A DNA stretch of 60,493 nucleotides from the NCBI GenBank assembly GCA_012800435.1, contig JAAZJH010000004.1, positions 1 through 60,493 of the forward strand, in the 5' to 3' direction. The notes under the pieces were generated by a model. It ran no database searches. It worked only from the letters and a program-made list of their open reading frames with translations, and had not been told where the DNA came from. Each line of letters opens with the position of its first letter. Position 1 is the stretch's first letter. Position numbers and translations under genes: made by a program. The stretch comes from Clostridiaceae bacterium (GTDB lineage Bacteria > Bacillota > Clostridia > Saccharofermentanales > DTU023). Shown here piece after piece: positions 1 to 60,493 of this stretch.

Positions 1-1
1 A

Positions 2-88
2 GGGCATATTCTTATTCCACTTCGACCCGGACTCCCCTTCAAAAAATGGTGGTCCAAAAACAAGAGTGCCGCGCATTTCAGGCAATAA
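2..88 (+). other. possible 3' end of an upstream gene
   Basis: All three forward frames are open from the left edge until stops near 86-102, so the tail of a gene may be cut by the window edge. The second frame ends in a basic, Trp-containing tail that resembles the end of a membrane protein, but the frame cannot be decided from this short stretch. No function can be given. Confidence 0.2.
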
Positions 89-101
89 AATGATAGCATG
101 A

Positions 102-131
102 TTCAGAAAGAGCTTCAAATGTGCCTATAAT
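102..131 (+). promoter_or_regulatory. candidate promoter for tig-clpP-clpX
   Basis: A perfect TATAAT lies at 126-131 with a weak -35 (TTCAGA, 102-107) 18 bases upstream. It is about 80 bases before the trigger factor start. The -10 is convincing and the -35 is poor. Confidence 0.4.
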
Positions 132-210
132 GCGTTCCTTATGTTAAAATACTTAAGCTTCACTAAAAATATATTGCGAATGGGCAAACCCATCGGGAGG
201 ACAAATTAGT

Positions 211-1659
211 ATGGCGTCAGAAAAAATTTCTGAAGAAAAACAGACGATAACACTGGAAATTACAGTTGAGCCGGATATCTTTAAGCGCTCGCTTCAGGCG
301 GCACACCGCAAAAATGCGCGCTATTTTCAGGTCCCCGGTTTTAGAAAAGGCAAAGCACCTTATCCAATCGTCGTGAACTATTACGGCGAAGACGTGTTGT
401 ACGACGACGCGCTCAATGACGCGTTGCCGAAGGCCTACGAGGCTGCGTTGGAAGAGCAGGATATCGATGTGCGCTCAATGCCGCGTTTTGATATTAAAAC
501 GATCAGCGGCAAAGAAGGTCTTGTTTTTGAAGCGCAAGTCGCGATCAAGCCGGATGTCAAACTCGGACAGTACGAGGGAGTCGTCGCTTACCGCCCGGAT
601 GTTACAGTCGAAGATCAGGAGATCGATGCTCGCATTGAGGCGGCGCGTGAGCGTGTCTCTCGACTTGTTCCTGTAACTGATCGCCCGATTAAGGAAGGTG
701 ATTCTGTCACGTTCGATTACGAGGGTCTTCTTGACGGTGAACCGTTCCAAGGCGGATCTAACGAGGGGCATGTGCTGGAAATCGGTTCAGGCGCATTCAT
801 TCCAGGCTTTGAAGACGGTCTGATCGGCCATAACGTTGGCGATGAGTTTGAGTTGCCGCTGACTTTCCCGGAAGAATATCACGCTGAGGATCTTGCCGGC
901 CAAGATGTTGTCTTCAATGTCAAGATTCATGAGATTCGTGTTAAAGAACTTCCCGCACTTGACGACGAATTCGTACATGACGTCAGCGAAAGCGCCGACA
1001 CGGTGGATGAGTATCGCGAAGAGATCCGCCAGGAGATCCTCAAACAGAAAAACAGTCAGGCAGATACCGTTTTTGAAGACAATATCCTTGATGCCATCGT
1101 CAAAGACGCTGAGCTCTCATATTCAGATTTAATGGTGGAAGACGATATCGATCAGATGATTGAAAATCAAGAGCGTCAGTTTGCGATGTACAACCTGAAA
1201 TTTTCCGATTTTCTCCAGTACTCTGGACAGACGATGTATGATTTCAGGAAGCGGCAAGAAGTCACATCACGCAAACGAATTGAACGTGCCTGTGTGCTCG
1301 AGGCGATTCGCCGGGCGCATGAAGATCAGTTCAAGCTGGGCGATGAGCTCTTTGAAGAAGAAATCGCAAAAGCGGCCGATGAAGCCGGCGTGTCGATCGA
1401 TGTTTTTAACAATGACTATCTGAAAGATGATGCACAGCGTGAAGATTTCCGTTTAAGAATCGAGATGCAGAACCTGCTTGAGTGGCTCCGCAGCGTAAGC
1501 ATTGCTACGGATGTTATGCCGGAAATCGAGGATCATGAAGAGGACGAGGCTCAAGGCGCCGACGAACTTAAAGACTCCGACGACAGAGCACAGGATGCCG
1601 CATCAGACTCTGAGGTGGACGGTGCTAAGTCAAAGGATAACGTAGAAGGCGAAGAGTGA
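211..1659 (+). CDS. tig: trigger factor, ribosome-associated chaperone and prolyl isomerase
   Basis: This 482-residue cytosolic protein binds nascent chains at the ribosome exit tunnel. The N-terminal ribosome-binding domain carries the signature loop seen here as GFRKGKAP (residues about 43-50). It is followed by an FKBP-type isomerase domain (about 160-245; motif GSGAFIPGFEDGLIG) and a helical substrate-binding C-terminal domain. GGGAGG at 195-200 precedes the ATG. The protein is longer than the usual 420-450 residues because of a very acidic, Asp/Glu/Ser-rich tail of about 45 residues, which is likely disordered. It is followed by clpP and clpX, the classic tig-clpP-clpX order, which links folding and degradation of new proteins. 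Confidence 0.97.
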   Translation: MASEKISEEKQTITLEITVEPDIFKRSLQAAHRKNARYFQVPGFRKGKAPYPIVVNYYGEDVLYDDALNDALPKAYEAALEEQDIDVRSMPRFDIKTISGKEGLVFEAQVAIKPDVKLGQYEGVVAYRPDVTVEDQEIDARIEAARERVSRLVPVTDRPIKEGDSVTFDYEGLLDGEPFQGGSNEGHVLEIGSGAFIPGFEDGLIGHNVGDEFELPLTFPEEYHAEDLAGQDVVFNVKIHEIRVKELPALDDEFVHDVSESADTVDEYREEIRQEILKQKNSQADTVFEDNILDAIVKDAELSYSDLMVEDDIDQMIENQERQFAMYNLKFSDFLQYSGQTMYDFRKRQEVTSRKRIERACVLEAIRRAHEDQFKLGDELFEEEIAKAADEAGVSIDVFNNDYLKDDAQREDFRLRIEMQNLLEWLRSVSIATDVMPEIEDHEEDEAQGADELKDSDDRAQDAASDSEVDGAKSKDNVEGEE

Positions 1660-1726
1660 GAATAAAACGAAATCGCGCAATCCGATGACAAAGCATAGGA
1701 AAGCATAGGAAAGGGAATAATAGATA

Positions 1727-2350
1727 ATGAACGATATAACAGCAGGAAAACGTTGGATTCCGGAACATATGAATCTCGTACCGATGGTCATCGAGCAGAC
1801 GAATCGCGGCGAACGTTCCTATGATATTTTTTCCAGACTTCTTAAGGAACGCATTGTCATACTGAGCGATTCAGTAAACCACGTCACCGCAAATCTGGTC
1901 GTGGCACAAATGCTGTTTCTTGAAGCGGAAGATCCGGACAAGGATATTCAGTTTTATATCAACAGTCCGGGCGGAGAAGTTTCCTCGGGACTCATGATTT
2001 ATGACACGATGCAGTATATCAAGCCGGATGTCCAGACCATTTGTATGGGTATGGCAGCGAGCATGGGCGCTTTTCTCGTCTGTGCCGGTACGAAAGGAAA
2101 GCGGTTTGCTTTGCCCAACGCGGATTTGATGATTCATCAGCCTTCGGGCGGTGCGGAAGGGCAGGCTTCAGATATTACGATCGTTGCAGAGCATATTGTT
2201 AAACTCAAGCATCGACTGAACAGGCTGATGGCTCTCCACACCGGACAGCCGTTGGAGGTCATCGAACGCGATACCGATCGCGACCGTTGGCTCACTGCAG
2301 AGGAAGCCGTTGAGTACGGCATGATCGATAAAATTATGGCAAAGCGCTGA
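1727..2350 (+). CDS. clpP: ATP-dependent Clp protease proteolytic subunit
   Basis: This 207-residue serine peptidase forms the tetradecameric chamber that degrades proteins fed by ClpX or ClpC. The catalytic triad is visible: Ser112 in [10 protein letters not shown], His137 in MIHQP, and an Asp in the ERDTDRD motif near residues 180-186. The oligomerisation and substrate-groove motif SPGGEVSSG lies at about 80-88. Length is normal for the family. It sits 67 bases after tig and 133 bases before clpX in the usual order. A purine-rich AAAGGGA stretch lies before the ATG. Confidence 0.97.
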
Positions 2351-2483
2351 TTGTTGATCCATTGCTTCCGTCTCGCGTTCGCGAATGAATGCTTGTAACT
2401 AGTGAAGTGCGACGGCAGCATGACATCTGCCTTACATATGTGAAGGGATGCGTTGGAAACGCTTATGAAATCGGAGGTTGTTC

Positions 2484-3791
2484 ATGTCCGACAATAATCG
2501 CCGCGATGGCTATACCCCTATTCACTGCTCTTTTTGCGGCAAAACGGAAAAGCAAGTAAAGCAGATGGTTAAGGGGCCGGGCGTTTTTATCTGCAATGAA
2601 TGTGTTGCGCTTTGCGGTGAAATGCTCTCCGGCTACACGCCCGGATTTGACGAAAGCATGGCCGATATGCTTTCCGGAAGAAAGAATTTGCTGCTTCCGC
2701 GAGAGATTAAAGAGCGACTTGACGAATATGTCATCGGGCAGGATCTTGCCAAAAAAGTACTTGCCGTATCCGTATACAATCACTACAAACGTGTTTTTTC
2801 AGACCAAGCGGTGAAAGTAGACGAAGACGTTGAACTTGCCAAGACTAACATTATGCTCATCGGGCCGACAGGCTCCGGGAAAACGCTCCTTGCGCAAACG
2901 CTGGCACGTATTTTGGAAGTGCCTTTCGCTATCGCGGACGCTACAGCGTTGACGGAGGCGGGCTATGTTGGCGAAGACGTAGAAAATATCCTTCTTCGAT
3001 TGATTCAGAATGCCGATTATAACATCACGGCCGCTGAGTGCGGCATCATCTATATTGATGAGATCGACAAGATCGCCCGCAGGTCGGACAATCCCTCCAT
3101 TACGCGAGATGTTTCCGGCGAGGGCGTGCAGCAGGCACTGCTAAAGATTCTTGAAAGCACGGTGGCGAATGTTCCGCCGCAAGGTGGCCGCAAACATCCG
3201 CATCAGGAATTTATTCAAATCGACACGACGAATATTCTGTTCATCTTAGGAGGCTCCTTTGATGGTCTTGACAAAATAATCGCCAATCGCATCGGTGAGC
3301 AGTCAATGGGATTCGGCGCCGATATCGAGGGAACACGAAAACTGAAGAGCGAAGAGTTGTTCGCGCATCTGCTTCCGGAGGATCTGCTCCATTATGGCTT
3401 GATTCCTGAGTTTGTTGGCCGTGTTCCTGTGGTCGTGGCACTTACCGAACTTGACGAAGATGCCTTGGTGCGCATCCTGAAAGAACCGCGCAACGCTCTT
3501 TTAAAACAATATCGCAAGCTCTTACGCTATGACGATGTGGAGCTTTTCTTTGATGATGACGCCATTGCTGCCATCGCGAAGAAAGCGCTTGATTTGAAAA
3601 CAGGTGCCCGAGGTCTTCGTACCATTATAGAGGGACTGATGCTGGACATTATGTACGAGGCTCCCTCGCACGATGACAAAGCGCACACTATCCGCATCAC
3701 GGAATCGTGTGTGCTCGGAAAAGAGAAACCGAAGATTGAGCGCCAAGAAGCGATGGACGCACTTCCTGAACCGAAGAGCACCGGGGCATAG
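2484..3791 (+). CDS. clpX: ATP-dependent Clp protease ATP-binding subunit ClpX
   Basis: This 435-residue AAA+ unfoldase recognises tagged substrates and threads them into ClpP. An N-terminal C4 zinc-binding domain is seen (CSFCGK and CNEC pairs). It is followed by Walker A GPTGSGKT, pore loop GYVGED, Walker [10 protein letters not shown], and the ClpP-docking loop as MGF rather than the more usual IGF or LGF. The ATG at 2484 is chosen because GGAGG at 2473-2477 is six bases upstream. A TTG at 2478 would add only two residues and lies directly against the ribosome site. No convincing terminator follows before the kinase-like gene. Confidence 0.97.
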
Positions 3792-3828
3792 TTGGGATAG
3801 AGTTTTTTTCGACAAATTGACAACTAAC

Positions 3829-3888
3829 AGGAGGCAACGGGAACAGAAAGTCTTTGTTGACCTTCTACTCCGGCGGTAGACTTTTCTC
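3829..3888 (+). promoter_or_regulatory. orphan ribosome site plus hairpin before the kinase-like gene
   Basis: AGGAGG at 3829-3834 has no start codon within normal reach. The next plausible start is ATG 3889, 54 bases away. Between them AAAGTCT (3847-3853) can pair with AGACTTT (3878-3884). Folding would bring the ribosome site to about 15 bases from the ATG. The same hairpin, followed by TTTTCT, could instead be a weak terminator for clpX. Both readings are inference. Confidence 0.3.
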
Positions 3889-4914
3889 ATGGAAAAGAGA
3901 CCGCCTTATTTCTTGAAACCGCTGAACAAATTTTTGGACGTTCGGATCATACCGCTTCTTTGGCGGACACGCACACCTCATCTCCTTCGCTGCTATGGCA
4001 TCGCAATGCCTGAGGAAGATTTCTCGGACGCTTCTTATAAAGCGACAGAAACAGCTTATAAGGCATCAGATCCTTCAAGTTTTTTTGTGCCTGTCCTAGA
4101 ACTTGATTCGCCGCCATCTGAGAGAATGGTCGTTTTTGAATATCTCCAAGGTGTATCTTTTTCTGAAATGCCTCGCAATGTTTTGTCGGCAACTTGTTGG
4201 GAGACATGGTTTGATCGGCTGGCACAATCGCTTGCGTGGTTATCCCATATTGCCGGAGCGCCGGTCATGCACGGAGACATTGCCCCGAGCAACATAATGC
4301 TTCTTTCAGACGATCAGCCTGTGCTTGTGGATTTTTCATCCGCGCGTCTTCTGGACGGCTTGTGTCCGACTCCGCCGACGACATTTTCCGGCACCCTCTC
4401 TTATGCGGCTCCCGAATACCTTACGGCAACACCTTGTCCGGAAAGTGATCTGTTCAGTTTAGCTATGACGTTTCTTTCCGTCATATCCGGCGTGCCGGGA
4501 AAGCGTCTAACTGAAAAAAGGATTCAACGGGAACTTCGAGGGATTGAATCGCCTCTTCAAGCGAAGCTGCGTAGCTGTCTTTCTGCGGATCCTCAAATGC
4601 GCCGAACAGCAGTAGGGTCGTCGTGGACATTGCTTGTCTATGATACGTTTTCTACAACTAAATCCGACGACGGATTGACGTCGGTGTCACTTTCACAAGG
4701 GAATATTTTGAACGATTGTGCGGCAAAGACGACTGGAGACGGCAAACTTATACATGAGCCAGCTGATCAATCTGAATGTGTGAAGATCGTTCATGATGAT
4801 GTATATTCTCGAACAGACGCTTCTAGGCGTTGCCCTTTCGAGGCGTCGACGTGTCCTTTTATTGAAGCGGCGTCGACGTTATTATCTTGTAATAAGGCAT
4901 CCATGCTACAATAA
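3889..4914 (+). CDS. protein kinase-like protein with a reduced N-lobe
   Basis: This 341-residue protein has the C-lobe landmarks of a Ser/Thr protein kinase: the catalytic loop as HGDIAPSN (128-135, HRDLKPxN in typical kinases), the metal-binding DFG as DFS (148-150), APEY (174-177), and a following SDLFSLA (186-192). The N-lobe is short, with no clear glycine-rich loop or VAIK lysine, although VVFEYL (81-86) resembles the hinge strand. The last 110 residues are polar and match nothing I know. An in-frame TAG at 3877-3879 fixes ATG 3889 as the first possible ATG. The next gene encodes an RS-rich protein, a plausible substrate. Activity is uncertain: the catalytic Asp and Asn are present, but the ATP-binding lysine is not obvious. 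Confidence 0.6.
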   Translation: MEKRPPYFLKPLNKFLDVRIIPLLWRTRTPHLLRCYGIAMPEEDFSDASYKATETAYKASDPSSFFVPVLELDSPPSERMVVFEYLQGVSFSEMPRNVLSATCWETWFDRLAQSLAWLSHIAGAPVMHGDIAPSNIMLLSDDQPVLVDFSSARLLDGLCPTPPTTFSGTLSYAAPEYLTATPCPESDLFSLAMTFLSVISGVPGKRLTEKRIQRELRGIESPLQAKLRSCLSADPQMRRTAVGSSWTLLVYDTFSTTKSDDGLTSVSLSQGNILNDCAAKTTGDGKLIHEPADQSECVKIVHDDVYSRTDASRRCPFEASTCPFIEAASTLLSCNKASMLQ

Positions 4915-4978
4915 AGCCGTAAACAGGCGCAGAGACGAGTTGCTGCGAGTGTTTTTTATAATTCAGGGATGGTGAACT

Positions 4979-5680
4979 ATGTCAGACCAAACAACAAATA
5001 AAAGGCAAGTGACACGGCTTGAAGTAACGCCGAAAGGAGGCTCCGACTCCGCTGATCAAGGACAAAGGCAACGTTCTGACCAACGATCTTCCTCAAGCCG
5101 AAGGAGAAGCCGACGTTCCGGAACGTCCAATCGTGGACAAAGAAGGAGCAGTCAGCAACGCTCCTCTTCCGACCGAACCGATCGTAAGGAAGAAGATATT
5201 AAGAAAGACAGTCAGGAGCGCCCGACGTCGCGCCGGAGACGATCATCAGGACGAAAAGGCAGCTCTCAGCGTCGTCAAACCCGTCCGGTAGCAGACAGAC
5301 AGGATCAAACGCCTAGAAAGAGGACAGATGAACGCCGGCAGGGTCATGCAGTATCCGATATGCGATCCGATGCGCCACAACACGAGCCAACACAAGAGCA
5401 GTTAAAAGAGGCGCCGCGTCGAGATGCTCCTCAGACTTTTCGTGAGATCACAAAGCGCGTATCCGACACGAACAGGATGAGTGAAGCGGTACAATCGAAA
5501 GTACGCACACGTACCTTCGGAGAAGAAAGCTCTCGATCCGGCATCACGACTTCGCGGCCGCGCGTGAAACGTTTCTCAAAAGAAGAGACTGCCGAAGACA
5601 TTACACTTGACAACGAGCGCATCGAGAGAGACATTGAACGGCAAATCGAGGAAATCGGCCGGATTTCCCTCGACATCTGA
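4979..5680 (+). CDS. arginine/serine-rich disordered protein
   Basis: I do not recognise a family for this 233-residue protein. The first 130 residues are almost only Arg, Ser, Gln, Lys, Asp and Thr, with many RS, SR and RRS steps, so it is predicted to be disordered and strongly basic. Such regions often bind RNA or serve as kinase substrates. The C-terminal 60 residues are more normal, with a charged helix-like end (ERIERDIERQIEEIG). GGGATGG lies before the ATG. It follows the kinase-like gene by 64 bases on the same strand, and the pair may be co-expressed. It is probably a real gene: the frame is intact and the C-terminus has ordinary protein composition. Confidence 0.6.
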   Translation: MSDQTTNKRQVTRLEVTPKGGSDSADQGQRQRSDQRSSSSRRRSRRSGTSNRGQRRSSQQRSSSDRTDRKEEDIKKDSQERPTSRRRRSSGRKGSSQRRQTRPVADRQDQTPRKRTDERRQGHAVSDMRSDAPQHEPTQEQLKEAPRRDAPQTFREITKRVSDTNRMSEAVQSKVRTRTFGEESSRSGITTSRPRVKRFSKEETAEDITLDNERIERDIERQIEEIGRISLDI

Positions 5681-5744
5681 TCAAGGTCTTGTTGAGCGTA
5701 TCGCGTGAATAATGCGACACTAAGACATCATATGTGACTCAACT

Positions 5745-7145
5745 ATGGTAAACGATGATCGCGAAAGGACGCCGCTCTGGGATTGCTTGATCGGTCAATC
5801 CGGGCGCGTTTCTTTTCATATGCCCGGGCACCGTCAGGGGCGCGCTTGGCCTTCTTCTGTTTCAAGACAGCTTTCCGCTCTTGATACGACAGAGCTTCTC
5901 GGTACAGGCGATCTTGCTATGCCGTCCGGCAGTGTGCTCGAAGCCTTTAGACTTGCTGCGAACTGTTTTGGAGCCGGTCGAACGTGGTTTATCACATCGG
6001 GCACAACGACGTCCATTATGATCATGCTGGCGTCTGTGCTTCGAGAAGGTGACGTTTTGCTTTTACCTCGTGCGGTGCATATCGCGGTAGTGCACGCCGT
6101 CGCTCTGCTTGGCCTTAAACCGATATTTATAGAAGCGGAGGATGGTCGCGTGTTTGAAGACGGTCAACCTGACGCATCCGCTTATATCGATTCAATTCGC
6201 CGACATCCGGAGGCAACGGCCTGTTTGGTGACGTATCCGGACTATTACGGCAGAACCGTCGATCTTGAGAGCATTGCGCACGTCGCTCACGAAGCCGGTA
6301 TGTTCATTCTTGTTGATGAGGCGCACGGTGCGCACTTTGCCTTTCTTCCGGATCAAAAGCCGGCAACGGCACTCTCTCTTGGAGCGGATATAGTGTGCCA
6401 AAGCGCGCACAAAACACTTGCCGCACTGACGCCGGCATCTCTTCTGCATGTTTCTGAAACGGCCGTTCAACAACAACGTATTGACCTTCGGCGAGTGGAC
6501 TCAATGATTCGTGTTTTTCAGACGTCGAGTCCTTCTTTTCTTATCGCGGCGACAATCGATCGCGCGCGTGCCGAATTGGAATCCTATGGAAAAGAACGTC
6601 TTGAGCGCTTGCAAAAACTCAACACTTCTTTTTCAAAGAAACTGCCGTCCGGATTTTCACGCGTGTTTCCAAAAGGTGCCGATCCCTCGCGACTTGTACT
6701 CGATTTTTCGGAAGCAGGTTTTTGTCGAAAGACTTTAGTGCATCATCTTGACCGGGCAGGCATTGATGTTGAAATGATCGACATTAGCCGTATTGTGCTG
6801 ATTCCCGCACTCGATCAACCGGAAGAGGATTACACGAGGCTTCTGGACGCACTTTATTCTCTTTCCGTGATAAAAGAAAAAGTTGAGCGTCAGACGCTTA
6901 CACAAACGCGGCGCGATCTTTCGCAAAAGCTTGATCAGCTGCTATCGGCACCGGCAGCATTTCAGAAAATGCCTCGGGAAGCACTTTTTGGACAAGATGA
7001 ATTCAGTGCGGTTACCCCTTATCCACCGGGGTTGCCGGTGCTTTGGCCCGGTGAACCAGTCCGTGAGGAGCATCGGTCATTCCTTCAACTGCTTCATGAA
7101 ATAGGTATTGCTGTTCGCGGCATCGACCTTACTTTATCTTCGTAA
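5745..7145 (+). CDS. Orn/Lys/Arg decarboxylase family protein (YaaO-like)
   Basis: This 466-residue PLP-dependent enzyme is of fold type I. The PLP aspartate motif VDEAHGAH (190-197) and the lysine motif SAHKTLAALT, with Schiff-base Lys223, are clear. The N-terminus has the family start FHMPGHRQGR. Members decarboxylate arginine, lysine or ornithine to make polyamines; the substrate cannot be read from the sequence. At 466 residues it resembles the short Bacillus type without the large N-terminal wing domain. Position immediately before tmk-darA-holB-ricT matches B. subtilis yaaO, which supports the assignment. Confidence 0.88.
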   Translation: MVNDDRERTPLWDCLIGQSGRVSFHMPGHRQGRAWPSSVSRQLSALDTTELLGTGDLAMPSGSVLEAFRLAANCFGAGRTWFITSGTTTSIMIMLASVLREGDVLLLPRAVHIAVVHAVALLGLKPIFIEAEDGRVFEDGQPDASAYIDSIRRHPEATACLVTYPDYYGRTVDLESIAHVAHEAGMFILVDEAHGAHFAFLPDQKPATALSLGADIVCQSAHKTLAALTPASLLHVSETAVQQQRIDLRRVDSMIRVFQTSSPSFLIAATIDRARAELESYGKERLERLQKLNTSFSKKLPSGFSRVFPKGADPSRLVLDFSEAGFCRKTLVHHLDRAGIDVEMIDISRIVLIPALDQPEEDYTRLLDALYSLSVIKEKVERQTLTQTRRDLSQKLDQLLSAPAAFQKMPREALFGQDEFSAVTPYPPGLPVLWPGEPVREEHRSFLQLLHEIGIAVRGIDLTLSS

Positions 7146-7227
7146 AAGAGAGATGCGCTTCAACTAGCGGGTGACCGTACGTCGCCACAGCGAGTTCGGA
7201 TGCTTCTTTCGCCAATTTATCCGACAT
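7129..7227 (-). CDS. possible small protein, or remnant of a longer one
   Basis: On the minus strand an ATG at 7227 opens a 32-residue frame (MSDKLAKEASELAVATYGHP...) preceded by a weak purine-rich site. The same frame stays open upstream for roughly 30 more codons with ordinary protein composition (for example FVDKLIRLLCEGK), so a longer protein using TTG near 7283, or a decayed gene, is also possible. It overlaps the end of the decarboxylase gene by 17 bases tail to tail. I recognise no family. Confidence is low because short open frames arise by chance. Confidence 0.25.
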   Translation of the reverse strand: MSDKLAKEASELAVATYGHPLVEAHLSFTKIK

Positions 7228-7300
7228 TAATTTACCTTCGCAGAGGAGTCGTATTAACTTGTCTACAAAATAAAAAGCGCTTTCCGGCAAACGTTGTTTT

Positions 7301-7328
7301 TTGCTAAATGAGCTGTGATTGGTATAAT
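7301..7328 (+). promoter_or_regulatory. promoter for the tmk operon
   Basis: TTGCTA (7301-7306), a 16-base spacer, and TATAAT (7323-7328) with TGG just before the -10 (extended -10). It lies 113 bases before the tmk start and would drive tmk-darA-holB and perhaps ricT. Confidence 0.55.
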
Positions 7329-7441
7329 AAATAAACTAAAAACGAACCCTGACGGCGACTTTATTTCGAGGTTTTTATGCAAAAAATAATGCATAAGGGT
7401 CGGCGTTGCTGTTCAGAAATGATAGATGGACGGAATATCGC

Positions 7442-8074
7442 GTGTCGAAAGGAAAACTGATTACATTTGAAGGGATCGACGGATCCGGGAAATCGACGCA
7501 AATCAAGCTGCTTTCCGACTATCTTCGCTCTAAAGGGTATCGTGTAGTGATTCTTCGTGAGCCGGGTGGAACGGAGATCGGGGAGCGCATTCGTCAAATT
7601 CTCCTCGATATGCGCCATGATAATATGGCGGCGGAGACCGAACTCTTTCTGTTTGAGGCTGCTCGTGCGCAACTGACGCGTGAAGTGCTCATTCCTGCAC
7701 TTGAAAGCGGTGCATGGGTGATTTCCGACCGTTTCAGCGATTCGTCTATTGCGTACCAAGGCTATGGACGCGGTCTTTCTTTAGAGATGATCCGCTCCAT
7801 GAATACATGGGCGACTGGCGGGATTTGTCCGGACATGACCATTTTACTTGAGCTCGGCGAACGTACACGCGACCAGCGTCTTCGTAAACGTCACGTTGAC
7901 GGCGAACATGACCGCTTGGACATGGAGTCCGAACGTTTTAAACAGCGAGTATGTGAGGGTTTCCGGGAAATCGCTCTGGATGAACCGATGCGTGTTGTGG
8001 TAGTGGAGTCGCAAGGGGAAAAAGAAGATACTGCGGCATTGATCCGCGAGGAGGTGAGCAGATTATGGCAATGA
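7442..8074 (+). CDS. tmk: thymidylate kinase
   Basis: This 210-residue cytosolic enzyme phosphorylates dTMP to dTDP for DNA synthesis. It shows P-loop FEGIDGSGKST at the N-terminus, the DR motif in SDRFSDSSIAYQGYGRGL, and an Arg-rich LID region. The GTG at 7442 is chosen because the family begins only a few residues before the P-loop strand. A TTG at 7406 would add 12 residues with no conserved content. A GGACGGA stretch lies just upstream. It overlaps darA by 10 bases, so the two are probably translationally coupled. Gene order tmk-darA-holB-ricT is conserved in Bacillota. Confidence 0.95.
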   Translation: MSKGKLITFEGIDGSGKSTQIKLLSDYLRSKGYRVVILREPGGTEIGERIRQILLDMRHDNMAAETELFLFEAARAQLTREVLIPALESGAWVISDRFSDSSIAYQGYGRGLSLEMIRSMNTWATGGICPDMTILLELGERTRDQRLRKRHVDGEHDRLDMESERFKQRVCEGFREIALDEPMRVVVVESQGEKEDTAALIREEVSRLWQ

Positions 8075-8400
8075 AACTGATTTTCGCAATCGTCAGCGAT
8101 GAGGATACGCCTCGCCTGATGGCAGAAGTCAACCGAGCCGGATTTCGTGTAACCAAGTTGAATTCGACGGGCGGTTTTCTCAGATCGGGCAATACAACGC
8201 TAATGACGGTCGTCGATGAAAAATCGACGCAAGACGTGCTTGATATTATCCATGCGAACTCCAAAAGCCGCAAGACGGCCATCAACGCAAATATGCCGCC
8301 GACAACGATCGGCACATCTTACGTGCCCTATCCGGTCGATGTGACCATCGGGGGGGCGACGGTTTTTGTTGTACCGGTCGAGCATTTCGAGAAATTCTAG
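8065..8400 (+). CDS. darA: PII-like cyclic-di-AMP receptor (YaaQ/DarA)
   Basis: This 111-residue protein is of the YaaQ/DarA (PstA) family, trimeric PII-like proteins that bind c-di-AMP. Visible family features are the start MKLIFAIV, the T-loop region with LNSTGGFLRSGNTTLM, and the C-terminal strand GGATVFVVPVEHFEKF. GGAGGTG lies eight bases before the ATG. The partner of DarA is generally unknown. Its fixed position between tmk and holB is the strongest clue and is kept here. Confidence 0.93.
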   Translation: MAMKLIFAIVSDEDTPRLMAEVNRAGFRVTKLNSTGGFLRSGNTTLMTVVDEKSTQDVLDIIHANSKSRKTAINANMPPTTIGTSYVPYPVDVTIGGATVFVVPVEHFEKF

Positions 8401-8401
8401 G

Positions 8402-9523
8402 ATGTCGAACGTGTCGCGTCGTCAAGCGCATGCTTTTACGTCGACGGAAGATGATGAGAATCTTAGTCTTCATTCGATCCATGCTTCGGCGGAGTTGCTT
8501 CGCCAGCTAAGGCAACGGCTCAGTGGAGCATCGGTTCCGATTCTTCTAGTTGGTGAGGAAGGTGCCGGCAAGCATTATATTGCCCGCCGGTTGGCAGCAG
8601 CGTGGCTGTGCGAATATCCGGATCCGGAGACGGGAGCGTGCAGCGCGTGCACATCCTGTCATCTTCTGAAAGACGGCACTCATTTTGATAATGTTGTGGT
8701 GGAGCCGCCGGATCGGAAAGGCAGGATTCCGGTTGCGCTCGTGAGAGAGCGTATTTCAGAAACACTTGACATTTTCCCGCAGATCAGTCATCGCCGCGTC
8801 TACACGGTGAATGCAGAAAAAGCGGATACCTTAAGCGAGCAAGGACAAAATGCGCTTTTGAAGCCACTTGAAGAGCATCCTGAATTTGCTCGTTTTATTC
8901 TTATAGTAGAGGATGCTGAACGTCTTCTGTCCACCATTACTTCACGCTGTGCTGTTGTACGGATCGGGAGACGTGATGATCAGGACATTCTCTCTATTCT
9001 CCAAACACACGGTATCCACGATGATGTCGCCCTAAACGCGGGTGTTCGGTTTGGAGAAGGGCTTCCCGGTCAGGCGCTTCGAATCGCAGAGGATGAATCG
9101 TTTCAGACATTGCGGGAGCAGATCTTCGCACTGTTTTTTGCGTTGCCTAATGCTTCCGTCTCATGGTGTCTAACGAAAGGATTAGAGATTCTGCGAAATG
9201 AAAAAACAAGCATACGACTTGTGTTGAGTCTTTTGGCGAGTTTCGTGCGTGATCTTCTCATCATTCGCGACGGGGTTCAGGATGTTTCGGTGATCAATCA
9301 TGATTTTCGTGATCGACTGACGGCTATGTTGGCATTGCCGGATAAGCGATATTCCGATCCGGAGGAAGCACTTCGTCTTATCAATCAGACGGCACAGGCC
9401 TTGGTTTTTAACGTGAATTTTGATCATGCGTCGGCACGGTTGCTGCTTGGGCTTCGCGCGAGACTTGGAGGGCATTCTGTGGCGTCGGGCGCCTTTATCA
9501 CGGATCCCCTCGTTTCGATGTGA
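8402..9523 (+). CDS. holB: DNA polymerase III delta' subunit
   Basis: This 373-residue clamp-loader subunit is an AAA+ protein of the gamma-complex type. It shows a P-loop variant VGEEGAGKHYIA, a C4 zinc module (C...CSACTSC), and the motif EKADTLSEQGQNALLKPLEEHP typical of delta'/HolB. ATG 8402 is chosen because it follows the darA stop by one base. An upstream TTG would lie inside darA. The ribosome site is weak, which suggests coupling to darA. The protein loads the beta clamp at the replication fork. The P-loop has His after Lys instead of Ser/Thr, as expected for delta', which does not hydrolyse ATP. Confidence 0.9.
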   Translation: MSNVSRRQAHAFTSTEDDENLSLHSIHASAELLRQLRQRLSGASVPILLVGEEGAGKHYIARRLAAAWLCEYPDPETGACSACTSCHLLKDGTHFDNVVVEPPDRKGRIPVALVRERISETLDIFPQISHRRVYTVNAEKADTLSEQGQNALLKPLEEHPEFARFILIVEDAERLLSTITSRCAVVRIGRRDDQDILSILQTHGIHDDVALNAGVRFGEGLPGQALRIAEDESFQTLREQIFALFFALPNASVSWCLTKGLEILRNEKTSIRLVLSLLASFVRDLLIIRDGVQDVSVINHDFRDRLTAMLALPDKRYSDPEEALRLINQTAQALVFNVNFDHASARLLLGLRARLGGHSVASGAFITDPLVSM

Positions 9524-9657
9524 ACCGTTTAGGATCGGATGTTAAGGTTCAACGAAAGGTAGCGAGTGCACAAAACGATAAGACATGAGACAATGGATGA
9601 AGCAATAAGATGAATCAATAAATTGATGAAATAATAAACAGGAATAGGGATAACCCC

Positions 9658-10611
9658 ATGAATGATTCAGTTAAATCCGCTGATGATGCGGAAGAGCGGC
9701 TTTCCATCAACCTGATGCCGCTTTCGACGGAGAAAGACAGCGAAGATGAACTTCGTCTTATTTCGGTGAGATTGCACGGCACCGGACGACCGGTACATGC
9801 TCTTTTCGAAGGCATCACGATCCTTCGAGGCGATCACTTGATTATCGATACGGGTCAAGGCGAGGAAATTGGCGTGGCATCCGACTGGTCGAAGCGAGTC
9901 AAACGCCAGTCAGTTGAGGATCGAGAATACAGCTGGGTAGTGCGACTCGCATCGAACGACGACTTGCGTCATTTTGAAGAGAACAAGATCCTTGAGAAAC
10001 GCGCTGAAGGGATCGCGAGGGAGAAAATTGAGCAGCACGGGCTTGAAATGTCATTGGTGAGTGTGCAATACGGATTCGATAATCGAAAAATCACATTCTT
10101 TTTTACAGCGGAGGGACGTGTAGATTTTCGTGATTTAGTGCGAGATCTTGCATCTGTTTTTCATACGCGTATTGAACTTAGGCAGATAGGAGTGCGTGAT
10201 GAAACAGCTATGATCGGCGGGCTGGGAACCTGTGGCCGAGAGCTTTGCTGCTGCAGCTTTCTGAAAGATTTTAAGCCGGTCTCTATTCGTATGGCCAAAG
10301 ATCAGAATCTTGCGATGAATCCGGGCAAGATATCCGGCATGTGCGGTCGTCTTCTTTGCTGTCTTGCGTATGAGCATGATGCGTATCTGGACGCGAAAAA
10401 ACGTTTGCCCCGTAAAAACGCTAAAGTTATGACACCGGACGGATCCGGTATCGTCAAGGAAGTTCATCTTCTCCAAGAAAAATTGACCGTTGCGCTCGAT
10501 GACACTAATGATTCAACAGAGGTTACGGTATACGATGCTTGTGATGTTCGTGTTGAACAAAAACGCGGGGAATCGGAAAAAGGATCTTCAAAAAAAAGGC
10601 AATCAACATAA
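9658..10611 (+). CDS. ricT: RicT (YaaT), PSP1 domain protein of the Y-complex
   Basis: This 317-residue protein has the PSP1 C-terminal domain. The hallmark Cys-rich segment is present: GTCGRELCCCSFL followed by MCGRLLCCLAYE (about residues 183-240). In B. subtilis RicT works with RicA and RicF, holds 4Fe-4S clusters, and affects RNase Y-dependent mRNA maturation, sporulation, competence and biofilm. A charged tail with Lys/Ser ends the protein. The start ATG 9658 has only a weak site (GGGAT). It lies 134 bases after holB, keeping the Bacillus order, and 83 bases before a small ferredoxin gene. That neighbour may matter given the Fe-S chemistry of the family. Confidence 0.92.
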   Translation: MNDSVKSADDAEERLSINLMPLSTEKDSEDELRLISVRLHGTGRPVHALFEGITILRGDHLIIDTGQGEEIGVASDWSKRVKRQSVEDREYSWVVRLASNDDLRHFEENKILEKRAEGIAREKIEQHGLEMSLVSVQYGFDNRKITFFFTAEGRVDFRDLVRDLASVFHTRIELRQIGVRDETAMIGGLGTCGRELCCCSFLKDFKPVSIRMAKDQNLAMNPGKISGMCGRLLCCLAYEHDAYLDAKKRLPRKNAKVMTPDGSGIVKEVHLLQEKLTVALDDTNDSTEVTVYDACDVRVEQKRGESEKGSSKKRQST

Positions 10612-10694
10612 AGTTGTGATAGTATGGTTAATCATAAATAAACGTGCCGGCTGACGGTCGGCGCAACCATTAACGCTTTGAAGGAGGCAAAAAT

Positions 10695-10865
10695 ATGCCG
10701 CATGTTATCAGTGATGAATGTATCAGCTGTGGATCTTGCGAAAGTGATTGTCCGGTAGAGGCCATTTCTGAGGGAGACGGCAAGTACGTGATCGATCCGG
10801 ATCTTTGCATCGATTGCGGATCATGTGTTGATAGTTGCCCAATCGGCGCTATTTCCGAGGAATAA
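10695..10865 (+). CDS. 2[4Fe-4S] ferredoxin
   Basis: This 56-residue protein has two CxxCxxCxxxCP motifs: CISCGSCESDCP near residues 9-20 and CIDCGSCVDSCP near 38-49. Each has Pro after the fourth Cys, so it should carry two 4Fe-4S clusters for low-potential electron transfer, as in clostridial ferredoxins. AAGGAGG lies directly upstream at a good distance from ATG 10695. It follows ricT and is followed by a GC-rich hairpin. It may be a general redox carrier or may serve its neighbour RicT. The latter is only a guess from position. Confidence 0.93.
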   Translation: MPHVISDECISCGSCESDCPVEAISEGDGKYVIDPDLCIDCGSCVDSCPIGAISEE

Positions 10866-11292
10866 AAGGAAACAAGAAAAGATGAACGGGCGGATCAAGG
10901 TCTTGATCCGCCCGACAACAATGGACATCGACGACTGCATCGTTAGGACAGTGCAGAGCCTGAACCGTGTTGTGCAACAGGTGTTCATCGTTGAATAATC
11001 TGAATAATGTTATGATCAGATTTAACAAAAGTGTGTGGGCAACATGCGCCCTCCTGCATGTAATTCCGTTCTTTTACTATGATTTGGAGTCACATCGCGC
11101 ATCAGCAGTGTGCGTAGCAGCACATCCTTTTCTCAAGTGCGGAATTTTGTGCCTAAGATATAGCAGGAAAGACGAATAAAAGAAATACTCAGTGATGTTT
11201 CTTGTGTGTTTTCCTGATTTTTTATAAAATTTTAAAAAGGTGTAACACCCCGCGTTTAAAAATGCGGGAGCCAACGAGAAGGAGGAAAATGA
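10866..11292. other. intergenic region before the BMP importer
   Basis: About 430 bases without a convincing gene. It holds the hairpin at 10887-10914, an AT-rich stretch near 11205-11240 (a possible promoter with TATAAAAT near 11222-11229), and a small CCCGC/GCGGG hairpin at about 11250-11269 shortly before the GAAGGAGG ribosome site. I could not match it to a known riboswitch, including the purine class. Confidence 0.4.
10887..10914 (+). terminator. strong hairpin after the ferredoxin gene
   Basis: CGGGCGGATCAAG pairs with CTTGATCCGCCCG around a two-base loop, a 13-bp perfect stem. The forward side has no T-run, while the reverse strand is followed by T-rich sequence. It may stop transcription or protect the 3' end of the mRNA. 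Confidence 0.5.
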
Positions 11293-12369
11293 ATGAAAAA
11301 GTGTTTAGCCATACTTATGGCAGTACTCATGGTGTTCGGTGCGGTTGCTATTGCCGGCTGCGCACCGAAAGATAAGCCTGATGTCAGCCAACCCGACGTC
11401 AGCAAACCCGAAGACACGAAAGCCGGTGATGTCGAAGGGGGAGATAAGAAAGATCCCTCAAAAATGAAAGTGGTCGCTCTGCTTTCCGGTGTCATCACCG
11501 ACAACGGCTGGAATCAGATCTGCTACGAATCCGTCAAGAATCTTTCAGAAAAATACGGAATCGAGGCGGAATACAATGAAAACATCGCTGTATCGGATAT
11601 GGCTGAGTACATAAGAACCTATGCTGAAGAAAAGTATGACATGATTATTGTCCATGGCTCACAATTTAAAGCGTCGGCAGAGGAATTGGCTCGCGAGTAT
11701 CCTGATTCGCACTTCTGTCTGTCGTACGGATTCCGCGTCGATGAGAGCACAGCTGATCAGGTTCAGGATATTCCGAATCTCGCATACGTCGGACCCGTCA
11801 ACATGGGAGTTTTGATCGGCGCGATCATGGGTATTTTGACGGATAACAATAAAGTCGTTTTCTTAGGCGGACAAGATATTCCCGCGATCACGGATATCGT
11901 TTCAGGGATTGAAGAAGGCGTTCGTCTGACGAACAAAGAAGCGGTCGTCACGACGGATTATCTCGGCACGCTGACTGATGCCGATCTTGCTAAAGAGCGT
12001 GCGACTGCGTTTATCAACGACGGCTATGACGTGGTCTCCGCGAGTGCGAACACGGCCCAGCTCGGCTGCCTGTATGCCGCAGAAGAGAAAGGCGTATATG
12101 CGCTCGGATTCAATGGCGATCAGTACGGAGTCGCTCCGGACGCCGTTGTGCTCTCCGTTATGCGCAACTATCCGGCGATCTATGAGGACGTCTTCCTTTC
12201 CATTGCGGAGAGCAAATGGAAGAGTGGCATGGTGGTGTATACACTGAAAGATAATGGCACGATCGTATCGGATTGGCATGGATGGGACGAGAAACTCCCG
12301 AAAGAAAAAGTCGATGCCATCAATGACGTGATCCAGAAACTCTACAAGGGTGATCTTGGCGATTATTAA
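11293..12369 (+). CDS. BMP-family nucleoside-binding lipoprotein of an ABC importer
   Basis: This 358-residue extracytoplasmic lipoprotein has a hydrophobic signal segment ending in the lipobox AIAGC, followed by a Pro/Asp/Lys-rich linker. The mature part matches the basic membrane protein (Bmp/PnrA-like) family: SGVITDNGWNQICYESV near the start and YDMIIVHGSQF. Such proteins bind purine nucleosides or related compounds. GAAGGAGG precedes the ATG. The following permease and ATPase genes make a complete importer. Terminator-like hairpins between this gene and the permeases would keep the binding protein in excess, a common arrangement. Confidence 0.9.
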   Translation: MKKCLAILMAVLMVFGAVAIAGCAPKDKPDVSQPDVSKPEDTKAGDVEGGDKKDPSKMKVVALLSGVITDNGWNQICYESVKNLSEKYGIEAEYNENIAVSDMAEYIRTYAEEKYDMIIVHGSQFKASAEELAREYPDSHFCLSYGFRVDESTADQVQDIPNLAYVGPVNMGVLIGAIMGILTDNNKVVFLGGQDIPAITDIVSGIEEGVRLTNKEAVVTTDYLGTLTDADLAKERATAFINDGYDVVSASANTAQLGCLYAAEEKGVYALGFNGDQYGVAPDAVVLSVMRNYPAIYEDVFLSIAESKWKSGMVVYTLKDNGTIVSDWHGWDEKLPKEKVDAINDVIQKLYKGDLGDY

Positions 12370-12382
12370 TATAGCTCTTTTC

Positions 12383-12424
12383 GGTCGGGGCGGGAGGTCT
12401 GCCGCCTGTCGCCTCGACCTTTTT
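12383..12424 (+). terminator. intrinsic terminator or attenuator after the binding protein gene
   Basis: GGTCGGGGCG (12383-12392) pairs with CGCCTCGACC (12410-12419), ten pairs with one G-U, followed by a run of five T. Placed 14 bases after the stop, it probably lowers expression of the downstream permeases. Confidence 0.8.
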
Positions 12425-12513
12425 GACGTGTGTCATGAAGCCGTAAAAGTGCGCAGCGAAGCGCTAACGGTTCCTGTCTCTTTTGTCCTTGAACGCGGCA
12501 GATGAATGCATGT

Positions 12514-12552
12514 ACTCCGCCTAATCCGCAGCCGCGAACAGCGGAGTTTTTT
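12514..12552 (+). terminator. second terminator-like hairpin before the permease genes
   Basis: ACTCCGC (12514-12520) pairs with GCGGAGT (12541-12547) and is followed by TTTTT. It lies about 45 bases before the permease start, so the importer operon has two stop signals between the binding protein and membrane genes. Confidence 0.65.
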
Positions 12553-12595
12553 AAAAGATACGCAGTATAAAAACTGAAAAAATGGGGACGTTCAA

Positions 12596-13693
12596 GTGAA
12601 AGCATTAATCACAACTAAAATGAAAACTCAGGGAAAAGCAGGCGCGCAGCAGATCCTCGTTTCATTCAGCGCGACGGTTTTCGCGCTGGCTCTGGGCATG
12701 CTTCTGATTTATGCGATTGGCTTTGATCCTTTTTCGGCCAGTGTAGCGATGGTCGACGGTGCCTTCGGAAGCAAAAATGCCTTTGGTGAAACGCTTGTGA
12801 AAATGACGCCCTTAATCTTTACCGGAATGAGTTACGCGCTAGCGAGTCGATGCGGACTGACAAATCTTGGTATGGAAGGCCAGCTCTACATGGGCGCGCT
12901 TACCGGAACGGCAACCGGCATTTATGTTTCGGGACTTCCAGCCGTGTTGCATTTGCCGCTGACTATTCTGGCCGGCTTCCTAGGTGGCGCTCTCTGGGGG
13001 CTGATCGCCGGTGCGCTCAAGGTGCGTTTCGGGGCAAGCGAAATCATTACAACCGTTATGTTGAATACGATCGCCATCAGTTTCATCGACTATATGGTTA
13101 ACGGGCCGATGATTGAGCCGCCGGGCATCAACTGTCAGACACAGCCTGTTCGAAGTTCGGCACAGCTGCCTAATCTCCTCTCAGGCACGAGGGCACATTG
13201 GGGCTTTGTTATCGCCATCGCCTTTGTCGTGCTTTTCTGGCTTTTCCTTTGGCGAAGCAAACGCGGTTATGAAGTGCGCGTTGCCGGGTTGAATCTTTCT
13301 GCGGCGCGTTATTCGGGGATTCATACGGACAAAAACATCCTGCTCGTCATGTTCTTAGCAGGCGGTCTTGCCGGACTCGCCGGATGCAATGAAATTCTCG
13401 GTATACAGATTCGTATGATTCCTGAGATTTCACCCGGTTACGGGTTTGACGGCATTGCGGTGTCTCTTATCGGCAACAACACGCCGTTCGGTATTGTGAT
13501 CGGCGCGTTGCTGTTCGGCGCATTTCGCGCAGGCGGGAATAGAATGCAGATCAGAGCCAAAGTGCCGAATGCCATTGTCTCGGTTGTGCAGGCGCTCGTT
13601 ATTTTCGCTGTGGTTGCCAGCCAGATGTTGCTTGACAAGTGGAATGAGTATCAGATGAAAAAAATACATCGTCAGGAAAGTGAGGAGGCATAG
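12596..13693 (+). CDS. nucleoside ABC importer permease (first)
   Basis: This 365-residue inner-membrane protein has about eight to ten hydrophobic segments. It belongs to the BPD_transp_2 type found with BMP binding proteins (B. subtilis YufP-like). Recognisable stretches are LTNLGMEGQLYMGAL in the first third and the coupling-loop region with RSKRGYEVRVAGLN and YSGI. GTG 12596 is the first start after the second hairpin, with GGGGA at 12583-12587. An ATG nine codons in (12620) is possible. The stop is one base before the next gene's ATG, so the two permeases are coupled. Confidence 0.88.
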   Translation: MKALITTKMKTQGKAGAQQILVSFSATVFALALGMLLIYAIGFDPFSASVAMVDGAFGSKNAFGETLVKMTPLIFTGMSYALASRCGLTNLGMEGQLYMGALTGTATGIYVSGLPAVLHLPLTILAGFLGGALWGLIAGALKVRFGASEIITTVMLNTIAISFIDYMVNGPMIEPPGINCQTQPVRSSAQLPNLLSGTRAHWGFVIAIAFVVLFWLFLWRSKRGYEVRVAGLNLSAARYSGIHTDKNILLVMFLAGGLAGLAGCNEILGIQIRMIPEISPGYGFDGIAVSLIGNNTPFGIVIGALLFGAFRAGGNRMQIRAKVPNAIVSVVQALVIFAVVASQMLLDKWNEYQMKKIHRQESEEA

Positions 13694-13694
13694 T

Positions 13695-14621
13695 ATGGAT
13701 TTACTTCAAACCATTGGCGGCTATCTGTTTACGGACATCCGCATGGCGGCCCCCGTACTATTGGCCGGACTCGGTCTTTTACTTATGAATTGGAGCGGTC
13801 TTTTGAATATCGGTGCTGAGGGCATAATGTTGATTGCTGCGTTGGCCGCTGTCGCCGGATCCCACTTTTTTGGAAGCGTTTGGATGGGGCTATTGCTTGC
13901 TATGTTGGCAGGTGCCGTGTTCGGTCTGCTCTTTGCTGTTCTCACGGTGACGCTTCGCGCTAATCAAACGGTCGTCGGCGCTGCTCTCAATATTCTCGGA
14001 CTGAGTCTTTCAACCACGCTGAATCGTGTTTTCTTCGGCATTGAGACGACCGTGACTAAAGTCGATGCCTATAAGGTATTGGAGATTCCGCTCTTGTCGA
14101 AAATACCTGTCATCGGTCGCGCGTTTTTCGCCCAGATGCCCATTGTCTACATCGCCTTCATACTTGTTCCCGTGATACATTATTTTCTTTTTAAGACAAA
14201 ACCGGGTCTTAATCTTCGATCTGTCGGTGAGAATCCGCGGGTGGCGGACACGCTCGGTATCAATGTGTATCGCACGCAGTACCTGGCAACGATCGTCGGC
14301 AGTATGATTATCGCCGCAGGCGGCGCATTTCTTTCGACGGGACTTTTGAACTTCTTCGCGGAAGATATGGTTGCCGGAAGAGGCTATATCGCGTTGGCAG
14401 CGGTGATCTTCGGCAAATACAGACCGACCGGCATCATGGTCGCCGCGATGATTTTCATGGCGGGCAACGTGGTCAGCAATGTTCTTCAGGTGGCCGGTGT
14501 CGGGATTCCGTATACGTTCCTGACGATGATTCCTTATGTCCTGACGATTATTGCACTGACCATTTTCGCAAGCCGTGCTGTGGCACCCGCCTCACTCGGC
14601 AAACCGTACAAGCGTGGTTAA
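13695..14621 (+). CDS. nucleoside ABC importer permease (second)
   Basis: This 308-residue multi-pass membrane protein is YufQ-like. It shows LLNIGAEGIMLIAAL near residues 40-55 and the coupling-loop motif LRSVGENPRVADTLGINV. It pairs with the first permease to form the transmembrane pore. ATG 13695 is chosen because GAGGAGG lies just upstream at the end of the previous gene. A GTG at 13680 would include that ribosome site. Expected role: passage of nucleosides delivered by the BMP lipoprotein. Confidence 0.88.
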   Translation: MDLLQTIGGYLFTDIRMAAPVLLAGLGLLLMNWSGLLNIGAEGIMLIAALAAVAGSHFFGSVWMGLLLAMLAGAVFGLLFAVLTVTLRANQTVVGAALNILGLSLSTTLNRVFFGIETTVTKVDAYKVLEIPLLSKIPVIGRAFFAQMPIVYIAFILVPVIHYFLFKTKPGLNLRSVGENPRVADTLGINVYRTQYLATIVGSMIIAAGGAFLSTGLLNFFAEDMVAGRGYIALAAVIFGKYRPTGIMVAAMIFMAGNVVSNVLQVAGVGIPYTFLTMIPYVLTIIALTIFASRAVAPASLGKPYKRG

Positions 14622-14631
14622 GGAGTAGATC

Positions 14632-16200
14632 ATGAGTGTCATTCTTGAAATGGAGAATATCTGCAAACAATTCCCCGGCGTGTTGGCTAACGACTGCGTC
14701 TGTCTCTCGGTAAAAGAGGGGGAGGTTCACGCGCTTTTAGGTGAAAACGGTGCCGGCAAGAGCACATTGATGAATATTCTATGCGGTCTTTATAAACCGA
14801 CGTCCGGAGAAATTCACTTGGAGGGTGAACTCGTTCGATTCAACTCCGCACGAGATGCGATGGAGCGCGGTATCGGCATGGTACACCAACATTTCATGCT
14901 GATTCCGACGATGACGGTGACCGAAAACTGTTTAATCGGCGACAAGGAAGGAAATGCTATCAAACTCGACCGCAAAGAAGCCGGACAGCGATTGAAAGAG
15001 CTTGCTGAGCGCTATGGTATGGAGATTGATCCTGATGCTATCGTCGGCACGCTTTCTGTCGGCGAAATGCAGCGAGTAGAAATCGTTAAAGCGTTATTCC
15101 GTGGAGCTAAAATCTTGATCCTTGATGAGCCGACCGCAGTGCTTACACCACAGGAGGCGCGCGCACTTTTTAAGATGATTCGCGCGCTGACGGATAATCA
15201 ATTTACAGTCATTTTTATCAGCCATAAATTAGATGAAGTCAAAGAGATTTCAGACCGTGTAACCGTACTTCGTCAAGGCTCAGTGGTCGGCACTTATGAT
15301 ATCGATCAATGTTCGGTTGAAGAACTTGCACGACTGATGGTCGGACGCGAGATTCGTTTTGACGTCATTGAGCGCCGACAAGCGGTCGGCGACACACTGC
15401 TCGAGGTAAATAATCTGTCCTTGCATCGCCAACAATCAAGTGAAGGCAAGTTGCTGGACGACCTTTCGTTTGAGGTGCGTGAAGGTGAAGTGCTCGGGAT
15501 CGCCGGTGTCGACGGCAATGGACAGGCTGAACTTGTCGAATGCTTAACCGGTATTTTAAGAGCATCAAGCGGTGAAGCACTTTATCAGGGAAATGACCTT
15601 CTGAAACTTTCGACACGTGACATTATGTCTAAAGACGTCTCGCACATCCCGCAGGATCGACAAAAAACAGGTCTTGTCATGCCCATGACGCTTGTTGAGA
15701 ATTTTGCTCTGCAAGACTACTACAAAAAAGATTTCGGTAAAGGAATTTTTCTAGACTGGATAGGGGTTGAAGACCGCAGCGCAAAGCTGATAAAAGATTT
15801 TTCTGTAAAAACGCCGAGTACCTATGAGTTGGCTCAAAACCTCTCCGGCGGCAATCAGCAGAAAGTGGTAGCGGCGCGTGAGATCAGTCGTGAACCTAAA
15901 TTGCTTATTGCCATGCATCCGACGCGTGGTCTCGACGTCGGTGCCGTAGAATATATCCACAATCAACTGATTGATCAGCGCGACAAGGGTGTCGGCATCC
16001 TCCTCGTCTCGACCGAGATGGAAGAAATTATGCGGCTAAGCGATCGCATCATCGTTCTCTATGAAGGACGTGCTATGGGGTGTGTCCGACCGTCGGAAAC
16101 GACCATAGAAGAAATGGGACTCATGATGGGCGGTCGCAAATTGGATGACATCCGAAAAGGACGTGTTAAGGAAGCGCCCGTCGAAGAGAATATAATGTGA
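14632..16200 (+). CDS. nucleoside ABC importer ATPase with two nucleotide-binding domains
   Basis: This 522-residue protein carries two fused ABC domains like the sugar/nucleoside importers (RbsA, YufO). The first has Walker A GENGAGKST, signature LSVGEMQRVEI, Walker B ILDEPTAVLT and switch His in ISHKLDEV. The second has a degenerate Walker A (GVDGNGQAEL), signature LSGGNQQKVVAA, and a Walker B region LIAMHPTRGLDVG with Met-His in place of the usual acidic pair. The second site is therefore probably not catalytic, as is common in this family. AAGGAG precedes ATG 14632. It completes the importer operon. Confidence 0.92.
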   Translation: MSVILEMENICKQFPGVLANDCVCLSVKEGEVHALLGENGAGKSTLMNILCGLYKPTSGEIHLEGELVRFNSARDAMERGIGMVHQHFMLIPTMTVTENCLIGDKEGNAIKLDRKEAGQRLKELAERYGMEIDPDAIVGTLSVGEMQRVEIVKALFRGAKILILDEPTAVLTPQEARALFKMIRALTDNQFTVIFISHKLDEVKEISDRVTVLRQGSVVGTYDIDQCSVEELARLMVGREIRFDVIERRQAVGDTLLEVNNLSLHRQQSSEGKLLDDLSFEVREGEVLGIAGVDGNGQAELVECLTGILRASSGEALYQGNDLLKLSTRDIMSKDVSHIPQDRQKTGLVMPMTLVENFALQDYYKKDFGKGIFLDWIGVEDRSAKLIKDFSVKTPSTYELAQNLSGGNQQKVVAAREISREPKLLIAMHPTRGLDVGAVEYIHNQLIDQRDKGVGILLVSTEMEEIMRLSDRIIVLYEGRAMGCVRPSETTIEEMGLMMGGRKLDDIRKGRVKEAPVEENIM

Positions 16201-16240
16201 TCTGATGATGGACACATTTGTTGACATCGGGGAGTGCACG

Positions 16241-17098
16241 GTGCGCGAGGGTACGTTGTACCTAGTAGCGACACCGCTAGGTAATCGGGACGATTTGAGT
16301 CCTCGCGCGAAGGCAATACTCGAAAGCGTCGATTACATCGCCGCTGAAGATACGCGTCGTGCGGCGCGTCTGATGTCGTCTCTTGGAATAGGGAATAGGA
16401 TCATCAGCTATTTCGAGCACAACAAGCACTTTCGTCATGTCCAATTATTAGAGGATCTCCGTCAAGGGAAGTCAGTTGCTCTGATTTCTGACGCCGGTAT
16501 GCCTTGTATTTCGGATCCCGGAGAAGCGCTGGTCAGGCTTGCTGTTGAACACGGGATTCCGATTTCCGTAATCCCGGGTCCCTCCGCGCTTCTTGCCGCT
16601 GTTGCCGCATCGGGTTTGGACACGACGCGTTTTGTCTTCGAAGGTTTTCTTCCTGTTAAAGGAAAGGCACGTCGAGAACGTCTCTCTGACATTGCTAAAG
16701 AAGCTCGTACCGTTGTATTCTACGAAGCGCCGCACCGAATCCGGAAAACGCTTGCCGATTTGGAAGAGATTGGTCTTTCCTCGCGCAGAGTGGTTGTAGC
16801 GAGAGAGCTTACAAAAAAGTACGAGGAATTTTTATATTTTTCGATCAAAGAAGCCGCGACCTTTTATGAAAACATGACGCCGAAAGGCGAGTTTACACTT
16901 GTTATTGAGGGGCGTTCCGAGTTGTTGAGCAGAACCGGTGCGCAACAACATGATGGTATAGATGATGCTGCCCTTGAAAAGCATCTTCGCGATTGCTTTG
17001 CTGAAGGGCTTTCCGTGAAAGATGCGGTGGAAACCGTCGCAGTAGCGACGGGTGTTGCGCGAAACCGTCTGTACGATTTGGCACTCAAGGTGATATAA
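16241..17098 (+). CDS. rsmI: 16S rRNA 2'-O-ribose C1402 methyltransferase
   Basis: This 285-residue enzyme is of the tetrapyrrole-methylase fold and uses SAM to methylate the ribose of C1402 in 16S rRNA. The family motifs are YLVATPLGN at the N-terminus, AAEDTR, SYFEHNK, LISDAGMPCISDPG, VIPGPSALLAA and YEAPHRI. GTG 16241 is chosen because GGGGAG at 16229-16234 sits six bases upstream and the conserved block starts four residues later. ATG 16205, five bases after the ATPase stop, would add 12 residues but lacks a ribosome site; coupling could still favour it. Order rsmI-metG-tatD matches B. subtilis yabC-metS-yabD. Confidence 0.93.
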   Translation: MREGTLYLVATPLGNRDDLSPRAKAILESVDYIAAEDTRRAARLMSSLGIGNRIISYFEHNKHFRHVQLLEDLRQGKSVALISDAGMPCISDPGEALVRLAVEHGIPISVIPGPSALLAAVAASGLDTTRFVFEGFLPVKGKARRERLSDIAKEARTVVFYEAPHRIRKTLADLEEIGLSSRRVVVARELTKKYEEFLYFSIKEAATFYENMTPKGEFTLVIEGRSELLSRTGAQQHDGIDDAALEKHLRDCFAEGLSVKDAVETVAVATGVARNRLYDLALKVI

Positions 17099-17329
17099 CA
17101 CCGGTCTCATCTTTCATCTTTTCAAAGATTATGAGAAGATAGGAAGCGTAGTCTTGCTTTTAAGGCGCCATCTTTTGACAAGCATATATACGTATCATGA
17201 TGTATAGGCGGCGCTCTCTGACAGCGTTGATAGAGAGATGGCTGGTGATAAAGGAGATGCTTTAATTAACAACGGCACCTTGTACAGGTACTTGTCTGCT
17301 GTTGACTTTTAACGGGGAGAAAGATTCAC

Positions 17330-18898
17330 ATGACAAGAAAGACTTTTTACATTACAACTCCGATTTACTATCCGAGCGGTCAATTGCATATCGGCAATTC
17401 ATATACGACGGTTGCGGCTGATGCCATGGCGCGCTACCACCGCTTACGGGGCAAAGATGTTTTTTTTCTGACGGGGATGGACGAGCATGGGCAAAAAATC
17501 CAGCAGACAGCAGAGTCTGAGGGCATGACCCCGCAGGCCTACGTCGATAAAATGGCGGTCGGCGTAAAGGCGTTATGGGAGATTCTCGATATTTCATATG
17601 ACGGTTTTATTCGAACGACAGACGCGCATCATGTGGCGTCTGTGCAGGCGATGGTACAAAAGCTTTACGATCAGGGTGACATATACAAAGGCGTGTATGA
17701 AGGACTTTATTGTACGCCGTGCGAATCATTTTGGGCACCTGCGCAGGCTCCGGATCATTTGTGTCCCGACTGTGGGCGCGAACTCCATAAAACAGATGAA
17801 GACTGCTATTTCTTCCGTCTTTCACATTACCAGAAGCCGTTAGAAGAACTCTTCAGCAGCGGTACATTTGTACTTCCTTCTTCCAGCGCCAATGAAATGA
17901 TCCGGAATTTTCTTGAGCCAGGTCTTGATGACTTGGCCATCACGCGTACGGCATTTGACTGGGGCATTCCCGCGCCGTTTGACCAGGAGCATGTAGTGTA
18001 CGTCTGGGTTGACGCGCTATGCAATTACATCACGGCGCTTGGTTATCCCAATGAACCGGAATTGTTTAACCGTTTCTGGCCGGCCGATGTCCACTTAGTC
18101 GGCAAGGATATCATCCGTTTTCACTCCCTGATCTGGCCGGCGCTCTTGATGGCGCTTGACGTCCCTGTGCCGAAATGTATCTTCTCTCACGGCTGGTTGC
18201 TTTTTGGTGGAGGCAAAATGTCAAAATCAAAAGGCAATGTTGTTGATCCGATCGTATTGGCAGATCGTTACGGCGTTGACGCTATCCGCTATTTTCTACT
18301 TCGCGAAGTTCCTTTCGGTTCAGACGGCAACTTTTCAAACCAGGCGCTGATCGAACGGATCAACAGCGATCTTGCGAACGATCTGGGCAATCTTGTGAGC
18401 CGTACAGCTGCCATGATTGTCAAAACATTTCCGAACGGCATCCCCGACGAGCGTATAGAAGAAGACATTGATATATCGCTGGACAATCTCGCCGACAAAA
18501 CACTATCTGCCGTTGAACTGCACCTTGATAAACTGGAGTTTAGTCTTGCGTTAGACGCGGTCTGGGCGTTGATCGGCCAGTGCAATAAGTACATTGATCT
18601 CACCACGCCGTGGATCCTCGCAAGGGAAGAGAAAGACCATCCTCGACTGGCTGCCGTACTTTATACGCTCTCCGACAATCTGCGCCGTATTGCTGTGATG
18701 ATATCGCCTTTTATGACGCGCACACCCGCCCTCATCCGCGATCGTCTCGGCATTCCCGAAACGGACGACGCGACGTGGGCATCGGCTGCAAAACGCGATC
18801 TTTACATTGCAAATCCGAATGTTTACAAAGGCAATGCTATTTTCCCGCGTATCGATACGGAGAAAGAACTGGAGGCGCTGGAACAGTACGTTCCCTAA
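17330..18898 (+). CDS. metG: methionyl-tRNA synthetase
   Basis: This 522-residue class I enzyme charges tRNA-Met. It has the HIGH motif as HIGN in GQLHIGNSYTT, a zinc-type knuckle (CTPCES and CPDCGRE, about residues 125-150), the catalytic KMSKS loop in GGGKMSKSKGN, and a helical anticodon-binding domain. The C-terminal tRNA-binding domain found in many MetG proteins (about 130 residues) is absent, giving a shorter form. GGGGAGAAAG precedes the ATG. A consensus -35 TTGACA lies at 17175-17180 in the 231-base upstream gap, but no well-placed -10 was found. Confidence 0.95.
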   Translation: MTRKTFYITTPIYYPSGQLHIGNSYTTVAADAMARYHRLRGKDVFFLTGMDEHGQKIQQTAESEGMTPQAYVDKMAVGVKALWEILDISYDGFIRTTDAHHVASVQAMVQKLYDQGDIYKGVYEGLYCTPCESFWAPAQAPDHLCPDCGRELHKTDEDCYFFRLSHYQKPLEELFSSGTFVLPSSSANEMIRNFLEPGLDDLAITRTAFDWGIPAPFDQEHVVYVWVDALCNYITALGYPNEPELFNRFWPADVHLVGKDIIRFHSLIWPALLMALDVPVPKCIFSHGWLLFGGGKMSKSKGNVVDPIVLADRYGVDAIRYFLLREVPFGSDGNFSNQALIERINSDLANDLGNLVSRTAAMIVKTFPNGIPDERIEEDIDISLDNLADKTLSAVELHLDKLEFSLALDAVWALIGQCNKYIDLTTPWILAREEKDHPRLAAVLYTLSDNLRRIAVMISPFMTRTPALIRDRLGIPETDDATWASAAKRDLYIANPNVYKGNAIFPRIDTEKELEALEQYVP

Positions 18899-18940
18899 TC
18901 TTCCAAAGAAGCGATACGGTATACCTTGGAGGTCAGTGAA

Positions 18941-19765
18941 ATGATCTGGTTTGATTCCCATGCGCATCTTCAGGATGAGGTGTTCGACGACGATCGTTCT
19001 GCCGTCCTTCAGCGCGCCCGCGATGCCGGTGTGATGCGAGTACTCCTTCCTTCTTCTGATCTGGAAGACGCACACAAAGCCTGTGAACTGGCTATCAACG
19101 AACCGATGTTTTATGTGGCGATCGGTGTACATCCCCATGAAGCTGTCTCGTGGGAGCAGGAAACGGCCTCTCAACTTCGCGAGCTCAAAGATGAGACGAA
19201 TCGTCGCGCAATGGAGAACGGACGTGACGCACCGGTCGTTGCGATCGGTGAGATCGGATTCGATTTTCACTATGATTTTTCTCCTCGTGATAAACAACGC
19301 CAAGCCCTTGAAGCACAATTAATGCTAGCGCATGAGCTTGACCTTCCGGTTGTCATTCATCTCCGAGATGCCACGCAAGCCACGCTTGATGTGTTGACTC
19401 GCGCACACGCCACGGGACTTCTTTCTAACGACCATCCGGCTGGAGTCATGCATTGTTATTCGGAATCGGAAGACATGCTAAAAATCTTCCTCGATATGGG
19501 GTTTATGGTCGGTTTTGACGGTCCCATCACGTACAATAACGCCAAGAAAGCGCGTGAGGCGATCGCTGTAGTGCCGGACGATCGCCTCGTTCTCGAAACA
19601 GATGCGCCTTGGCTTTCGCCGCGTCAAAAGCGCGGCCGCCGAAATGAATCGTCCTACCTCCCATGGATCGGTGAAGAAGCCGCCAAACTTCGCGGCGTGT
19701 CTACGGAGATCATCGCGTCACAGACTTTCTGCAACACAAATCGCCTCTTTCGTTTGTCTTGTTGA
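18941..19765 (+). CDS. tatD: TatD-family metal-dependent DNase
   Basis: This 274-residue hydrolase has the TIM-barrel TatD metal sites: DSHAHLQ at the N-terminus, GVHPHEA, GEIGFDFHY, VIHLRDA, HCYS and ETDAPWLSP. It probably acts as a 3'-5' exonuclease or in DNA repair, like B. subtilis YabD. ATG 18941 is chosen because GGAGGT at 18928-18933 is well placed. It follows metG by 42 bases in the conserved metG-tatD order. Two hairpins follow (about 19794 and 19930). Confidence 0.93.
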   Translation: MIWFDSHAHLQDEVFDDDRSAVLQRARDAGVMRVLLPSSDLEDAHKACELAINEPMFYVAIGVHPHEAVSWEQETASQLRELKDETNRRAMENGRDAPVVAIGEIGFDFHYDFSPRDKQRQALEAQLMLAHELDLPVVIHLRDATQATLDVLTRAHATGLLSNDHPAGVMHCYSESEDMLKIFLDMGFMVGFDGPITYNNAKKAREAIAVVPDDRLVLETDAPWLSPRQKRGRRNESSYLPWIGEEAAKLRGVSTEIIASQTFCNTNRLFRLSC

Positions 19766-19793
19766 GAACGAGTAACCGTAACAAAAATCGAAC

Positions 19794-19818
19794 TAAGCGT
19801 AGATAGCGCTTAAGTTTT
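19794..19818 (+). terminator. small terminator-like hairpin after tatD
   Basis: TAAGCG (19794-19799) pairs with CGCTTA (19807-19812), followed by AGTTTTCT. The stem is short, so the strength is doubtful. Confidence 0.4.
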
Positions 19819-19929
19819 CTATTATTCATCAGGGAGGAAATTCAAACATTCAATCGAACCGCTGGCTGTTCAAGTGTTTTCTGAAGGACGCCTTATAACA
19901 TCATCGCGACGTCATGATGACATGACTGC

Positions 19930-19971
19930 ATCGGATTAGAAAATGTTTGAAAACTGTAAAATCCGATTTTT
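19930..19971 (+). terminator. terminator between tatD and the convergent membrane protein gene
   Basis: ATCGGATT (19930-19937) pairs perfectly with AATCCGAT (19960-19967) and is followed by TTTT on the forward strand. It lies just before the stop of the minus-strand gene. Confidence 0.55.
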
Positions 19972-20449
19972 ATGTTGTGACAGCGAACCAAGCTGAAATT
20001 AACCCGATGGAAGCTGCGTAGATCAGAAGTCCGGCGACGACGACTCCGCCCATAACGGCGATGACGCTTTTCTTGAAATCCATATCCAATAGACTTGCGG
20101 CGAAAGTTCCGGTCCATGCGCCTGTTCCGGGAAGCGGAATCGCGACAAAAACAAAAAGGGCGACATAGAGACCGTAGCCTGCCTTTTCTGTAAGTTTTCG
20201 TCCCGCGGCGGCACCGCGCTCCAAGAAAAAGATACAGATCTTGGAAATATAATGCAGATCTTTGCCCCACATAAGAAATTTACGTGCAAGATAAAAGATG
20301 ACAGGAACCGGCAACATGTTTCCGAGTATACCGATCACCATTGCCCAAAGAAGCGGTACATTATTTGCGGACGCATAAATCATAGCTCCGCGAATTTCCA
20401 CTATCGGAAGCATCGAGATAAAGAAAATCCAAAGCAGCTTTTTGGTCAC
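19970..20449 (-). CDS. small multi-drug export family membrane protein
   Basis: This 159-residue integral membrane protein has four or five hydrophobic segments. It matches the Sm_multidrug_ex (COG2426) pattern: SMLPIVEIRGAM at the first segment and PLPGTGAWTGT in the third. The family name comes from early annotation. Its transport function is poorly supported, and a role in membrane homeostasis is equally possible. GTG 20449 is preceded by GAAGGGA on the minus strand. It stands alone between tatD and leuS, facing away from leuS. Confidence 0.85.
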   Translation of the reverse strand: MTKKLLWIFFISMLPIVEIRGAMIYASANNVPLLWAMVIGILGNMLPVPVIFYLARKFLMWGKDLHYISKICIFFLERGAAAGRKLTEKAGYGLYVALFVFVAIPLPGTGAWTGTFAASLLDMDFKKSVIAVMGGVVVAGLLIYAASIGLISAWFAVTT

Positions 20450-20710
20450 AGACTATGTTCCCTTCGTGTAAGTACATTTCTCAAACGTTTGCATTTTACC
20501 ATAATGACACATCGCCTGAATATCAGTATTAAATCCTAGCCGCACTTAAATCCGTCCTAAACCCTAACTTTGTGACCTCATACATAGCATTTATCGGTAG
20601 ACAAACGCGTCAGTATCTAGCGTTAGCGGTGAAGTGCGCATTCTTTTCGGTTATCGTGTATTATTGAAAACAGCGTTTGTCTTTGCAGGACAACGTTTGG
20701 AGGCATGTTA

Positions 20711-23143
20711 ATGGATCAATATCGCTTTTCTGAAATCGAAAAAAAATGGCAGGAACGCTGGGAAGCATCCGGTGTTTTTCACGCGGAACAGCCGCGCGAC
20801 GGCAAAGTGCCTGAAAAACCAAAATTTTATTGTCTTATTGAATTTCCCTATCCTTCAGGCCAAGGTCTTCACGTCGGGCATCCGAGAAGCTATACGGCGT
20901 TAGACCTCGTCGCGCGAAAAAAACGCCTCGAAGGCTACAATGTGTTATATCCGATGGGGTGGGACGCTTTCGGACTGCCTACGGAGAACTATGCCATTCA
21001 GCATCGTATACATCCGGCGACCGTGACGCGTGATAACATCCGTCATTTTAGAAGACAGCTGAAATCGTTAGGCTTTAGCTTCGATTGGACACGTGAGGTC
21101 AATACGACAGATCCGAACTATTATCGCTTTACGCAGTGGATTTTCTTACAGTTCTTCAAGGCCGGTCTCGCGTATAAGAAGGAGATGTCCGTCAACTGGT
21201 GTCCGTCGTGCAAGATAGTGCTTGCTAATGAAGAAGTGGTAGAGGGTGGTTGTGAGCGTTGCGGTACGGAAACGACGCAACGGGTCAAGAGCCAGTGGAT
21301 GCTTCGGATCACGGAGTATGCGCAAAAATTGCTGGACGGCTTAGACGACGTTGACTTTATTTCACGAGTCAAAACTCAGCAGCGCAACTGGATAGGCCGC
21401 AGCACCGGCGCGGAAGTGTATTTTGCGACGACGGCGGGTGATCATATGAACGTCTATACGACGCGACCGGATACGCTTTTCGGTGCAACGTATATGGTCG
21501 TGTCACCCGAACATGAGCTGGTTAAGAAGTGGCTCAACGAAGGCTACATCCAAAATATAGAAGACGTTCGCGACTATCAGCATGAAGCCATGCGCAAGTC
21601 CGACTTTGAGCGTACGGAGATTAATAAAGAGAAAACCGGTGTCCGGCTTGAGGGAGTAGACGGCATTAATCCCGTCAACGATGAAGTCATTCCAATCTTT
21701 ATTTCAGACTACGTGCTGACTACTTACGGAACGGGAGCGATCATGGCGGTGCCGGGACACGATGACCGCGACTACGAGTTCGCGAAAGTGTTTGATCTTC
21801 CGATCCGCTGTGTTGTTGAAGGCGGAGACATCACGGAATGTGCCTTTACCGACATCGATAACGGCATCATGATGAACTCCGGTTTCCTTAACGGACTAAA
21901 CGTTAAAGATGCGATTGTAATAATGACCGACTGGCTTGAGGAAAATGGTCTCGGTCATCGGCGCGTCAATTTCAGACTCCGTGACTGGGTATTTTCCCGC
22001 CAGCGCTATTGGGGAGAACCTATTCCGATGGTGTATTGCGATGCATGCGGATGGCAGCCGTTGCCTGAAGATCAATTGCCCCTGCTGTTACCTGAAGTGA
22101 AATCCTATGAACCCACCGATACGGGTGAATCACCGCTGGCTTCCCTGACGGAATGGGTTAACACCACGTGCCCTTGTTGCGGCGGACCCGCAAAACGCGA
22201 AACCGACACGATGCCGCAATGGGCCGGTTCATCTTGGTATTTTATTCGGTATACGGATCCTCAATGCGACACGGGCATCGCCTCGGAAGAAGCGATGAAC
22301 TACTGGCTTCCGGTTGACTGGTACAACGGCGGCATGGAGCATACGACGCTACATCTTCTTTACTCGCGGTTCTGGAATCAATTTCTCTACGATCAAGGCG
22401 TTGTACCGGTCAAAGAGCCGTATAGACGCCGCACGAGTCACGGTATGATTCTTGGCGAAAACGGTGAGAAAATGTCAAAATCTCGCGGCAACGTTGTCAA
22501 TCCGGATGATGTCATTCGCGAATACGGTGCCGACACGTTGCGTCTGTATGAGATGTTTATCGGTGATTTTGAGAAAGCGGCGCCTTGGAATACATCATCG
22601 ATTCGCGGCTGTTCGCGCTTCTTGGAGCGTGTCTTCGATCTTCAGAAGAAACTGGTCGAGGGTGAATCTTATCGCAGCGATCTGGAAACATCGATGCATC
22701 AGACGATTAAGAAAGTATCGTACGACATTGACCATTTGAAGGGGAATACGGCCATCGCACAGCTGATGACGTTAATTAACCGTTTCTACGACAAGGGGAG
22801 CGTCAATCGGGCAGAATACAGAACATTCCTTCTCCTCCTCAATCCTTTTGCTCCGCATATCACGGAGGAAATATGGGAGCGTCAGGCATATGGCGGCAGG
22901 GTCACCGATCAGTCATGGCCTACATACGACGAGGAGAAAACAGAAGAAGACGAAGTCGAAATCGTCATCCAAGTCAATGGAAGAATTCGCGCGCGTGTGA
23001 TGATCTCGCGCGACATGCCTGAAGACGACGTTTTGCAGTTCGCCCGCGAGAATGACGATGTCGCGTCTCACCTTACAGGGAAGCAAGAGTTAAAGGCTAT
23101 TTACGTACCCGGACGACTCGTTAACTTTGCAGTGAAAGCGTGA
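20711..23143 (+). CDS. leuS: leucyl-tRNA synthetase
   Basis: This 810-residue class I enzyme charges tRNA-Leu. Landmarks are the HIGH motif as HVGHPRSYT, the CP1 editing domain with [14 protein letters not shown] and the [15 protein letters not shown] motif, a Cys-rich zinc segment (CDACGW, CPCCGG), KMSKS in [11 protein letters not shown], and the anticodon and C-terminal domains. Length matches bacterial LeuRS. ATG 20711 is chosen because GGAGG at 20699-20703 is seven bases upstream. ATG 20705 is too close to it. No T-box leader is visible upstream, although T-box control of leuS is common in Bacillota. Confidence 0.96.
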
Positions 23144-23544
23144 GCGGCTGCAAAGAATAAGGACAGACTGGAATAACACTTTTTTGTCCGTCAATGTGAA
23201 CGCTTAAATGGTATTTAGAATCACTTATTCATTTAAGTGCATCAATCGATCGAGTCATGGTGAACACATGGATGAGCACATTTAATAGTGAAGGCGATCA
23301 GTGTCCTTATAAAGAGACGTACAGGAATTGGCGAAAATGCCGAATTGACGAATCGCAAAAAAAAGGCGACAATAGCTGAAATAGAATCAAAGGCAGTGAA
23401 GGGAAGAGTAAACTCAACGGTGATCGACAGAGAACCCGGTAAGGTGGAAGCGGGACGAGCCGAAAAGTTGAACATGGCCCCTGAGCCGCGGTGCTGAGCT
23501 TGGATCAGACTGTTTTATAACAGGAATATTTGTTGAATTAACAA
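23144..23544. other. intergenic region between leuS and the T-box leader
   Basis: About 400 bases with no gene I can support. It holds a perfect 8-bp inverted repeat, CTTAAATG (23203-23210) with CATTTAAG (23230-23237). Two overlapping open frames of 69 and 77 codons on opposite strands (23242-23497) have no ribosome site and unusual composition, so I did not call them. Confidence 0.45.
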
Positions 23545-23717
23545 GTATTCGCTCTCTGAAACAGCGAATCAGGTTAGGTGTCGACGGGTGCGCCCGTTAT
23601 CGCGCCGGAGTATGATAGTACTCTTTGAGGTCTGTTTCGTGAGAAACAGGCGAATCTGGGTGGTACCACGGATAATGTCCGTCCCGGAACCGAAAAGGTT
23701 TCGGGACGGATTTTTTT
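23545..23717 (+). promoter_or_regulatory. T-box leader, probably methionine-responsive, before metNIQ
   Basis: The T-box signature GGGTGGTACCACGG is at 23658-23671. ACGGAT followed by GTCCGT can form the antiterminator. The competing terminator is TCCGTCCCGGAACC (23678-23691) with GGTTTCGGGACGGA (23697-23710), followed by seven T. Upstream are an ATTCGCT/AGCGAAT hairpin (23547-23569), a CGGG/CCCG hairpin near 23584-23595, a CCGGAG motif, and a CTGTTTC/GAAACAG hairpin (23632-23649). A plausible specifier ATG is at 23612-23614, fitting the downstream methionine importer. Uncharged tRNA-Met would favour read-through. The exact Stem I fold is not resolved by eye. Confidence 0.88.
23678..23717 (+). 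terminator. conditional terminator of the T-box leader
   Basis: A 14-bp stem with one G-U pair, a GAAAA loop, and a run of seven T. It competes with the T-box antiterminator and controls entry into metN. Confidence 0.9.
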
Positions 23718-23831
23718 GTTGGGAAAGGTGTTTTGCAGGAATGATGCCTGTCAGGAAAGACATCTGTCGAGAACGGGAGTTTAAGGCAGGCGAATTTTAT
23801 AAAAATTGATAGAGGCTTTTGGAGGTAAGCG

Positions 23832-24863
<1,032 letters not shown>

Positions 24864-24899
24864 ACGCTCTAAGAATGAATGAATAGTAGGGGATCAATT

Positions 24900-25565
24900 A
24901 TGATGACACTGGAATTGATGAAATCAACGCTGGAAACCCTGGAAATGGTAACCGTCAGCAGTTTGTTTTCAGTTTTGCTGGGGCTCCCTCTCGGTGTTTT
25001 GCTCGTTCTATCGCGACCCGGCGGTCTTCGCCCCCGTTCAGCACTTTATCGTGCGCTCGATGCGATCATTAATGTCTTTCGCTCACTGCCCTTTTTGGTG
25101 CTGATGATCATGGTGTTTCCGCTTTCGCGCCTTGTCACGGGACGTGCGACGGGAACGACTGCGACGATTGTACCGCTTGCCGTCGCGGCCATCCCATTTG
25201 TCGCGCGAATCATGGAGCAGAGCCTGCTGGAGGTTGACGGCGGTGTTTTGGAAGCGGGGCTTGCTTCCGGCGCGAAGATCAGTCAACTGGTCTGGACCGT
25301 TTTAATTCCGGAAGCGCTGCCTGCGCTTGTAAACGGGATCACCATCACTGTCATCAACATCATCGGCAACTCAGCGATGGCGGGAGCGATCGGCGGCGGC
25401 GGTCTGGGAGACCTTGCGGTGCGCTACGGGCTTTACAGGCGCGAACCGTTCATGCTCTATATTTCGGTGGCCATCATTATTGTGCTGGTTCAGCTGGTGC
25501 AATGGCTAGGCGGTTACCTCGAGCGACGTCTGCGGCGCGACGGCAAGGTGACTGTCAGCGCCTGA
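24900..25565 (+). CDS. metI: methionine ABC importer permease
   Basis: This 221-residue membrane protein has about five transmembrane helices and the binding-protein-dependent coupling motif EAGLASGAKISQLVWTVLIPEALP. It forms the homodimeric pore of the methionine importer. ATG 24900 is chosen because AGGGGAT lies about eight bases before it and the family starts with a short segment ahead of the first helix. It follows metN by 36 bases and precedes metQ. Confidence 0.94.
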   Translation: MMTLELMKSTLETLEMVTVSSLFSVLLGLPLGVLLVLSRPGGLRPRSALYRALDAIINVFRSLPFLVLMIMVFPLSRLVTGRATGTTATIVPLAVAAIPFVARIMEQSLLEVDGGVLEAGLASGAKISQLVWTVLIPEALPALVNGITITVINIIGNSAMAGAIGGGGLGDLAVRYGLYRREPFMLYISVAIIIVLVQLVQWLGGYLERRLRRDGKVTVSA

Positions 25566-25649
25566 AAACGTACAGTATCAAGGCGGTTTTTGAGATACCG
25601 TTTTTGAATAAATAAATAATCTTTTGGAAGATAAGAAAGGATGAAAAAC

Positions 25650-26501
25650 ATGAAAAAGAACAGAACAAAGTTGGGGTTCATTTTAGTGCTTGTTATTGCC
25701 TCCCTGCTGTTGACGGTCGCTTGTGCTCCAAAGAAAGATGACAGCAAGCTGGTGATCGGTGTCAGTCCGGCTCCCCATGCAGAAATTGTGAAGCTTGTCC
25801 AGGAAGAACTTGCAGAAAAGGGCGTGACACTCGAAATCAGAGAGTTTAATGACTACAAGACGCCCAACATCGCGCTTTCCGACGGAGATATCGATGCCAA
25901 TTATTTCCAACATATCCCGTATTTTGCGGACGAAAACCGGGTCGGGAAATACAATCTTGAAATTCTCTGCGGCGTTCACATTGAGCCGATGGGATTCTAC
26001 TCGAAGACGCTGACATCATTGGATGACATTCCCGAGGGCGCGGAAATTATGATCCCGAATGATACGACGAACGAAGGTCGTGCGCTGCTTCTCTTGCAGG
26101 ATAAGGGACTCATCACGCTAAAAGAAGGTGTGGTCGGAGGTACTGCAACACCTCGTGACATCGCGGACAATCCGAAAAACCTCGTATTCACCGAGCTCGA
26201 GGCGGCGACAATCCCGCAAGCCTATGCTGACGCCGACGGAGCGGTCATCAACGGAAACTATGCGATTGAACATGGACTAAACCCGATGAAGGATGCGCTC
26301 GCTGTTGAAGGAACGTCCAGTCCCTACGTCAACATTGTTGCCGTTCGAAATGGCGATGCCGCCAAAGAGGCATTCAAGAAATTGGCTGAAGTGCTACAGA
26401 GCGATAAAGTGAAAGAGTATATCGAATCAAAATATGAAGGTGCCGTCGTTCCTGCGTTTCAGAGCAAAGAAGAAGCGGACAACCTCGCGTTACAGTACTG
26501 A
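25650..26501 (+). CDS. metQ: methionine-binding lipoprotein
   Basis: This 283-residue NlpA/MetQ-type binding protein has a signal peptide ending in the lipobox LTVAC followed by the mature Cys. The mature part carries the family motifs: VIGVSPAPHAEI, DYKTPNIALSDGDIDANYFQHIPY and NYAIEHGLNP. It captures methionine outside the membrane and delivers it to MetI. ATG 25650 is chosen because AAAGGA lies seven bases upstream; ATG 25641 is adjacent to that site and less likely. It is the last gene of the T-box-controlled operon. Confidence 0.95.
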   Translation: MKKNRTKLGFILVLVIASLLLTVACAPKKDDSKLVIGVSPAPHAEIVKLVQEELAEKGVTLEIREFNDYKTPNIALSDGDIDANYFQHIPYFADENRVGKYNLEILCGVHIEPMGFYSKTLTSLDDIPEGAEIMIPNDTTNEGRALLLLQDKGLITLKEGVVGGTATPRDIADNPKNLVFTELEAATIPQAYADADGAVINGNYAIEHGLNPMKDALAVEGTSSPYVNIVAVRNGDAAKEAFKKLAEVLQSDKVKEYIESKYEGAVVPAFQSKEEADNLALQY

Positions 26502-26530
26502 TAGCGCGACATAAGCGATTAATAAACTGA

Positions 26531-27046
26531 TCAATATCCGAGGACACCTGTGAGCGATTCATCGTTCGTGATCCAGTGTTCGACCGGAATCACGCGGTAG
26601 GCATCACGTGTGTCCCGGATGATCACCTGCTCAATGCCCGCATTGATGATCAAACGTTTGCAGAGCGCGCAGGGCATCGCTTGTTCGACATATCTACCCG
26701 TTCGCGCATCGCGTCCGACAAGATAGAGGGTGCTGCCGATGAGATCGCGGCGAGCGGCACTGATGATGGCGTTCATTTCTGCGTGGACACTGCGGCAAAG
26801 TTCATAACGCTCACCGCGAGGGATTTGAAGTTTCTCGCGCGTGCAGTAGCCGAGCTCGTTACAGTTAGCTCTTCCTCTCGGCGATCCGACATAGCCGGTT
26901 GAAATGACCTCGTCATCCTTGACAATCACGGCGCCAAAATGCCTGCGAATGCAGGTGGCACGCTCACTCACTACTTCGGCAAGATCAAGATAATAATTGG
27001 TCTTGTCACGACGTTTTACGGATTGATTGCTCGTCTCTTTCTGCAT
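26531..27046 (-). CDS. comEB: deoxycytidylate deaminase (ComEB-type)
   Basis: This 171-residue zinc enzyme of the dCMP deaminase family converts dCMP to dUMP, feeding dTMP synthesis. The zinc motifs are HAEMNAI (with catalytic Glu) and PCALCKRLI; an early VSERATCIRRHFGAVIVKDD segment is typical. ATG 27046 is chosen because AAGGAG lies upstream on the minus strand. A longer start at 27091 would add 15 residues that are not conserved. It converges with metQ, with only 29 bases between the stops. Confidence 0.92.
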   Translation of the reverse strand: MQKETSNQSVKRRDKTNYYLDLAEVVSERATCIRRHFGAVIVKDDEVISTGYVGSPRGRANCNELGYCTREKLQIPRGERYELCRSVHAEMNAIISAARRDLIGSTLYLVGRDARTGRYVEQAMPCALCKRLIINAGIEQVIIRDTRDAYRVIPVEHWITNDESLTGVLGY

Positions 27047-27240
27047 GATGACCGCGCTCCTTTTTCTATCGTAAGCATACCACGTTCGCAATTATGTGCA
27101 AATGTGCCGAGTCACCTTAAAAGCGCCTTCCGACGTTGCTTGCGTCGTCATGCAAAGCAATCGTAGTAGTGCGATGCACGCAGCATGTCACGAACAATTT
27201 TTCCCTGAAGACGGTGAACAGGCGTTGAATACCATGTAAA

Positions 27241-27268
27241 CGCCCGGCAGATTCTCATCTGTCGGGCG
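27241..27268 (-). terminator. hairpin after hsp20
   Basis: CGCCCGGCAGAT pairs with ATCTGTCGGGCG around TCTC, 12 pairs with one G-U. On the minus strand it lies 60 bases after the hsp20 stop, followed by GTTTAC, so the T-run is weak. Confidence 0.55.
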
Positions 27269-27327
27269 CTGATCGGTCTGTATTAACTTAGATTACGTAT
27301 GATCTGCTTTATGCGGATCGGAATGCC

Positions 27328-27780
27328 TTATTCGTCGTCATCACCGAAGTCGATTTCAATCGTCTGCTTAGCCTTTTTCTCTTCACCCTTCTTTGGAAGT
27401 GTGAGCTCCAGCACTCCGTTGCGGAATTTACCGGTGATGTCATCCGTATTGATGCCTGTCAGGTCGAAACTGCGGCTGCAAGAGCCATAAGAACGCTCTT
27501 TGTAAACGTAGTTCTCTGTTTCTTCAGATTTTTCAACATTTTGCTCCGCGCTGATCATCATGAATTTGCCGTCGAGCTCAATCTTGATATCTTCTTTTTT
27601 TACGCCCGGCAGGTCTGCCTTCAAAAGGAAATGGTCATCTTTATCAATGACATCGACATTAAAGCTCCGTGCTCCGGATACCGTTCCGAAAAAAGGCCGG
27701 TCTAAGAATCGGGCCATCTCGTCAAATAAATTTAAATTGCGGTTACGTCGTCCGTAAGGAATCAAATCAAACATCATCAT
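27328..27780 (-). CDS. Hsp20/alpha-crystallin small heat-shock protein
   Basis: This 150-residue holdase chaperone binds unfolding proteins without ATP. The alpha-crystallin domain covers about residues 40-135, with FNVDVIDKDDHFLLKADLPG and the closing motif FRNGVLELTLPK; the C-terminal tail is Lys/Glu/Asp-rich. The N-terminus LIPYGRRNRNLNLFDEM is usual for the clostridial Hsp18 type. AAAGGGG precedes a run of three ATG codons on the minus strand, and the first is used here. A CIRCE operator lies about 270 bases upstream, so HrcA control of this gene is likely. Confidence 0.93.
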   Translation of the reverse strand: MMMFDLIPYGRRNRNLNLFDEMARFLDRPFFGTVSGARSFNVDVIDKDDHFLLKADLPGVKKEDIKIELDGKFMMISAEQNVEKSEETENYVYKERSYGSCSRSFDLTGINTDDITGKFRNGVLELTLPKKGEEKKAKQTIEIDFGDDDE

Positions 27781-27990
27781 ACCCCTTTCTTATTGTAGAT
27801 GTAGTCTCATGAACGCTGAGCGAGAGGCACAGCGTATTCTTTTGTTATTTTGCCGGCTTTTTGATTTTTAAAATATCCGGCATCGTTTTACCCTTCGTTC
27901 GCTCATCATGAATAGTTCCGCAGGATGCTCTTTAAGAGGGGCATCCACAGCCTGTCTAATATGAAAGCGGCTAAGGAATCTTTTATACTG

Positions 27991-28018
27991 ACTATATTGT
28001 ATAGAGAAGATGCGACAA
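27991..28018 (-). promoter_or_regulatory. candidate hsp20 promoter
   Basis: Read on the minus strand: TTGTCG (28018-28013), a 16-base spacer, and TATAGT (27996-27991). It is downstream of the CIRCE element in the hsp20 direction and would leave a leader of about 205 bases. Confidence 0.4.
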
Positions 28019-28051
28019 CAATATCATACGATTGTGACAACGTTTGAAAAA

Positions 28052-28078
28052 TTAGCACTCTCGTGTGAAGAGTGCTAA
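28052..28078. promoter_or_regulatory. CIRCE operator (HrcA site)
   Basis: TTAGCACTC, nine bases, GAGTGCTAA: a perfect match to the CIRCE consensus bound by the heat-shock repressor HrcA. It sits between divergent genes. Hsp20 on the minus strand is the obvious target. A TATAAT (28086-28091) just beside it on the plus strand could be controlled as well. No hrcA, groE or dnaK gene is in the window. Confidence 0.95.
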
Positions 28079-28457
28079 TTTGCTCTATAATTTCTCTCTA
28101 TTCTGTTGGTGAGTGTTCATCTCATTATCTGCGATAGCCGCGACGAGAGGCTAATCCAAGCGAATGGATTTGTGAAGAACGTTGGTGTATACCAATGATT
28201 AAGATCATAAATAAGATTCCGTCCTTATTTGTTTCAGTTAGAGAATGAGAGTGTGTCTGTTTGCTCTTGCGGTATTCGGTATAATAAGCGTGGTGAAGAT
28301 GCAGGTTAAACGATTCGTTTTGATTGCCTGACGGTCTATCCCGTGTAATAACCATCAAACCGCCGGGATCATACGATCGAGTGTTTCGACTACAAAAGGA
28401 GTTGTTAATATTCTTGATGTAAACACAAGATATATGTGTGGACAAAAAGGAAAGATA

Positions 28458-29315
28458 ATGAAGCCCATCAAAATGATAGCCATTGATCTCGATGGTACGT
28501 TGCTCAACAGTGAGAAAAAAGTATCTACAAAAGATCAAAAAATGATTGAGAGAGCCGCCAAATCCGGAGTTTACATTGTTCCGGCAACAGGGCGACTTTA
28601 TAATTCCGTTCCTGAAGAGGTCAAGTCGCTCCATGGTGTACGCTATTTGATTCTCGCGAACGGAGCCGTTGTCTACGATATGAAAGAAGATCGTGATGTC
28701 TTTCGCGCTGAAATTCCACGCGAACATGCTCTTGAGATTTTTAAATTTCTTGACACCTATCCTTGCATTTACGGATGTTATATGGACGATTTGTCGTGGA
28801 TGACGCTTGAATCAAAGGAGCTGATCGACCGTTACGTGCCGGAAGTTGAGTTTCGGCAATTGATCCGAGCATTCAACGAAACGACCGATAATCTCTATGA
28901 TATGATCGCTTCCCGTGATTCTGATGTTCAGAAAATACAACTGTTTTCGGACGACGCGACATTGATTGATTATCTTCTCGTTCAGATTCCCAAAATATTC
29001 CCGGATGTTGTCACGACGTCATCGATTCGTCATAACGTTGAGATTAACGCTGTCTCGGCTCAAAAGGGTATCGCACTTCTGCGGCTTGCCGATTTGCTCG
29101 GCATTGATCAGAAGATGACGATGGCTATTGGCGATGGCATCAACGATTTTGACATGATTAATTCCGCCGGTGTTGGTGTCGCCATGGCAAATGCGTATTC
29201 TGAGGAGGTCAAGAAGGCTGCGGATTACATTACATCGGACTGTGATGAAAGCGGTGTTGCCGAAGCCATCATAAAGTTCTGTTTCCCGAAGGATCGGATC
29301 GATAACTATGCGTGA
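28458..29315 (+). CDS. Cof-type HAD-IIB hydrolase (sugar-phosphate phosphatase family)
   Basis: This 285-residue cytosolic phosphatase has all four HAD motifs: DLDGTLLNS (motif I, nucleophile Asp), PATGR (motif II), the Lys region near KG (motif III; SAQKGIALLRLADLLGI), and GDGINDFDMI (motif IV). The large C2B cap domain lies between motifs II and III, as in YidA and Cof. Substrates of this family are broad, including sugar phosphates and flavin or PLP phosphates. ATG 28458 is chosen because AAGGAAAG lies just upstream; ATG 28434 would add eight residues. It overlaps the next gene, ribF, by eight bases, so a flavin-linked role is conceivable. Confidence 0.9.
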   Translation: MKPIKMIAIDLDGTLLNSEKKVSTKDQKMIERAAKSGVYIVPATGRLYNSVPEEVKSLHGVRYLILANGAVVYDMKEDRDVFRAEIPREHALEIFKFLDTYPCIYGCYMDDLSWMTLESKELIDRYVPEVEFRQLIRAFNETTDNLYDMIASRDSDVQKIQLFSDDATLIDYLLVQIPKIFPDVVTTSSIRHNVEINAVSAQKGIALLRLADLLGIDQKMTMAIGDGINDFDMINSAGVGVAMANAYSEEVKKAADYITSDCDESGVAEAIIKFCFPKDRIDNYA

Positions 29316-30429
29316 TCTCAATACACATGCTGCTCAAGATATGGAACGTGCAGATTCTGACTCAATGATGGATCAATCGTGCGCCGCAGCGGTCGGTTTT
29401 TTTGATGGCATTCATCGTGGTCACGAAGCGGTGATTCGCCGTCTCATTAATGTAGCGCAAGAGGCTTCGTTGCCAACAGCCGTCGTGTTATTGGTTCCCG
29501 CGGATCACTTTTTCATTAAAAATCCGGACGTGTCCACACAACAGTATTCTGATATGGATGCCGAAGACAACGAAATAATAGACGCCGGCAGCAAGGAAGT
29601 AATGGAAACCGGAAACGTAGAAGAAGCTGAAGCCGAAGAACGGATATTGCCGCCACAGACAACGCAAATTAACCGTAATGGCATCGGCAGACTCTGTACA
29701 ATTGAGGATTGCACTGAGATGATCCTCGCGTTCGGTGTCGATATCATTTTGACAATGCCGTGGAACGAAAGTTCACCTTATAGATTGCAGGAATCTGCGA
29801 ATAACGACGGCTCCTTTTGTTGCAACAATTGTGATCACCATTTGAATGATAAAATGCGTGCGCTGCTTGAACAGATCGGTGTTAAAATCCTCGTCACAGG
29901 AAATCCCAGGCAGTCTGAGCTGGAAGGTATTCGAACAGTTGGTGTCGAAACGGTCGACCGGGACGGTTTTCCTGTAACGACGGACAGAATTTTGAAAGCT
30001 CTGCAATGTGGGAAAATAGAAGAAGTGAATGACCTTCTTGGCCGAGCACATCATTATTGCGGTCGAGTGATTCCGGGAGCTCGGCGCGGGAGAGCGGTAG
30101 GTATGCCAACCGCCAACATGAATGTATCGTCGGAGCTGCAGCTCCCTGCATTTGGCGTCTACGGAACGCGGATCAGGGTGCGAAATCGCTGGTATAAAAG
30201 TCTGACAAACATCGGCAACCGTCCAACGGTTGACGCTTCCGGCAAAGTGACAATCGAAACACATATCTTAGACTTTGACGATGCCATTTATGGGGAAGAA
30301 GTCAAATTGGAGATTCTTACTTATATCCGACCCACCGTCAAATTTGAAAGCATCATTGACGTGCGCGATCAAGTCAAACGAGACATTGATTTGGCTAGCA
30401 TGTGGTTCGAGCAATATTCAAATCGATAA
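29308..30429 (+). CDS. ribF: divergent bifunctional riboflavin kinase/FAD synthetase (RibF)
   Basis: This 373-residue protein has the RibF architecture. The N-terminal adenylyltransferase domain starts with GFFDGIHRGH (30-39). The C-terminal riboflavin kinase domain is well kept: GRVIPGARRGRAVGMPTAN, TNIGNRPTV and ETHILDFDDAIYGEEV. The N-terminal domain is unusual. An acidic insert of about 50 residues occupies 75-122, the G-x-DFRFG region reads TGNPRQ, and the ISSTxIR motif reads VTTDRI (223-228). A Cys/His cluster C171, C172, C175, H177, H178 is also present. Riboflavin kinase activity is likely, while FAD synthesis is doubtful. Overlap with the HAD phosphatase gene suggests coupled translation. 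Confidence 0.82.
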   Translation: MRDLNTHAAQDMERADSDSMMDQSCAAAVGFFDGIHRGHEAVIRRLINVAQEASLPTAVVLLVPADHFFIKNPDVSTQQYSDMDAEDNEIIDAGSKEVMETGNVEEAEAEERILPPQTTQINRNGIGRLCTIEDCTEMILAFGVDIILTMPWNESSPYRLQESANNDGSFCCNNCDHHLNDKMRALLEQIGVKILVTGNPRQSELEGIRTVGVETVDRDGFPVTTDRILKALQCGKIEEVNDLLGRAHHYCGRVIPGARRGRAVGMPTANMNVSSELQLPAFGVYGTRIRVRNRWYKSLTNIGNRPTVDASGKVTIETHILDFDDAIYGEEVKLEILTYIRPTVKFESIIDVRDQVKRDIDLASMWFEQYSNR

Positions 30430-30470
30430 GGTTAAGTCACACAGGTATTTACGTTTATTGGAGGTTAATT

Positions 30471-31670
30471 ATGATTATTTCAAAACGTAGTGCTGCGTTA
30501 CAGGCTTCTCCCATTAGAAAGCTTGTTCCTTACGCCAATGAGGCAAAAAAGCGCGGTGTACATGTATACCATCTCAACATTGGGCAACCTGATATTGAGA
30601 CGCCTAAAGTCTTTATGGAAGCCGTCAAGAAAAGCGATTTTTCTGTCCTGGCTTACGCTGATTCACATGGCTGGGAACCGCTTCGTAATAGTATCGCGGC
30701 GTATTATCAGCGAATTGGCCTGACGTATGAAACAAAGGACATCATTATAACGAACGGCGGAAGTGAGGCATTACAATGGGCTTTCATGATCTGTTGTGAT
30801 CCCGGCGAAGAGATACTCGTGCCGGAACCTTTTTACACGAATTATCGCGGTTTCGCGCTGCCATATACCGTGGAACTCAAACCGATTCCGACGAGACCGG
30901 AAAATGCTTTTGCACTTCCCGATAATGCGATGTTAGAAGCTCAGATTACGGAGAAGACACGCGGTATCGCGCTTTCCAATCCGGGCAATCCGACCGGTGT
31001 CGTCTATTCAGAGGAAGAAGTGCGACGCATCACTGATATCGCTATTCGATACAATCTGTTCATCATTGCCGATGAAGTGTATCGGGAGTTTTGTTACGAC
31101 GGCCAAGAAGCGACGAGTTTCGCGTCAATGACTGACGCGCTTGATCGCATCATCCTTTGTGACAGTGTTTCGAAGCGTTTCTCCGCTTGCGGTGCACGCA
31201 TTGGCTCGATCGCGAGCAAGAACCGCGAAGTCATTGATGCCGCGCTAAAACTCGGTCAAGCGAGACTATGTTGTCCGACGCTGGAAATGATCGGAGCCAA
31301 AGCGCTGTATGATTTGGAGTCAGACTATTTCGTGCCCATTCGCGAACGTTATGAAACTCGCCGCAATATCATGATCGACGCGTTGCAAAAGATGGAGGGA
31401 GTTCTCTGTGAAAAGCCGGGCGGTGCTTTTTATGCGATTGCGAAGCTGCCGGTTGATAGCGCTGAGAAATTCGCGCTCTGGCTTTTGAATAATTTTCAAG
31501 AAGATGGAAAGACGGTCATGGTCGCGCCGGCAGAACATTTTTATCAGACGCCGGATCAAGGTATAGACGAAGTACGCCTAGCATATGTCTTGAACACAGA
31601 CGATCTCTCGGATGCCATGCGCGTTCTTGATCGTGCGTTGAAAAAATATCCCGGCAGAGTTCTGCGTTGA
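30471..31670 (+). CDS. class I/II PLP-dependent aminotransferase
   Basis: This 399-residue fold type I aminotransferase is related to aspartate and aromatic aminotransferases. It shows HLNIGQPDIETP near the N-terminus, NPGNPTGVVYS, the PLP aspartate in ADEVYREFCYDG, the Schiff-base Lys in SVSKRFSACGARIGS, and a C-terminal substrate Arg in DEVRLAYVL. The donor cannot be fixed by eye, although aspartate aminotransferase is the usual label. ATG 30471 is chosen because TTGGAGGT precedes it. An earlier ATG at 30402 lies inside ribF. It is followed by a 300-base gap. Confidence 0.88.
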   Translation: MIISKRSAALQASPIRKLVPYANEAKKRGVHVYHLNIGQPDIETPKVFMEAVKKSDFSVLAYADSHGWEPLRNSIAAYYQRIGLTYETKDIIITNGGSEALQWAFMICCDPGEEILVPEPFYTNYRGFALPYTVELKPIPTRPENAFALPDNAMLEAQITEKTRGIALSNPGNPTGVVYSEEEVRRITDIAIRYNLFIIADEVYREFCYDGQEATSFASMTDALDRIILCDSVSKRFSACGARIGSIASKNREVIDAALKLGQARLCCPTLEMIGAKALYDLESDYFVPIRERYETRRNIMIDALQKMEGVLCEKPGGAFYAIAKLPVDSAEKFALWLLNNFQEDGKTVMVAPAEHFYQTPDQGIDEVRLAYVLNTDDLSDAMRVLDRALKKYPGRVLR

Positions 31671-31973
31671 CACATCACACCATCATTCAGATGAAGCGCC
31701 AATCGAGAAAAATTCCGATTAGGCATGATCCAATCCGTGGCATACAATGTTCATAGTATGATTTGACGGTATAATTTTAGCGTATTTTTCTGAGAAGGCG
31801 TCTATGGCTCGTTGTCGACGTACGTAGAGTTGATGTGAGGGGATGATTGCATCACGCTAATGTCTCGGAATCAAGAATTTTTCGATCTAAGAGCCTAAGT
31901 ACAGTTCGACAGAGTGTTTCATGTCGAGGCTGTCTGTATCTGTCCGTCGGAAGACGAAGTCGGAGTTTTACAT
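31671..31973. other. intergenic region before an unrecognised gene
   Basis: About 300 bases. A TATAAT occurs at about 31769-31774 just after a TTGACG, but the two overlap too closely to form one promoter, so spacing options are weak. A GTG at 31914 could extend the next gene by 20 residues but lacks a ribosome site. Nothing else is recognised. Confidence 0.35.
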
Positions 31974-32981
31974 ATGCACAAAATCGGTCACAAACAGTCC
32001 TCTTACGCCGCGACGGATTATGATGCGGTTCGTTGTTATTTTCGTGATCTATCATCTTTTCAAGATTGGACATTAGGTGAATGTATTGTTGCCGAACGAG
32101 AAGGTCTTTTGGCTATCTATCGGGCGGAGGATCGTGATGGACTTCCTTTTTTGCTTTATGTCACACCAATCCGTGCATGGAGTAAAGAAGAGCGAATTCT
32201 CCAGCATATTAAGTGGGTGAATGACGCACTTGCGCATGGCTCTTTTCGTTACAATGCCTGTGAGCCGATGATCCAACAGCTTTCGTGGAAACGATCCGGC
32301 ATGTTCTTCTTTGGCATTACACCCGATCGCGGTTTGCGGCCTGTGATTGAAGCTGCGCCCTTCTCCAACCGCTCAAGTTTAATTCTTAATATGGTTTATG
32401 TCACAGCATTATTACGTTTTTTAGAGTGTGATGTATGGCCTTTCACGTGCAATGGCTTGAATAGAGAAAAATTGCTTGATAAGGCAGCTGCGTTGTCAGA
32501 TAGAGTCGCTCCGAGACTTCATAACGCCTCTGAAATATCGAAACGCTGGGAAAGTTTTTATCAGCGCAACGCGGAGAATGTGGCGCGAACCCACGATTTT
32601 ACGCCAGTTTTTTCGATAGGTGATTATCTTTCAAAATGTTTGGTGTATTGTTCGGAATGTGAGACCTTTTATCTTGAAGGTGCTTTTTCTTTTTCGCCGG
32701 GTACTCGCAGTGACGATCTTTGCAGTCTTTTATTTCTTTTTAGGAAGCAGTCCTCACAAAACAAACAGTATCTTGTTGATTTCTATTTTGATATGGATGT
32801 GCCGAATCAATTTTTTACGTATCTTTCCCATCGGCATATGACGAGCCTATTAGAGCAAATTGACGACAGCGAAAAAGGATCAAGGGAAGATCAAATTGCT
32901 CGACATGAACTGCGTTTATTTTCCGAGACACGAGAAGGTTTTCGAACGCCCGTGCCTGTCTGGTATAAACCTCTCGAATAG
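31974..32981 (+). CDS. unrecognised protein, possibly a degenerate phosphotransferase fold
   Basis: I do not recognise this 335-residue protein by name. The layout recalls aminoglycoside/choline kinase-like (APH) proteins: a mixed N-terminal part with a helix EERILQHIKWVNDALAHG, then a C-terminal segment FSIGDYLSKCLVY (D217) that resembles HGDxxxxNxLV. It is followed by an EGAFSFSPGTRSDDL stretch (D247, D248) that resembles the DFxxAxxGxxxDDL region. If so, the catalytic His and Asn and the metal-binding Asp are replaced, and the protein may be catalytically dead. ATG 31974 is chosen because GGAG at 31962-31965 lies eight bases upstream. It is soluble with no signal. The fold is inference. 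Confidence 0.5.
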   Translation: MHKIGHKQSSYAATDYDAVRCYFRDLSSFQDWTLGECIVAEREGLLAIYRAEDRDGLPFLLYVTPIRAWSKEERILQHIKWVNDALAHGSFRYNACEPMIQQLSWKRSGMFFFGITPDRGLRPVIEAAPFSNRSSLILNMVYVTALLRFLECDVWPFTCNGLNREKLLDKAAALSDRVAPRLHNASEISKRWESFYQRNAENVARTHDFTPVFSIGDYLSKCLVYCSECETFYLEGAFSFSPGTRSDDLCSLLFLFRKQSSQNKQYLVDFYFDMDVPNQFFTYLSHRHMTSLLEQIDDSEKGSREDQIARHELRLFSETREGFRTPVPVWYKPLE

Positions 32982-33114
32982 TCATCAGTTCTTCTCGATA
33001 ATCAGTCTCATCTCCGAGGCAGATAACCTGATTTTTCAGCTAAAGCGATACATAAAGTGTTCCTGAAATGGGTATTTATTAAAGTTATGTCTATTTAATA
33101 ATACAAAACGCATT

Positions 33115-33126
33115 ATTGTATACAAT
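33115..33126. promoter_or_regulatory. candidate operator palindrome
   Basis: ATTGTATACAAT is a perfect 12-base palindrome about 130 bases before the regulator's promoter. It may be an operator of the adjacent HTH regulator; this is inference from position and symmetry. Confidence 0.3.
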
Positions 33127-33243
33127 TATTTGTTTATTTCCTTCACTTGCGTAGATGTAATTCAATAGATTATAATTCTAATGTTCTCAGATTATAAAAC
33201 ATTTTGTTTGGAAGAGAATGTCGTTGTAATATTCCATAATATA

Positions 33244-33272
33244 TTATCAAAAGTATGTTATTCTTCTATAAT
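33244..33272 (+). promoter_or_regulatory. promoter of the Cro/CI-type regulator gene
   Basis: TTATCA (33244-33249), a 17-base spacer, and TATAAT (33267-33272). It lies 60 bases before the ATG, which has a GTAAGGAG ribosome site. Confidence 0.6.
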
Positions 33273-33332
33273 CATAAAAGAAATGGTAGTAACCGTTGAA
33301 TCAATAAAACAAAGGGTAAGGAGTAATTTTAG

Positions 33333-33824
33333 ATGAACGGTATTAAGTATTTCAGAAAAAAGAATCGGATGACACAAAGTACTCTGGCGAAGATGCTAGG
33401 AGTAACCCAGACGTCTGTTAGCCAGTGGGAGAGCGGACGGAATTTCCCGGATATCAAGAGGGCAAAGCAACTGGCAGATCTTTTCTCTGCATCTTTGGAT
33501 CAAATTCTAGGAACTGTCGAAATGCCGAAAAACGATCTGTTGCTGTCGCCAAGTGAAAGACGCATTATTTTGGAAAAAAGAGATGATCTTGACGAAGATG
33601 AGGTCGTTTTACTTGAACAAAAAATGCGCTTAATTGAACTAATGGATAAACTATCGCCACTTGCGCGTCAACGCGTAATTGACCGGGCGGAAATTTATTA
33701 TGAAGTTCAGTGTTGTGAGGCCGATAATGCGGCGAAGGAACAACAATTGTCATCCGTTCATGTATCGGCAGCTGATTCGACGTGCGAAGAGTCGTTAACG
33801 GAAGAAGTTGTCGCTGAAGATTAA
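33333..33824 (+). CDS. Cro/CI-type HTH transcriptional regulator
   Basis: This 163-residue protein starts with a clear HTH_3 (XRE) domain: residues 3-58, with MTQSTLAKMLGVTQTSVSQWESGRNFPD as the helix-turn-helix. A Leu/Glu-rich helical segment follows (about 70-125), probably for dimerisation. The tail is polar, Ser/Thr/Glu-rich, and likely disordered. There is no peptidase or sensor domain. GTAAGGAG precedes the ATG. The target is unknown; it may control itself through the upstream palindrome. It is followed by the promoter of the structured RNA before mnmA, which could be another target. Confidence 0.85.
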   Translation: MNGIKYFRKKNRMTQSTLAKMLGVTQTSVSQWESGRNFPDIKRAKQLADLFSASLDQILGTVEMPKNDLLLSPSERRIILEKRDDLDEDEVVLLEQKMRLIELMDKLSPLARQRVIDRAEIYYEVQCCEADNAAKEQQLSSVHVSAADSTCEESLTEEVVAED

Positions 33825-33897
33825 GATCACTCATTTTTTATACAAGTGATGCGTATTAACACTCGGCTCATTGCATTTGCACGATAAGACATACAGT

Positions 33898-33926
33898 TTG
33901 ACAGGGTTAGCTTGTGATGGTAGTAT
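33898..33926 (+). promoter_or_regulatory. strong promoter of the structured RNA before mnmA
   Basis: A perfect TTGACA (33898-33903), a 17-base spacer, and TAGTAT (33921-33926). Transcription would begin near 33933, over 400 bases before the mnmA start. This is the best promoter match I found in the window. Confidence 0.75.
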
Positions 33927-33932
33927 AAAAAC

Positions 33933-34280
33933 ACCTCAAAAGACATCAGGCTGAACGGTCGCCGAATAAGAGTGATATGTTTCTGCGATGACTGGATGAG
34001 GATAAAAGCCTCGATAGACCGCATTCGGGCAGATAAGATCTCCGCAGCGATGGGTCGCTAACCCCTGTTTCACTTACTTTCGGCGGAGCATCTTACGGTA
34101 GAGCCCATGTGCCACAGCAGGATCTCAGACCGGATGTATTCAAGAAGACATCGGACTTCAAACCGGTCAGCGGTCGACAAACAAAGAGGCGAGGAAGGAG
34201 GCCGTACTTTGAAAGTACACCTCGAAGAGACGGGCAGCTAGCTCCGCAGTGTAGTATGACGCCGGAGACTGCCCGTTTCA
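33933..34280 (+). ncRNA. structured leader or noncoding RNA upstream of mnmA, unrecognised
   Basis: No protein frame is convincing here, yet stable stems are frequent: GAGG/CCTC (33998-34012); TAAGATCTCCGC (34034-34045) with GCGGAGCATCTTA (34083-34095); GACCGG (34128-34133) with CCGGTC (34163-34168); GAGG/CCTC around GTACTTT/AAAGTAC (34198-34223); and a last stem CGGGCAG (34231-34237) with CTGCCCG (34269-34275) enclosing CTCCG/CGGAG. CGGGCAG and CTCCGCAG occur twice (34025-34047 and 34231-34249), so alternative pairings are possible. It matches no riboswitch, tmRNA or RNase P RNA that I know. It could be a regulatory leader of mnmA or an independent RNA. Confidence 0.55.
34231..34278 (+). terminator. 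terminator-like compound hairpin just before mnmA
   Basis: CGGGCAG pairs with CTGCCCG, with an inner CTCCG/CGGAG stem, followed by TTTCATTT. The T-run is short. It ends six to ten bases before the first possible mnmA start. Confidence 0.6.
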
Positions 34281-34341
34281 TTTGATGAAATTTCCTCTCA
34301 AACGTACTCTTTTGCAGATATTAAGCATCTATCGTACAGAT

Positions 34342-35553
34342 ATGTCACAAGATTCGAAGAATGAAAAACAGAAAGTATTACTTGCCTTGTCCGGCGGTGT
34401 AGACAGTGTGGCGTCGGCCATTCTGTTAAAGCGTGTATACGAGGTTGAAACGGTGACGTTTCTAATGACCGGCAATATAGCGCAACAAGAAGAGCAAACG
34501 GCTAAAGCGTCGGAAGTTGCCCAAATGTTAGGGATTTCACATCATGTTCTGGATTTGACACAGCTTTTCCATGAACAGGTACTTCAACCTTTTCTTGACG
34601 CTTGGCGCTCAGGCAAGACTCCCAACCCCTGTGTCGTCTGTAATCCTCACGTTAAATTCAAGGCATTGATGACGTTAGCCTTCAAGTTAGATTGTGATTT
34701 TATCGCAACAGGACATTATGCGCGCGTAGGCAAAGGAAACAATTTCAGCGGTATTGAGATGAATTATTCGCCACCGCGACGCGATGTTAACGAATATGCC
34801 GTGAATGTTCCGGCCGGTGCACACTCTACTTCCGAGTACTCAGATGCTGTTGATCTCGTAAAAGTGAATAAGATGCAGAGAAGCGAGTCTCCGGTTTTTC
34901 TCTACCGTGCAGCCGATCCTCGACGTGATCAGAGCTATTTTATGTATCGACTGCCCCCCGAAGTACTGCGACGCGTCATTTTTCCGTTGGGCGGACTCAG
35001 CAAGGATGAGGCGCGCGCGATCGTAGCGGAAGAAGGGCTTAGCGCAGCGACGGAAGCGGACAGCCAAGATCTTTGTTTCCTTGGCGGCAAGCCACTTAGG
35101 GATTATCTCAGAGATCATGTCGCTTTAAACGAGCCGGGGCCTTTTCTAGATCTTCAGGGGCGCGCGATAGGTGAACACCGCGGCATTTGGCAGTTTACGA
35201 TCGGTCAGCGGCGTCGCCTCGGGGAGACATTCGGTCGACGAATGACAGTAGTGGCGCTCGATCCTGAGCGTCGTGCAGTCACTCTTGGTGACGAGTCTGA
35301 CGCTGTGATGGATGCCGTGATACTTGAAGATTGTTATTTCCCTTATGATATGCCTCAAAAATTCGATGCTACGGTGAAACTCCGTTCGCAGGGCATCCCG
35401 CTTCATGTACACGTCGAGAAAGTGTCTAACAAGGAGATTATGGCGCGTTTTGATGGGCCGGTTCGTCTGTCGTCGCCAGGGCAATCCGCGGTATTTTATG
35501 AAGATGATCGTCTGCTTGGCGGAGGCATCGTCACTCGCCTTCTTCGGTTGTAA
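34342..35553 (+). CDS. mnmA: tRNA-specific 2-thiouridylase MnmA
   Basis: This 403-residue enzyme thiolates U34 of Lys, Glu and Gln tRNAs. It has the PP-loop LLALSGGVDS, the first catalytic Cys in TPNPCVVCNPHVKFK, HYARV, the DQSYFMYRL motif, the second Cys in DSQDLCFLGG, and a C-terminal beta-barrel domain. An extra stretch of about 50 polar residues lies between HYARV and RAADPRRDQSYF, where other MnmA proteins have a short loop. ATG 34342 is chosen because it places the PP-loop about 12 residues in, as usual, but no ribosome site is visible. TTG 34282 or ATG 34285, next to the terminator hairpin, would add about 20 residues. Confidence 0.92.
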   Translation: MSQDSKNEKQKVLLALSGGVDSVASAILLKRVYEVETVTFLMTGNIAQQEEQTAKASEVAQMLGISHHVLDLTQLFHEQVLQPFLDAWRSGKTPNPCVVCNPHVKFKALMTLAFKLDCDFIATGHYARVGKGNNFSGIEMNYSPPRRDVNEYAVNVPAGAHSTSEYSDAVDLVKVNKMQRSESPVFLYRAADPRRDQSYFMYRLPPEVLRRVIFPLGGLSKDEARAIVAEEGLSAATEADSQDLCFLGGKPLRDYLRDHVALNEPGPFLDLQGRAIGEHRGIWQFTIGQRRRLGETFGRRMTVVALDPERRAVTLGDESDAVMDAVILEDCYFPYDMPQKFDATVKLRSQGIPLHVHVEKVSNKEIMARFDGPVRLSSPGQSAVFYEDDRLLGGGIVTRLLRL

Positions 35554-35634
35554 GATAGACGCCGATATGGTAGAATAGTGTAAAATGGCGGAATGTGCGC
35601 CTTTTTAAACATAGTTAAGATTGAGGTGGTTTAA

Positions 35635-35910
35635 TTGATTGAAAAATCAGACTTGGTTTCTTGCCGCGAGCAGCTTGAATCGAAGCTTGGTCAGCGTATT
35701 ATTTTGAAGTCAAACGGCGGTCGTCGCCGAACCGTTATTCATGAAGGATATCTTGAGAATTGTTCTTCCAACGTCTTTACGGTGTGTTGTCCTGTAAGTC
35801 CTGTTTACAGTGAGCATGTCTGTTTCAGCTATATTGATCTCCTGACAAAGGTTGTAGAGGTCGCTTTCAATGATGAAGAGCTTAAAGAGCTCATGAAAGA
35901 AGATGCTTAG
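35635..35910 (+). CDS. veg: Veg family protein
   Basis: This 91-residue protein matches the Veg family: LGQRIILKSNGGRRRTVIHEGYLEN, then a strand ending FSYIDLLTKVVEV. Veg in B. subtilis influences biofilm matrix gene expression; its biochemical role is not settled. TTG 35635 follows GAGGTGG. The protein has five Cys residues (one in SCREQ, one in ENCSS, two in VCCP, one in HVCF), which is unusual for Veg and may mean metal binding. It overlaps ispE by eight bases; the veg-ispE neighbourhood is conserved in Bacillota. Confidence 0.88.
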   Translation: MIEKSDLVSCREQLESKLGQRIILKSNGGRRRTVIHEGYLENCSSNVFTVCCPVSPVYSEHVCFSYIDLLTKVVEVAFNDEELKELMKEDA

Positions 35911-37033
35911 TGCAGAATCGGAAGCGTCGCTTTTGTATTCTGCGAAACACGTTCTTCCCGCTCGGGCAAAACTGAACTTATCGTTGTCCGTTCTCGGACG
36001 CCGTGCTGATGGCTATCATGATCTACAATCAGTCATGGTGACGTTGGCGCTCACGGATGAAGTGCGTATTCTGACAGCACAATTCGATCATTCAACACAA
36101 CGCGACGAAATAGCCGATGGATCTCAAAAGAGCACTCGCGCGGCATTAGATTCGATGACCGGATTTGATGCCGACGCGGAAAGATCATTTTCGGGTGAAG
36201 CGACAGCGCTTGATTGGCGCGTTAGTACAAATCAACCTACTATTCCGGACAATCAAGATAATATCGCTTGGAAAGCGGCACTTGCGTTTTGTCGCGCGGT
36301 CGGTATTTCGCCTGCAGCAATGATTTTTTCCGTTGATATTGTAAAAAATATTCCGCAAGAAGCCGGATTAGGCGGCGGGAGCGCAAACGCAGCGGCCGTG
36401 CTGCGTTATCTTTATCGCATGTGGCATCGTGTAGGAGCGAACGCATTCGGGATTGATCCTCATCATCTTACACATACAGTGCTTGAGAAGGCGGCATGTA
36501 CAACCGGCGCTGACGTGCCGTTTTGTCTTCGCGGCGGCATCGCTTTCTGTGAAGGCGTCGGAGAACGCATGACTCCTCTTACTCTGAGGTCAAGCTATCC
36601 TGTGCTGCTTGCTATTCCGCCATTAGCGGTTAAAACGGCGGATGCGTACAAGCGCCTCCATCGCGCTCGACACGAGTCCGATGTGCGTCTTCAACCACAA
36701 CAAGCACGCTTTTCAAATCGTGAGGCACTCATAGAGGCATGGCAGGACGCCTTTAATAAGGATGCTCTGACGGCCATCGCGCCGCTAGTTAATAATGATT
36801 TTGTGGACGTTACGGTGCGTCAGAATCCGGCAATGATCCGTCTGTTTACTGCCCTTCAAGATACAGGCGCGCCGATCGTGTCGCTTTCCGGCAGCGGCCC
36901 CGCATGTTACGCGCTCTTCGAAGAAAGGGAAGCCTGCAGAACGGCAAAGCTCCGGCTGCAAAAGCTTTTCCCGAATGTACGTTTTATAAATACGACGCTC
37001 TCGCCGGAAGAAGACGTGCTTAATTTGAGTTAA
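35903..37033 (+). CDS. ispE: 4-diphosphocytidyl-2-C-methyl-D-erythritol kinase
   Basis: This 376-residue GHMP kinase phosphorylates CDP-ME in the MEP isoprenoid pathway. It shows ARAKLNLSLSVLGRRADGYHDLQSV at the N-terminus, the ATP loop PQEAGLGGGSANAAA, and the C-terminal SLSGSGPACYALF. Typical IspE has about 285 residues; the excess comes mainly from a polar insert of about 50-60 residues (roughly 55-110) between the first strands and the DNIAWKAA helix. The ATG lies inside the end of veg, so translation is coupled. The stop overlaps the dtd stop on the other strand by four bases. Confidence 0.93.
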   Translation: MLSAESEASLLYSAKHVLPARAKLNLSLSVLGRRADGYHDLQSVMVTLALTDEVRILTAQFDHSTQRDEIADGSQKSTRAALDSMTGFDADAERSFSGEATALDWRVSTNQPTIPDNQDNIAWKAALAFCRAVGISPAAMIFSVDIVKNIPQEAGLGGGSANAAAVLRYLYRMWHRVGANAFGIDPHHLTHTVLEKAACTTGADVPFCLRGGIAFCEGVGERMTPLTLRSSYPVLLAIPPLAVKTADAYKRLHRARHESDVRLQPQQARFSNREALIEAWQDAFNKDALTAIAPLVNNDFVDVTVRQNPAMIRLFTALQDTGAPIVSLSGSGPACYALFEEREACRTAKLRLQKLFPNVRFINTTLSPEEDVLNLS

Positions 37034-37476
37034 AATTCGTCGGTGTCCAGCCAAATGGTAAAAGGTCCGCTATTTGTCAAGGTGACGTCCATAGAAGCGC
37101 CAAATTCCCCTGTTTGAACGACATCAACATCTTTTTTAGCAAGACTCACAAAAAGTTCGTAGAGACGGTTGCCTGTCTCGGGATCCGCTGCTTCAATGAA
37201 ACTCGGGCGATTGCCCCGGCGGCAGTTCGCGAAGAGTGTGAATTGCGAGACAATGAGCACGCTTCCTCCGACAGCGGCCAGGTCAAGATTTGTCTTGCCG
37301 TCAGCGTCCGGAAAGATACGAAGTTTTCTGACCTTGTTCCAGAGTTTGGCACAAGTTATTTCGTCATCGTCGGAACCTGCGCCTAGAAGGATCATGAGAC
37401 CTGTTCCGATCCGGGAAATCTCTTGACCGTCAATGACAACGGAAGCTGAGCTGACACGTTGAATAAGAGCACGCAT
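37030..37476 (-). CDS. dtd: D-aminoacyl-tRNA deacylase
   Basis: This 148-residue enzyme removes D-amino acids (and Gly from tRNA-Ala) from mischarged tRNAs. The family start MRALIQRVSSASV, the active-site motif SQFTLFANCRRGNRPSF, and the C-terminal cross-subunit motif TNSGPFTIWLDT (with the Gly-Pro as Ser-Gly-Pro) are all present. ATG 37476 is chosen because the family begins there; GGGAGG lies 13 bases upstream. ATG 37518 would add 14 residues. Confidence 0.94.
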   Translation of the reverse strand: MRALIQRVSSASVVIDGQEISRIGTGLMILLGAGSDDDEITCAKLWNKVRKLRIFPDADGKTNLDLAAVGGSVLIVSQFTLFANCRRGNRPSFIEAADPETGNRLYELFVSLAKKDVDVVQTGEFGASMDVTLTNSGPFTIWLDTDEF

Positions 37477-37628
37477 GAAGTGAAAGAACCTCCCTTGTTT
37501 TTTACATGTTATCACCATAAATCAAATAACGCCTAGATGTGTTACTATGTGCATAGAAAAAAGCAATAATTGTTCGGTTCTGCTTACGGTTTCCGGACAT
37601 AAAAAAATGAAGAAGAGGAGATATCAAC

Positions 37629-38726
37629 ATGAAAAAGTGTCCATATTGCCAAGCCGAATTAGACGATAGCGCACTATTTTGCGGATCGTGCGGCCGTAAA
37701 CAGGAACCAGCAGAAACGTTTCAAGCGGTCGAAGAACCGACCGTAAAAGCTGATCTGTCAGAAGACGTACCCCGCGAGAGCGTGGAGCCTGAGGCAGACC
37801 AAGCGGTCGCTTCATTTCAAGAACCCGGCGTTTCTCCGACGCCGGTGTCCATGCCGCAGGTCTCACCGAGCGCTGAACCGGTAACGATGCCTTCGTATCA
37901 GCAAAGCGCTCAAGCATATTCACCGCAAACGATGCCGAACGTACCGTATCCCGGATATACACAAAGCCCTGCATCAGGTTATCCGCAGGCTCCGCCTGCC
38001 GGAATACCCGGTACGCCCTATCAGGCACCGCAACCCCACGATGCGCCACAGGCACCCGGTGGACAGATGCCACCAACGCCTCAAGGAGCTTATCCTCCTC
38101 CGCAGCAAGGACAAGGCTATGTGCCGCCGCCTTACCAGCCGCCAAAACCGCCCTCAGCGTTGGCACTTGACAGCAAACGTTATTTTGGCTGGTTGAAGAA
38201 TGGTATCTTCGGAACACTGGAGCCGATACATCTTCTCTTCGCGTCCATTGCCCCATTCCTAGTAGCATTTTTCTTTACACTCGGAAGAGCGGGATGGATG
38301 TCATGGCATGCCGGCGGATTTTTTCTGACGTGGCTCTTTAATATCGTCATGATTGCCGGTCTTCCGGTCGTTGCTTGGCTATTAAAGACCAAACTGATGA
38401 AGCAGCCTTCCGATCTGAAGGCGGTATGTACCGAGTATGCGTCTTACCACACAATACCGGCGTTGATCATGCTTGTCGTCATGGTGCTCGGTCTTGCCGC
38501 GGGCGGCACCACATTGGTAACGAATCTTTTCTCTTATGTGCGTCTACTGTCTTTAGGTGCCGCATTGATGTGTCTTTTTGCTCCGCGTGATCAAAGTACG
38601 ATCAAACGGATGTGGCAGATTGTCATGATCCTGTTCGTAGCTTATATCATTCTGGTGTATCTGGCAGATCTGTTCCTCGGCCTCGGTATTCGCTGGGCCT
38701 ATAAGAGCATCTTTGATCTGTGGTAA
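37629..38726 (+). CDS. zinc-ribbon membrane protein with Pro/Gln-rich linker
   Basis: This 365-residue protein begins with a zinc ribbon: CPYCQAELDDSALFCGSCG (residues 4-22). A long linker (about 30-180) is rich in Pro, Gln, Tyr and Ala, with short repeated PYxPP-like patterns. Five or six transmembrane segments follow (about 195-360). It resembles many clostridial zinc-ribbon plus YIP1-like membrane proteins whose role is unknown. GAAGAGGAG precedes the ATG. It is followed by hairpins at 38797-38858 and then the LCP gene. Confidence 0.75.
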   Translation: MKKCPYCQAELDDSALFCGSCGRKQEPAETFQAVEEPTVKADLSEDVPRESVEPEADQAVASFQEPGVSPTPVSMPQVSPSAEPVTMPSYQQSAQAYSPQTMPNVPYPGYTQSPASGYPQAPPAGIPGTPYQAPQPHDAPQAPGGQMPPTPQGAYPPPQQGQGYVPPPYQPPKPPSALALDSKRYFGWLKNGIFGTLEPIHLLFASIAPFLVAFFFTLGRAGWMSWHAGGFFLTWLFNIVMIAGLPVVAWLLKTKLMKQPSDLKAVCTEYASYHTIPALIMLVVMVLGLAAGGTTLVTNLFSYVRLLSLGAALMCLFAPRDQSTIKRMWQIVMILFVAYIILVYLADLFLGLGIRWAYKSIFDLW

Positions 38727-38796
38727 AATACGACTTTGGCGATCCGATCCAAAAAGACACGGACGGTGCCAATGGCGTGATTGCTAAATAAATCAT

Positions 38797-38858
38797 CGGT
38801 GCCGTATTATTCGAAGAATACGGCACCGCAACTTCAATGCCGCCGTGTCAACGGCGGA
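38797..38858 (+). terminator. two adjacent GC-rich hairpins after the zinc-ribbon gene
   Basis: CGGTGCCGTATT (38797-38808) pairs with AATACGGCACCG (38817-38828), and CCGCCG (38841-38846) pairs with CGGCGG (38853-38858). Neither has a T-run, so the stop function is inferred from position only. Confidence 0.35.
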
Positions 38859-38985
38859 TTTGGTGCGTCAAAAACCGTTTGATTGTTTTGACCTTTGTGG
38901 TAACAAAGATAAGGACGCAAATTAAGGAATAGTGTCGATCGGAAGACATCGGTTGACGGTTTGATAGGAGAGGGTCGGTTCGATT

Positions 38986-40179
38986 ATGAATACTTCGAGA
39001 AGACGACAGAGGCAAACGCCTCAACGTACAACGTCGCTACGTGAGAAGAACTCTCGCAAGCAACCGTCGAGCTTGCAAGAAACAAGACGTCGAGTACCAA
39101 ACGTTGTATGGGCAATCTTAGGTGTTATCCTAGGTCTTTTGATTTCTGCTGCTTCAGGCGTTTATATCATCTATGCAGATATGATGTCGCGTGTAACACA
39201 TTTCGATCCTGTCGATGATGCGATTCTTTCTGCTCCCAATTTGCTGCTTACAGAATTTCCTGAAATTCTGCTGGCAAATAATATGCCTGATGATCCGGAA
39301 GTAACTGTAGACCCGATAGAAACTATTGACCCGAGTATCGAACAAACAGAGGCCGAGCAGACTCTGCCCGAGCAAGGGCCGGTACCAAGTGAATGGCAGA
39401 ATATCCCGAGAAGTCAAGGAGAGGTAAAAGTACGAACGATGAACAATGTGGAAAATATCCTATTGTTCGGTGTTGATTCACGGGGACAAAATTATCGCGG
39501 ACGCTCAGATACCATCATCGTCGCGTCAATCAACCATAACACTCGCACCATCACGTTTGTATCCTTCTTCCGCGCTATTGAAGTCAAGATACCCGGTTAT
39601 TCCGAGCCGACACTGCTCAATGCCGCGTATGCTTACGGCGGTCCGCGGCTTGCCATTCAGACTGTTGAAGCCAATTTCGGTATCCCGATCACGGGATTTT
39701 TGACATTTAATTTCGCGTCATTGCAAAAGTTGGTCGACGCGGTCGGGGGTGTGAAAATCACGATGACGGCTGCGGAGGCGCGAGCGCTCGACGCGTCACA
39801 GGGTCTCAATTTAGTCACAGGCTGGGGCGCTTTGCAGTACGCCAGACTTCGCAAAATCGATACGGACTTTCATCGGAACCAACGCCAGCGCAACGTGATA
39901 GAGGCGATCCTGAACCGAGTAGCCGAAGGCAACGCGACGACACTTTATAACGCGGCGACGGTCGTCTTGGCCAACTCGGCGACGAATTTGAACCTTAACT
40001 CATACGTAATGAACGCGCAAACGCTGCTCCGTTATTCAAGGCGGCAAATGCAGGTGCCGATATGGTACGGTGCCGGAAAAGAATCGTACAGAGCCACCAA
40101 TCGGTATGGTCAGGAGGTCTGGCCGCTGTATGATAAACAGAAAACAGCCGATCGGATCTACAATTTTCTTATGAACTGA
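38986..40179 (+). CDS. LytR-CpsA-Psr (LCP) family cell-wall ligase
   Basis: This 397-residue membrane-anchored protein has a basic N-terminus, one transmembrane helix (about 43-65), a Glu/Pro-rich spacer, and an extracytoplasmic LCP domain (about 155-345). Visible motifs are NILLFGVDSRGQNYRGRSDTIIVAS, LLNAAYAYGG, VDAVGGVKI and LQYARLRKIDTDFHRNQRQRNVI. LCP proteins transfer undecaprenyl-linked polymers to peptidoglycan. The usual SxPRDT motif reads SFFRAI: the Arg is kept but the Asp is lost. ATG 38986 follows GGAGAGGG at a longer spacing than usual. Confidence 0.88.
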   Translation: MNTSRRRQRQTPQRTTSLREKNSRKQPSSLQETRRRVPNVVWAILGVILGLLISAASGVYIIYADMMSRVTHFDPVDDAILSAPNLLLTEFPEILLANNMPDDPEVTVDPIETIDPSIEQTEAEQTLPEQGPVPSEWQNIPRSQGEVKVRTMNNVENILLFGVDSRGQNYRGRSDTIIVASINHNTRTITFVSFFRAIEVKIPGYSEPTLLNAAYAYGGPRLAIQTVEANFGIPITGFLTFNFASLQKLVDAVGGVKITMTAAEARALDASQGLNLVTGWGALQYARLRKIDTDFHRNQRQRNVIEAILNRVAEGNATTLYNAATVVLANSATNLNLNSYVMNAQTLLRYSRRQMQVPIWYGAGKESYRATNRYGQEVWPLYDKQKTADRIYNFLMN

Positions 40180-40234
40180 TGTTGAGCTTCGGCTCCGGAT
40201 GAGGCGGTGCGGAGGTGGGAGGGGAACGGCGAAG

Positions 40235-41107
40235 ATGAATAGCGCAAGCCGGGATATATTTTTGCAGGTAGCGCGAAGCCTTTTCTATGATGTGGTCGGC
40301 TCCCTCATGTTTGCTGTCGGTATCTATAATTTTGCCGCGCCGGCCGATTTTGCGCCGGGAGGCGTGACCGGCATCGCAATCATCTTAAACTATTACACCG
40401 TACTTCCCATCGGCTTGCTGTCGTTTATCATTAATATTCCGCTGATTTTGATCGCACTTCGGTTTTTAGGGAAGCGTTATCTGTTCCGTACCTTTGTGAC
40501 GGTGATCATCAATACGCTTTTTCTTGATATCATAAGTCCGCTTTTTCCTGTATATCACGGCAATCCGTTGCTTGCGTCGCTTTTTGCGGGTATCTTGTCC
40601 GGGATCGGTCTGGTGCTCATCTATCAGAATAAAAGCTGTACCGGCGGATCGGATCTTGTTGTTATGACGATGCGCAAGGTGAAACCTCATATGTCGGTCG
40701 GTCAGATCACAATGCTGGTGGACGGTATCATTGTTATCGCGGGCGGCTTCGTCTTCCATGAGATCGACGCTGTTTTATACGGTATCGTTTACAGCATTAC
40801 CCAAGTTCTCATCATTGACAAACTGATGTTCGGTTTTGTCTCGGGTAAAATCGCGCTGATCATAACGGAGAAAAACGAGGAAGTCATGCAGGCTATCGGT
40901 ACCGAACTCGGTCGAGGATCGACGTTGCTCATGGGAAAGGGCGGGTATTCAAAAGAACCGCGTCCTGTGATACTCTGTGCGTGCAGTCGATCACAGATTC
41001 CCGTTATGCGTCGTATTGTGCGTCGAATCGATCTTGATGCGCTGATGATGGTACTCTCTTACGACGAAGTTTACGGCGAGGGATTCCTTCCTATCGAAGG
41101 GGGCTGA
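40235..41107 (+). CDS. YitT family membrane protein (DUF161/DUF2179)
   Basis: This 290-residue protein has five or six transmembrane segments in the first 200 residues. Family signatures are APADFAPGGVTGIAIIL and YQNKSCTGGSDLVVM. A cytoplasmic C-terminal DUF2179 domain follows (about 210-285; GRGSTLLMGKGGYS). The function is unknown. ATG 40235 is chosen because GGGAGGGGAA lies upstream; an earlier start at 40199 would add a Gly/Arg-rich stretch unlike the family. Confidence 0.87.
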   Translation: MNSASRDIFLQVARSLFYDVVGSLMFAVGIYNFAAPADFAPGGVTGIAIILNYYTVLPIGLLSFIINIPLILIALRFLGKRYLFRTFVTVIINTLFLDIISPLFPVYHGNPLLASLFAGILSGIGLVLIYQNKSCTGGSDLVVMTMRKVKPHMSVGQITMLVDGIIVIAGGFVFHEIDAVLYGIVYSITQVLIIDKLMFGFVSGKIALIITEKNEEVMQAIGTELGRGSTLLMGKGGYSKEPRPVILCACSRSQIPVMRRIVRRIDLDALMMVLSYDEVYGEGFLPIEGG

Positions 41108-41146
41108 CATTGTATGAGGAACGCTTTCATGAAAGGTATCTAACTT

Positions 41147-41842
41147 ATGCGTCATGTAATCACAACGAATGAAAAGACGGCGAAACCGGACGCAAAACAT
41201 TCTTCTCGGGGACGTCGGTTCCATTATGGCAAGTTATTGAGTGTGTTTGTAGTTGTCATTCTTGCGCTCTCTCTTGTTGGCTGTCGCACGAATAAAGATC
41301 CGAAGACTACCGTGGATCCCGCATCGAGTGGCGGAGAGATGCCAAAAGATGTGATCATTGCGCCGGATTTCACATTACAGGATCAAAACGGTGTTCAGCA
41401 TACGCTTTCAGGCTACAGGGGGAAGATCGTTTTTCTGACGTTCTGGGCGACTTGGTGTACACCTTGTTTAGAGGAATTTCCGGACATCAATCAGCTTTAC
41501 TTGGATCATGAAGAAAATACGGCTGATGTAGCGGTGTTGAGCGTTGTTTATCCACTTAAAGAAGGTGACACGTATCCTATAGGCCAACAGGAAAAGACGA
41601 CGGAGGACATTCGTGCGTTCCTTTGGGAGAATGATTATCGCGTTCCAACATTGATGGACCTCAAAGGAAAAATATTCGATGATTATAAGATAGACAGTCT
41701 TCCTACGACTTATTTGATTGATCAATCAGGAGAGGTAATCGGCTTTGTGCCCGCTGCGCTCTCGCGCCAACTGATGGATGCGTTTATTGAGCGTATGTTG
41801 AATCCTGAATCCACAGAGGAGATAACGGAGACATCGCCCTGA
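41147..41842 (+). CDS. TlpA-like thiol-disulfide oxidoreductase lipoprotein
   Basis: This 231-residue extracytoplasmic protein has a long basic N-region, then a hydrophobic segment ending in the lipobox LSLVGC, so it should be membrane-anchored. The thioredoxin fold (about 70-215) carries WCTPC with the preceding FLTFWAT and a cis-Pro in SLPTTYLID. It probably reduces or exchanges disulfides outside the membrane. No CcdA partner is nearby. It sits between yitT and serS without obvious function in common. The ribosome site is weak. Confidence 0.88.
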   Translation: MRHVITTNEKTAKPDAKHSSRGRRFHYGKLLSVFVVVILALSLVGCRTNKDPKTTVDPASSGGEMPKDVIIAPDFTLQDQNGVQHTLSGYRGKIVFLTFWATWCTPCLEEFPDINQLYLDHEENTADVAVLSVVYPLKEGDTYPIGQQEKTTEDIRAFLWENDYRVPTLMDLKGKIFDDYKIDSLPTTYLIDQSGEVIGFVPAALSRQLMDAFIERMLNPESTEEITETSP

Positions 41843-41871
41843 CCACATAATTTTACGAAAGAGGAGAGAAC

Positions 41872-43164
41872 ATGCTTGATCTAGTTTACATTCGAAATAA
41901 TCCGGAAGAAGTTAGCGCCAAACTTGCACGTCGAGGCTTTGAGGTTGACTTTACGTCTTTTCTTGAGGAAGACGCCAAGCGCAGAGCCTTGTTGCATGAA
42001 ACGGAAAAAATGAGAGCAGAGCGCAATCGTAAATCAGCTGACATTCCGGTCATCAGAAAGAATAGGGGCGACGTTGAAAAGGCGCTAGCCGAACTTAAGA
42101 CCCTGAGCGATCAGATCAAAGATAACGATATTGAGATCAATCGCATGGACGCTGAGCAACAGAAATTCCTGGCAGGTATCCCCAATATCCCAGATGACAA
42201 TATTCCGTCAGGCGGGAAAGAAAACAACGAAGTTGTCTCCGTTTGGGGTGAACCGCAGATGCTGCGCGCCGGCATGAAAGATCACGTCGAGCTTTTAGAA
42301 TCATGCGGCATGGTCGATTATGCCCGCGGCGTCAAACTTTCGGGGAGCGGTTACTGGCTCTACACGTATGAAGGTGCGATTCTCGAGTGGGCGCTGCTTA
42401 ATTACTTTATCCAAGAGCATTTGCGCGACGGCTACAAAATGATGCTTACGCCTCACATTCTGAATTATTACTGCGGCTATAACAGCGGTCAGTTTCCGAA
42501 GTTTGAGGACGATGTATTTCAGTTGCGCGGCGGATCGGAAGCATTCCAGTTTCTGTTGCCGACATCGGAGACGGCATTGGTCAGCGTACATGCCGATGAA
42601 ATTCTAAATGAAACGGAACTTCCGAAAAAATATTTCGCTTATACGCCCTGCTACCGGAAAGAGGCAGGTTCTTATCGCGCCGAAGAACGCGGCATGATCC
42701 GCGGCCATCAGTTTAATAAAGTCGAAATGTTCCAATTTGCGCGACCGGAAGATGCGCCGGCTGCTTTCGAAGAGATGGTGAACAAAGCGGCAAAGCTCGT
42801 TCAGAAACTAGGCCTTTCTTATAGAGTCAGCCGTCTTGCTGCCGGAGACTGTTCGGCATCCATGCAGAAAACGTACGACGTTGAAGTCTGGATCCCCAGC
42901 ATGCAAATTTATAAGGAAGTTAGCTCCGTTTCTACCGCAAACGATTATCAGGCACGTCGCGGCAACAGCCGTTTTCGTCGTGAAGCAACGGGGAAAATAG
43001 AGTTCCTTCATACACTGAACGGATCGGGCTTAGCTACATCGCGCGTCATGCCCGCTATCGCGGAACAATGCCAGCAAGAAGACGGTTCAATTCGAGTGCC
43101 GGAGGTTTTGGCTCCGTGGATGTATGGCATTGACGTTATTTATCCTAAAAAAGGAGGGCGCTGA
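41872..43164 (+). CDS. serS: seryl-tRNA synthetase
   Basis: This 430-residue class II enzyme charges tRNA-Ser. The N-terminal coiled-coil arm (about 30-100) is followed by the catalytic domain: motif 2 as TPCYRKEAGSYRAEERGMIRGHQFNKVEMFQF and motif 3 as NGSGLATSRVMPAIAEQCQ. AAAGAGGAG precedes the ATG. Its stop overlaps the next ATG by one base (TGATG). No T-box leader is seen upstream. Confidence 0.95.
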   Translation: MLDLVYIRNNPEEVSAKLARRGFEVDFTSFLEEDAKRRALLHETEKMRAERNRKSADIPVIRKNRGDVEKALAELKTLSDQIKDNDIEINRMDAEQQKFLAGIPNIPDDNIPSGGKENNEVVSVWGEPQMLRAGMKDHVELLESCGMVDYARGVKLSGSGYWLYTYEGAILEWALLNYFIQEHLRDGYKMMLTPHILNYYCGYNSGQFPKFEDDVFQLRGGSEAFQFLLPTSETALVSVHADEILNETELPKKYFAYTPCYRKEAGSYRAEERGMIRGHQFNKVEMFQFARPEDAPAAFEEMVNKAAKLVQKLGLSYRVSRLAAGDCSASMQKTYDVEVWIPSMQIYKEVSSVSTANDYQARRGNSRFRREATGKIEFLHTLNGSGLATSRVMPAIAEQCQQEDGSIRVPEVLAPWMYGIDVIYPKKGGR

Positions 43165-43823
43165 TGCCGGATGACCGGCTGACGACCGTTCGAAAAACCG
43201 GCATTTGGGAGCAGACGATCAGGCGATCGCGCTTCATCGGGATTTGCCGGCCAATCGTGACCGAAGACGACGCGAGGCGCCTGCTGGAGGATGTAAAAAA
43301 CGACTATCCCGGTGCTCGTCATTATGTGTATGCATGGCGCACGAATCATCCTGTCAACTTACAGCGCCATTCAGATGATGGGGAGCCTTCCGGTACGGGA
43401 GGCTTGCCTGTTTTGAGCGCATTGCTTTCGGAGAATATTGACCGTGGCGGCGTGGTAGTTGTTCGCTATTTCGGGGGAATTCTGCTTGGTGCGAGCGGTC
43501 TTACACGCGCCTACGGTTCGACGGCGCTTGAGGCCGTGCGCGCCGCTGAACCGGTGAGATATATCTCGTGTCCGATGTTTCTTGTAGAATCGGATTACGC
43601 ATCGTATAACCGACTAATCAGTCAACTTGAACGCTTAGGATATGAACAGCGCGATCCCGAATTCGGTGAAACGGTGCGTTGGCACGTTGGTGCGCCGGAC
43701 CAAAATGTCGAACTGCTTCATCAACGCATTATGGATTTGTCGTCCGGTGATGCGATGATGACGCCTGCCGGAACGGTTTGGCTGGAAGATCGCCTATCCG
43801 GTGATCAAGCAGAACCGATTTAA
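43164..43823 (+). CDS. YigZ/IMPACT family protein
   Basis: This 219-residue protein has the UPF0029 N-terminal domain with the hallmark HYVYAWR, RHSDDGEPSGTGGLPVLSAL and VVVRYFGGILLGASGLTRAYG, then a small C-terminal ferredoxin-like domain (DUF1949). The family is related to eukaryotic IMPACT; the bacterial role is unclear but may touch translation. It is translationally coupled to serS by a one-base overlap, which fits that link. The ribosome site AGGAGGG is inside serS. Confidence 0.92.
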   Translation: MPDDRLTTVRKTGIWEQTIRRSRFIGICRPIVTEDDARRLLEDVKNDYPGARHYVYAWRTNHPVNLQRHSDDGEPSGTGGLPVLSALLSENIDRGGVVVVRYFGGILLGASGLTRAYGSTALEAVRAAEPVRYISCPMFLVESDYASYNRLISQLERLGYEQRDPEFGETVRWHVGAPDQNVELLHQRIMDLSSGDAMMTPAGTVWLEDRLSGDQAEPI

Positions 43824-43953
43824 TTCACTCTCGAGCATCCACAACCAACTCCTATCGTGATCTCTTTAGAAAACACGATGAAGATCGTTATATAATAGAT
43901 GAAAGATCGTCTGAAATGGCCAAGTATATGGTGAATTAGGCAGGGGGCATAGT

Positions 43954-44691
43954 ATGGCAGGACATTCGAAATGGAGCAATATCAAGCGCAGAAAAGGCGC
44001 GGCGGATGATAAACGAGGGAAAATATTCTCGAAACTTGGCCGCGAACTGCAAGTAGCGGTAAAAACGGGAGGTCCTGACCCTAACATTAATGCGGCGCTG
44101 CGTGACGCGATTGACCGCGCAAAATCATTTAATATGCCGAACGACAGCATTAATCGATCAATCGAGCGTGCGGCAGGCATTGGCAACGAGGAGCACTTTG
44201 AGGAAGTGTACTACGAAGGCTATGGGCCGGGCGGCGTTGCCGTGATGGTGCGCGCGCTGACCGACAATCGCCACCGCACCGCCGGAGATGTGCGTCATCT
44301 TTTCGATCGATATGGCGGCAATCTGGGAACGGATGGCTGTGTTGCCTTTCAATTTGAGCAGAAGGGACTTTTGATTATAGAGCGCGATGAGGATACCGAT
44401 GATGATCGTGTATTCATGGACGCGGTGGATGCCGGCGCGGAGGATGTCGTTGTACACGGTAGCGAGGCGATCGAAATCATCACGTCACCTGTATCCTATC
44501 ATCAAGTATTCGATGCACTAAAAAAGAATCATTACGTCTTCGCGGAGCACGGAATTGAATACGTGCCGATCTCGTGGATCAGTCCGGATGAGGAGAGCAT
44601 TCAAGTAAACATGACAAAGCTTATTGATGCATTGGAAGAAAACGATGACGTACAAGACGTCTACCACAATTGGGAGCAAAATGACGAATAA
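43954..44691 (+). CDS. YebC/TACO1 family protein
   Basis: This 245-residue cytosolic protein matches the YebC/PmpR/TACO1 family: MAGHSKWSNIKRRKGAADDKRGKIFSKL at the start, then YEGYGPGGVAVMVRALTDNRHRTAGDVRHLF. These proteins were first named transcription regulators; newer work links them to translation of polyproline stretches. AGGCAGGGG precedes the ATG. A TATAAT lies at 43890-43895 with a poor -35. Confidence 0.93.
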   Translation: MAGHSKWSNIKRRKGAADDKRGKIFSKLGRELQVAVKTGGPDPNINAALRDAIDRAKSFNMPNDSINRSIERAAGIGNEEHFEEVYYEGYGPGGVAVMVRALTDNRHRTAGDVRHLFDRYGGNLGTDGCVAFQFEQKGLLIIERDEDTDDDRVFMDAVDAGAEDVVVHGSEAIEIITSPVSYHQVFDALKKNHYVFAEHGIEYVPISWISPDEESIQVNMTKLIDALEENDDVQDVYHNWEQNDE

Positions 44692-44777
44692 AAAGAGATG
44701 TCTCATTACAATCTTAAAGCAAGACGTCATGTCAGCATAGATAATCGTTGTTATTGAGGAGAAAGGAGAACAGGCAC

Positions 44778-45839
44778 GTGGGTTGGCGGTTGAAGCGATT
44801 TTTCAAAGCACTTCGTAAAAAGCCGGCATCTGCCGTTCCGCCTGAGGAAAAAGCGTCTTCTCCTCATGAATCTCCTGATCCTTTTTTTAATCCATTTGGA
44901 CGTTTTGCCGACGCGGTTATTACGCAGATGAATGAGCGCGCGACGGCATACGAAGAGAAAACGCAAAACGAGATCAAAGAATTGTTATCGCATATTGCCG
45001 TTATTTCTTTTGTCGGCGAAAGCGGCAGCGGGAAATCTACGCGCGCGATTCAGGTTGCTCGAGCGTACCGAATCGAATACATCATTGATGACGGGTTGCT
45101 GATTCGGGGAAGTTCGATTATTGCCGGTACGTCGGCTAAACGTGCTGAAACAAAAATGGATTCTGTTCGTCAGGCCATGTTTCTAGATCCGGTGCGCGCG
45201 GAGAACATGCGTCGTGCGCTGGTAGAGCACCTGCCGAGCGCCCTCATGATTCTCGGCACATCGGATGCCATGTTGCTTCGAATTTGTCAACATCTTTGGC
45301 TTACGCCGCCTTCGATTAAAATCCGTATTGAAGATGTGACTACCGAAGAGGAACGTAATCTTGCCCGCAATACCCGTATGAGCGAAGGCATGCACACGAT
45401 CCCTGTGCCCAGCATGGAGATTAAGCATGAGTTCTCCGGCTATCTGGCAGAGCCGCTTGCCAAGTGGTGGCAGAGAATTGGCTTCGGGAATGTGTTTGGC
45501 ACATCTTCCAGCCAAACACCTTACGGTGAAGAACATACGGTGGTGCGTCCCACTTTTTCGACATTAGGTCATTATGCGATGACGGATCAGGCTATGAAAG
45601 ATCTCATCCGTCTGCTTGCACTTCAAGTTCCCGGCATAAGTGACGTTGTGGAATCCAAAATAAAAAAGGAACCCTATGGAGTTATTCTTGATATTGATCT
45701 TGCCGTTTATTATGGTGCCAGTGCGCGCACTGTTCTCGCGGAAACTCAGACGATCATAAGTGAAGGGGTGGAACGTTTTACCTCAATCAACGTTTTGGTC
45801 GCGAATGTGCGCGCCGTTCGCGTTGCTATTGCCAATTAG
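44778..45839 (+). CDS. P-loop protein with C-terminal Asp23-like domain
   Basis: This 353-residue protein has a basic N-terminus, then a Walker A GESGSGKST (80-88) opening an ATPase-like domain (about 73-240), and a C-terminal domain (about 255-353) with the Asp23/Gls24 layout: YAMTDQAMKDLIRLLALQVPGISDVV, then YGVILDIDLAVYYGASARTVLAETQTIISEGVERFTSINVLVANV. Asp23 proteins attach near the membrane in envelope stress. The region after the P-loop contains RGSSIIAGTSAKRAETKMDSVRQAMF, as in a family of clostridial proteins of unknown role. GTG 44778 is chosen because GGAG lies just upstream. It probably binds ATP or GTP; the rest is inference. Confidence 0.7.
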   Translation: MGWRLKRFFKALRKKPASAVPPEEKASSPHESPDPFFNPFGRFADAVITQMNERATAYEEKTQNEIKELLSHIAVISFVGESGSGKSTRAIQVARAYRIEYIIDDGLLIRGSSIIAGTSAKRAETKMDSVRQAMFLDPVRAENMRRALVEHLPSALMILGTSDAMLLRICQHLWLTPPSIKIRIEDVTTEEERNLARNTRMSEGMHTIPVPSMEIKHEFSGYLAEPLAKWWQRIGFGNVFGTSSSQTPYGEEHTVVRPTFSTLGHYAMTDQAMKDLIRLLALQVPGISDVVESKIKKEPYGVILDIDLAVYYGASARTVLAETQTIISEGVERFTSINVLVANVRAVRVAIAN

Positions 45840-45853
45840 TCACAATTTATACT

Positions 45854-45877
45854 AAAGTACGCGTCAAAGTACGCGTC
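45854..45877. repeat. 12-bp perfect tandem duplication
   Basis: AAAGTACGCGTC occurs twice in a row (45854-45865 and 45866-45877) in the 90-base gap between two convergent genes. It may be a replication slip or a paired protein site. Confidence 0.6.
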
Positions 45878-45929
45878 TCTTATCGGCACGGATTTGAACG
45901 TGTGTTTTTACGACGGAGATCCGATTAGA

Positions 45930-46652
45930 TCACCATTTATCTCGCGTTGAGCGCCCATCGCCGCTGATCGGGCGAGGAGGACTCATATGTGTTGCGGGCG
46001 CGTTGGTGTTTGCTTCATAAAATGCTTTTACCCGCGCACCCGTTTCGCGGAGAGTATGCATGGCCATTTGCGCAGAGTAGCGTTTTACGGTCGCGTAGCC
46101 TTCACAGTCAAGACCAAGTTTATCCGCGATGTAAAGCGCGCGTTGCAAGTGGAAGAGCTGTGTTGTGACAACTGCCGTTTTTACCTGAAAAACGTCTCGG
46201 GCGCGTAGCATCGTGTCGTAGGTGTCCAGTCCAAAATGATCCATGAAAATCGCCTCGTCGGGAATGCCATTCGAGATAAGATACTCGCACATGACAGCCG
46301 GTTCGTTGTAATTGTCCACGCGGTGGTCACCCGAAACCAAAATCCGATCTGAGATTCCCGCTTCATATAAGGCAATGGCACAGTCTAAACGGTCTTGCAG
46401 CAGAACCGAGGGGCGTATGTTATCGATAACTTGTGCACCGGGGACGATGATGCAGTCTACCTGTCGTGAAAGTTTGTTGATCGGCAAGATAGAGCGATTG
46501 CTCCGGATCGAAATAACGGCGTAGAGCAAGACAAGACAGAAAGGGAACGCCATAATAAGGCCAATGAGGAAAAACGCAGTGCGTTTTAAGATCTCTTTCC
46601 AGTTGCTCGACGTAAGGTTTTTTTGATTTGATCTTTTCTGCATACAGGTCAT
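45930..46652 (-). CDS. SanA/YdcF-like DUF218 membrane protein
   Basis: This 240-residue protein has one N-terminal transmembrane helix (about 22-48) and a DUF218 domain: DCIIVPGAQVIDNIRPSVLLQDRLDCAIALYEAG, ILVSGDHRVDNYNEPAVM and TYDTMLRARDVF. This is the SanA type, linked to envelope barrier function and vancomycin tolerance in enterobacteria. ATG 46652 or 46643 is possible; neither has a good ribosome site. It diverges from the binding-protein gene with only 40 bases between the two starts. Confidence 0.87.
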   Translation of the reverse strand: MTCMQKRSNQKNLTSSNWKEILKRTAFFLIGLIMAFPFCLVLLYAVISIRSNRSILPINKLSRQVDCIIVPGAQVIDNIRPSVLLQDRLDCAIALYEAGISDRILVSGDHRVDNYNEPAVMCEYLISNGIPDEAIFMDHFGLDTYDTMLRARDVFQVKTAVVTTQLFHLQRALYIADKLGLDCEGYATVKRYSAQMAMHTLRETGARVKAFYEANTNAPATHMSPPRPISGDGRSTRDKW

Positions 46653-46692
46653 GATAAAATAAAGCGAAATGAAAGTCCATCAGGAGAGAGCT

Positions 46693-48519
46693 ATGTGCCG
46701 TAAATCAATTTTTTTGAAGTCCAAACCTATACTTCAACGCGTGTTTTGTCTCATGCTTTGTGCAACATTGATGTTTTTAACGGCATGTCGTTATTACGGT
46801 TCAAACAACGGCGGCTCACTGACTGTGCCCGAGCAAACAAAGGAAGCGATTCTGCCGGAAGAGACAAGTGCGGAAGTGACTGATACGAAAGGGCTTAAGC
46901 CGTCGCCTGAAGTCCATCGGGGGTATCCGGCTCCGCGCGAGGAGTGCTATGTCATGGCATATACGGGAAATGTGTCTCTGAATCTTAATCCCTTTGCTGA
47001 AGGGGGGTCACTTTTTCCTGTCGATCCAACGGGTTTTTATCAGCCCGTGTATGAAACGCTCTTTCGTTTTAACCCAGAGAAGGCAAACTACCGAGGTGTT
47101 CTGGCCGAGGATTATATCGCAAAAGAGGGGAGTGTCTCGATCATATTGAAGCCTGACTTGATTTGGCATGATGGCTATACGTTGTCATGTCAGGACATTC
47201 TATATACGATAGATCTCCACCGACATCTTGGGACGGATCAAGGCAGAGCGCTTTCGCGCATTGTTCGCGAGATACATGTTCTTGATCCGCTGAATATGGA
47301 AATTGTTCTCACTCCCGATATCCGGGATGATACGCATGACCTTATGGAGATACTGACAAATCTTCTGATTTTACCCCGTCATACGTGGCAGCCCGCCATC
47401 GGTGAACATCTGACATTAGATGCGGTGCGTGCGCTTGCGGTCGTCCCTGTCAATGGGTCGGGTATATGGGCTTACGCTGGAAACGATGTGTATGCTATGA
47501 CGTTCTCGCTATTTAAAGAGAGAGATGTGCCGGAAGGAACTCCATCCTGGCTTGTTCTTTCAAAGTATGCGCAAAAGGAACTATCTTCGCGAGCGCTAGC
47601 ATGCGGTGACATTGATTTTGTTCTTCAGGGTGAAACCTTAGATGAACTATGTGCAGATCCGCCGCTTGAGATACAAAAAAGTCCTGCATCACTGTCGCCT
47701 GTATATGCCGGTGAGCGAATCGCGGGGATCGCTATTAATACGAAAAGCCGTCCATGTTATGGACAACGTGCTTTCCGTCAGTTGCTGGCTTTGTTGGGAA
47801 GAGCAGAATTAGAGCATACCGTTTATCACTCGAATGAGGGGCAATATTCAGCTGCCTGTGTTTTCGCGCTTCCGAGCACGGTTGACCAATTTGATCGAGA
47901 TGCGCTTGACGACGCGATCATGCCTTTTTCGGAAGAAACGGTACAACAGCTCATGGAAGAAGCTAAACTCACCCGTGATCAAGAAACCGGCAAGCTTCTC
48001 TTTAGGGGTGAGCCTCTTGCTTCACTTTCAATCACATATCCATCAGATGAAATATCAGTGCTTAACCTTTGTAAAGACTACGCCTCAGTCTGCGCATCGT
48101 ATGGGATCGATATTGCTTTCAATCCCGTTGCGCGCAATATTTGGCAAGAAAAGTGTGTAAGTGGCGACTATGAGTTGATCTATATGGTGTCCGATGTAGA
48201 TGAAACACCGTTAGGAGCGATGAAGCGTTTACGTTCCATCCCTTCTTTACAGGAAGACAATGCCATAGGCCAAGTTGAACTCAATACAGCTCTCTTTTTT
48301 GATAAAGAACAGGCGTTTGCCGTCGCACTTGATCATAATCTGCTTCCGTATATGGAAGACCTGACGCTCTGGTTGCTTGAGGAGGCCATCTATATCCCGT
48401 TAGATGCGGGAATGGTTGAATACGGCGTTAAGAACGATGCCATAAACCGTGATAATCCGATTAATGCTCTTTTTTCAAGCGACGTTGTTATCGGTAAGGC
48501 GGTGACCTATCCGTCATAA
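46693..48519 (+). CDS. oligopeptide-type ABC transporter substrate-binding lipoprotein
   Basis: This 608-residue extracytoplasmic protein has a signal peptide ending in the lipobox LTAC and an SBP_bac_5 (OppA/DppA-like) domain: NLNPFAEGG, TGFYQPVYETLFRF, LIWHDGYTLSCQDILYTID. Such proteins bind peptides or act as signal receptors. No permease or ATPase genes adjoin it, so it is an orphan that may share another transporter or serve the two-component system downstream. ATG 46693 is chosen because GGAGAG at 46682-46687 is close by; ATG 46669 would add eight residues. Confidence 0.82.
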   Translation: MCRKSIFLKSKPILQRVFCLMLCATLMFLTACRYYGSNNGGSLTVPEQTKEAILPEETSAEVTDTKGLKPSPEVHRGYPAPREECYVMAYTGNVSLNLNPFAEGGSLFPVDPTGFYQPVYETLFRFNPEKANYRGVLAEDYIAKEGSVSIILKPDLIWHDGYTLSCQDILYTIDLHRHLGTDQGRALSRIVREIHVLDPLNMEIVLTPDIRDDTHDLMEILTNLLILPRHTWQPAIGEHLTLDAVRALAVVPVNGSGIWAYAGNDVYAMTFSLFKERDVPEGTPSWLVLSKYAQKELSSRALACGDIDFVLQGETLDELCADPPLEIQKSPASLSPVYAGERIAGIAINTKSRPCYGQRAFRQLLALLGRAELEHTVYHSNEGQYSAACVFALPSTVDQFDRDALDDAIMPFSEETVQQLMEEAKLTRDQETGKLLFRGEPLASLSITYPSDEISVLNLCKDYASVCASYGIDIAFNPVARNIWQEKCVSGDYELIYMVSDVDETPLGAMKRLRSIPSLQEDNAIGQVELNTALFFDKEQAFAVALDHNLLPYMEDLTLWLLEEAIYIPLDAGMVEYGVKNDAINRDNPINALFSSDVVIGKAVTYPS

Positions 48520-48760
48520 TTATTTCGCTTATTCCAATATATGTGAGTTATGAGTATGATAAGTTCATTGTTTTTATGTTGATTCTGGCATGTGAAAGAC
48601 AATAACTTAATATTCTAAGATCTTTTAAGTGCAAGAACCAGTACCGATATCTCGAGGTCGCCTCGCTAATTCTGTACTTGACTTTCCTATAACGGTGTGA
48701 TAACGAAAAGCACCGATCCGTGATATAATAGGAAAGCAATTGACCAGTGGGGGTGAAATT

Positions 48761-49507
48761 GTGTTTGAAACACCACTTCGAATCGCCGTATGCGAGGACA
48801 CACCGGAGGAGGCAAAGTTGCTTCTTCGGTATATTTCCGAGAGCGGTGTCACCACAGATTGTCAACATTTTTCCAGCTGTGAGGCGCTGATTGCGAACTT
48901 CATACCCGGTCTGTATGACCTTATTTTCCTAGATATTTATATGGGCAATGTGCAGCAGGGGATAGATGCTGCCGCCAAAATACGAGAAACCGATGCCATG
49001 GTAACACTGGCTTTTACTACTTATAGCGAGGAACACGCATTAGAAGGTTACCGTCTGAAGGCCATCGCATACTTGGAGAAGCCTGTACAATCTGATGATG
49101 TGCGAGAGGTGATAGAACACGCTGCGAACAAGCGGAAAAATGCTCCCGCCATCGAACTTCCCATAGGGGGAAAAAGTCAGGAAATACCATTACAGACCAT
49201 TATGTACTTTGAACATAAAAACCGCTCTGTTTTCGTGAATACTCTATCCGATGTCTTTCGTACCAGCCAAACGGTGAGTCTAAAAGATATCCAGCCTCAG
49301 CTGCCGATCGGTTTTTTCCGCTGTCACCAAAGTTATATTGCCAATCTCCGCTACGTAAAGGAGTTAGATCGAGAACTGCGATTATTCCGTATGCAGAATG
49401 GAGATCCGGTATACATACGCCGTTCTTCGCTTGGTAAAGCGATCAAGGCTTATGAACGCCAGCTGTTTGCGACTGCCAGGGAAGGAATATATGAAAAAAT
49501 ATATTAA
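48761..49507 (+). CDS. LytTR-family response regulator
   Basis: This 248-residue regulator has a receiver domain (about 5-120) with phospho-acceptor Asp58 in FLDIYMG, acidic pair ED near the start, and the Lys in LEKP. A LytTR DNA-binding domain follows (about 140-240): IMYFEHKNRSVFVNT and GFFRCHQSYIANLRYVKEL. It is the AgrA/VirR type. GTG 48761 is chosen because GGGGGTG lies five bases upstream. It overlaps the histidine kinase gene by 17 bases. A CGGTG/CACCG hairpin (48693-48715) and a TATAAT (48724-48729) lie upstream. Confidence 0.92.
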   Translation: MFETPLRIAVCEDTPEEAKLLLRYISESGVTTDCQHFSSCEALIANFIPGLYDLIFLDIYMGNVQQGIDAAAKIRETDAMVTLAFTTYSEEHALEGYRLKAIAYLEKPVQSDDVREVIEHAANKRKNAPAIELPIGGKSQEIPLQTIMYFEHKNRSVFVNTLSDVFRTSQTVSLKDIQPQLPIGFFRCHQSYIANLRYVKELDRELRLFRMQNGDPVYIRRSSLGKAIKAYERQLFATAREGIYEKIY

Positions 49508-51317
49508 ATATATTTCCTTTCTACCTAAAATTCTACTGCTGGCTGCACTGATCCCCATCGTTGTTGTTTCGACATCTTACCACTTGTTGCCGCTGAAACA
49601 AGGGATTACAACGGCGGTTACTCGTGTGAAATACGATACGGATGCAGGCGATTCCGGTATCTTGGAGTTACCGGCAAAGCTAGGAATGCCTGCACCGCGC
49701 ACCGGTATTACATTGACTGCGGAAATCGAAGCCGAACCGGGAAATGCCCTTCTTGTAAAGTCGGTGTTTTCTCCCATGAAAGTGTATATCAACGAAGAGC
49801 TGGCATTAGAATATGGAGAGCCCGACAGCTATCCGTCATTTCTTAACGATCCTCCCACTGTCTCGATGTTTCTTTCGCTCCCCTCTATGGGAGGGAAGCT
49901 TTCCCTTCGCATATTTTATCTATCCCCAACGCAAAGGAACAATATCTCTTTGCCCGCCGTATATATGGGAACAACAGGGGCTCTGCTGGAGAGGCAATTC
50001 GCTCAGGATGCATTTACTTTTATCTTTTCTCTCGTGTTAATTTTCATCGGCCTTTTCACGATTCTAGTTGCCCTTGGCTTCGTGCGGAAAATTCCGGCCG
50101 GCATTGCCTTTTTGAGGTTAGGGTTATCGTCTTTTTTAGCGGGCATGTGGAGCTTTGGAGAATGTGATCTTTCTGTACTGCTTTTTCCCTATCCGGTGCT
50201 GCTGTACTTCATGAGTTATCTCGGTCTCTTTCTTGTCGTCTTCTCGGTACTGCACTTTGGACTGCTTGTTGTCCGCCCCGGAAATAGACGACCTATGCTG
50301 CATCTCCTATGGTTGCACGGCGTCTCTGTTGCTGTGGCCATCATATTGCAACTGTTGGGTCAAATAGACTTCACGAGAACCCTGTATTGGTTTCAATTGA
50401 TTATCATTCTAAGTTTTTTAATTGCCATATTCTTCCTCTTCTGGGAGTGGAAACGTAATGAAAATCAGGTAGCGAAACAATTCATTCCCAGCGTTTTGGT
50501 TCTTTTTATTTTTGTAATGATGGAGCTGCTCAATTATTATCTTCAAATTACCGGGAGATCGTTGCTGTTCTTTCAGATCGGCGCAATTGGTTTCATGATA
50601 ACGTTGGGAAATATTAGCGGATCTTATGTGTTGGATTCACTGAAGATTGCTGCAGAAAAAGAACGGCTGGAATATCAGCTAGGAGAGGTTAATCACCAAC
50701 TTGAACTTCAACGGATACAGTATAAAAGGATCGCGGAGAATGATGCGATGGTTAAAGCTCAACGCCACGATCTACGTCACCAGCTTACGGTTTTAAGAGT
50801 GCTATTCGAACAGAATGACAAGGAGAAATTTGATCGCTATCTCGGTATTATGAGCAAGAAGCTGCCTTCCGATAGAGGACCTCTCTTATGTAATAACTAT
50901 GCCGTTAACGCTGTTGCTTCCCACTATGCTGAAATGGCAAGGCAAGCGGGAGCGGATGTTTCGGTAAACTTGTCGATTCCGTCAACTTTAACTACTGAAC
51001 TGGAAAGCGATCTTTGCATTATCATCGGCAACCTAATGGAAAACGCTGCTGAAGCGTGTGCCCGCATGACAGAAGAGAAGGAGCGTTTTGTTCATGTAAA
51101 CAGCGTTTTACAGCATGGGGTTCTGACGATTGTTGTTGATAATAGTTACGAAGGGGAATTACGCAAAAAAGGCGGTGTTTTCCTTTCCTCAAAACGAGAC
51201 GAAGAAGGAATAGGTCTATCATCGGTGTCGACGGTAGCAGAAAAATACGATGGAAACGCACAGTTTGAGGAAAAGGACGGTGTATTTCAGGCTTCAGTTT
51301 ATGTACGGGTAGAGTAA
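49491..51317 (+). CDS. sensor histidine kinase of the GHKL type with a large membrane sensor
   Basis: This 608-residue kinase has a signal-anchor helix (about 7-30), an extracytoplasmic segment of about 150 residues with beta-rich look (7TMR-DISM-like layout), then about seven transmembrane helices. A coiled-coil linker precedes the phospho-acceptor His426 in RHDLRHQL. The ATPase domain has NLMENAAEA (N box) and DEEGIGLSSV (G box). ATG 49491 is chosen because GGAAGGA lies just upstream; the frame's earlier ATG lies deep in the response regulator gene. It is partner to the LytTR regulator by overlap. The ligand is unknown; the neighbouring peptide-binding lipoprotein is one candidate link. Confidence 0.88.
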   Translation: MKKYIKYISFLPKILLLAALIPIVVVSTSYHLLPLKQGITTAVTRVKYDTDAGDSGILELPAKLGMPAPRTGITLTAEIEAEPGNALLVKSVFSPMKVYINEELALEYGEPDSYPSFLNDPPTVSMFLSLPSMGGKLSLRIFYLSPTQRNNISLPAVYMGTTGALLERQFAQDAFTFIFSLVLIFIGLFTILVALGFVRKIPAGIAFLRLGLSSFLAGMWSFGECDLSVLLFPYPVLLYFMSYLGLFLVVFSVLHFGLLVVRPGNRRPMLHLLWLHGVSVAVAIILQLLGQIDFTRTLYWFQLIIILSFLIAIFFLFWEWKRNENQVAKQFIPSVLVLFIFVMMELLNYYLQITGRSLLFFQIGAIGFMITLGNISGSYVLDSLKIAAEKERLEYQLGEVNHQLELQRIQYKRIAENDAMVKAQRHDLRHQLTVLRVLFEQNDKEKFDRYLGIMSKKLPSDRGPLLCNNYAVNAVASHYAEMARQAGADVSVNLSIPSTLTTELESDLCIIIGNLMENAAEACARMTEEKERFVHVNSVLQHGVLTIVVDNSYEGELRKKGGVFLSSKRDEEGIGLSSVSTVAEKYDGNAQFEEKDGVFQASVYVRVE

Positions 51318-51608
51318 ACCGTTTACTGCCGCCGAGTGTGTTTGGCATTCTATGCACGCGTATACCTCTGAATCCATTCTCGGCATACCATAGAGCGGAA
51401 TGTCTTAGAGCACATCATCGAAGATCTTAAGGCAAGAACGATTCAGAGAAGATCATCCTGAAATTGACCTTTTTTGTATTCTCATCTAACTTGCATATTT
51501 ATAAATCAAGTAATATCCTTATAAGTAAGTTTTTAATCCGTGATTAATTGAAGCAAAACACTTACGATTAGCCGGGACATTGGAAATCTATCGCGAATGG
51601 AGATCGGC

Positions 51609-52913
51609 ATGAAATTACACGGCACAATGCGAATTGAAAAGAATCAATTGTATATCGGTGGCGTGTCCGTCAAGACATTGGCAGAGGAGTTTGGAACTCC
51701 GCTATATATCTTTGACGAAGAAAATTTGATCAACAGGGCGACATCTTTTCAACACTATTTTCGATCGAATCAATTTTCAACTACGATTTACTATGCGGCG
51801 AAAGCTCTCTCTAATTTATATGTTTTTGGGCTTATCAGAGAGTTGGGTCTTTCTGTGGATGTCGTCAGTGAAGGTGAATTATATACAGCCGTGAAGGCAG
51901 GTATAGCACCGGAGAAAATCTGTCTTCACGGCAATAACAAATTACCGAGAGAACTCATGATGGCGTTGAATTATCGAGTGGGAAGAATCATTATTGATCA
52001 TCCGACGGAATTTTCCTTATTATCTGACCTTTGCCGGGAAAGACAACAAAAGATCGATGTTTTATTACGCATTAATCCCGGCATACAGGCGACAACGCAT
52101 GAATACATTCAAACGACCACAGACGATTCAAAATTCGGCATGAACACAGCTGATCCTGACATCTTTGCCCTGATTCAGAAAATCGATGCCGACCCTTATC
52201 TTGATCTAAAAGGTGTTCATTGCCACATCGGGTCTCAAATACTGGATAAAAACTTTTTTGTTGAAGAAGCTGAGGCAATACTGTCTTTTGTTCGTCAGGT
52301 CAAGACAAAGCTAAATATCAATATGTCGGAAGTGAATCTGGGCGGCGGTTTCGGTGTGTATTACACGGCTGAAGATAACCCGTTCGATTTGCCGGAATTT
52401 TTGACGGAATATATAAGCGTCATAGAAAAACTCATCGAAAAATATGACTTAAACATTAATACGATCAGCATTGAACCGGGTCGTTCTTTGATCAATGACA
52501 GCGGCAGCATTTTATATACGGTCGGTTCCGTCAAGTATCCATTGCAAGGCAGACCCTATGTTTTTATTGACGGAGGCATGACCGACAATATTCGCCCTGT
52601 TCTTTATGCGGCTGAATATGAGGCAGGCTTGGCCAATCGCATGAATGATCAGCCGGATGATATTTATCGTGTTGCAGGCAAGTGCTGTGAGTCCGGCGAT
52701 GTATTAATTCAGGAAGTAGCTTTGCCGAGGCCGAAAACGGGTGATTTGTTGATTGTGCCTGCGACAGGCGCTTATACGTATGCGATGAGTTCTAATTATA
52801 ATCGCATACCGAAACCGGCCGTCGTTTTTGTCAATAAGGGGAAAACCGCGTTAGCCGTAAAAAGAGAAGATTATGAGGATCTTATCAGAAATGACATGCC
52901 CTACACGTCTTAA
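51609..52913 (+). CDS. lysA: diaminopimelate decarboxylase
   Basis: This 434-residue PLP enzyme of fold type III converts meso-DAP to lysine. Signatures are YYAAKALSN (PLP Lys), HCHIGSQI, NLGGGFGVYY, EPGRSLI and the C-terminal CCESGDVL. Length is typical. GGAG at 51600-51603 favours ATG 51609 over ATG 51597. It starts the block lysA-dapA-dapB-ddh. No L-box lysine riboswitch is seen in the 290-base upstream gap; a TTGCAT near 51491 with TATCCT 17 bases on is a possible promoter. Confidence 0.94.
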   Translation: MKLHGTMRIEKNQLYIGGVSVKTLAEEFGTPLYIFDEENLINRATSFQHYFRSNQFSTTIYYAAKALSNLYVFGLIRELGLSVDVVSEGELYTAVKAGIAPEKICLHGNNKLPRELMMALNYRVGRIIIDHPTEFSLLSDLCRERQQKIDVLLRINPGIQATTHEYIQTTTDDSKFGMNTADPDIFALIQKIDADPYLDLKGVHCHIGSQILDKNFFVEEAEAILSFVRQVKTKLNINMSEVNLGGGFGVYYTAEDNPFDLPEFLTEYISVIEKLIEKYDLNINTISIEPGRSLINDSGSILYTVGSVKYPLQGRPYVFIDGGMTDNIRPVLYAAEYEAGLANRMNDQPDDIYRVAGKCCESGDVLIQEVALPRPKTGDLLIVPATGAYTYAMSSNYNRIPKPAVVFVNKGKTALAVKREDYEDLIRNDMPYTS

Positions 52914-52961
52914 CAATAGACGATGTCAAAAGAGTTTATATCGTTGATAAGGAGTCAGCTT

Positions 52962-53840
52962 ATGTTATTTACAGGATCAGGTGTCGCGTTGATTACACCG
53001 TTTACAAAAAACGATGAAATCGATTTTGCAAGTATTGATCAACTCGTTGATTTTCATTTGGAGAATAAAACGGATGCGATCATTGTCATGGGAACAACGG
53101 GCGAGGCGTCAACAACTTCAGATCCGGAACAAATCGCATGTATTGCTCATGTCGTTAAGCGTGTCGCGGGTAGGATTCCGGTCATTGGAGGAACAGGAAT
53201 TAACCATACCGACCATGCTGTCGAATTGAGCATTGAAGCGGAAAAGGTCGGAGCAGACGGTCTATTATTGGTCACGCCTTATTACAACAAAGCGACAAAG
53301 CGAGGTTTATATGAACACTATAAAACCATCGCGGAAAGCGTGAAGATTCCGGCCATCCTATACACAGTGCCGGGTCGCACGGCAGTGGAAATACCGGTCA
53401 ATTTGGTCAAAGAATTATCTGAAATCAAAAACATAGTCGGTATAAAGGATGCAACAGGTAATTTAGCTTATACGGCCGCCGTTAAACACGCCGTACCAAA
53501 GAATTTTGCCATTTACTCCGGAAATGATGATGTGATTGTTCCCATAATGTCGATAGGAGGTCATGGCGTCATATCAGTTTTAGCAAACGTATTACCCAAA
53601 GAAACGCACGATATGGCAAAATATTGTCTGAACGGAGACTTTAAATCTGCAGCTGAATTGCAGGTCAAATTAACGCCTTTCATTAACGCTTTGTTCCGTG
53701 AAGTAAATCCCGTTCCTGTCAAGGCCGCTATGGAGTTAATGAACTTGCCTTCCGGGAATTTGCGCTTACCATTGACGAAAGCAGAGCCTGCAACCTTTGA
53801 TTTATTAGAAAAATGCTTGAAGGATTTAGGTTATCTTTAA
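52962..53840 (+). CDS. dapA: 4-hydroxy-tetrahydrodipicolinate synthase
   Basis: This 292-residue aldolase condenses pyruvate with aspartate semialdehyde. Motifs are GTTGEAST, YYNKATKRGLYEHY, the Tyr in YTVPGRTAVEI, and the Schiff-base Lys in VGIKDATGN. ATG 52962 is chosen because AAGGAG at 52948-52953 is at a good distance; an earlier start at 52923 would add 13 residues with no conserved content. It lies 48 bases after lysA and 27 before dapB. Confidence 0.96.
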   Translation: MLFTGSGVALITPFTKNDEIDFASIDQLVDFHLENKTDAIIVMGTTGEASTTSDPEQIACIAHVVKRVAGRIPVIGGTGINHTDHAVELSIEAEKVGADGLLLVTPYYNKATKRGLYEHYKTIAESVKIPAILYTVPGRTAVEIPVNLVKELSEIKNIVGIKDATGNLAYTAAVKHAVPKNFAIYSGNDDVIVPIMSIGGHGVISVLANVLPKETHDMAKYCLNGDFKSAAELQVKLTPFINALFREVNPVPVKAAMELMNLPSGNLRLPLTKAEPATFDLLEKCLKDLGYL

Positions 53841-53867
53841 AGTAAATACAGTAGAAGAGATCAGAAT

Positions 53868-54617
53868 ATGAATGTTTTATTATCAGGCGCTACCGGCAAA
53901 ATGGGACACGTACTTGTCCGTATGCTGAAAGACACCGGACACAGTGTTTTGGCGGGTTATGCGGCAGAAGAAGATCCGGCATTGCCTTTTCCGGTGTATT
54001 TGGACATAAATGATTGTCAGGAGGCGGAGAAGATTGATGTTATTATCGATTTTTCTTCACCTCATTCCCTAGACAAATTACTGGACTTTTCTCTTCGAAA
54101 TAAAATTCCGATCGTCATTGCAACGACCGGATTTTCAGACGCGCAGGAGATAGAGATCACAACGGCAGCGAAGCATATTCCGGTCTTTCATTCGAAGAAT
54201 ATGAGTTTGGGAATAAATATCATGCAGATCGTTGTCGAACAATTGGCTGCCAAACTGTGGGATTTCGATATTGAGATCATAGAAAAACATCATCGCTATA
54301 AAGCCGATTCGCCCAGCGGTACGGCAAAGATGTTGTTTGAATCGGTTAATGAAGGCCGTCAACAATGCTTAAAAGCATTAGAGGGCAGAGCCGGCTTTTA
54401 TCCCGGCAGATCGATCGAAGAAGTTGGCATATCAGCCATTCGCGGCGGCACGATCGTCGGTGAACATACGGTCTTATTCGCAGGCGAAGATGAATTGATC
54501 GAAGTCAAACATACAGCAAATTCCAGAGCTGTTTTTGCCAACGGAGCCATCAAGGCGGCTGAATTTTTGATCAAACAAGATGCAGGCTTCTATAACATGA
54601 GTGATGTTTTTAAATAA
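53868..54617 (+). CDS. dapB: 4-hydroxy-tetrahydrodipicolinate reductase
   Basis: This 249-residue NAD(P)H-dependent reductase makes tetrahydrodipicolinate. The nucleotide loop GATGKMGHVL is at the N-terminus, the catalytic His-His region is EIIEKHHRYKADSPSGTA, and the C-terminal HTVLFAG is present. It is slightly shorter than the E. coli enzyme (273), as in many Bacillota. AGAAGAG lies before the ATG. Its product is the substrate of Ddh encoded next. Confidence 0.95.
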   Translation: MNVLLSGATGKMGHVLVRMLKDTGHSVLAGYAAEEDPALPFPVYLDINDCQEAEKIDVIIDFSSPHSLDKLLDFSLRNKIPIVIATTGFSDAQEIEITTAAKHIPVFHSKNMSLGINIMQIVVEQLAAKLWDFDIEIIEKHHRYKADSPSGTAKMLFESVNEGRQQCLKALEGRAGFYPGRSIEEVGISAIRGGTIVGEHTVLFAGEDELIEVKHTANSRAVFANGAIKAAEFLIKQDAGFYNMSDVFK

Positions 54618-54667
54618 AAAGGTTATTGATTTCGATGGCGAATGCTTGCTGGATAGAGGGAAAAAAG

Positions 54668-55636
54668 ATGATAAAAATAGGCATTGTAGGCTATGGCCAT
54701 TTAGGTAAAGCCATTGAAAAGTGCATTGCTCATTTCCCTGATATGCAACTGTTTGCCACTTTTACGCGCAGAGATCCGAATTCGATTTCCAGTCATTCGA
54801 GAGTAGAGTCGTACGATCGTATCAATGAGTTTAAAGATGATATTGATGTTTTGATTTTAGCAGGCGGTTCACAAAAGGATATACCGGAACAGGCTCCTTT
54901 TTTAATCGCTGATTTTAATACGGTTGATTGTTACGATAATCATGACAAGATCGCTACTTACTATAAGAAAATGGATGAAATAGCTCAAGCCAACCGGAGG
55001 GTTTCAGTTATTGCATCCGGCTGGGATCCCGGGCTTTTTTCCATGCAGAGAATGCTGATGGAGGCCGTATTGCCCAATGCTGAAACATATACTTTCTGGG
55101 GCCCCGGCATGAGCCAAGGGCATAGCGATATTGTTAGGCGCATTGACGGCGTTAAATACGGCGTTCAATATACGATTCCGTCAGACAAAATGATGGAACA
55201 AATTCGAGCCGGACAAAAGGTGGATTATACGCCAGCTAAGGCACATCGACGAGACGTGTACGTCGTTCTCGAAGAAAATGTCGATACAGAGAAAATTACA
55301 AAGGAAATTAAAGAAATTCCTGACTATTTTGCACCTTATGAGACGACAGTACATATCATTTCGGAATCGGATTTTACAGCCAATCATCAGGGTATGCCGC
55401 ACGGAGGTTATGTTATCAGGCAAGGAGAAACCTCTGAGCAAACAAAAGCAAAATATGAGTATTCTTTGCAATTCGACCATAATCCGGAATTCACTGCATC
55501 AATCTGTCTCGCTTTTGCCAGAGCTGCCCATCATCTCTATAACGAAAGAAACTTCGGCGCCAAGACCGTTTTAGATATTCCATTGAGATATTTGTCTTTG
55601 CGAGATCATAACTACCTTCTAGAACGCTTTATCTGA
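54668..55636 (+). CDS. ddh: meso-diaminopimelate dehydrogenase
   Basis: This 322-residue enzyme reductively aminates tetrahydrodipicolinate to meso-DAP in one step with NADPH and ammonia. It has the nucleotide loop GIVGYGHLGKA, IASGWDPGLFSMQRML, the GPGMSQGHSDIVRRIDGV stretch, and a C-terminal SICLAFARAAHHL. ATG 54668 is chosen because GAGGG precedes it and the family begins at MIKIGIVG; an ATG at 54626 would add 14 residues. It closes the block and gives the short dehydrogenase route, with no succinyl or acetyl branch genes nearby. Confidence 0.94.
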   Translation: MIKIGIVGYGHLGKAIEKCIAHFPDMQLFATFTRRDPNSISSHSRVESYDRINEFKDDIDVLILAGGSQKDIPEQAPFLIADFNTVDCYDNHDKIATYYKKMDEIAQANRRVSVIASGWDPGLFSMQRMLMEAVLPNAETYTFWGPGMSQGHSDIVRRIDGVKYGVQYTIPSDKMMEQIRAGQKVDYTPAKAHRRDVYVVLEENVDTEKITKEIKEIPDYFAPYETTVHIISESDFTANHQGMPHGGYVIRQGETSEQTKAKYEYSLQFDHNPEFTASICLAFARAAHHLYNERNFGAKTVLDIPLRYLSLRDHNYLLERFI

Positions 55637-55683
55637 CCGATGGCGTAAAAACATTCCCTTATCACATTATTTAAAAAAAGTCA

Positions 55684-55722
55684 AGTACGAAAACCGTTAG
55701 GTGTTATGTCGTTTTCTGTACT
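55684..55722 (+). terminator. hairpin after ddh
   Basis: AGTACGAAAAC (55684-55694) pairs with GTTTTC-T-GTACT (55711-55722), with one bulged T. The sequence after it is only mildly T-rich. It probably marks the end of the lysine operon. Confidence 0.4.
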
Positions 55723-55818
55723 GGTTATTCTGCATAAAACTTCTTAATATTAACTTGTACCTGTCTTTGTACGTGTTTTACACCACAAGTCAAAGCAAAT
55801 TAGAGGGGGGCAATTATC

Positions 55819-58800
55819 ATGAAAAGACAACAACGCGGACGTCGCCTGTTGGCTCTTACCCTTTCCATTATTGTGGTTTTGTGTATGATGCCAGCAATTG
55901 CAATAGCAGAAACATCTGATAATGCAAGCGAAGAAATGAATCAATTATTAGAAGGAAATGCGCCGTCATCATTCAAGGATGACGCAGGCAGTGAATTAAA
56001 GACAGGATCTGAGACTCTGATAGAGGGGGAAGAGTCTGATACCGATTTAACAGAGGGAGAAAAATCGCATGTTGGTTCTACAGAGGGGGAAGAATCACAT
56101 GCAGGTTCAACAGAGGGGGAAGAACCGCATAATGATTCTCCAGAGGGGGAAGAATCACATGCCGGTTCGATAGAGGGGGGTCCGGAAGCCCTGCCGGCAG
56201 CAGATAGTTCGGAGAATAACAAAGAACCTGAAAGCAAGTCGGTAGGGCAGGACAACCCTGATCACTTGTCAAAACCGGACGACTCATCCTATGCGGGAAA
56301 GATCAACTATAATAGCTATCCGGAGACACCCTTTTTGTCCGCGCCATTATCGCGTTCATCCAAATCCGGAACCAAAGCAAACAATCCGCCAATAATTGGA
56401 ACAGACCATCCGACGGAGGAAGGTGAGGTCATGTTGTTTAAAGTGGCCACACCGGTCGAAGGCATGGTCAACACCTGGGACATCACCCTACGGATCGAAG
56501 GTAAAGACAAGCCGGTAACAAGTGACATCATTTTGGTGATAGACACCTCCGGCAGCATGTCTGGTACTCGCTTGGCTGCCGCAAAGAGTGCGGCCAATAG
56601 ATTTATAGATAAACTATTGCCCTCAACTACTACAAGAATAGGCATAGTCAATTTTGATTTCTATGCTCATGACACTCATGCTCTTTCGAATAACGCGTCA
56701 GACTTGAAAACTGCAATTAATGGTCTTAATGCCAACGGTGGAACTTTTACTCAGGCCGGCGTCAAGCAGGCGGAAGCCATGTTGGCAAGTGCCGACCCGC
56801 CAGCCGACAACAAGCATATCGTATTACTATCTGATGGTGTGCCGACGTATTCGTATGGGCTAACTAATCCCAGCAATTATCTGTCCTCTCAGTATATTGA
56901 TGGTCGTGCAAGCGGTAGCAGCGGTAGTCATTGGGTAAATGGATATCGCTCAGCAACCACTGCCGAAGCACCGGCAAATGCTTATACAACTTCAAGAGTA
57001 GGTGCAGGAAATTATATGTTCCACCGGTATGATGATCAGCCGGGAACCTCAGATGATAAATACTATAATCACGGAAATTCTGCCATTGCGCAAGCTGGCT
57101 TTGCCTGGGCAAAAGGGATCAATGTTTACACGGTTGGTTTACAGACGGATCAGACGGGTAGTAGTGTGCTCGAAAATATGATACGAGGAACTGGCACTTT
57201 TACTGAAGTTACGGATGTCGATCAGCTAACTCCTGTATTCGAAGCCATAGCCGGACAAATCGGTGCAGCAGTCAAAGATGCTATAGTAACTGATCCCATG
57301 GGAGGCGGTTTCGAGGTTCCCCTTGGTGAAATCTCTAAGATAACCGTATCTCAAGGAGAGTACACTTACGTCCAGACCCCAAGTCCAAAGACAATCAATT
57401 GGGAGCCCGGCACGTTAACTACGCCGCTTCCGGATGATAGCACAATTAAATACGCTGAACTCAAATATAGGGTCGAAATCAACGATGACATATTGAATCA
57501 GACGCCGGTGGGGAATCTGTATCCAACAAACGGCGATGCTGTGATCACTTACACCGACGCTAATGGAAATGTCCAGGAAGACATAGCATTCCCGATTCCA
57601 ATGGTCGATCCGATTCTTCTCATTGTTGAGAAAGTATTGTACGACTCGCATGGTACAAAAGTGGAAAGTGATCCTTATGACAGGGTCTTTACGATTGAGA
57701 TTGATGGAGTGTTGTCGGGGGAGGGCGGTTTACCACCCTATCACCAGATTTTCAACTTGAGGCTCGGTGAAAAGAGGATCATGACGAATCTTCGTCTGGA
57801 AGATACCTATACCGTTGCTGAGACGCAAGTTAAATACGGCGGACATAGTGGCACCGTAGGATCATTAGACGATTACACGACGACAGTCAATGTTTATAAT
57901 ATCGACCAGACTAGCTTCAAGATAAAACAAGACGATCCCGATTCTCCTGTACTCGTCACAAATACTGAAAAGGCTCTAGGTGAGATTACTGTTAACAAAG
58001 TCTTTGAGCCTTTGCTTCCTGGGAATGCCAAGGCATTAAAGAACCTCTTGACGATGGGTGCAAAGGCTGCTCCCGAATTTAAATTCACGTTAACACGTCC
58101 AAATGGAACAGTCGAATCATTTAATCTCGTTGCAGGAGCAAGCACGGTATTAAAAAACCTTCCCTATGGTGAATACATCGTTACGGAAACAGATTCACAA
58201 GGTTTTGTTGCCACATATGTGGATACAGATGATACGAACGGCACATTTACTGACGGCAAGGTCACCCTAACCATCCTTGAGAAAGTGGATTCGGTCACGG
58301 TGACAAATAGACCTGCAGAAGATGATCAAACGATCGAAGTTACAGGTTATAAGAAATGGGTTAATGGACCGGAATCGGATCATGTTGCTGTAGAAATGTG
58401 TCTGAAACGCAATGGCGAGCTTATGGTTCCACAGCCACAGCCGGAGCCGGGTTATACGGTTTCACCGGCGAGCGGCACGGCAGAAATGTTTACCTATACA
58501 TGGACCGGCTTACAGAAGTATGATGAGAATGGTGTTCCGTATAAGTACACGATTGACGAGAAATTTATACCGAATAAATATGAAAAGACAGTCGATGACG
58601 AAACATTGACTGTAACGAACACCTATAAACCGGAGATTGAAAGCCGTATCGAGGCAAAGAAATTGTGGGTTGACGGAACAACACCACGTCCGACTATCTA
58701 CTTTGAACTCTTCAGGAAAATTGACGGCGGAATAGAAGAAAAAGCTGCATACTCAAATGGTACATTCGCGGAGGTCAAAGCTCTTTCTGGCGGCACGCAA

Positions 58801-60493
58801 GCCGTCGAGTGGCAGAATCTCCCGAAAGAAGATAATAACGGAAAGCTTTATACCTATTACGTTAAGGAAAAAACAACAGAAGACGGCACGACATATGGTC
58901 CTCCAACGAACTATGAGCTCAGCAGCGGTGAAGGGACACTGATACTTACCAATAAGTACAAATCGCCAACAGCTCCCGTTAAGGCTACGAAGACCTGGGT
59001 TGACGGGCCGTCAGAACATCCTGACGTCTGGTTCAAGCTTTATCGAAATATTTCAGGAGGCTTGGTGGAGGAAGTACCCGAAGCCGGGATCGAACATCTG
59101 CCCAACGGAACAACAGAAGTGACTTGGACAAATGTTGACCAGACGGACAAAAACGGCAATGCCTATATCTTCAGCGTGAGAGAAGTCAATGCGCAAGGTG
59201 CCAACTTTACTCCTTTAAACTATGAGAAAACAGAGTCCGGCCTGACGGTCACGAACACCTATAAGCCACCTGCTATAGATCCGATTACTGCTAAGAAGGC
59301 ATGGGTAGATGGTCCCGACAATGTGCCTTCAATCGGTCTGCGTCTGCATCGCTACCTCGTAACTGACCAACGCAATGACGAAAATCCAATCCTGGATGCG
59401 GTCTCGGGTGCAACAACAGTTGTTATCAGCAATAAGACGAATGTAACGGCAGAGTGGTCTCACTTCCCGGCGACAGATATTAACGGTGTAGCCTATATCT
59501 ATTATGTCCGCGAGGTTCGCCAACAGGGCGGCTACCAGCAGGGTGTCCCTCCGACATTGATTTACGGCGCGCCGGAGAATTACACTGTCGACAATAACAA
59601 CTACGCAGATGCCAATACTGGTGTAGATCCCGTAACTGGTGCGTGGACGATCACTAACCGGTATCAGATTCCTACTGATGGAGAAGCAGAGGCGAATAAG
59701 ATCTGGGAAGACGGTCCGACTCCGAGACCGACGGTCTGGTTCCAGCTGTTCAGAAAAATCGAAGGCGGCACGCCGGAAGCTGTAAAGGATAGCAATGGTA
59801 ATCTTCTAATCAAGGAACTGGATGGAATAACGAGTGTTAAGTGGACGGGTCTTGAAAAAACTGATATCAATGGCAACGTCTACATCTTCAGTGTGAAAGA
59901 AGTTGATGCAGCCGGTAATGATTTCACGCCTGCGAATTACTTCAAATCAGGTGAAGGCACGCTCACGATTAAGAATATCTATATCCCGCCGACAGAAGAT
60001 ATTACGGCGGAAAAAGTATGGGCAGGGAATTTTCCGACTGAGGGATATCAGCATCCTGCTGTGAAGTTCCAGTTGCAGTATAAGACAGCAAGCGCCGATA
60101 CGTGGAACGTGTATTCCATTCGCGGTGAGCTTAACGGAACGGCTGAGACGCCCCCGGAGGGCAGCTCCGGCGAACTAGAACCATGGATCTTTACGTGGAA
60201 AAATGTTCCGATGTACGATCTAAACGGGAATCCTTACGTATTCCGAGTCGTAGAATCGCCTGTGCCGGATAATCACACCGTAGAATACGGCGGAAATGTA
60301 ACCGACGGCTTTGTAGTTACCAATACTTACCAGACCGTCAACGTTTCCGGCGAGAAGACGTGGGATGACGCGGATAACCAAGACGGACTGCGTCCTGGGT
60401 CAATCACGATCAAGCTTTATAAGAAGGTAGGCGAGGCGGAGAAAGAGCTCGTTGAGAGTAAGACGGTGACGTCAGCCGACAACTGGGCCTGGA
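55819..60493 (+). CDS. large surface protein with VWA domain and Cna-B repeats (incomplete at window end)
   Basis: The frame opens at ATG 55819 after AGAGGGGGG and I read it to the last base without meeting a stop, so at least 1,558 residues. A signal peptide (about 1-34) is followed by ten-residue Glu/Gly/Ser repeats (about 70-120). A VWA domain begins near residue 235 with a MIDAS start DTSGS (242-246). From about 720 come an MSCRAMM-like domain and then seven Cna-B units starting near 842, 945, 1054, 1156, 1291, 1395 and 1509, most with KxWxDGP at the start (isopeptide Lys) and NTY, NKY or NRY at the end. This is the layout of a pilus-tip or adhesin protein. The C-terminal sorting signal would lie beyond the window. 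Confidence 0.9.
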   Translation, partial: MKRQQRGRRLLALTLSIIVVLCMMPAIAIAETSDNASEEMNQLLEGNAPSSFKDDAGSELKTGSETLIEGEESDTDLTEGEKSHVGSTEGEESHAGSTEGEEPHNDSPEGEESHAGSIEGGPEALPAADSSENNKEPESKSVGQDNPDHLSKPDDSSYAGKINYNSYPETPFLSAPLSRSSKSGTKANNPPIIGTDHPTEEGEVMLFKVATPVEGMVNTWDITLRIEGKDKPVTSDIILVIDTSGSMSGTRLAAAKSAANRFIDKLLPSTTTRIGIVNFDFYAHDTHALSNNASDLKTAINGLNANGGTFTQAGVKQAEAMLASADPPADNKHIVLLSDGVPTYSYGLTNPSNYLSSQYIDGRASGSSGSHWVNGYRSATTAEAPANAYTTSRVGAGNYMFHRYDDQPGTSDDKYYNHGNSAIAQAGFAWAKGINVYTVGLQTDQTGSSVLENMIRGTGTFTEVTDVDQLTPVFEAIAGQIGAAVKDAIVTDPMGGGFEVPLGEISKITVSQGEYTYVQTPSPKTINWEPGTLTTPLPDDSTIKYAELKYRVEINDDILNQTPVGNLYPTNGDAVITYTDANGNVQEDIAFPIPMVDPILLIVEKVLYDSHGTKVESDPYDRVFTIEIDGVLSGEGGLPPYHQIFNLRLGEKRIMTNLRLEDTYTVAETQVKYGGHSGTVGSLDDYTTTVNVYNIDQTSFKIKQDDPDSPVLVTNTEKALGEITVNKVFEPLLPGNAKALKNLLTMGAKAAPEFKFTLTRPNGTVESFNLVAGASTVLKNLPYGEYIVTETDSQGFVATYVDTDDTNGTFTDGKVTLTILEKVDSVTVTNRPAEDDQTIEVTGYKKWVNGPESDHVAVEMCLKRNGELMVPQPQPEPGYTVSPASGTAEMFTYTWTGLQKYDENGVPYKYTIDEKFIPNKYEKTVDDETLTVTNTYKPEIESRIEAKKLWVDGTTPRPTIYFELFRKIDGGIEEKAAYSNGTFAEVKALSGGTQAVEWQNLPKEDNNGKLYTYYVKEKTTEDGTTYGPPTNYELSSGEGTLILTNKYKSPTAPVKATKTWVDGPSEHPDVWFKLYRNISGGLVEEVPEAGIEHLPNGTTEVTWTNVDQTDKNGNAYIFSVREVNAQGANFTPLNYEKTESGLTVTNTYKPPAIDPITAKKAWVDGPDNVPSIGLRLHRYLVTDQRNDENPILDAVSGATTVVISNKTNVTAEWSHFPATDINGVAYIYYVREVRQQGGYQQGVPPTLIYGAPENYTVDNNNYADANTGVDPVTGAWTITNRYQIPTDGEAEANKIWEDGPTPRPTVWFQLFRKIEGGTPEAVKDSNGNLLIKELDGITSVKWTGLEKTDINGNVYIFSVKEVDAAGNDFTPANYFKSGEGTLTIKNIYIPPTEDITAEKVWAGNFPTEGYQHPAVKFQLQYKTASADTWNVYSIRGELNGTAETPPEGSSGELEPWIFTWKNVPMYDLNGNPYVFRVVESPVPDNHTVEYGGNVTDGFVVTNTYQTVNVSGEKTWDDADNQDGLRPGSITIKLYKKVGEAEKELVESKTVTSADNWAW
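56020..56175 (+). repeat. tandem 30-bp repeats in the surface protein gene
   Basis: Imperfect 30-base units encode ten-residue repeats of the form T-E-G-E-E-S-H-A-G-S, about five copies with changes at several positions. GAGGGGGAAGAA recurs in most copies. The region is probably a flexible, acidic stalk and may vary in length between strains. Confidence 0.85.

Follow-up and report, generated by a model that had tools for sequence, protein, structure and literature searches.

Working along the forward strand of the window—the whole stretch of DNA analysed, 60,493 nucleotides from an uncultured digester-type Clostridia bacterium—we come to an intergenic stretch that runs from a promoter to mnmA (34342..35553, + strand; Pfam PF03054, 9.8e-53), with the gene for an XRE-type helix-turn-helix (HTH) regulator upstream (33333..33824, + strand; Pfam HTH_3, 4.5e-13) and mnmA, veg and ispE downstream. 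The start of mnmA is either the ATG at 34342 or a TTG at 34282. Further upstream lies an ORF of 355 aa (31914-32981) with no Pfam match; in three related genomes (G001, G002, G009) a related ORF terminates immediately 5' of either the XRE gene or mnmA.

The promoter (33898..33926, + strand) consists of TTGACA at 33898, a 17-nt spacer and TAGTAT at 33921, with TG before the -10 element; it lies where an earlier, sequence-only reading of this DNA had placed it. The chance expectation for one such site in the whole window is 0.9, so that the single site is by itself at chance level; the matching arrangement is, however, found in 22/22 homologues of the RNA described below, with TTGACA (TTGACG in one) at the matching place, a spacer that is nearly always 17 nt, and a fair -10. 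From this promoter we predict the 5' end of an RNA of ~350 nt (33933..34285, + strand; 260-420 nt across the RNA family), which is supported by full-length blastn homologues, by covariance-model homologues and by its folding: relative to shuffled sequence the window segment has a z-score of -2.3, with a mean of -3.5 for the whole RNA over 22 homologues, upholding the earlier description of some 350 structured bases. We conclude that the gene upstream of mnmA encodes a real, conserved RNA of an undescribed family.

The sequence-only reading could not match the segment to a known class, and the Rfam search it proposed agrees: the covariance models of Rfam 15, T-box and riboswitches included, give no match to it at gathering threshold, and at E-values up to 10 only two chance matches to snoRNAs. 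The literature searched holds no description of an RNA of this type. In length and strength of promoter, and in nothing else, the RNA would fit a divergent copy of a housekeeping species (RNase P, tmRNA, 6S or SRP RNA); as copies of all four are located elsewhere in the same genome (G000), identity with any of them is refuted, and, with the segment also lacking an Rfam match, we consider the chance of a divergent copy to be negligible.

Plain blastn against 39 related genomes recovers the RNA in 14 genomes (its own included): two homologues are nearly full-length, at 85% identity (G011, G003), and eleven more match through just ~40-120 bases of the 3' end, with a common core of GGAGG-n-GTAC-loop-GTAC-ACCTC-nnn-GAAACGGGCAG. 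A search with the hairpin pattern finds 18 genomes within its own family (38 genomes), and when the 3' module is cast as a covariance model and searched for across 188 genomes of the order, these 18 reappear and four additional, diverged members come to light, two of them from genus g4 and two from family f3, giving 22 members in all—the window and 21 other genomes, every one of the same order. Because most homologues were also picked up with the hairpin pattern, the invariance of the hairpin within family f1 is partly by construction. For the first covariance model, three g6 sequences had the long loop of their terminator trimmed by hand; its hits were subsequently realigned using the loci in unmodified form. 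Extending the search to 391 genomes of the class yielded no additional member, the matches inspected being coding sequence or ordinary terminators; weak covariance-model matches in f2, in G007 and in other families of the class were, where inspected, protein genes or ordinary terminators without a Shine-Dalgarno hairpin, and two pattern matches in Actinobacteria (Kitasatospora, Acidimicrobiia) were treated as chance. The RNA was not found in the viral contigs, phages and plasmids searched. Named records that carry it include Mageeibacillus, Fastidiosipila and MAGs of the 'Clostridiales bacterium DTU023' type; since the genomes are draft MAGs, some absences of the RNA may be gaps. With its 22 genomes in one order of Clostridia, this adds one more family to the undescribed portion of bacterial noncoding RNA.

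The 3' end of the RNA forms a compact module, the main feature of the locus and one overlooked by the sequence-only reading. A Shine-Dalgarno sequence, GGAGG (34197..34201, + strand; within AGGAAGGAGG), is sequestered in a hairpin, GAGG-CC-GTAC-TTTGAAA-GTAC-A-CCTC (34198..34223, + strand), with a predicted pairing probability of 0.97 in the window sequence; in all members its GAGG pairs with CCUC at a probability of 0.95-1.0, and in genus g4 CTGTA/TACAG stands in place of GTAC/GTAC. The loop of the hairpin holds the start codon of a tiny, ten-codon ORF (34209..34241, + strand; TTG AAA GTA CAC CTC GAA GAG ACG GGC AGC TAG, encoding MKVHLEETGS and a stop), which runs into the 5' arm of a terminator-like helix, GAGACGGGCAG / CTGCCCGTTTC (34227..34279, + strand). 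All helix cells (100%) are paired in the 22 homologues, and three pairs carry changes on both sides. The terminator-like end hairpin previously noted at this position is thus real and covaries, but its U tract, TTTCATTT, is short and broken, and a generic terminator scan misses the helix.

When shuffling is limited to the loop, the linker and the bases after it, the helices being held fixed, the ORF would be expected in 6.4 of the 22 homologues and is retained in 20, which, the members being related, do not amount to 22 independent events; the combination of Shine-Dalgarno sequence, start and in-frame stop accordingly exceeds chance, on fewer independent events than the count suggests. It spans 6-11 codons among the homologues, beginning at the same loop position with TTG in f1 and ATG in f3, and in most of them stops just past the 5' arm of the terminator (in f1 outside g4, a single base past GGCAG or GGCGG). 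Lineages differ in whether TGA, TAG or TAA serves as the stop, and TGG is never seen in its place. Where the linker is one base shorter, in f3, a stop is located in the new frame; in G023 the ORF has taken up an in-frame insertion of 3 nt; and in g4, with its CUGUA/UACAG hairpin, the stop has moved up, before the terminator arm. The ORF is missing in two members of genus g6: G046, where it is one base shorter and its frame broken, and G018. In the latter (locus L077, G018:C10, ~2960-3040) hairpin and terminator are intact, and this is the sole member with its stop lost; its sister G044 has TAA. That Shine-Dalgarno sequence, start, stop and terminal helix interlock, and that this arrangement is conserved, is apparent in the sequences themselves: ~100 bases combine a ribosome-binding site, start codon, stop codon and terminator, and lend themselves to direct testing.

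The peptide fares differently. Beyond the constraint of pairing it is unconserved (MKVHLEETGS, MKVHLVGTGR, MIVQPR, MKVHLRRRAD), and codons outside the helices vary freely. This bears upon the proposal that the RNA is a dual-function RNA or mRNA making a short peptide, which might serve to signal to the XRE regulator. A conserved ORF and a co-occurring regulator gene would suit such a proposal; set against these are the freedom of the peptide to vary outside its paired codons, its reduction to six amino acids in g4 and the Pfam matches of the regulator, which are to HTH domains only, and we think it very unlikely.

Upstream of this module the RNA is variable, and the stability of this 5' domain exceeds that of shuffled sequence moderately (mean z -1.9). 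Its clearest element is a stem, Px, whose 5' arm TAAGATCTCCGC (34034..34045, + strand) pairs with the 3' arm GCGGAGCATCTTA (34083..34095, + strand); in the window it encloses the hairpin GGGTCGCTAACCC (34052..34064, + strand), which in relatives keeps a similar loop on a changing stem. The enclosed hairpin conforms to GGGUnGCUAACCC or UGGnGCUUAACCA, and CUGnAAGC often precedes it. From clade to clade the two arms of Px change in sequence, yet within each clade they match: their mean duplex energy is -10.2, whereas permuting arms between clades gives -5.0, with 0/5000 permutations as low, a result that overstates the case because the arms were hand-picked for pairing.

In this domain and the 3' module together the sequence-only reading had seen the makings of a two-state switch, in repeats said to lie 206 bases apart. 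The repeats exist—CGGGCAG at 34026 and 34231, CTCCGCAG at 34040 and 34242—at spacings of 205 and 202, and the segments proposed to choose between them, GCGGAG at 34083 and CTGCCCG at 34269, are where they were placed. The two mutually exclusive folds built upon them, one forming the terminator and the other freeing it, do not hold up: the second CTCCGCAG is confined to the window genome, the two relatives nearest to it lacking it, and an exact copy of the upstream CGGGCAG is carried by 3/22 members, namely the window genome and those same two relatives, which share one ancestry. GCGGAG at 34083 instead belongs to stem Px, pairing with 34040, and is kept in relatives through compensating changes. 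The covariation asked for appears in this stem and in the terminal helix; the duplicate arms on which exclusive terminator and antiterminator folds would depend are confined to three close relatives or to one genome.

One further motif of the 5' domain, ACCUC, is complementary to part of Shine-Dalgarno sequences and is present upstream in 15/22 members, where chance would give 3.4, and frequently opens the RNA at its 5' end. This favours a plain trans-acting small RNA, of the type that binds Shine-Dalgarno sequences as an antisense, in which the Shine-Dalgarno-like hairpin and short ORF would be structural by-products; the lack of peptide conservation, and the fact that much of the ORF sequence is fixed by the helices alone, also fit. 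Such an account sits uneasily with start and stop codons conserved at largely unpaired sites (TAG, TGA or TAA, never TGG) and with a stop that keeps to the frame despite changes in linker length; we regard it as rather unlikely, if the most serious of the alternatives.

The genes that follow the RNA are not constant. Only in genera g1 and g3 is mnmA found 3' of it; elsewhere there is veg-ispE (G024, G018), ispE (G022), an SsuA-like transporter (G046, G044), or a convergent gene, this being ispE in G017 and G023 and another gene in G016. In G046 and G044 (loci L075 and L076) the SsuA-like ABC transporter operon lies between the RNA and veg-ispE, and it is absent from the other two of the four g6 genomes. 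In f3 (L141 in G184, L142 in G185) the RNA precedes a TetR gene and ABC exporter operon with a promoter-like sequence of its own, whose TTGACA lies ~120 bases (L141) and 2 bases (L142) past the terminal helix of the RNA. Conversely, three g1 genomes retain mnmA without the RNA: G001 and G009, from which the XRE gene is missing as well, and G002, which does have it. As the next genes differ, or are convergent in three genomes, and mnmA persists without the RNA, mnmA appears to be a neighbour rather than the target. The RNA is not kept upstream of mnmA across the homologues, and it is probably not a leader or switch of that gene; the suggestion that it senses a tRNA or thiolation state on behalf of mnmA is not supported, mnmA being next in two genera only and the exclusive folds unconserved. 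A structured RNA upstream of a gene need not be that gene's switch.

A more specific version of this idea makes the RNA a cis attenuator of the mnmA operon. The GAA/AAA codons of its tiny ORF are decoded by tRNAs whose U34 is a thiolation site of MnmA, and their translation, or a stall upon them, would determine whether transcription terminates or reads through into mnmA. The attractions of this version are the same-strand mnmA downstream of all g1 and g3 copies, the Lys/Glu codons in the ORF, a geometry compatible with attenuation, and a promoter-like site between RNA and mnmA that is clear in three genomes only (G010, G008, G004; P 0.00-0.03 in shuffles), the remaining genomes having none beyond chance as judged by the same shuffles. 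Copies of the RNA in g4, g5, g6 and f3 have no mnmA downstream, the Glu/Lys codons vary (codon 6 is GGA, GTA, AGA or GCA, and the g4 peptide is MIVQPR), and G001, G002 and G009 keep mnmA without the RNA; we judge the attenuator improbable. Read-through from the RNA could still matter in g1 and g3, where mnmA follows closely.

Taken together, the absence of an Rfam match, the conserved promoter and terminal helix, and downstream genes that are unconserved and sometimes convergent indicate that the RNA is, very probably, a standalone gene with its own promoter and 3' end, both independent of neighbouring genes in so far as sequence can tell. The second guess of the sequence-only reading, a standalone noncoding RNA outside the known classes, is the one that these data support.

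Its one recurrent companion is the XRE regulator. Within the family of the window genome an orthologue is present in 18/20 RNA-positive and 1/18 RNA-negative genomes (Fisher 1.9e-7, uncorrected for phylogeny); it adjoins the RNA in 13 genomes, and in the other five, G006 plus four genomes of g3, it lies on a different contig. Among RNA-bearing genomes, those of g4 and f3 yielded no close orthologue, and no shared operator for the protein is visible by eye upstream of the RNAs. From this co-occurrence we infer that the regulator is a functional partner of the RNA, as its regulator or its target.

The explanation we find best, and to which we would give roughly an even chance, is of an independent small RNA of an undescribed family with a 3' end gated by ribosomes; the gating itself we place at about the same level. 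The RNA would be transcribed from a vegetative promoter of its own and terminated at its own helix, the variable structured 5' domain probably acting in trans; the ACCUC segments of that domain resemble Shine-Dalgarno-pairing sequences. By default the hairpin would hide the Shine-Dalgarno sequence and the terminator helix would form. Were a ribosome to enter at the start codon in the loop, the hairpin would have to unfold and, in most homologues, the ribosome would advance into the terminator's 5' arm; because of this geometry, translation would be expected to alter termination or stability of the RNA, the selected property being the act of translation and not the peptide. The poor U tract, the g4 ORF that ends ahead of the terminator arm and the two g6 members without an ORF are points against such a gate. 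More speculatively, and with less confidence than in the gate, the free-standing RNA may 'sense' ribosome availability or initiation by way of a dummy mini-ORF running into its own terminator, with the XRE protein as dedicated regulator; we know of no described RNA family of such a build. A gate that proves functional would amount to a naturally occurring reporter of translation initiation, independent of any particular peptide or downstream gene.

Among known systems, riboswitches and T-boxes are likewise structured RNAs 5' of a gene with a terminator-like helix; the RNA described here differs in having no Rfam match, no constant downstream gene and no conserved exclusive folds. With tmRNA it shares the form of a standalone structured RNA with a tiny ORF inside, but has no tRNA-like part, and the true tmRNA of the genome is encoded elsewhere. 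In the leader-peptide transcription attenuators of erm, cat, vmlR and the amino-acid operons, a short ORF with its own Shine-Dalgarno sequence likewise lies beside a terminator, whose formation a ribosome on the ORF would prevent; our RNA, by contrast, is free-standing, the genes downstream of it are not conserved, neither regulatory codons nor a peptide are kept, and a long structured domain comes ahead of the ORF. Finally, the dual-function small RNAs of Gram-positive bacteria, such as RNAIII and SR1, are discrete structured RNAs of 200-500 nt that bear an ORF and Shine-Dalgarno-like or anti-Shine-Dalgarno segments, as does the RNA predicted here; the difference is that here start, frame and stop are conserved, and the peptide is not.
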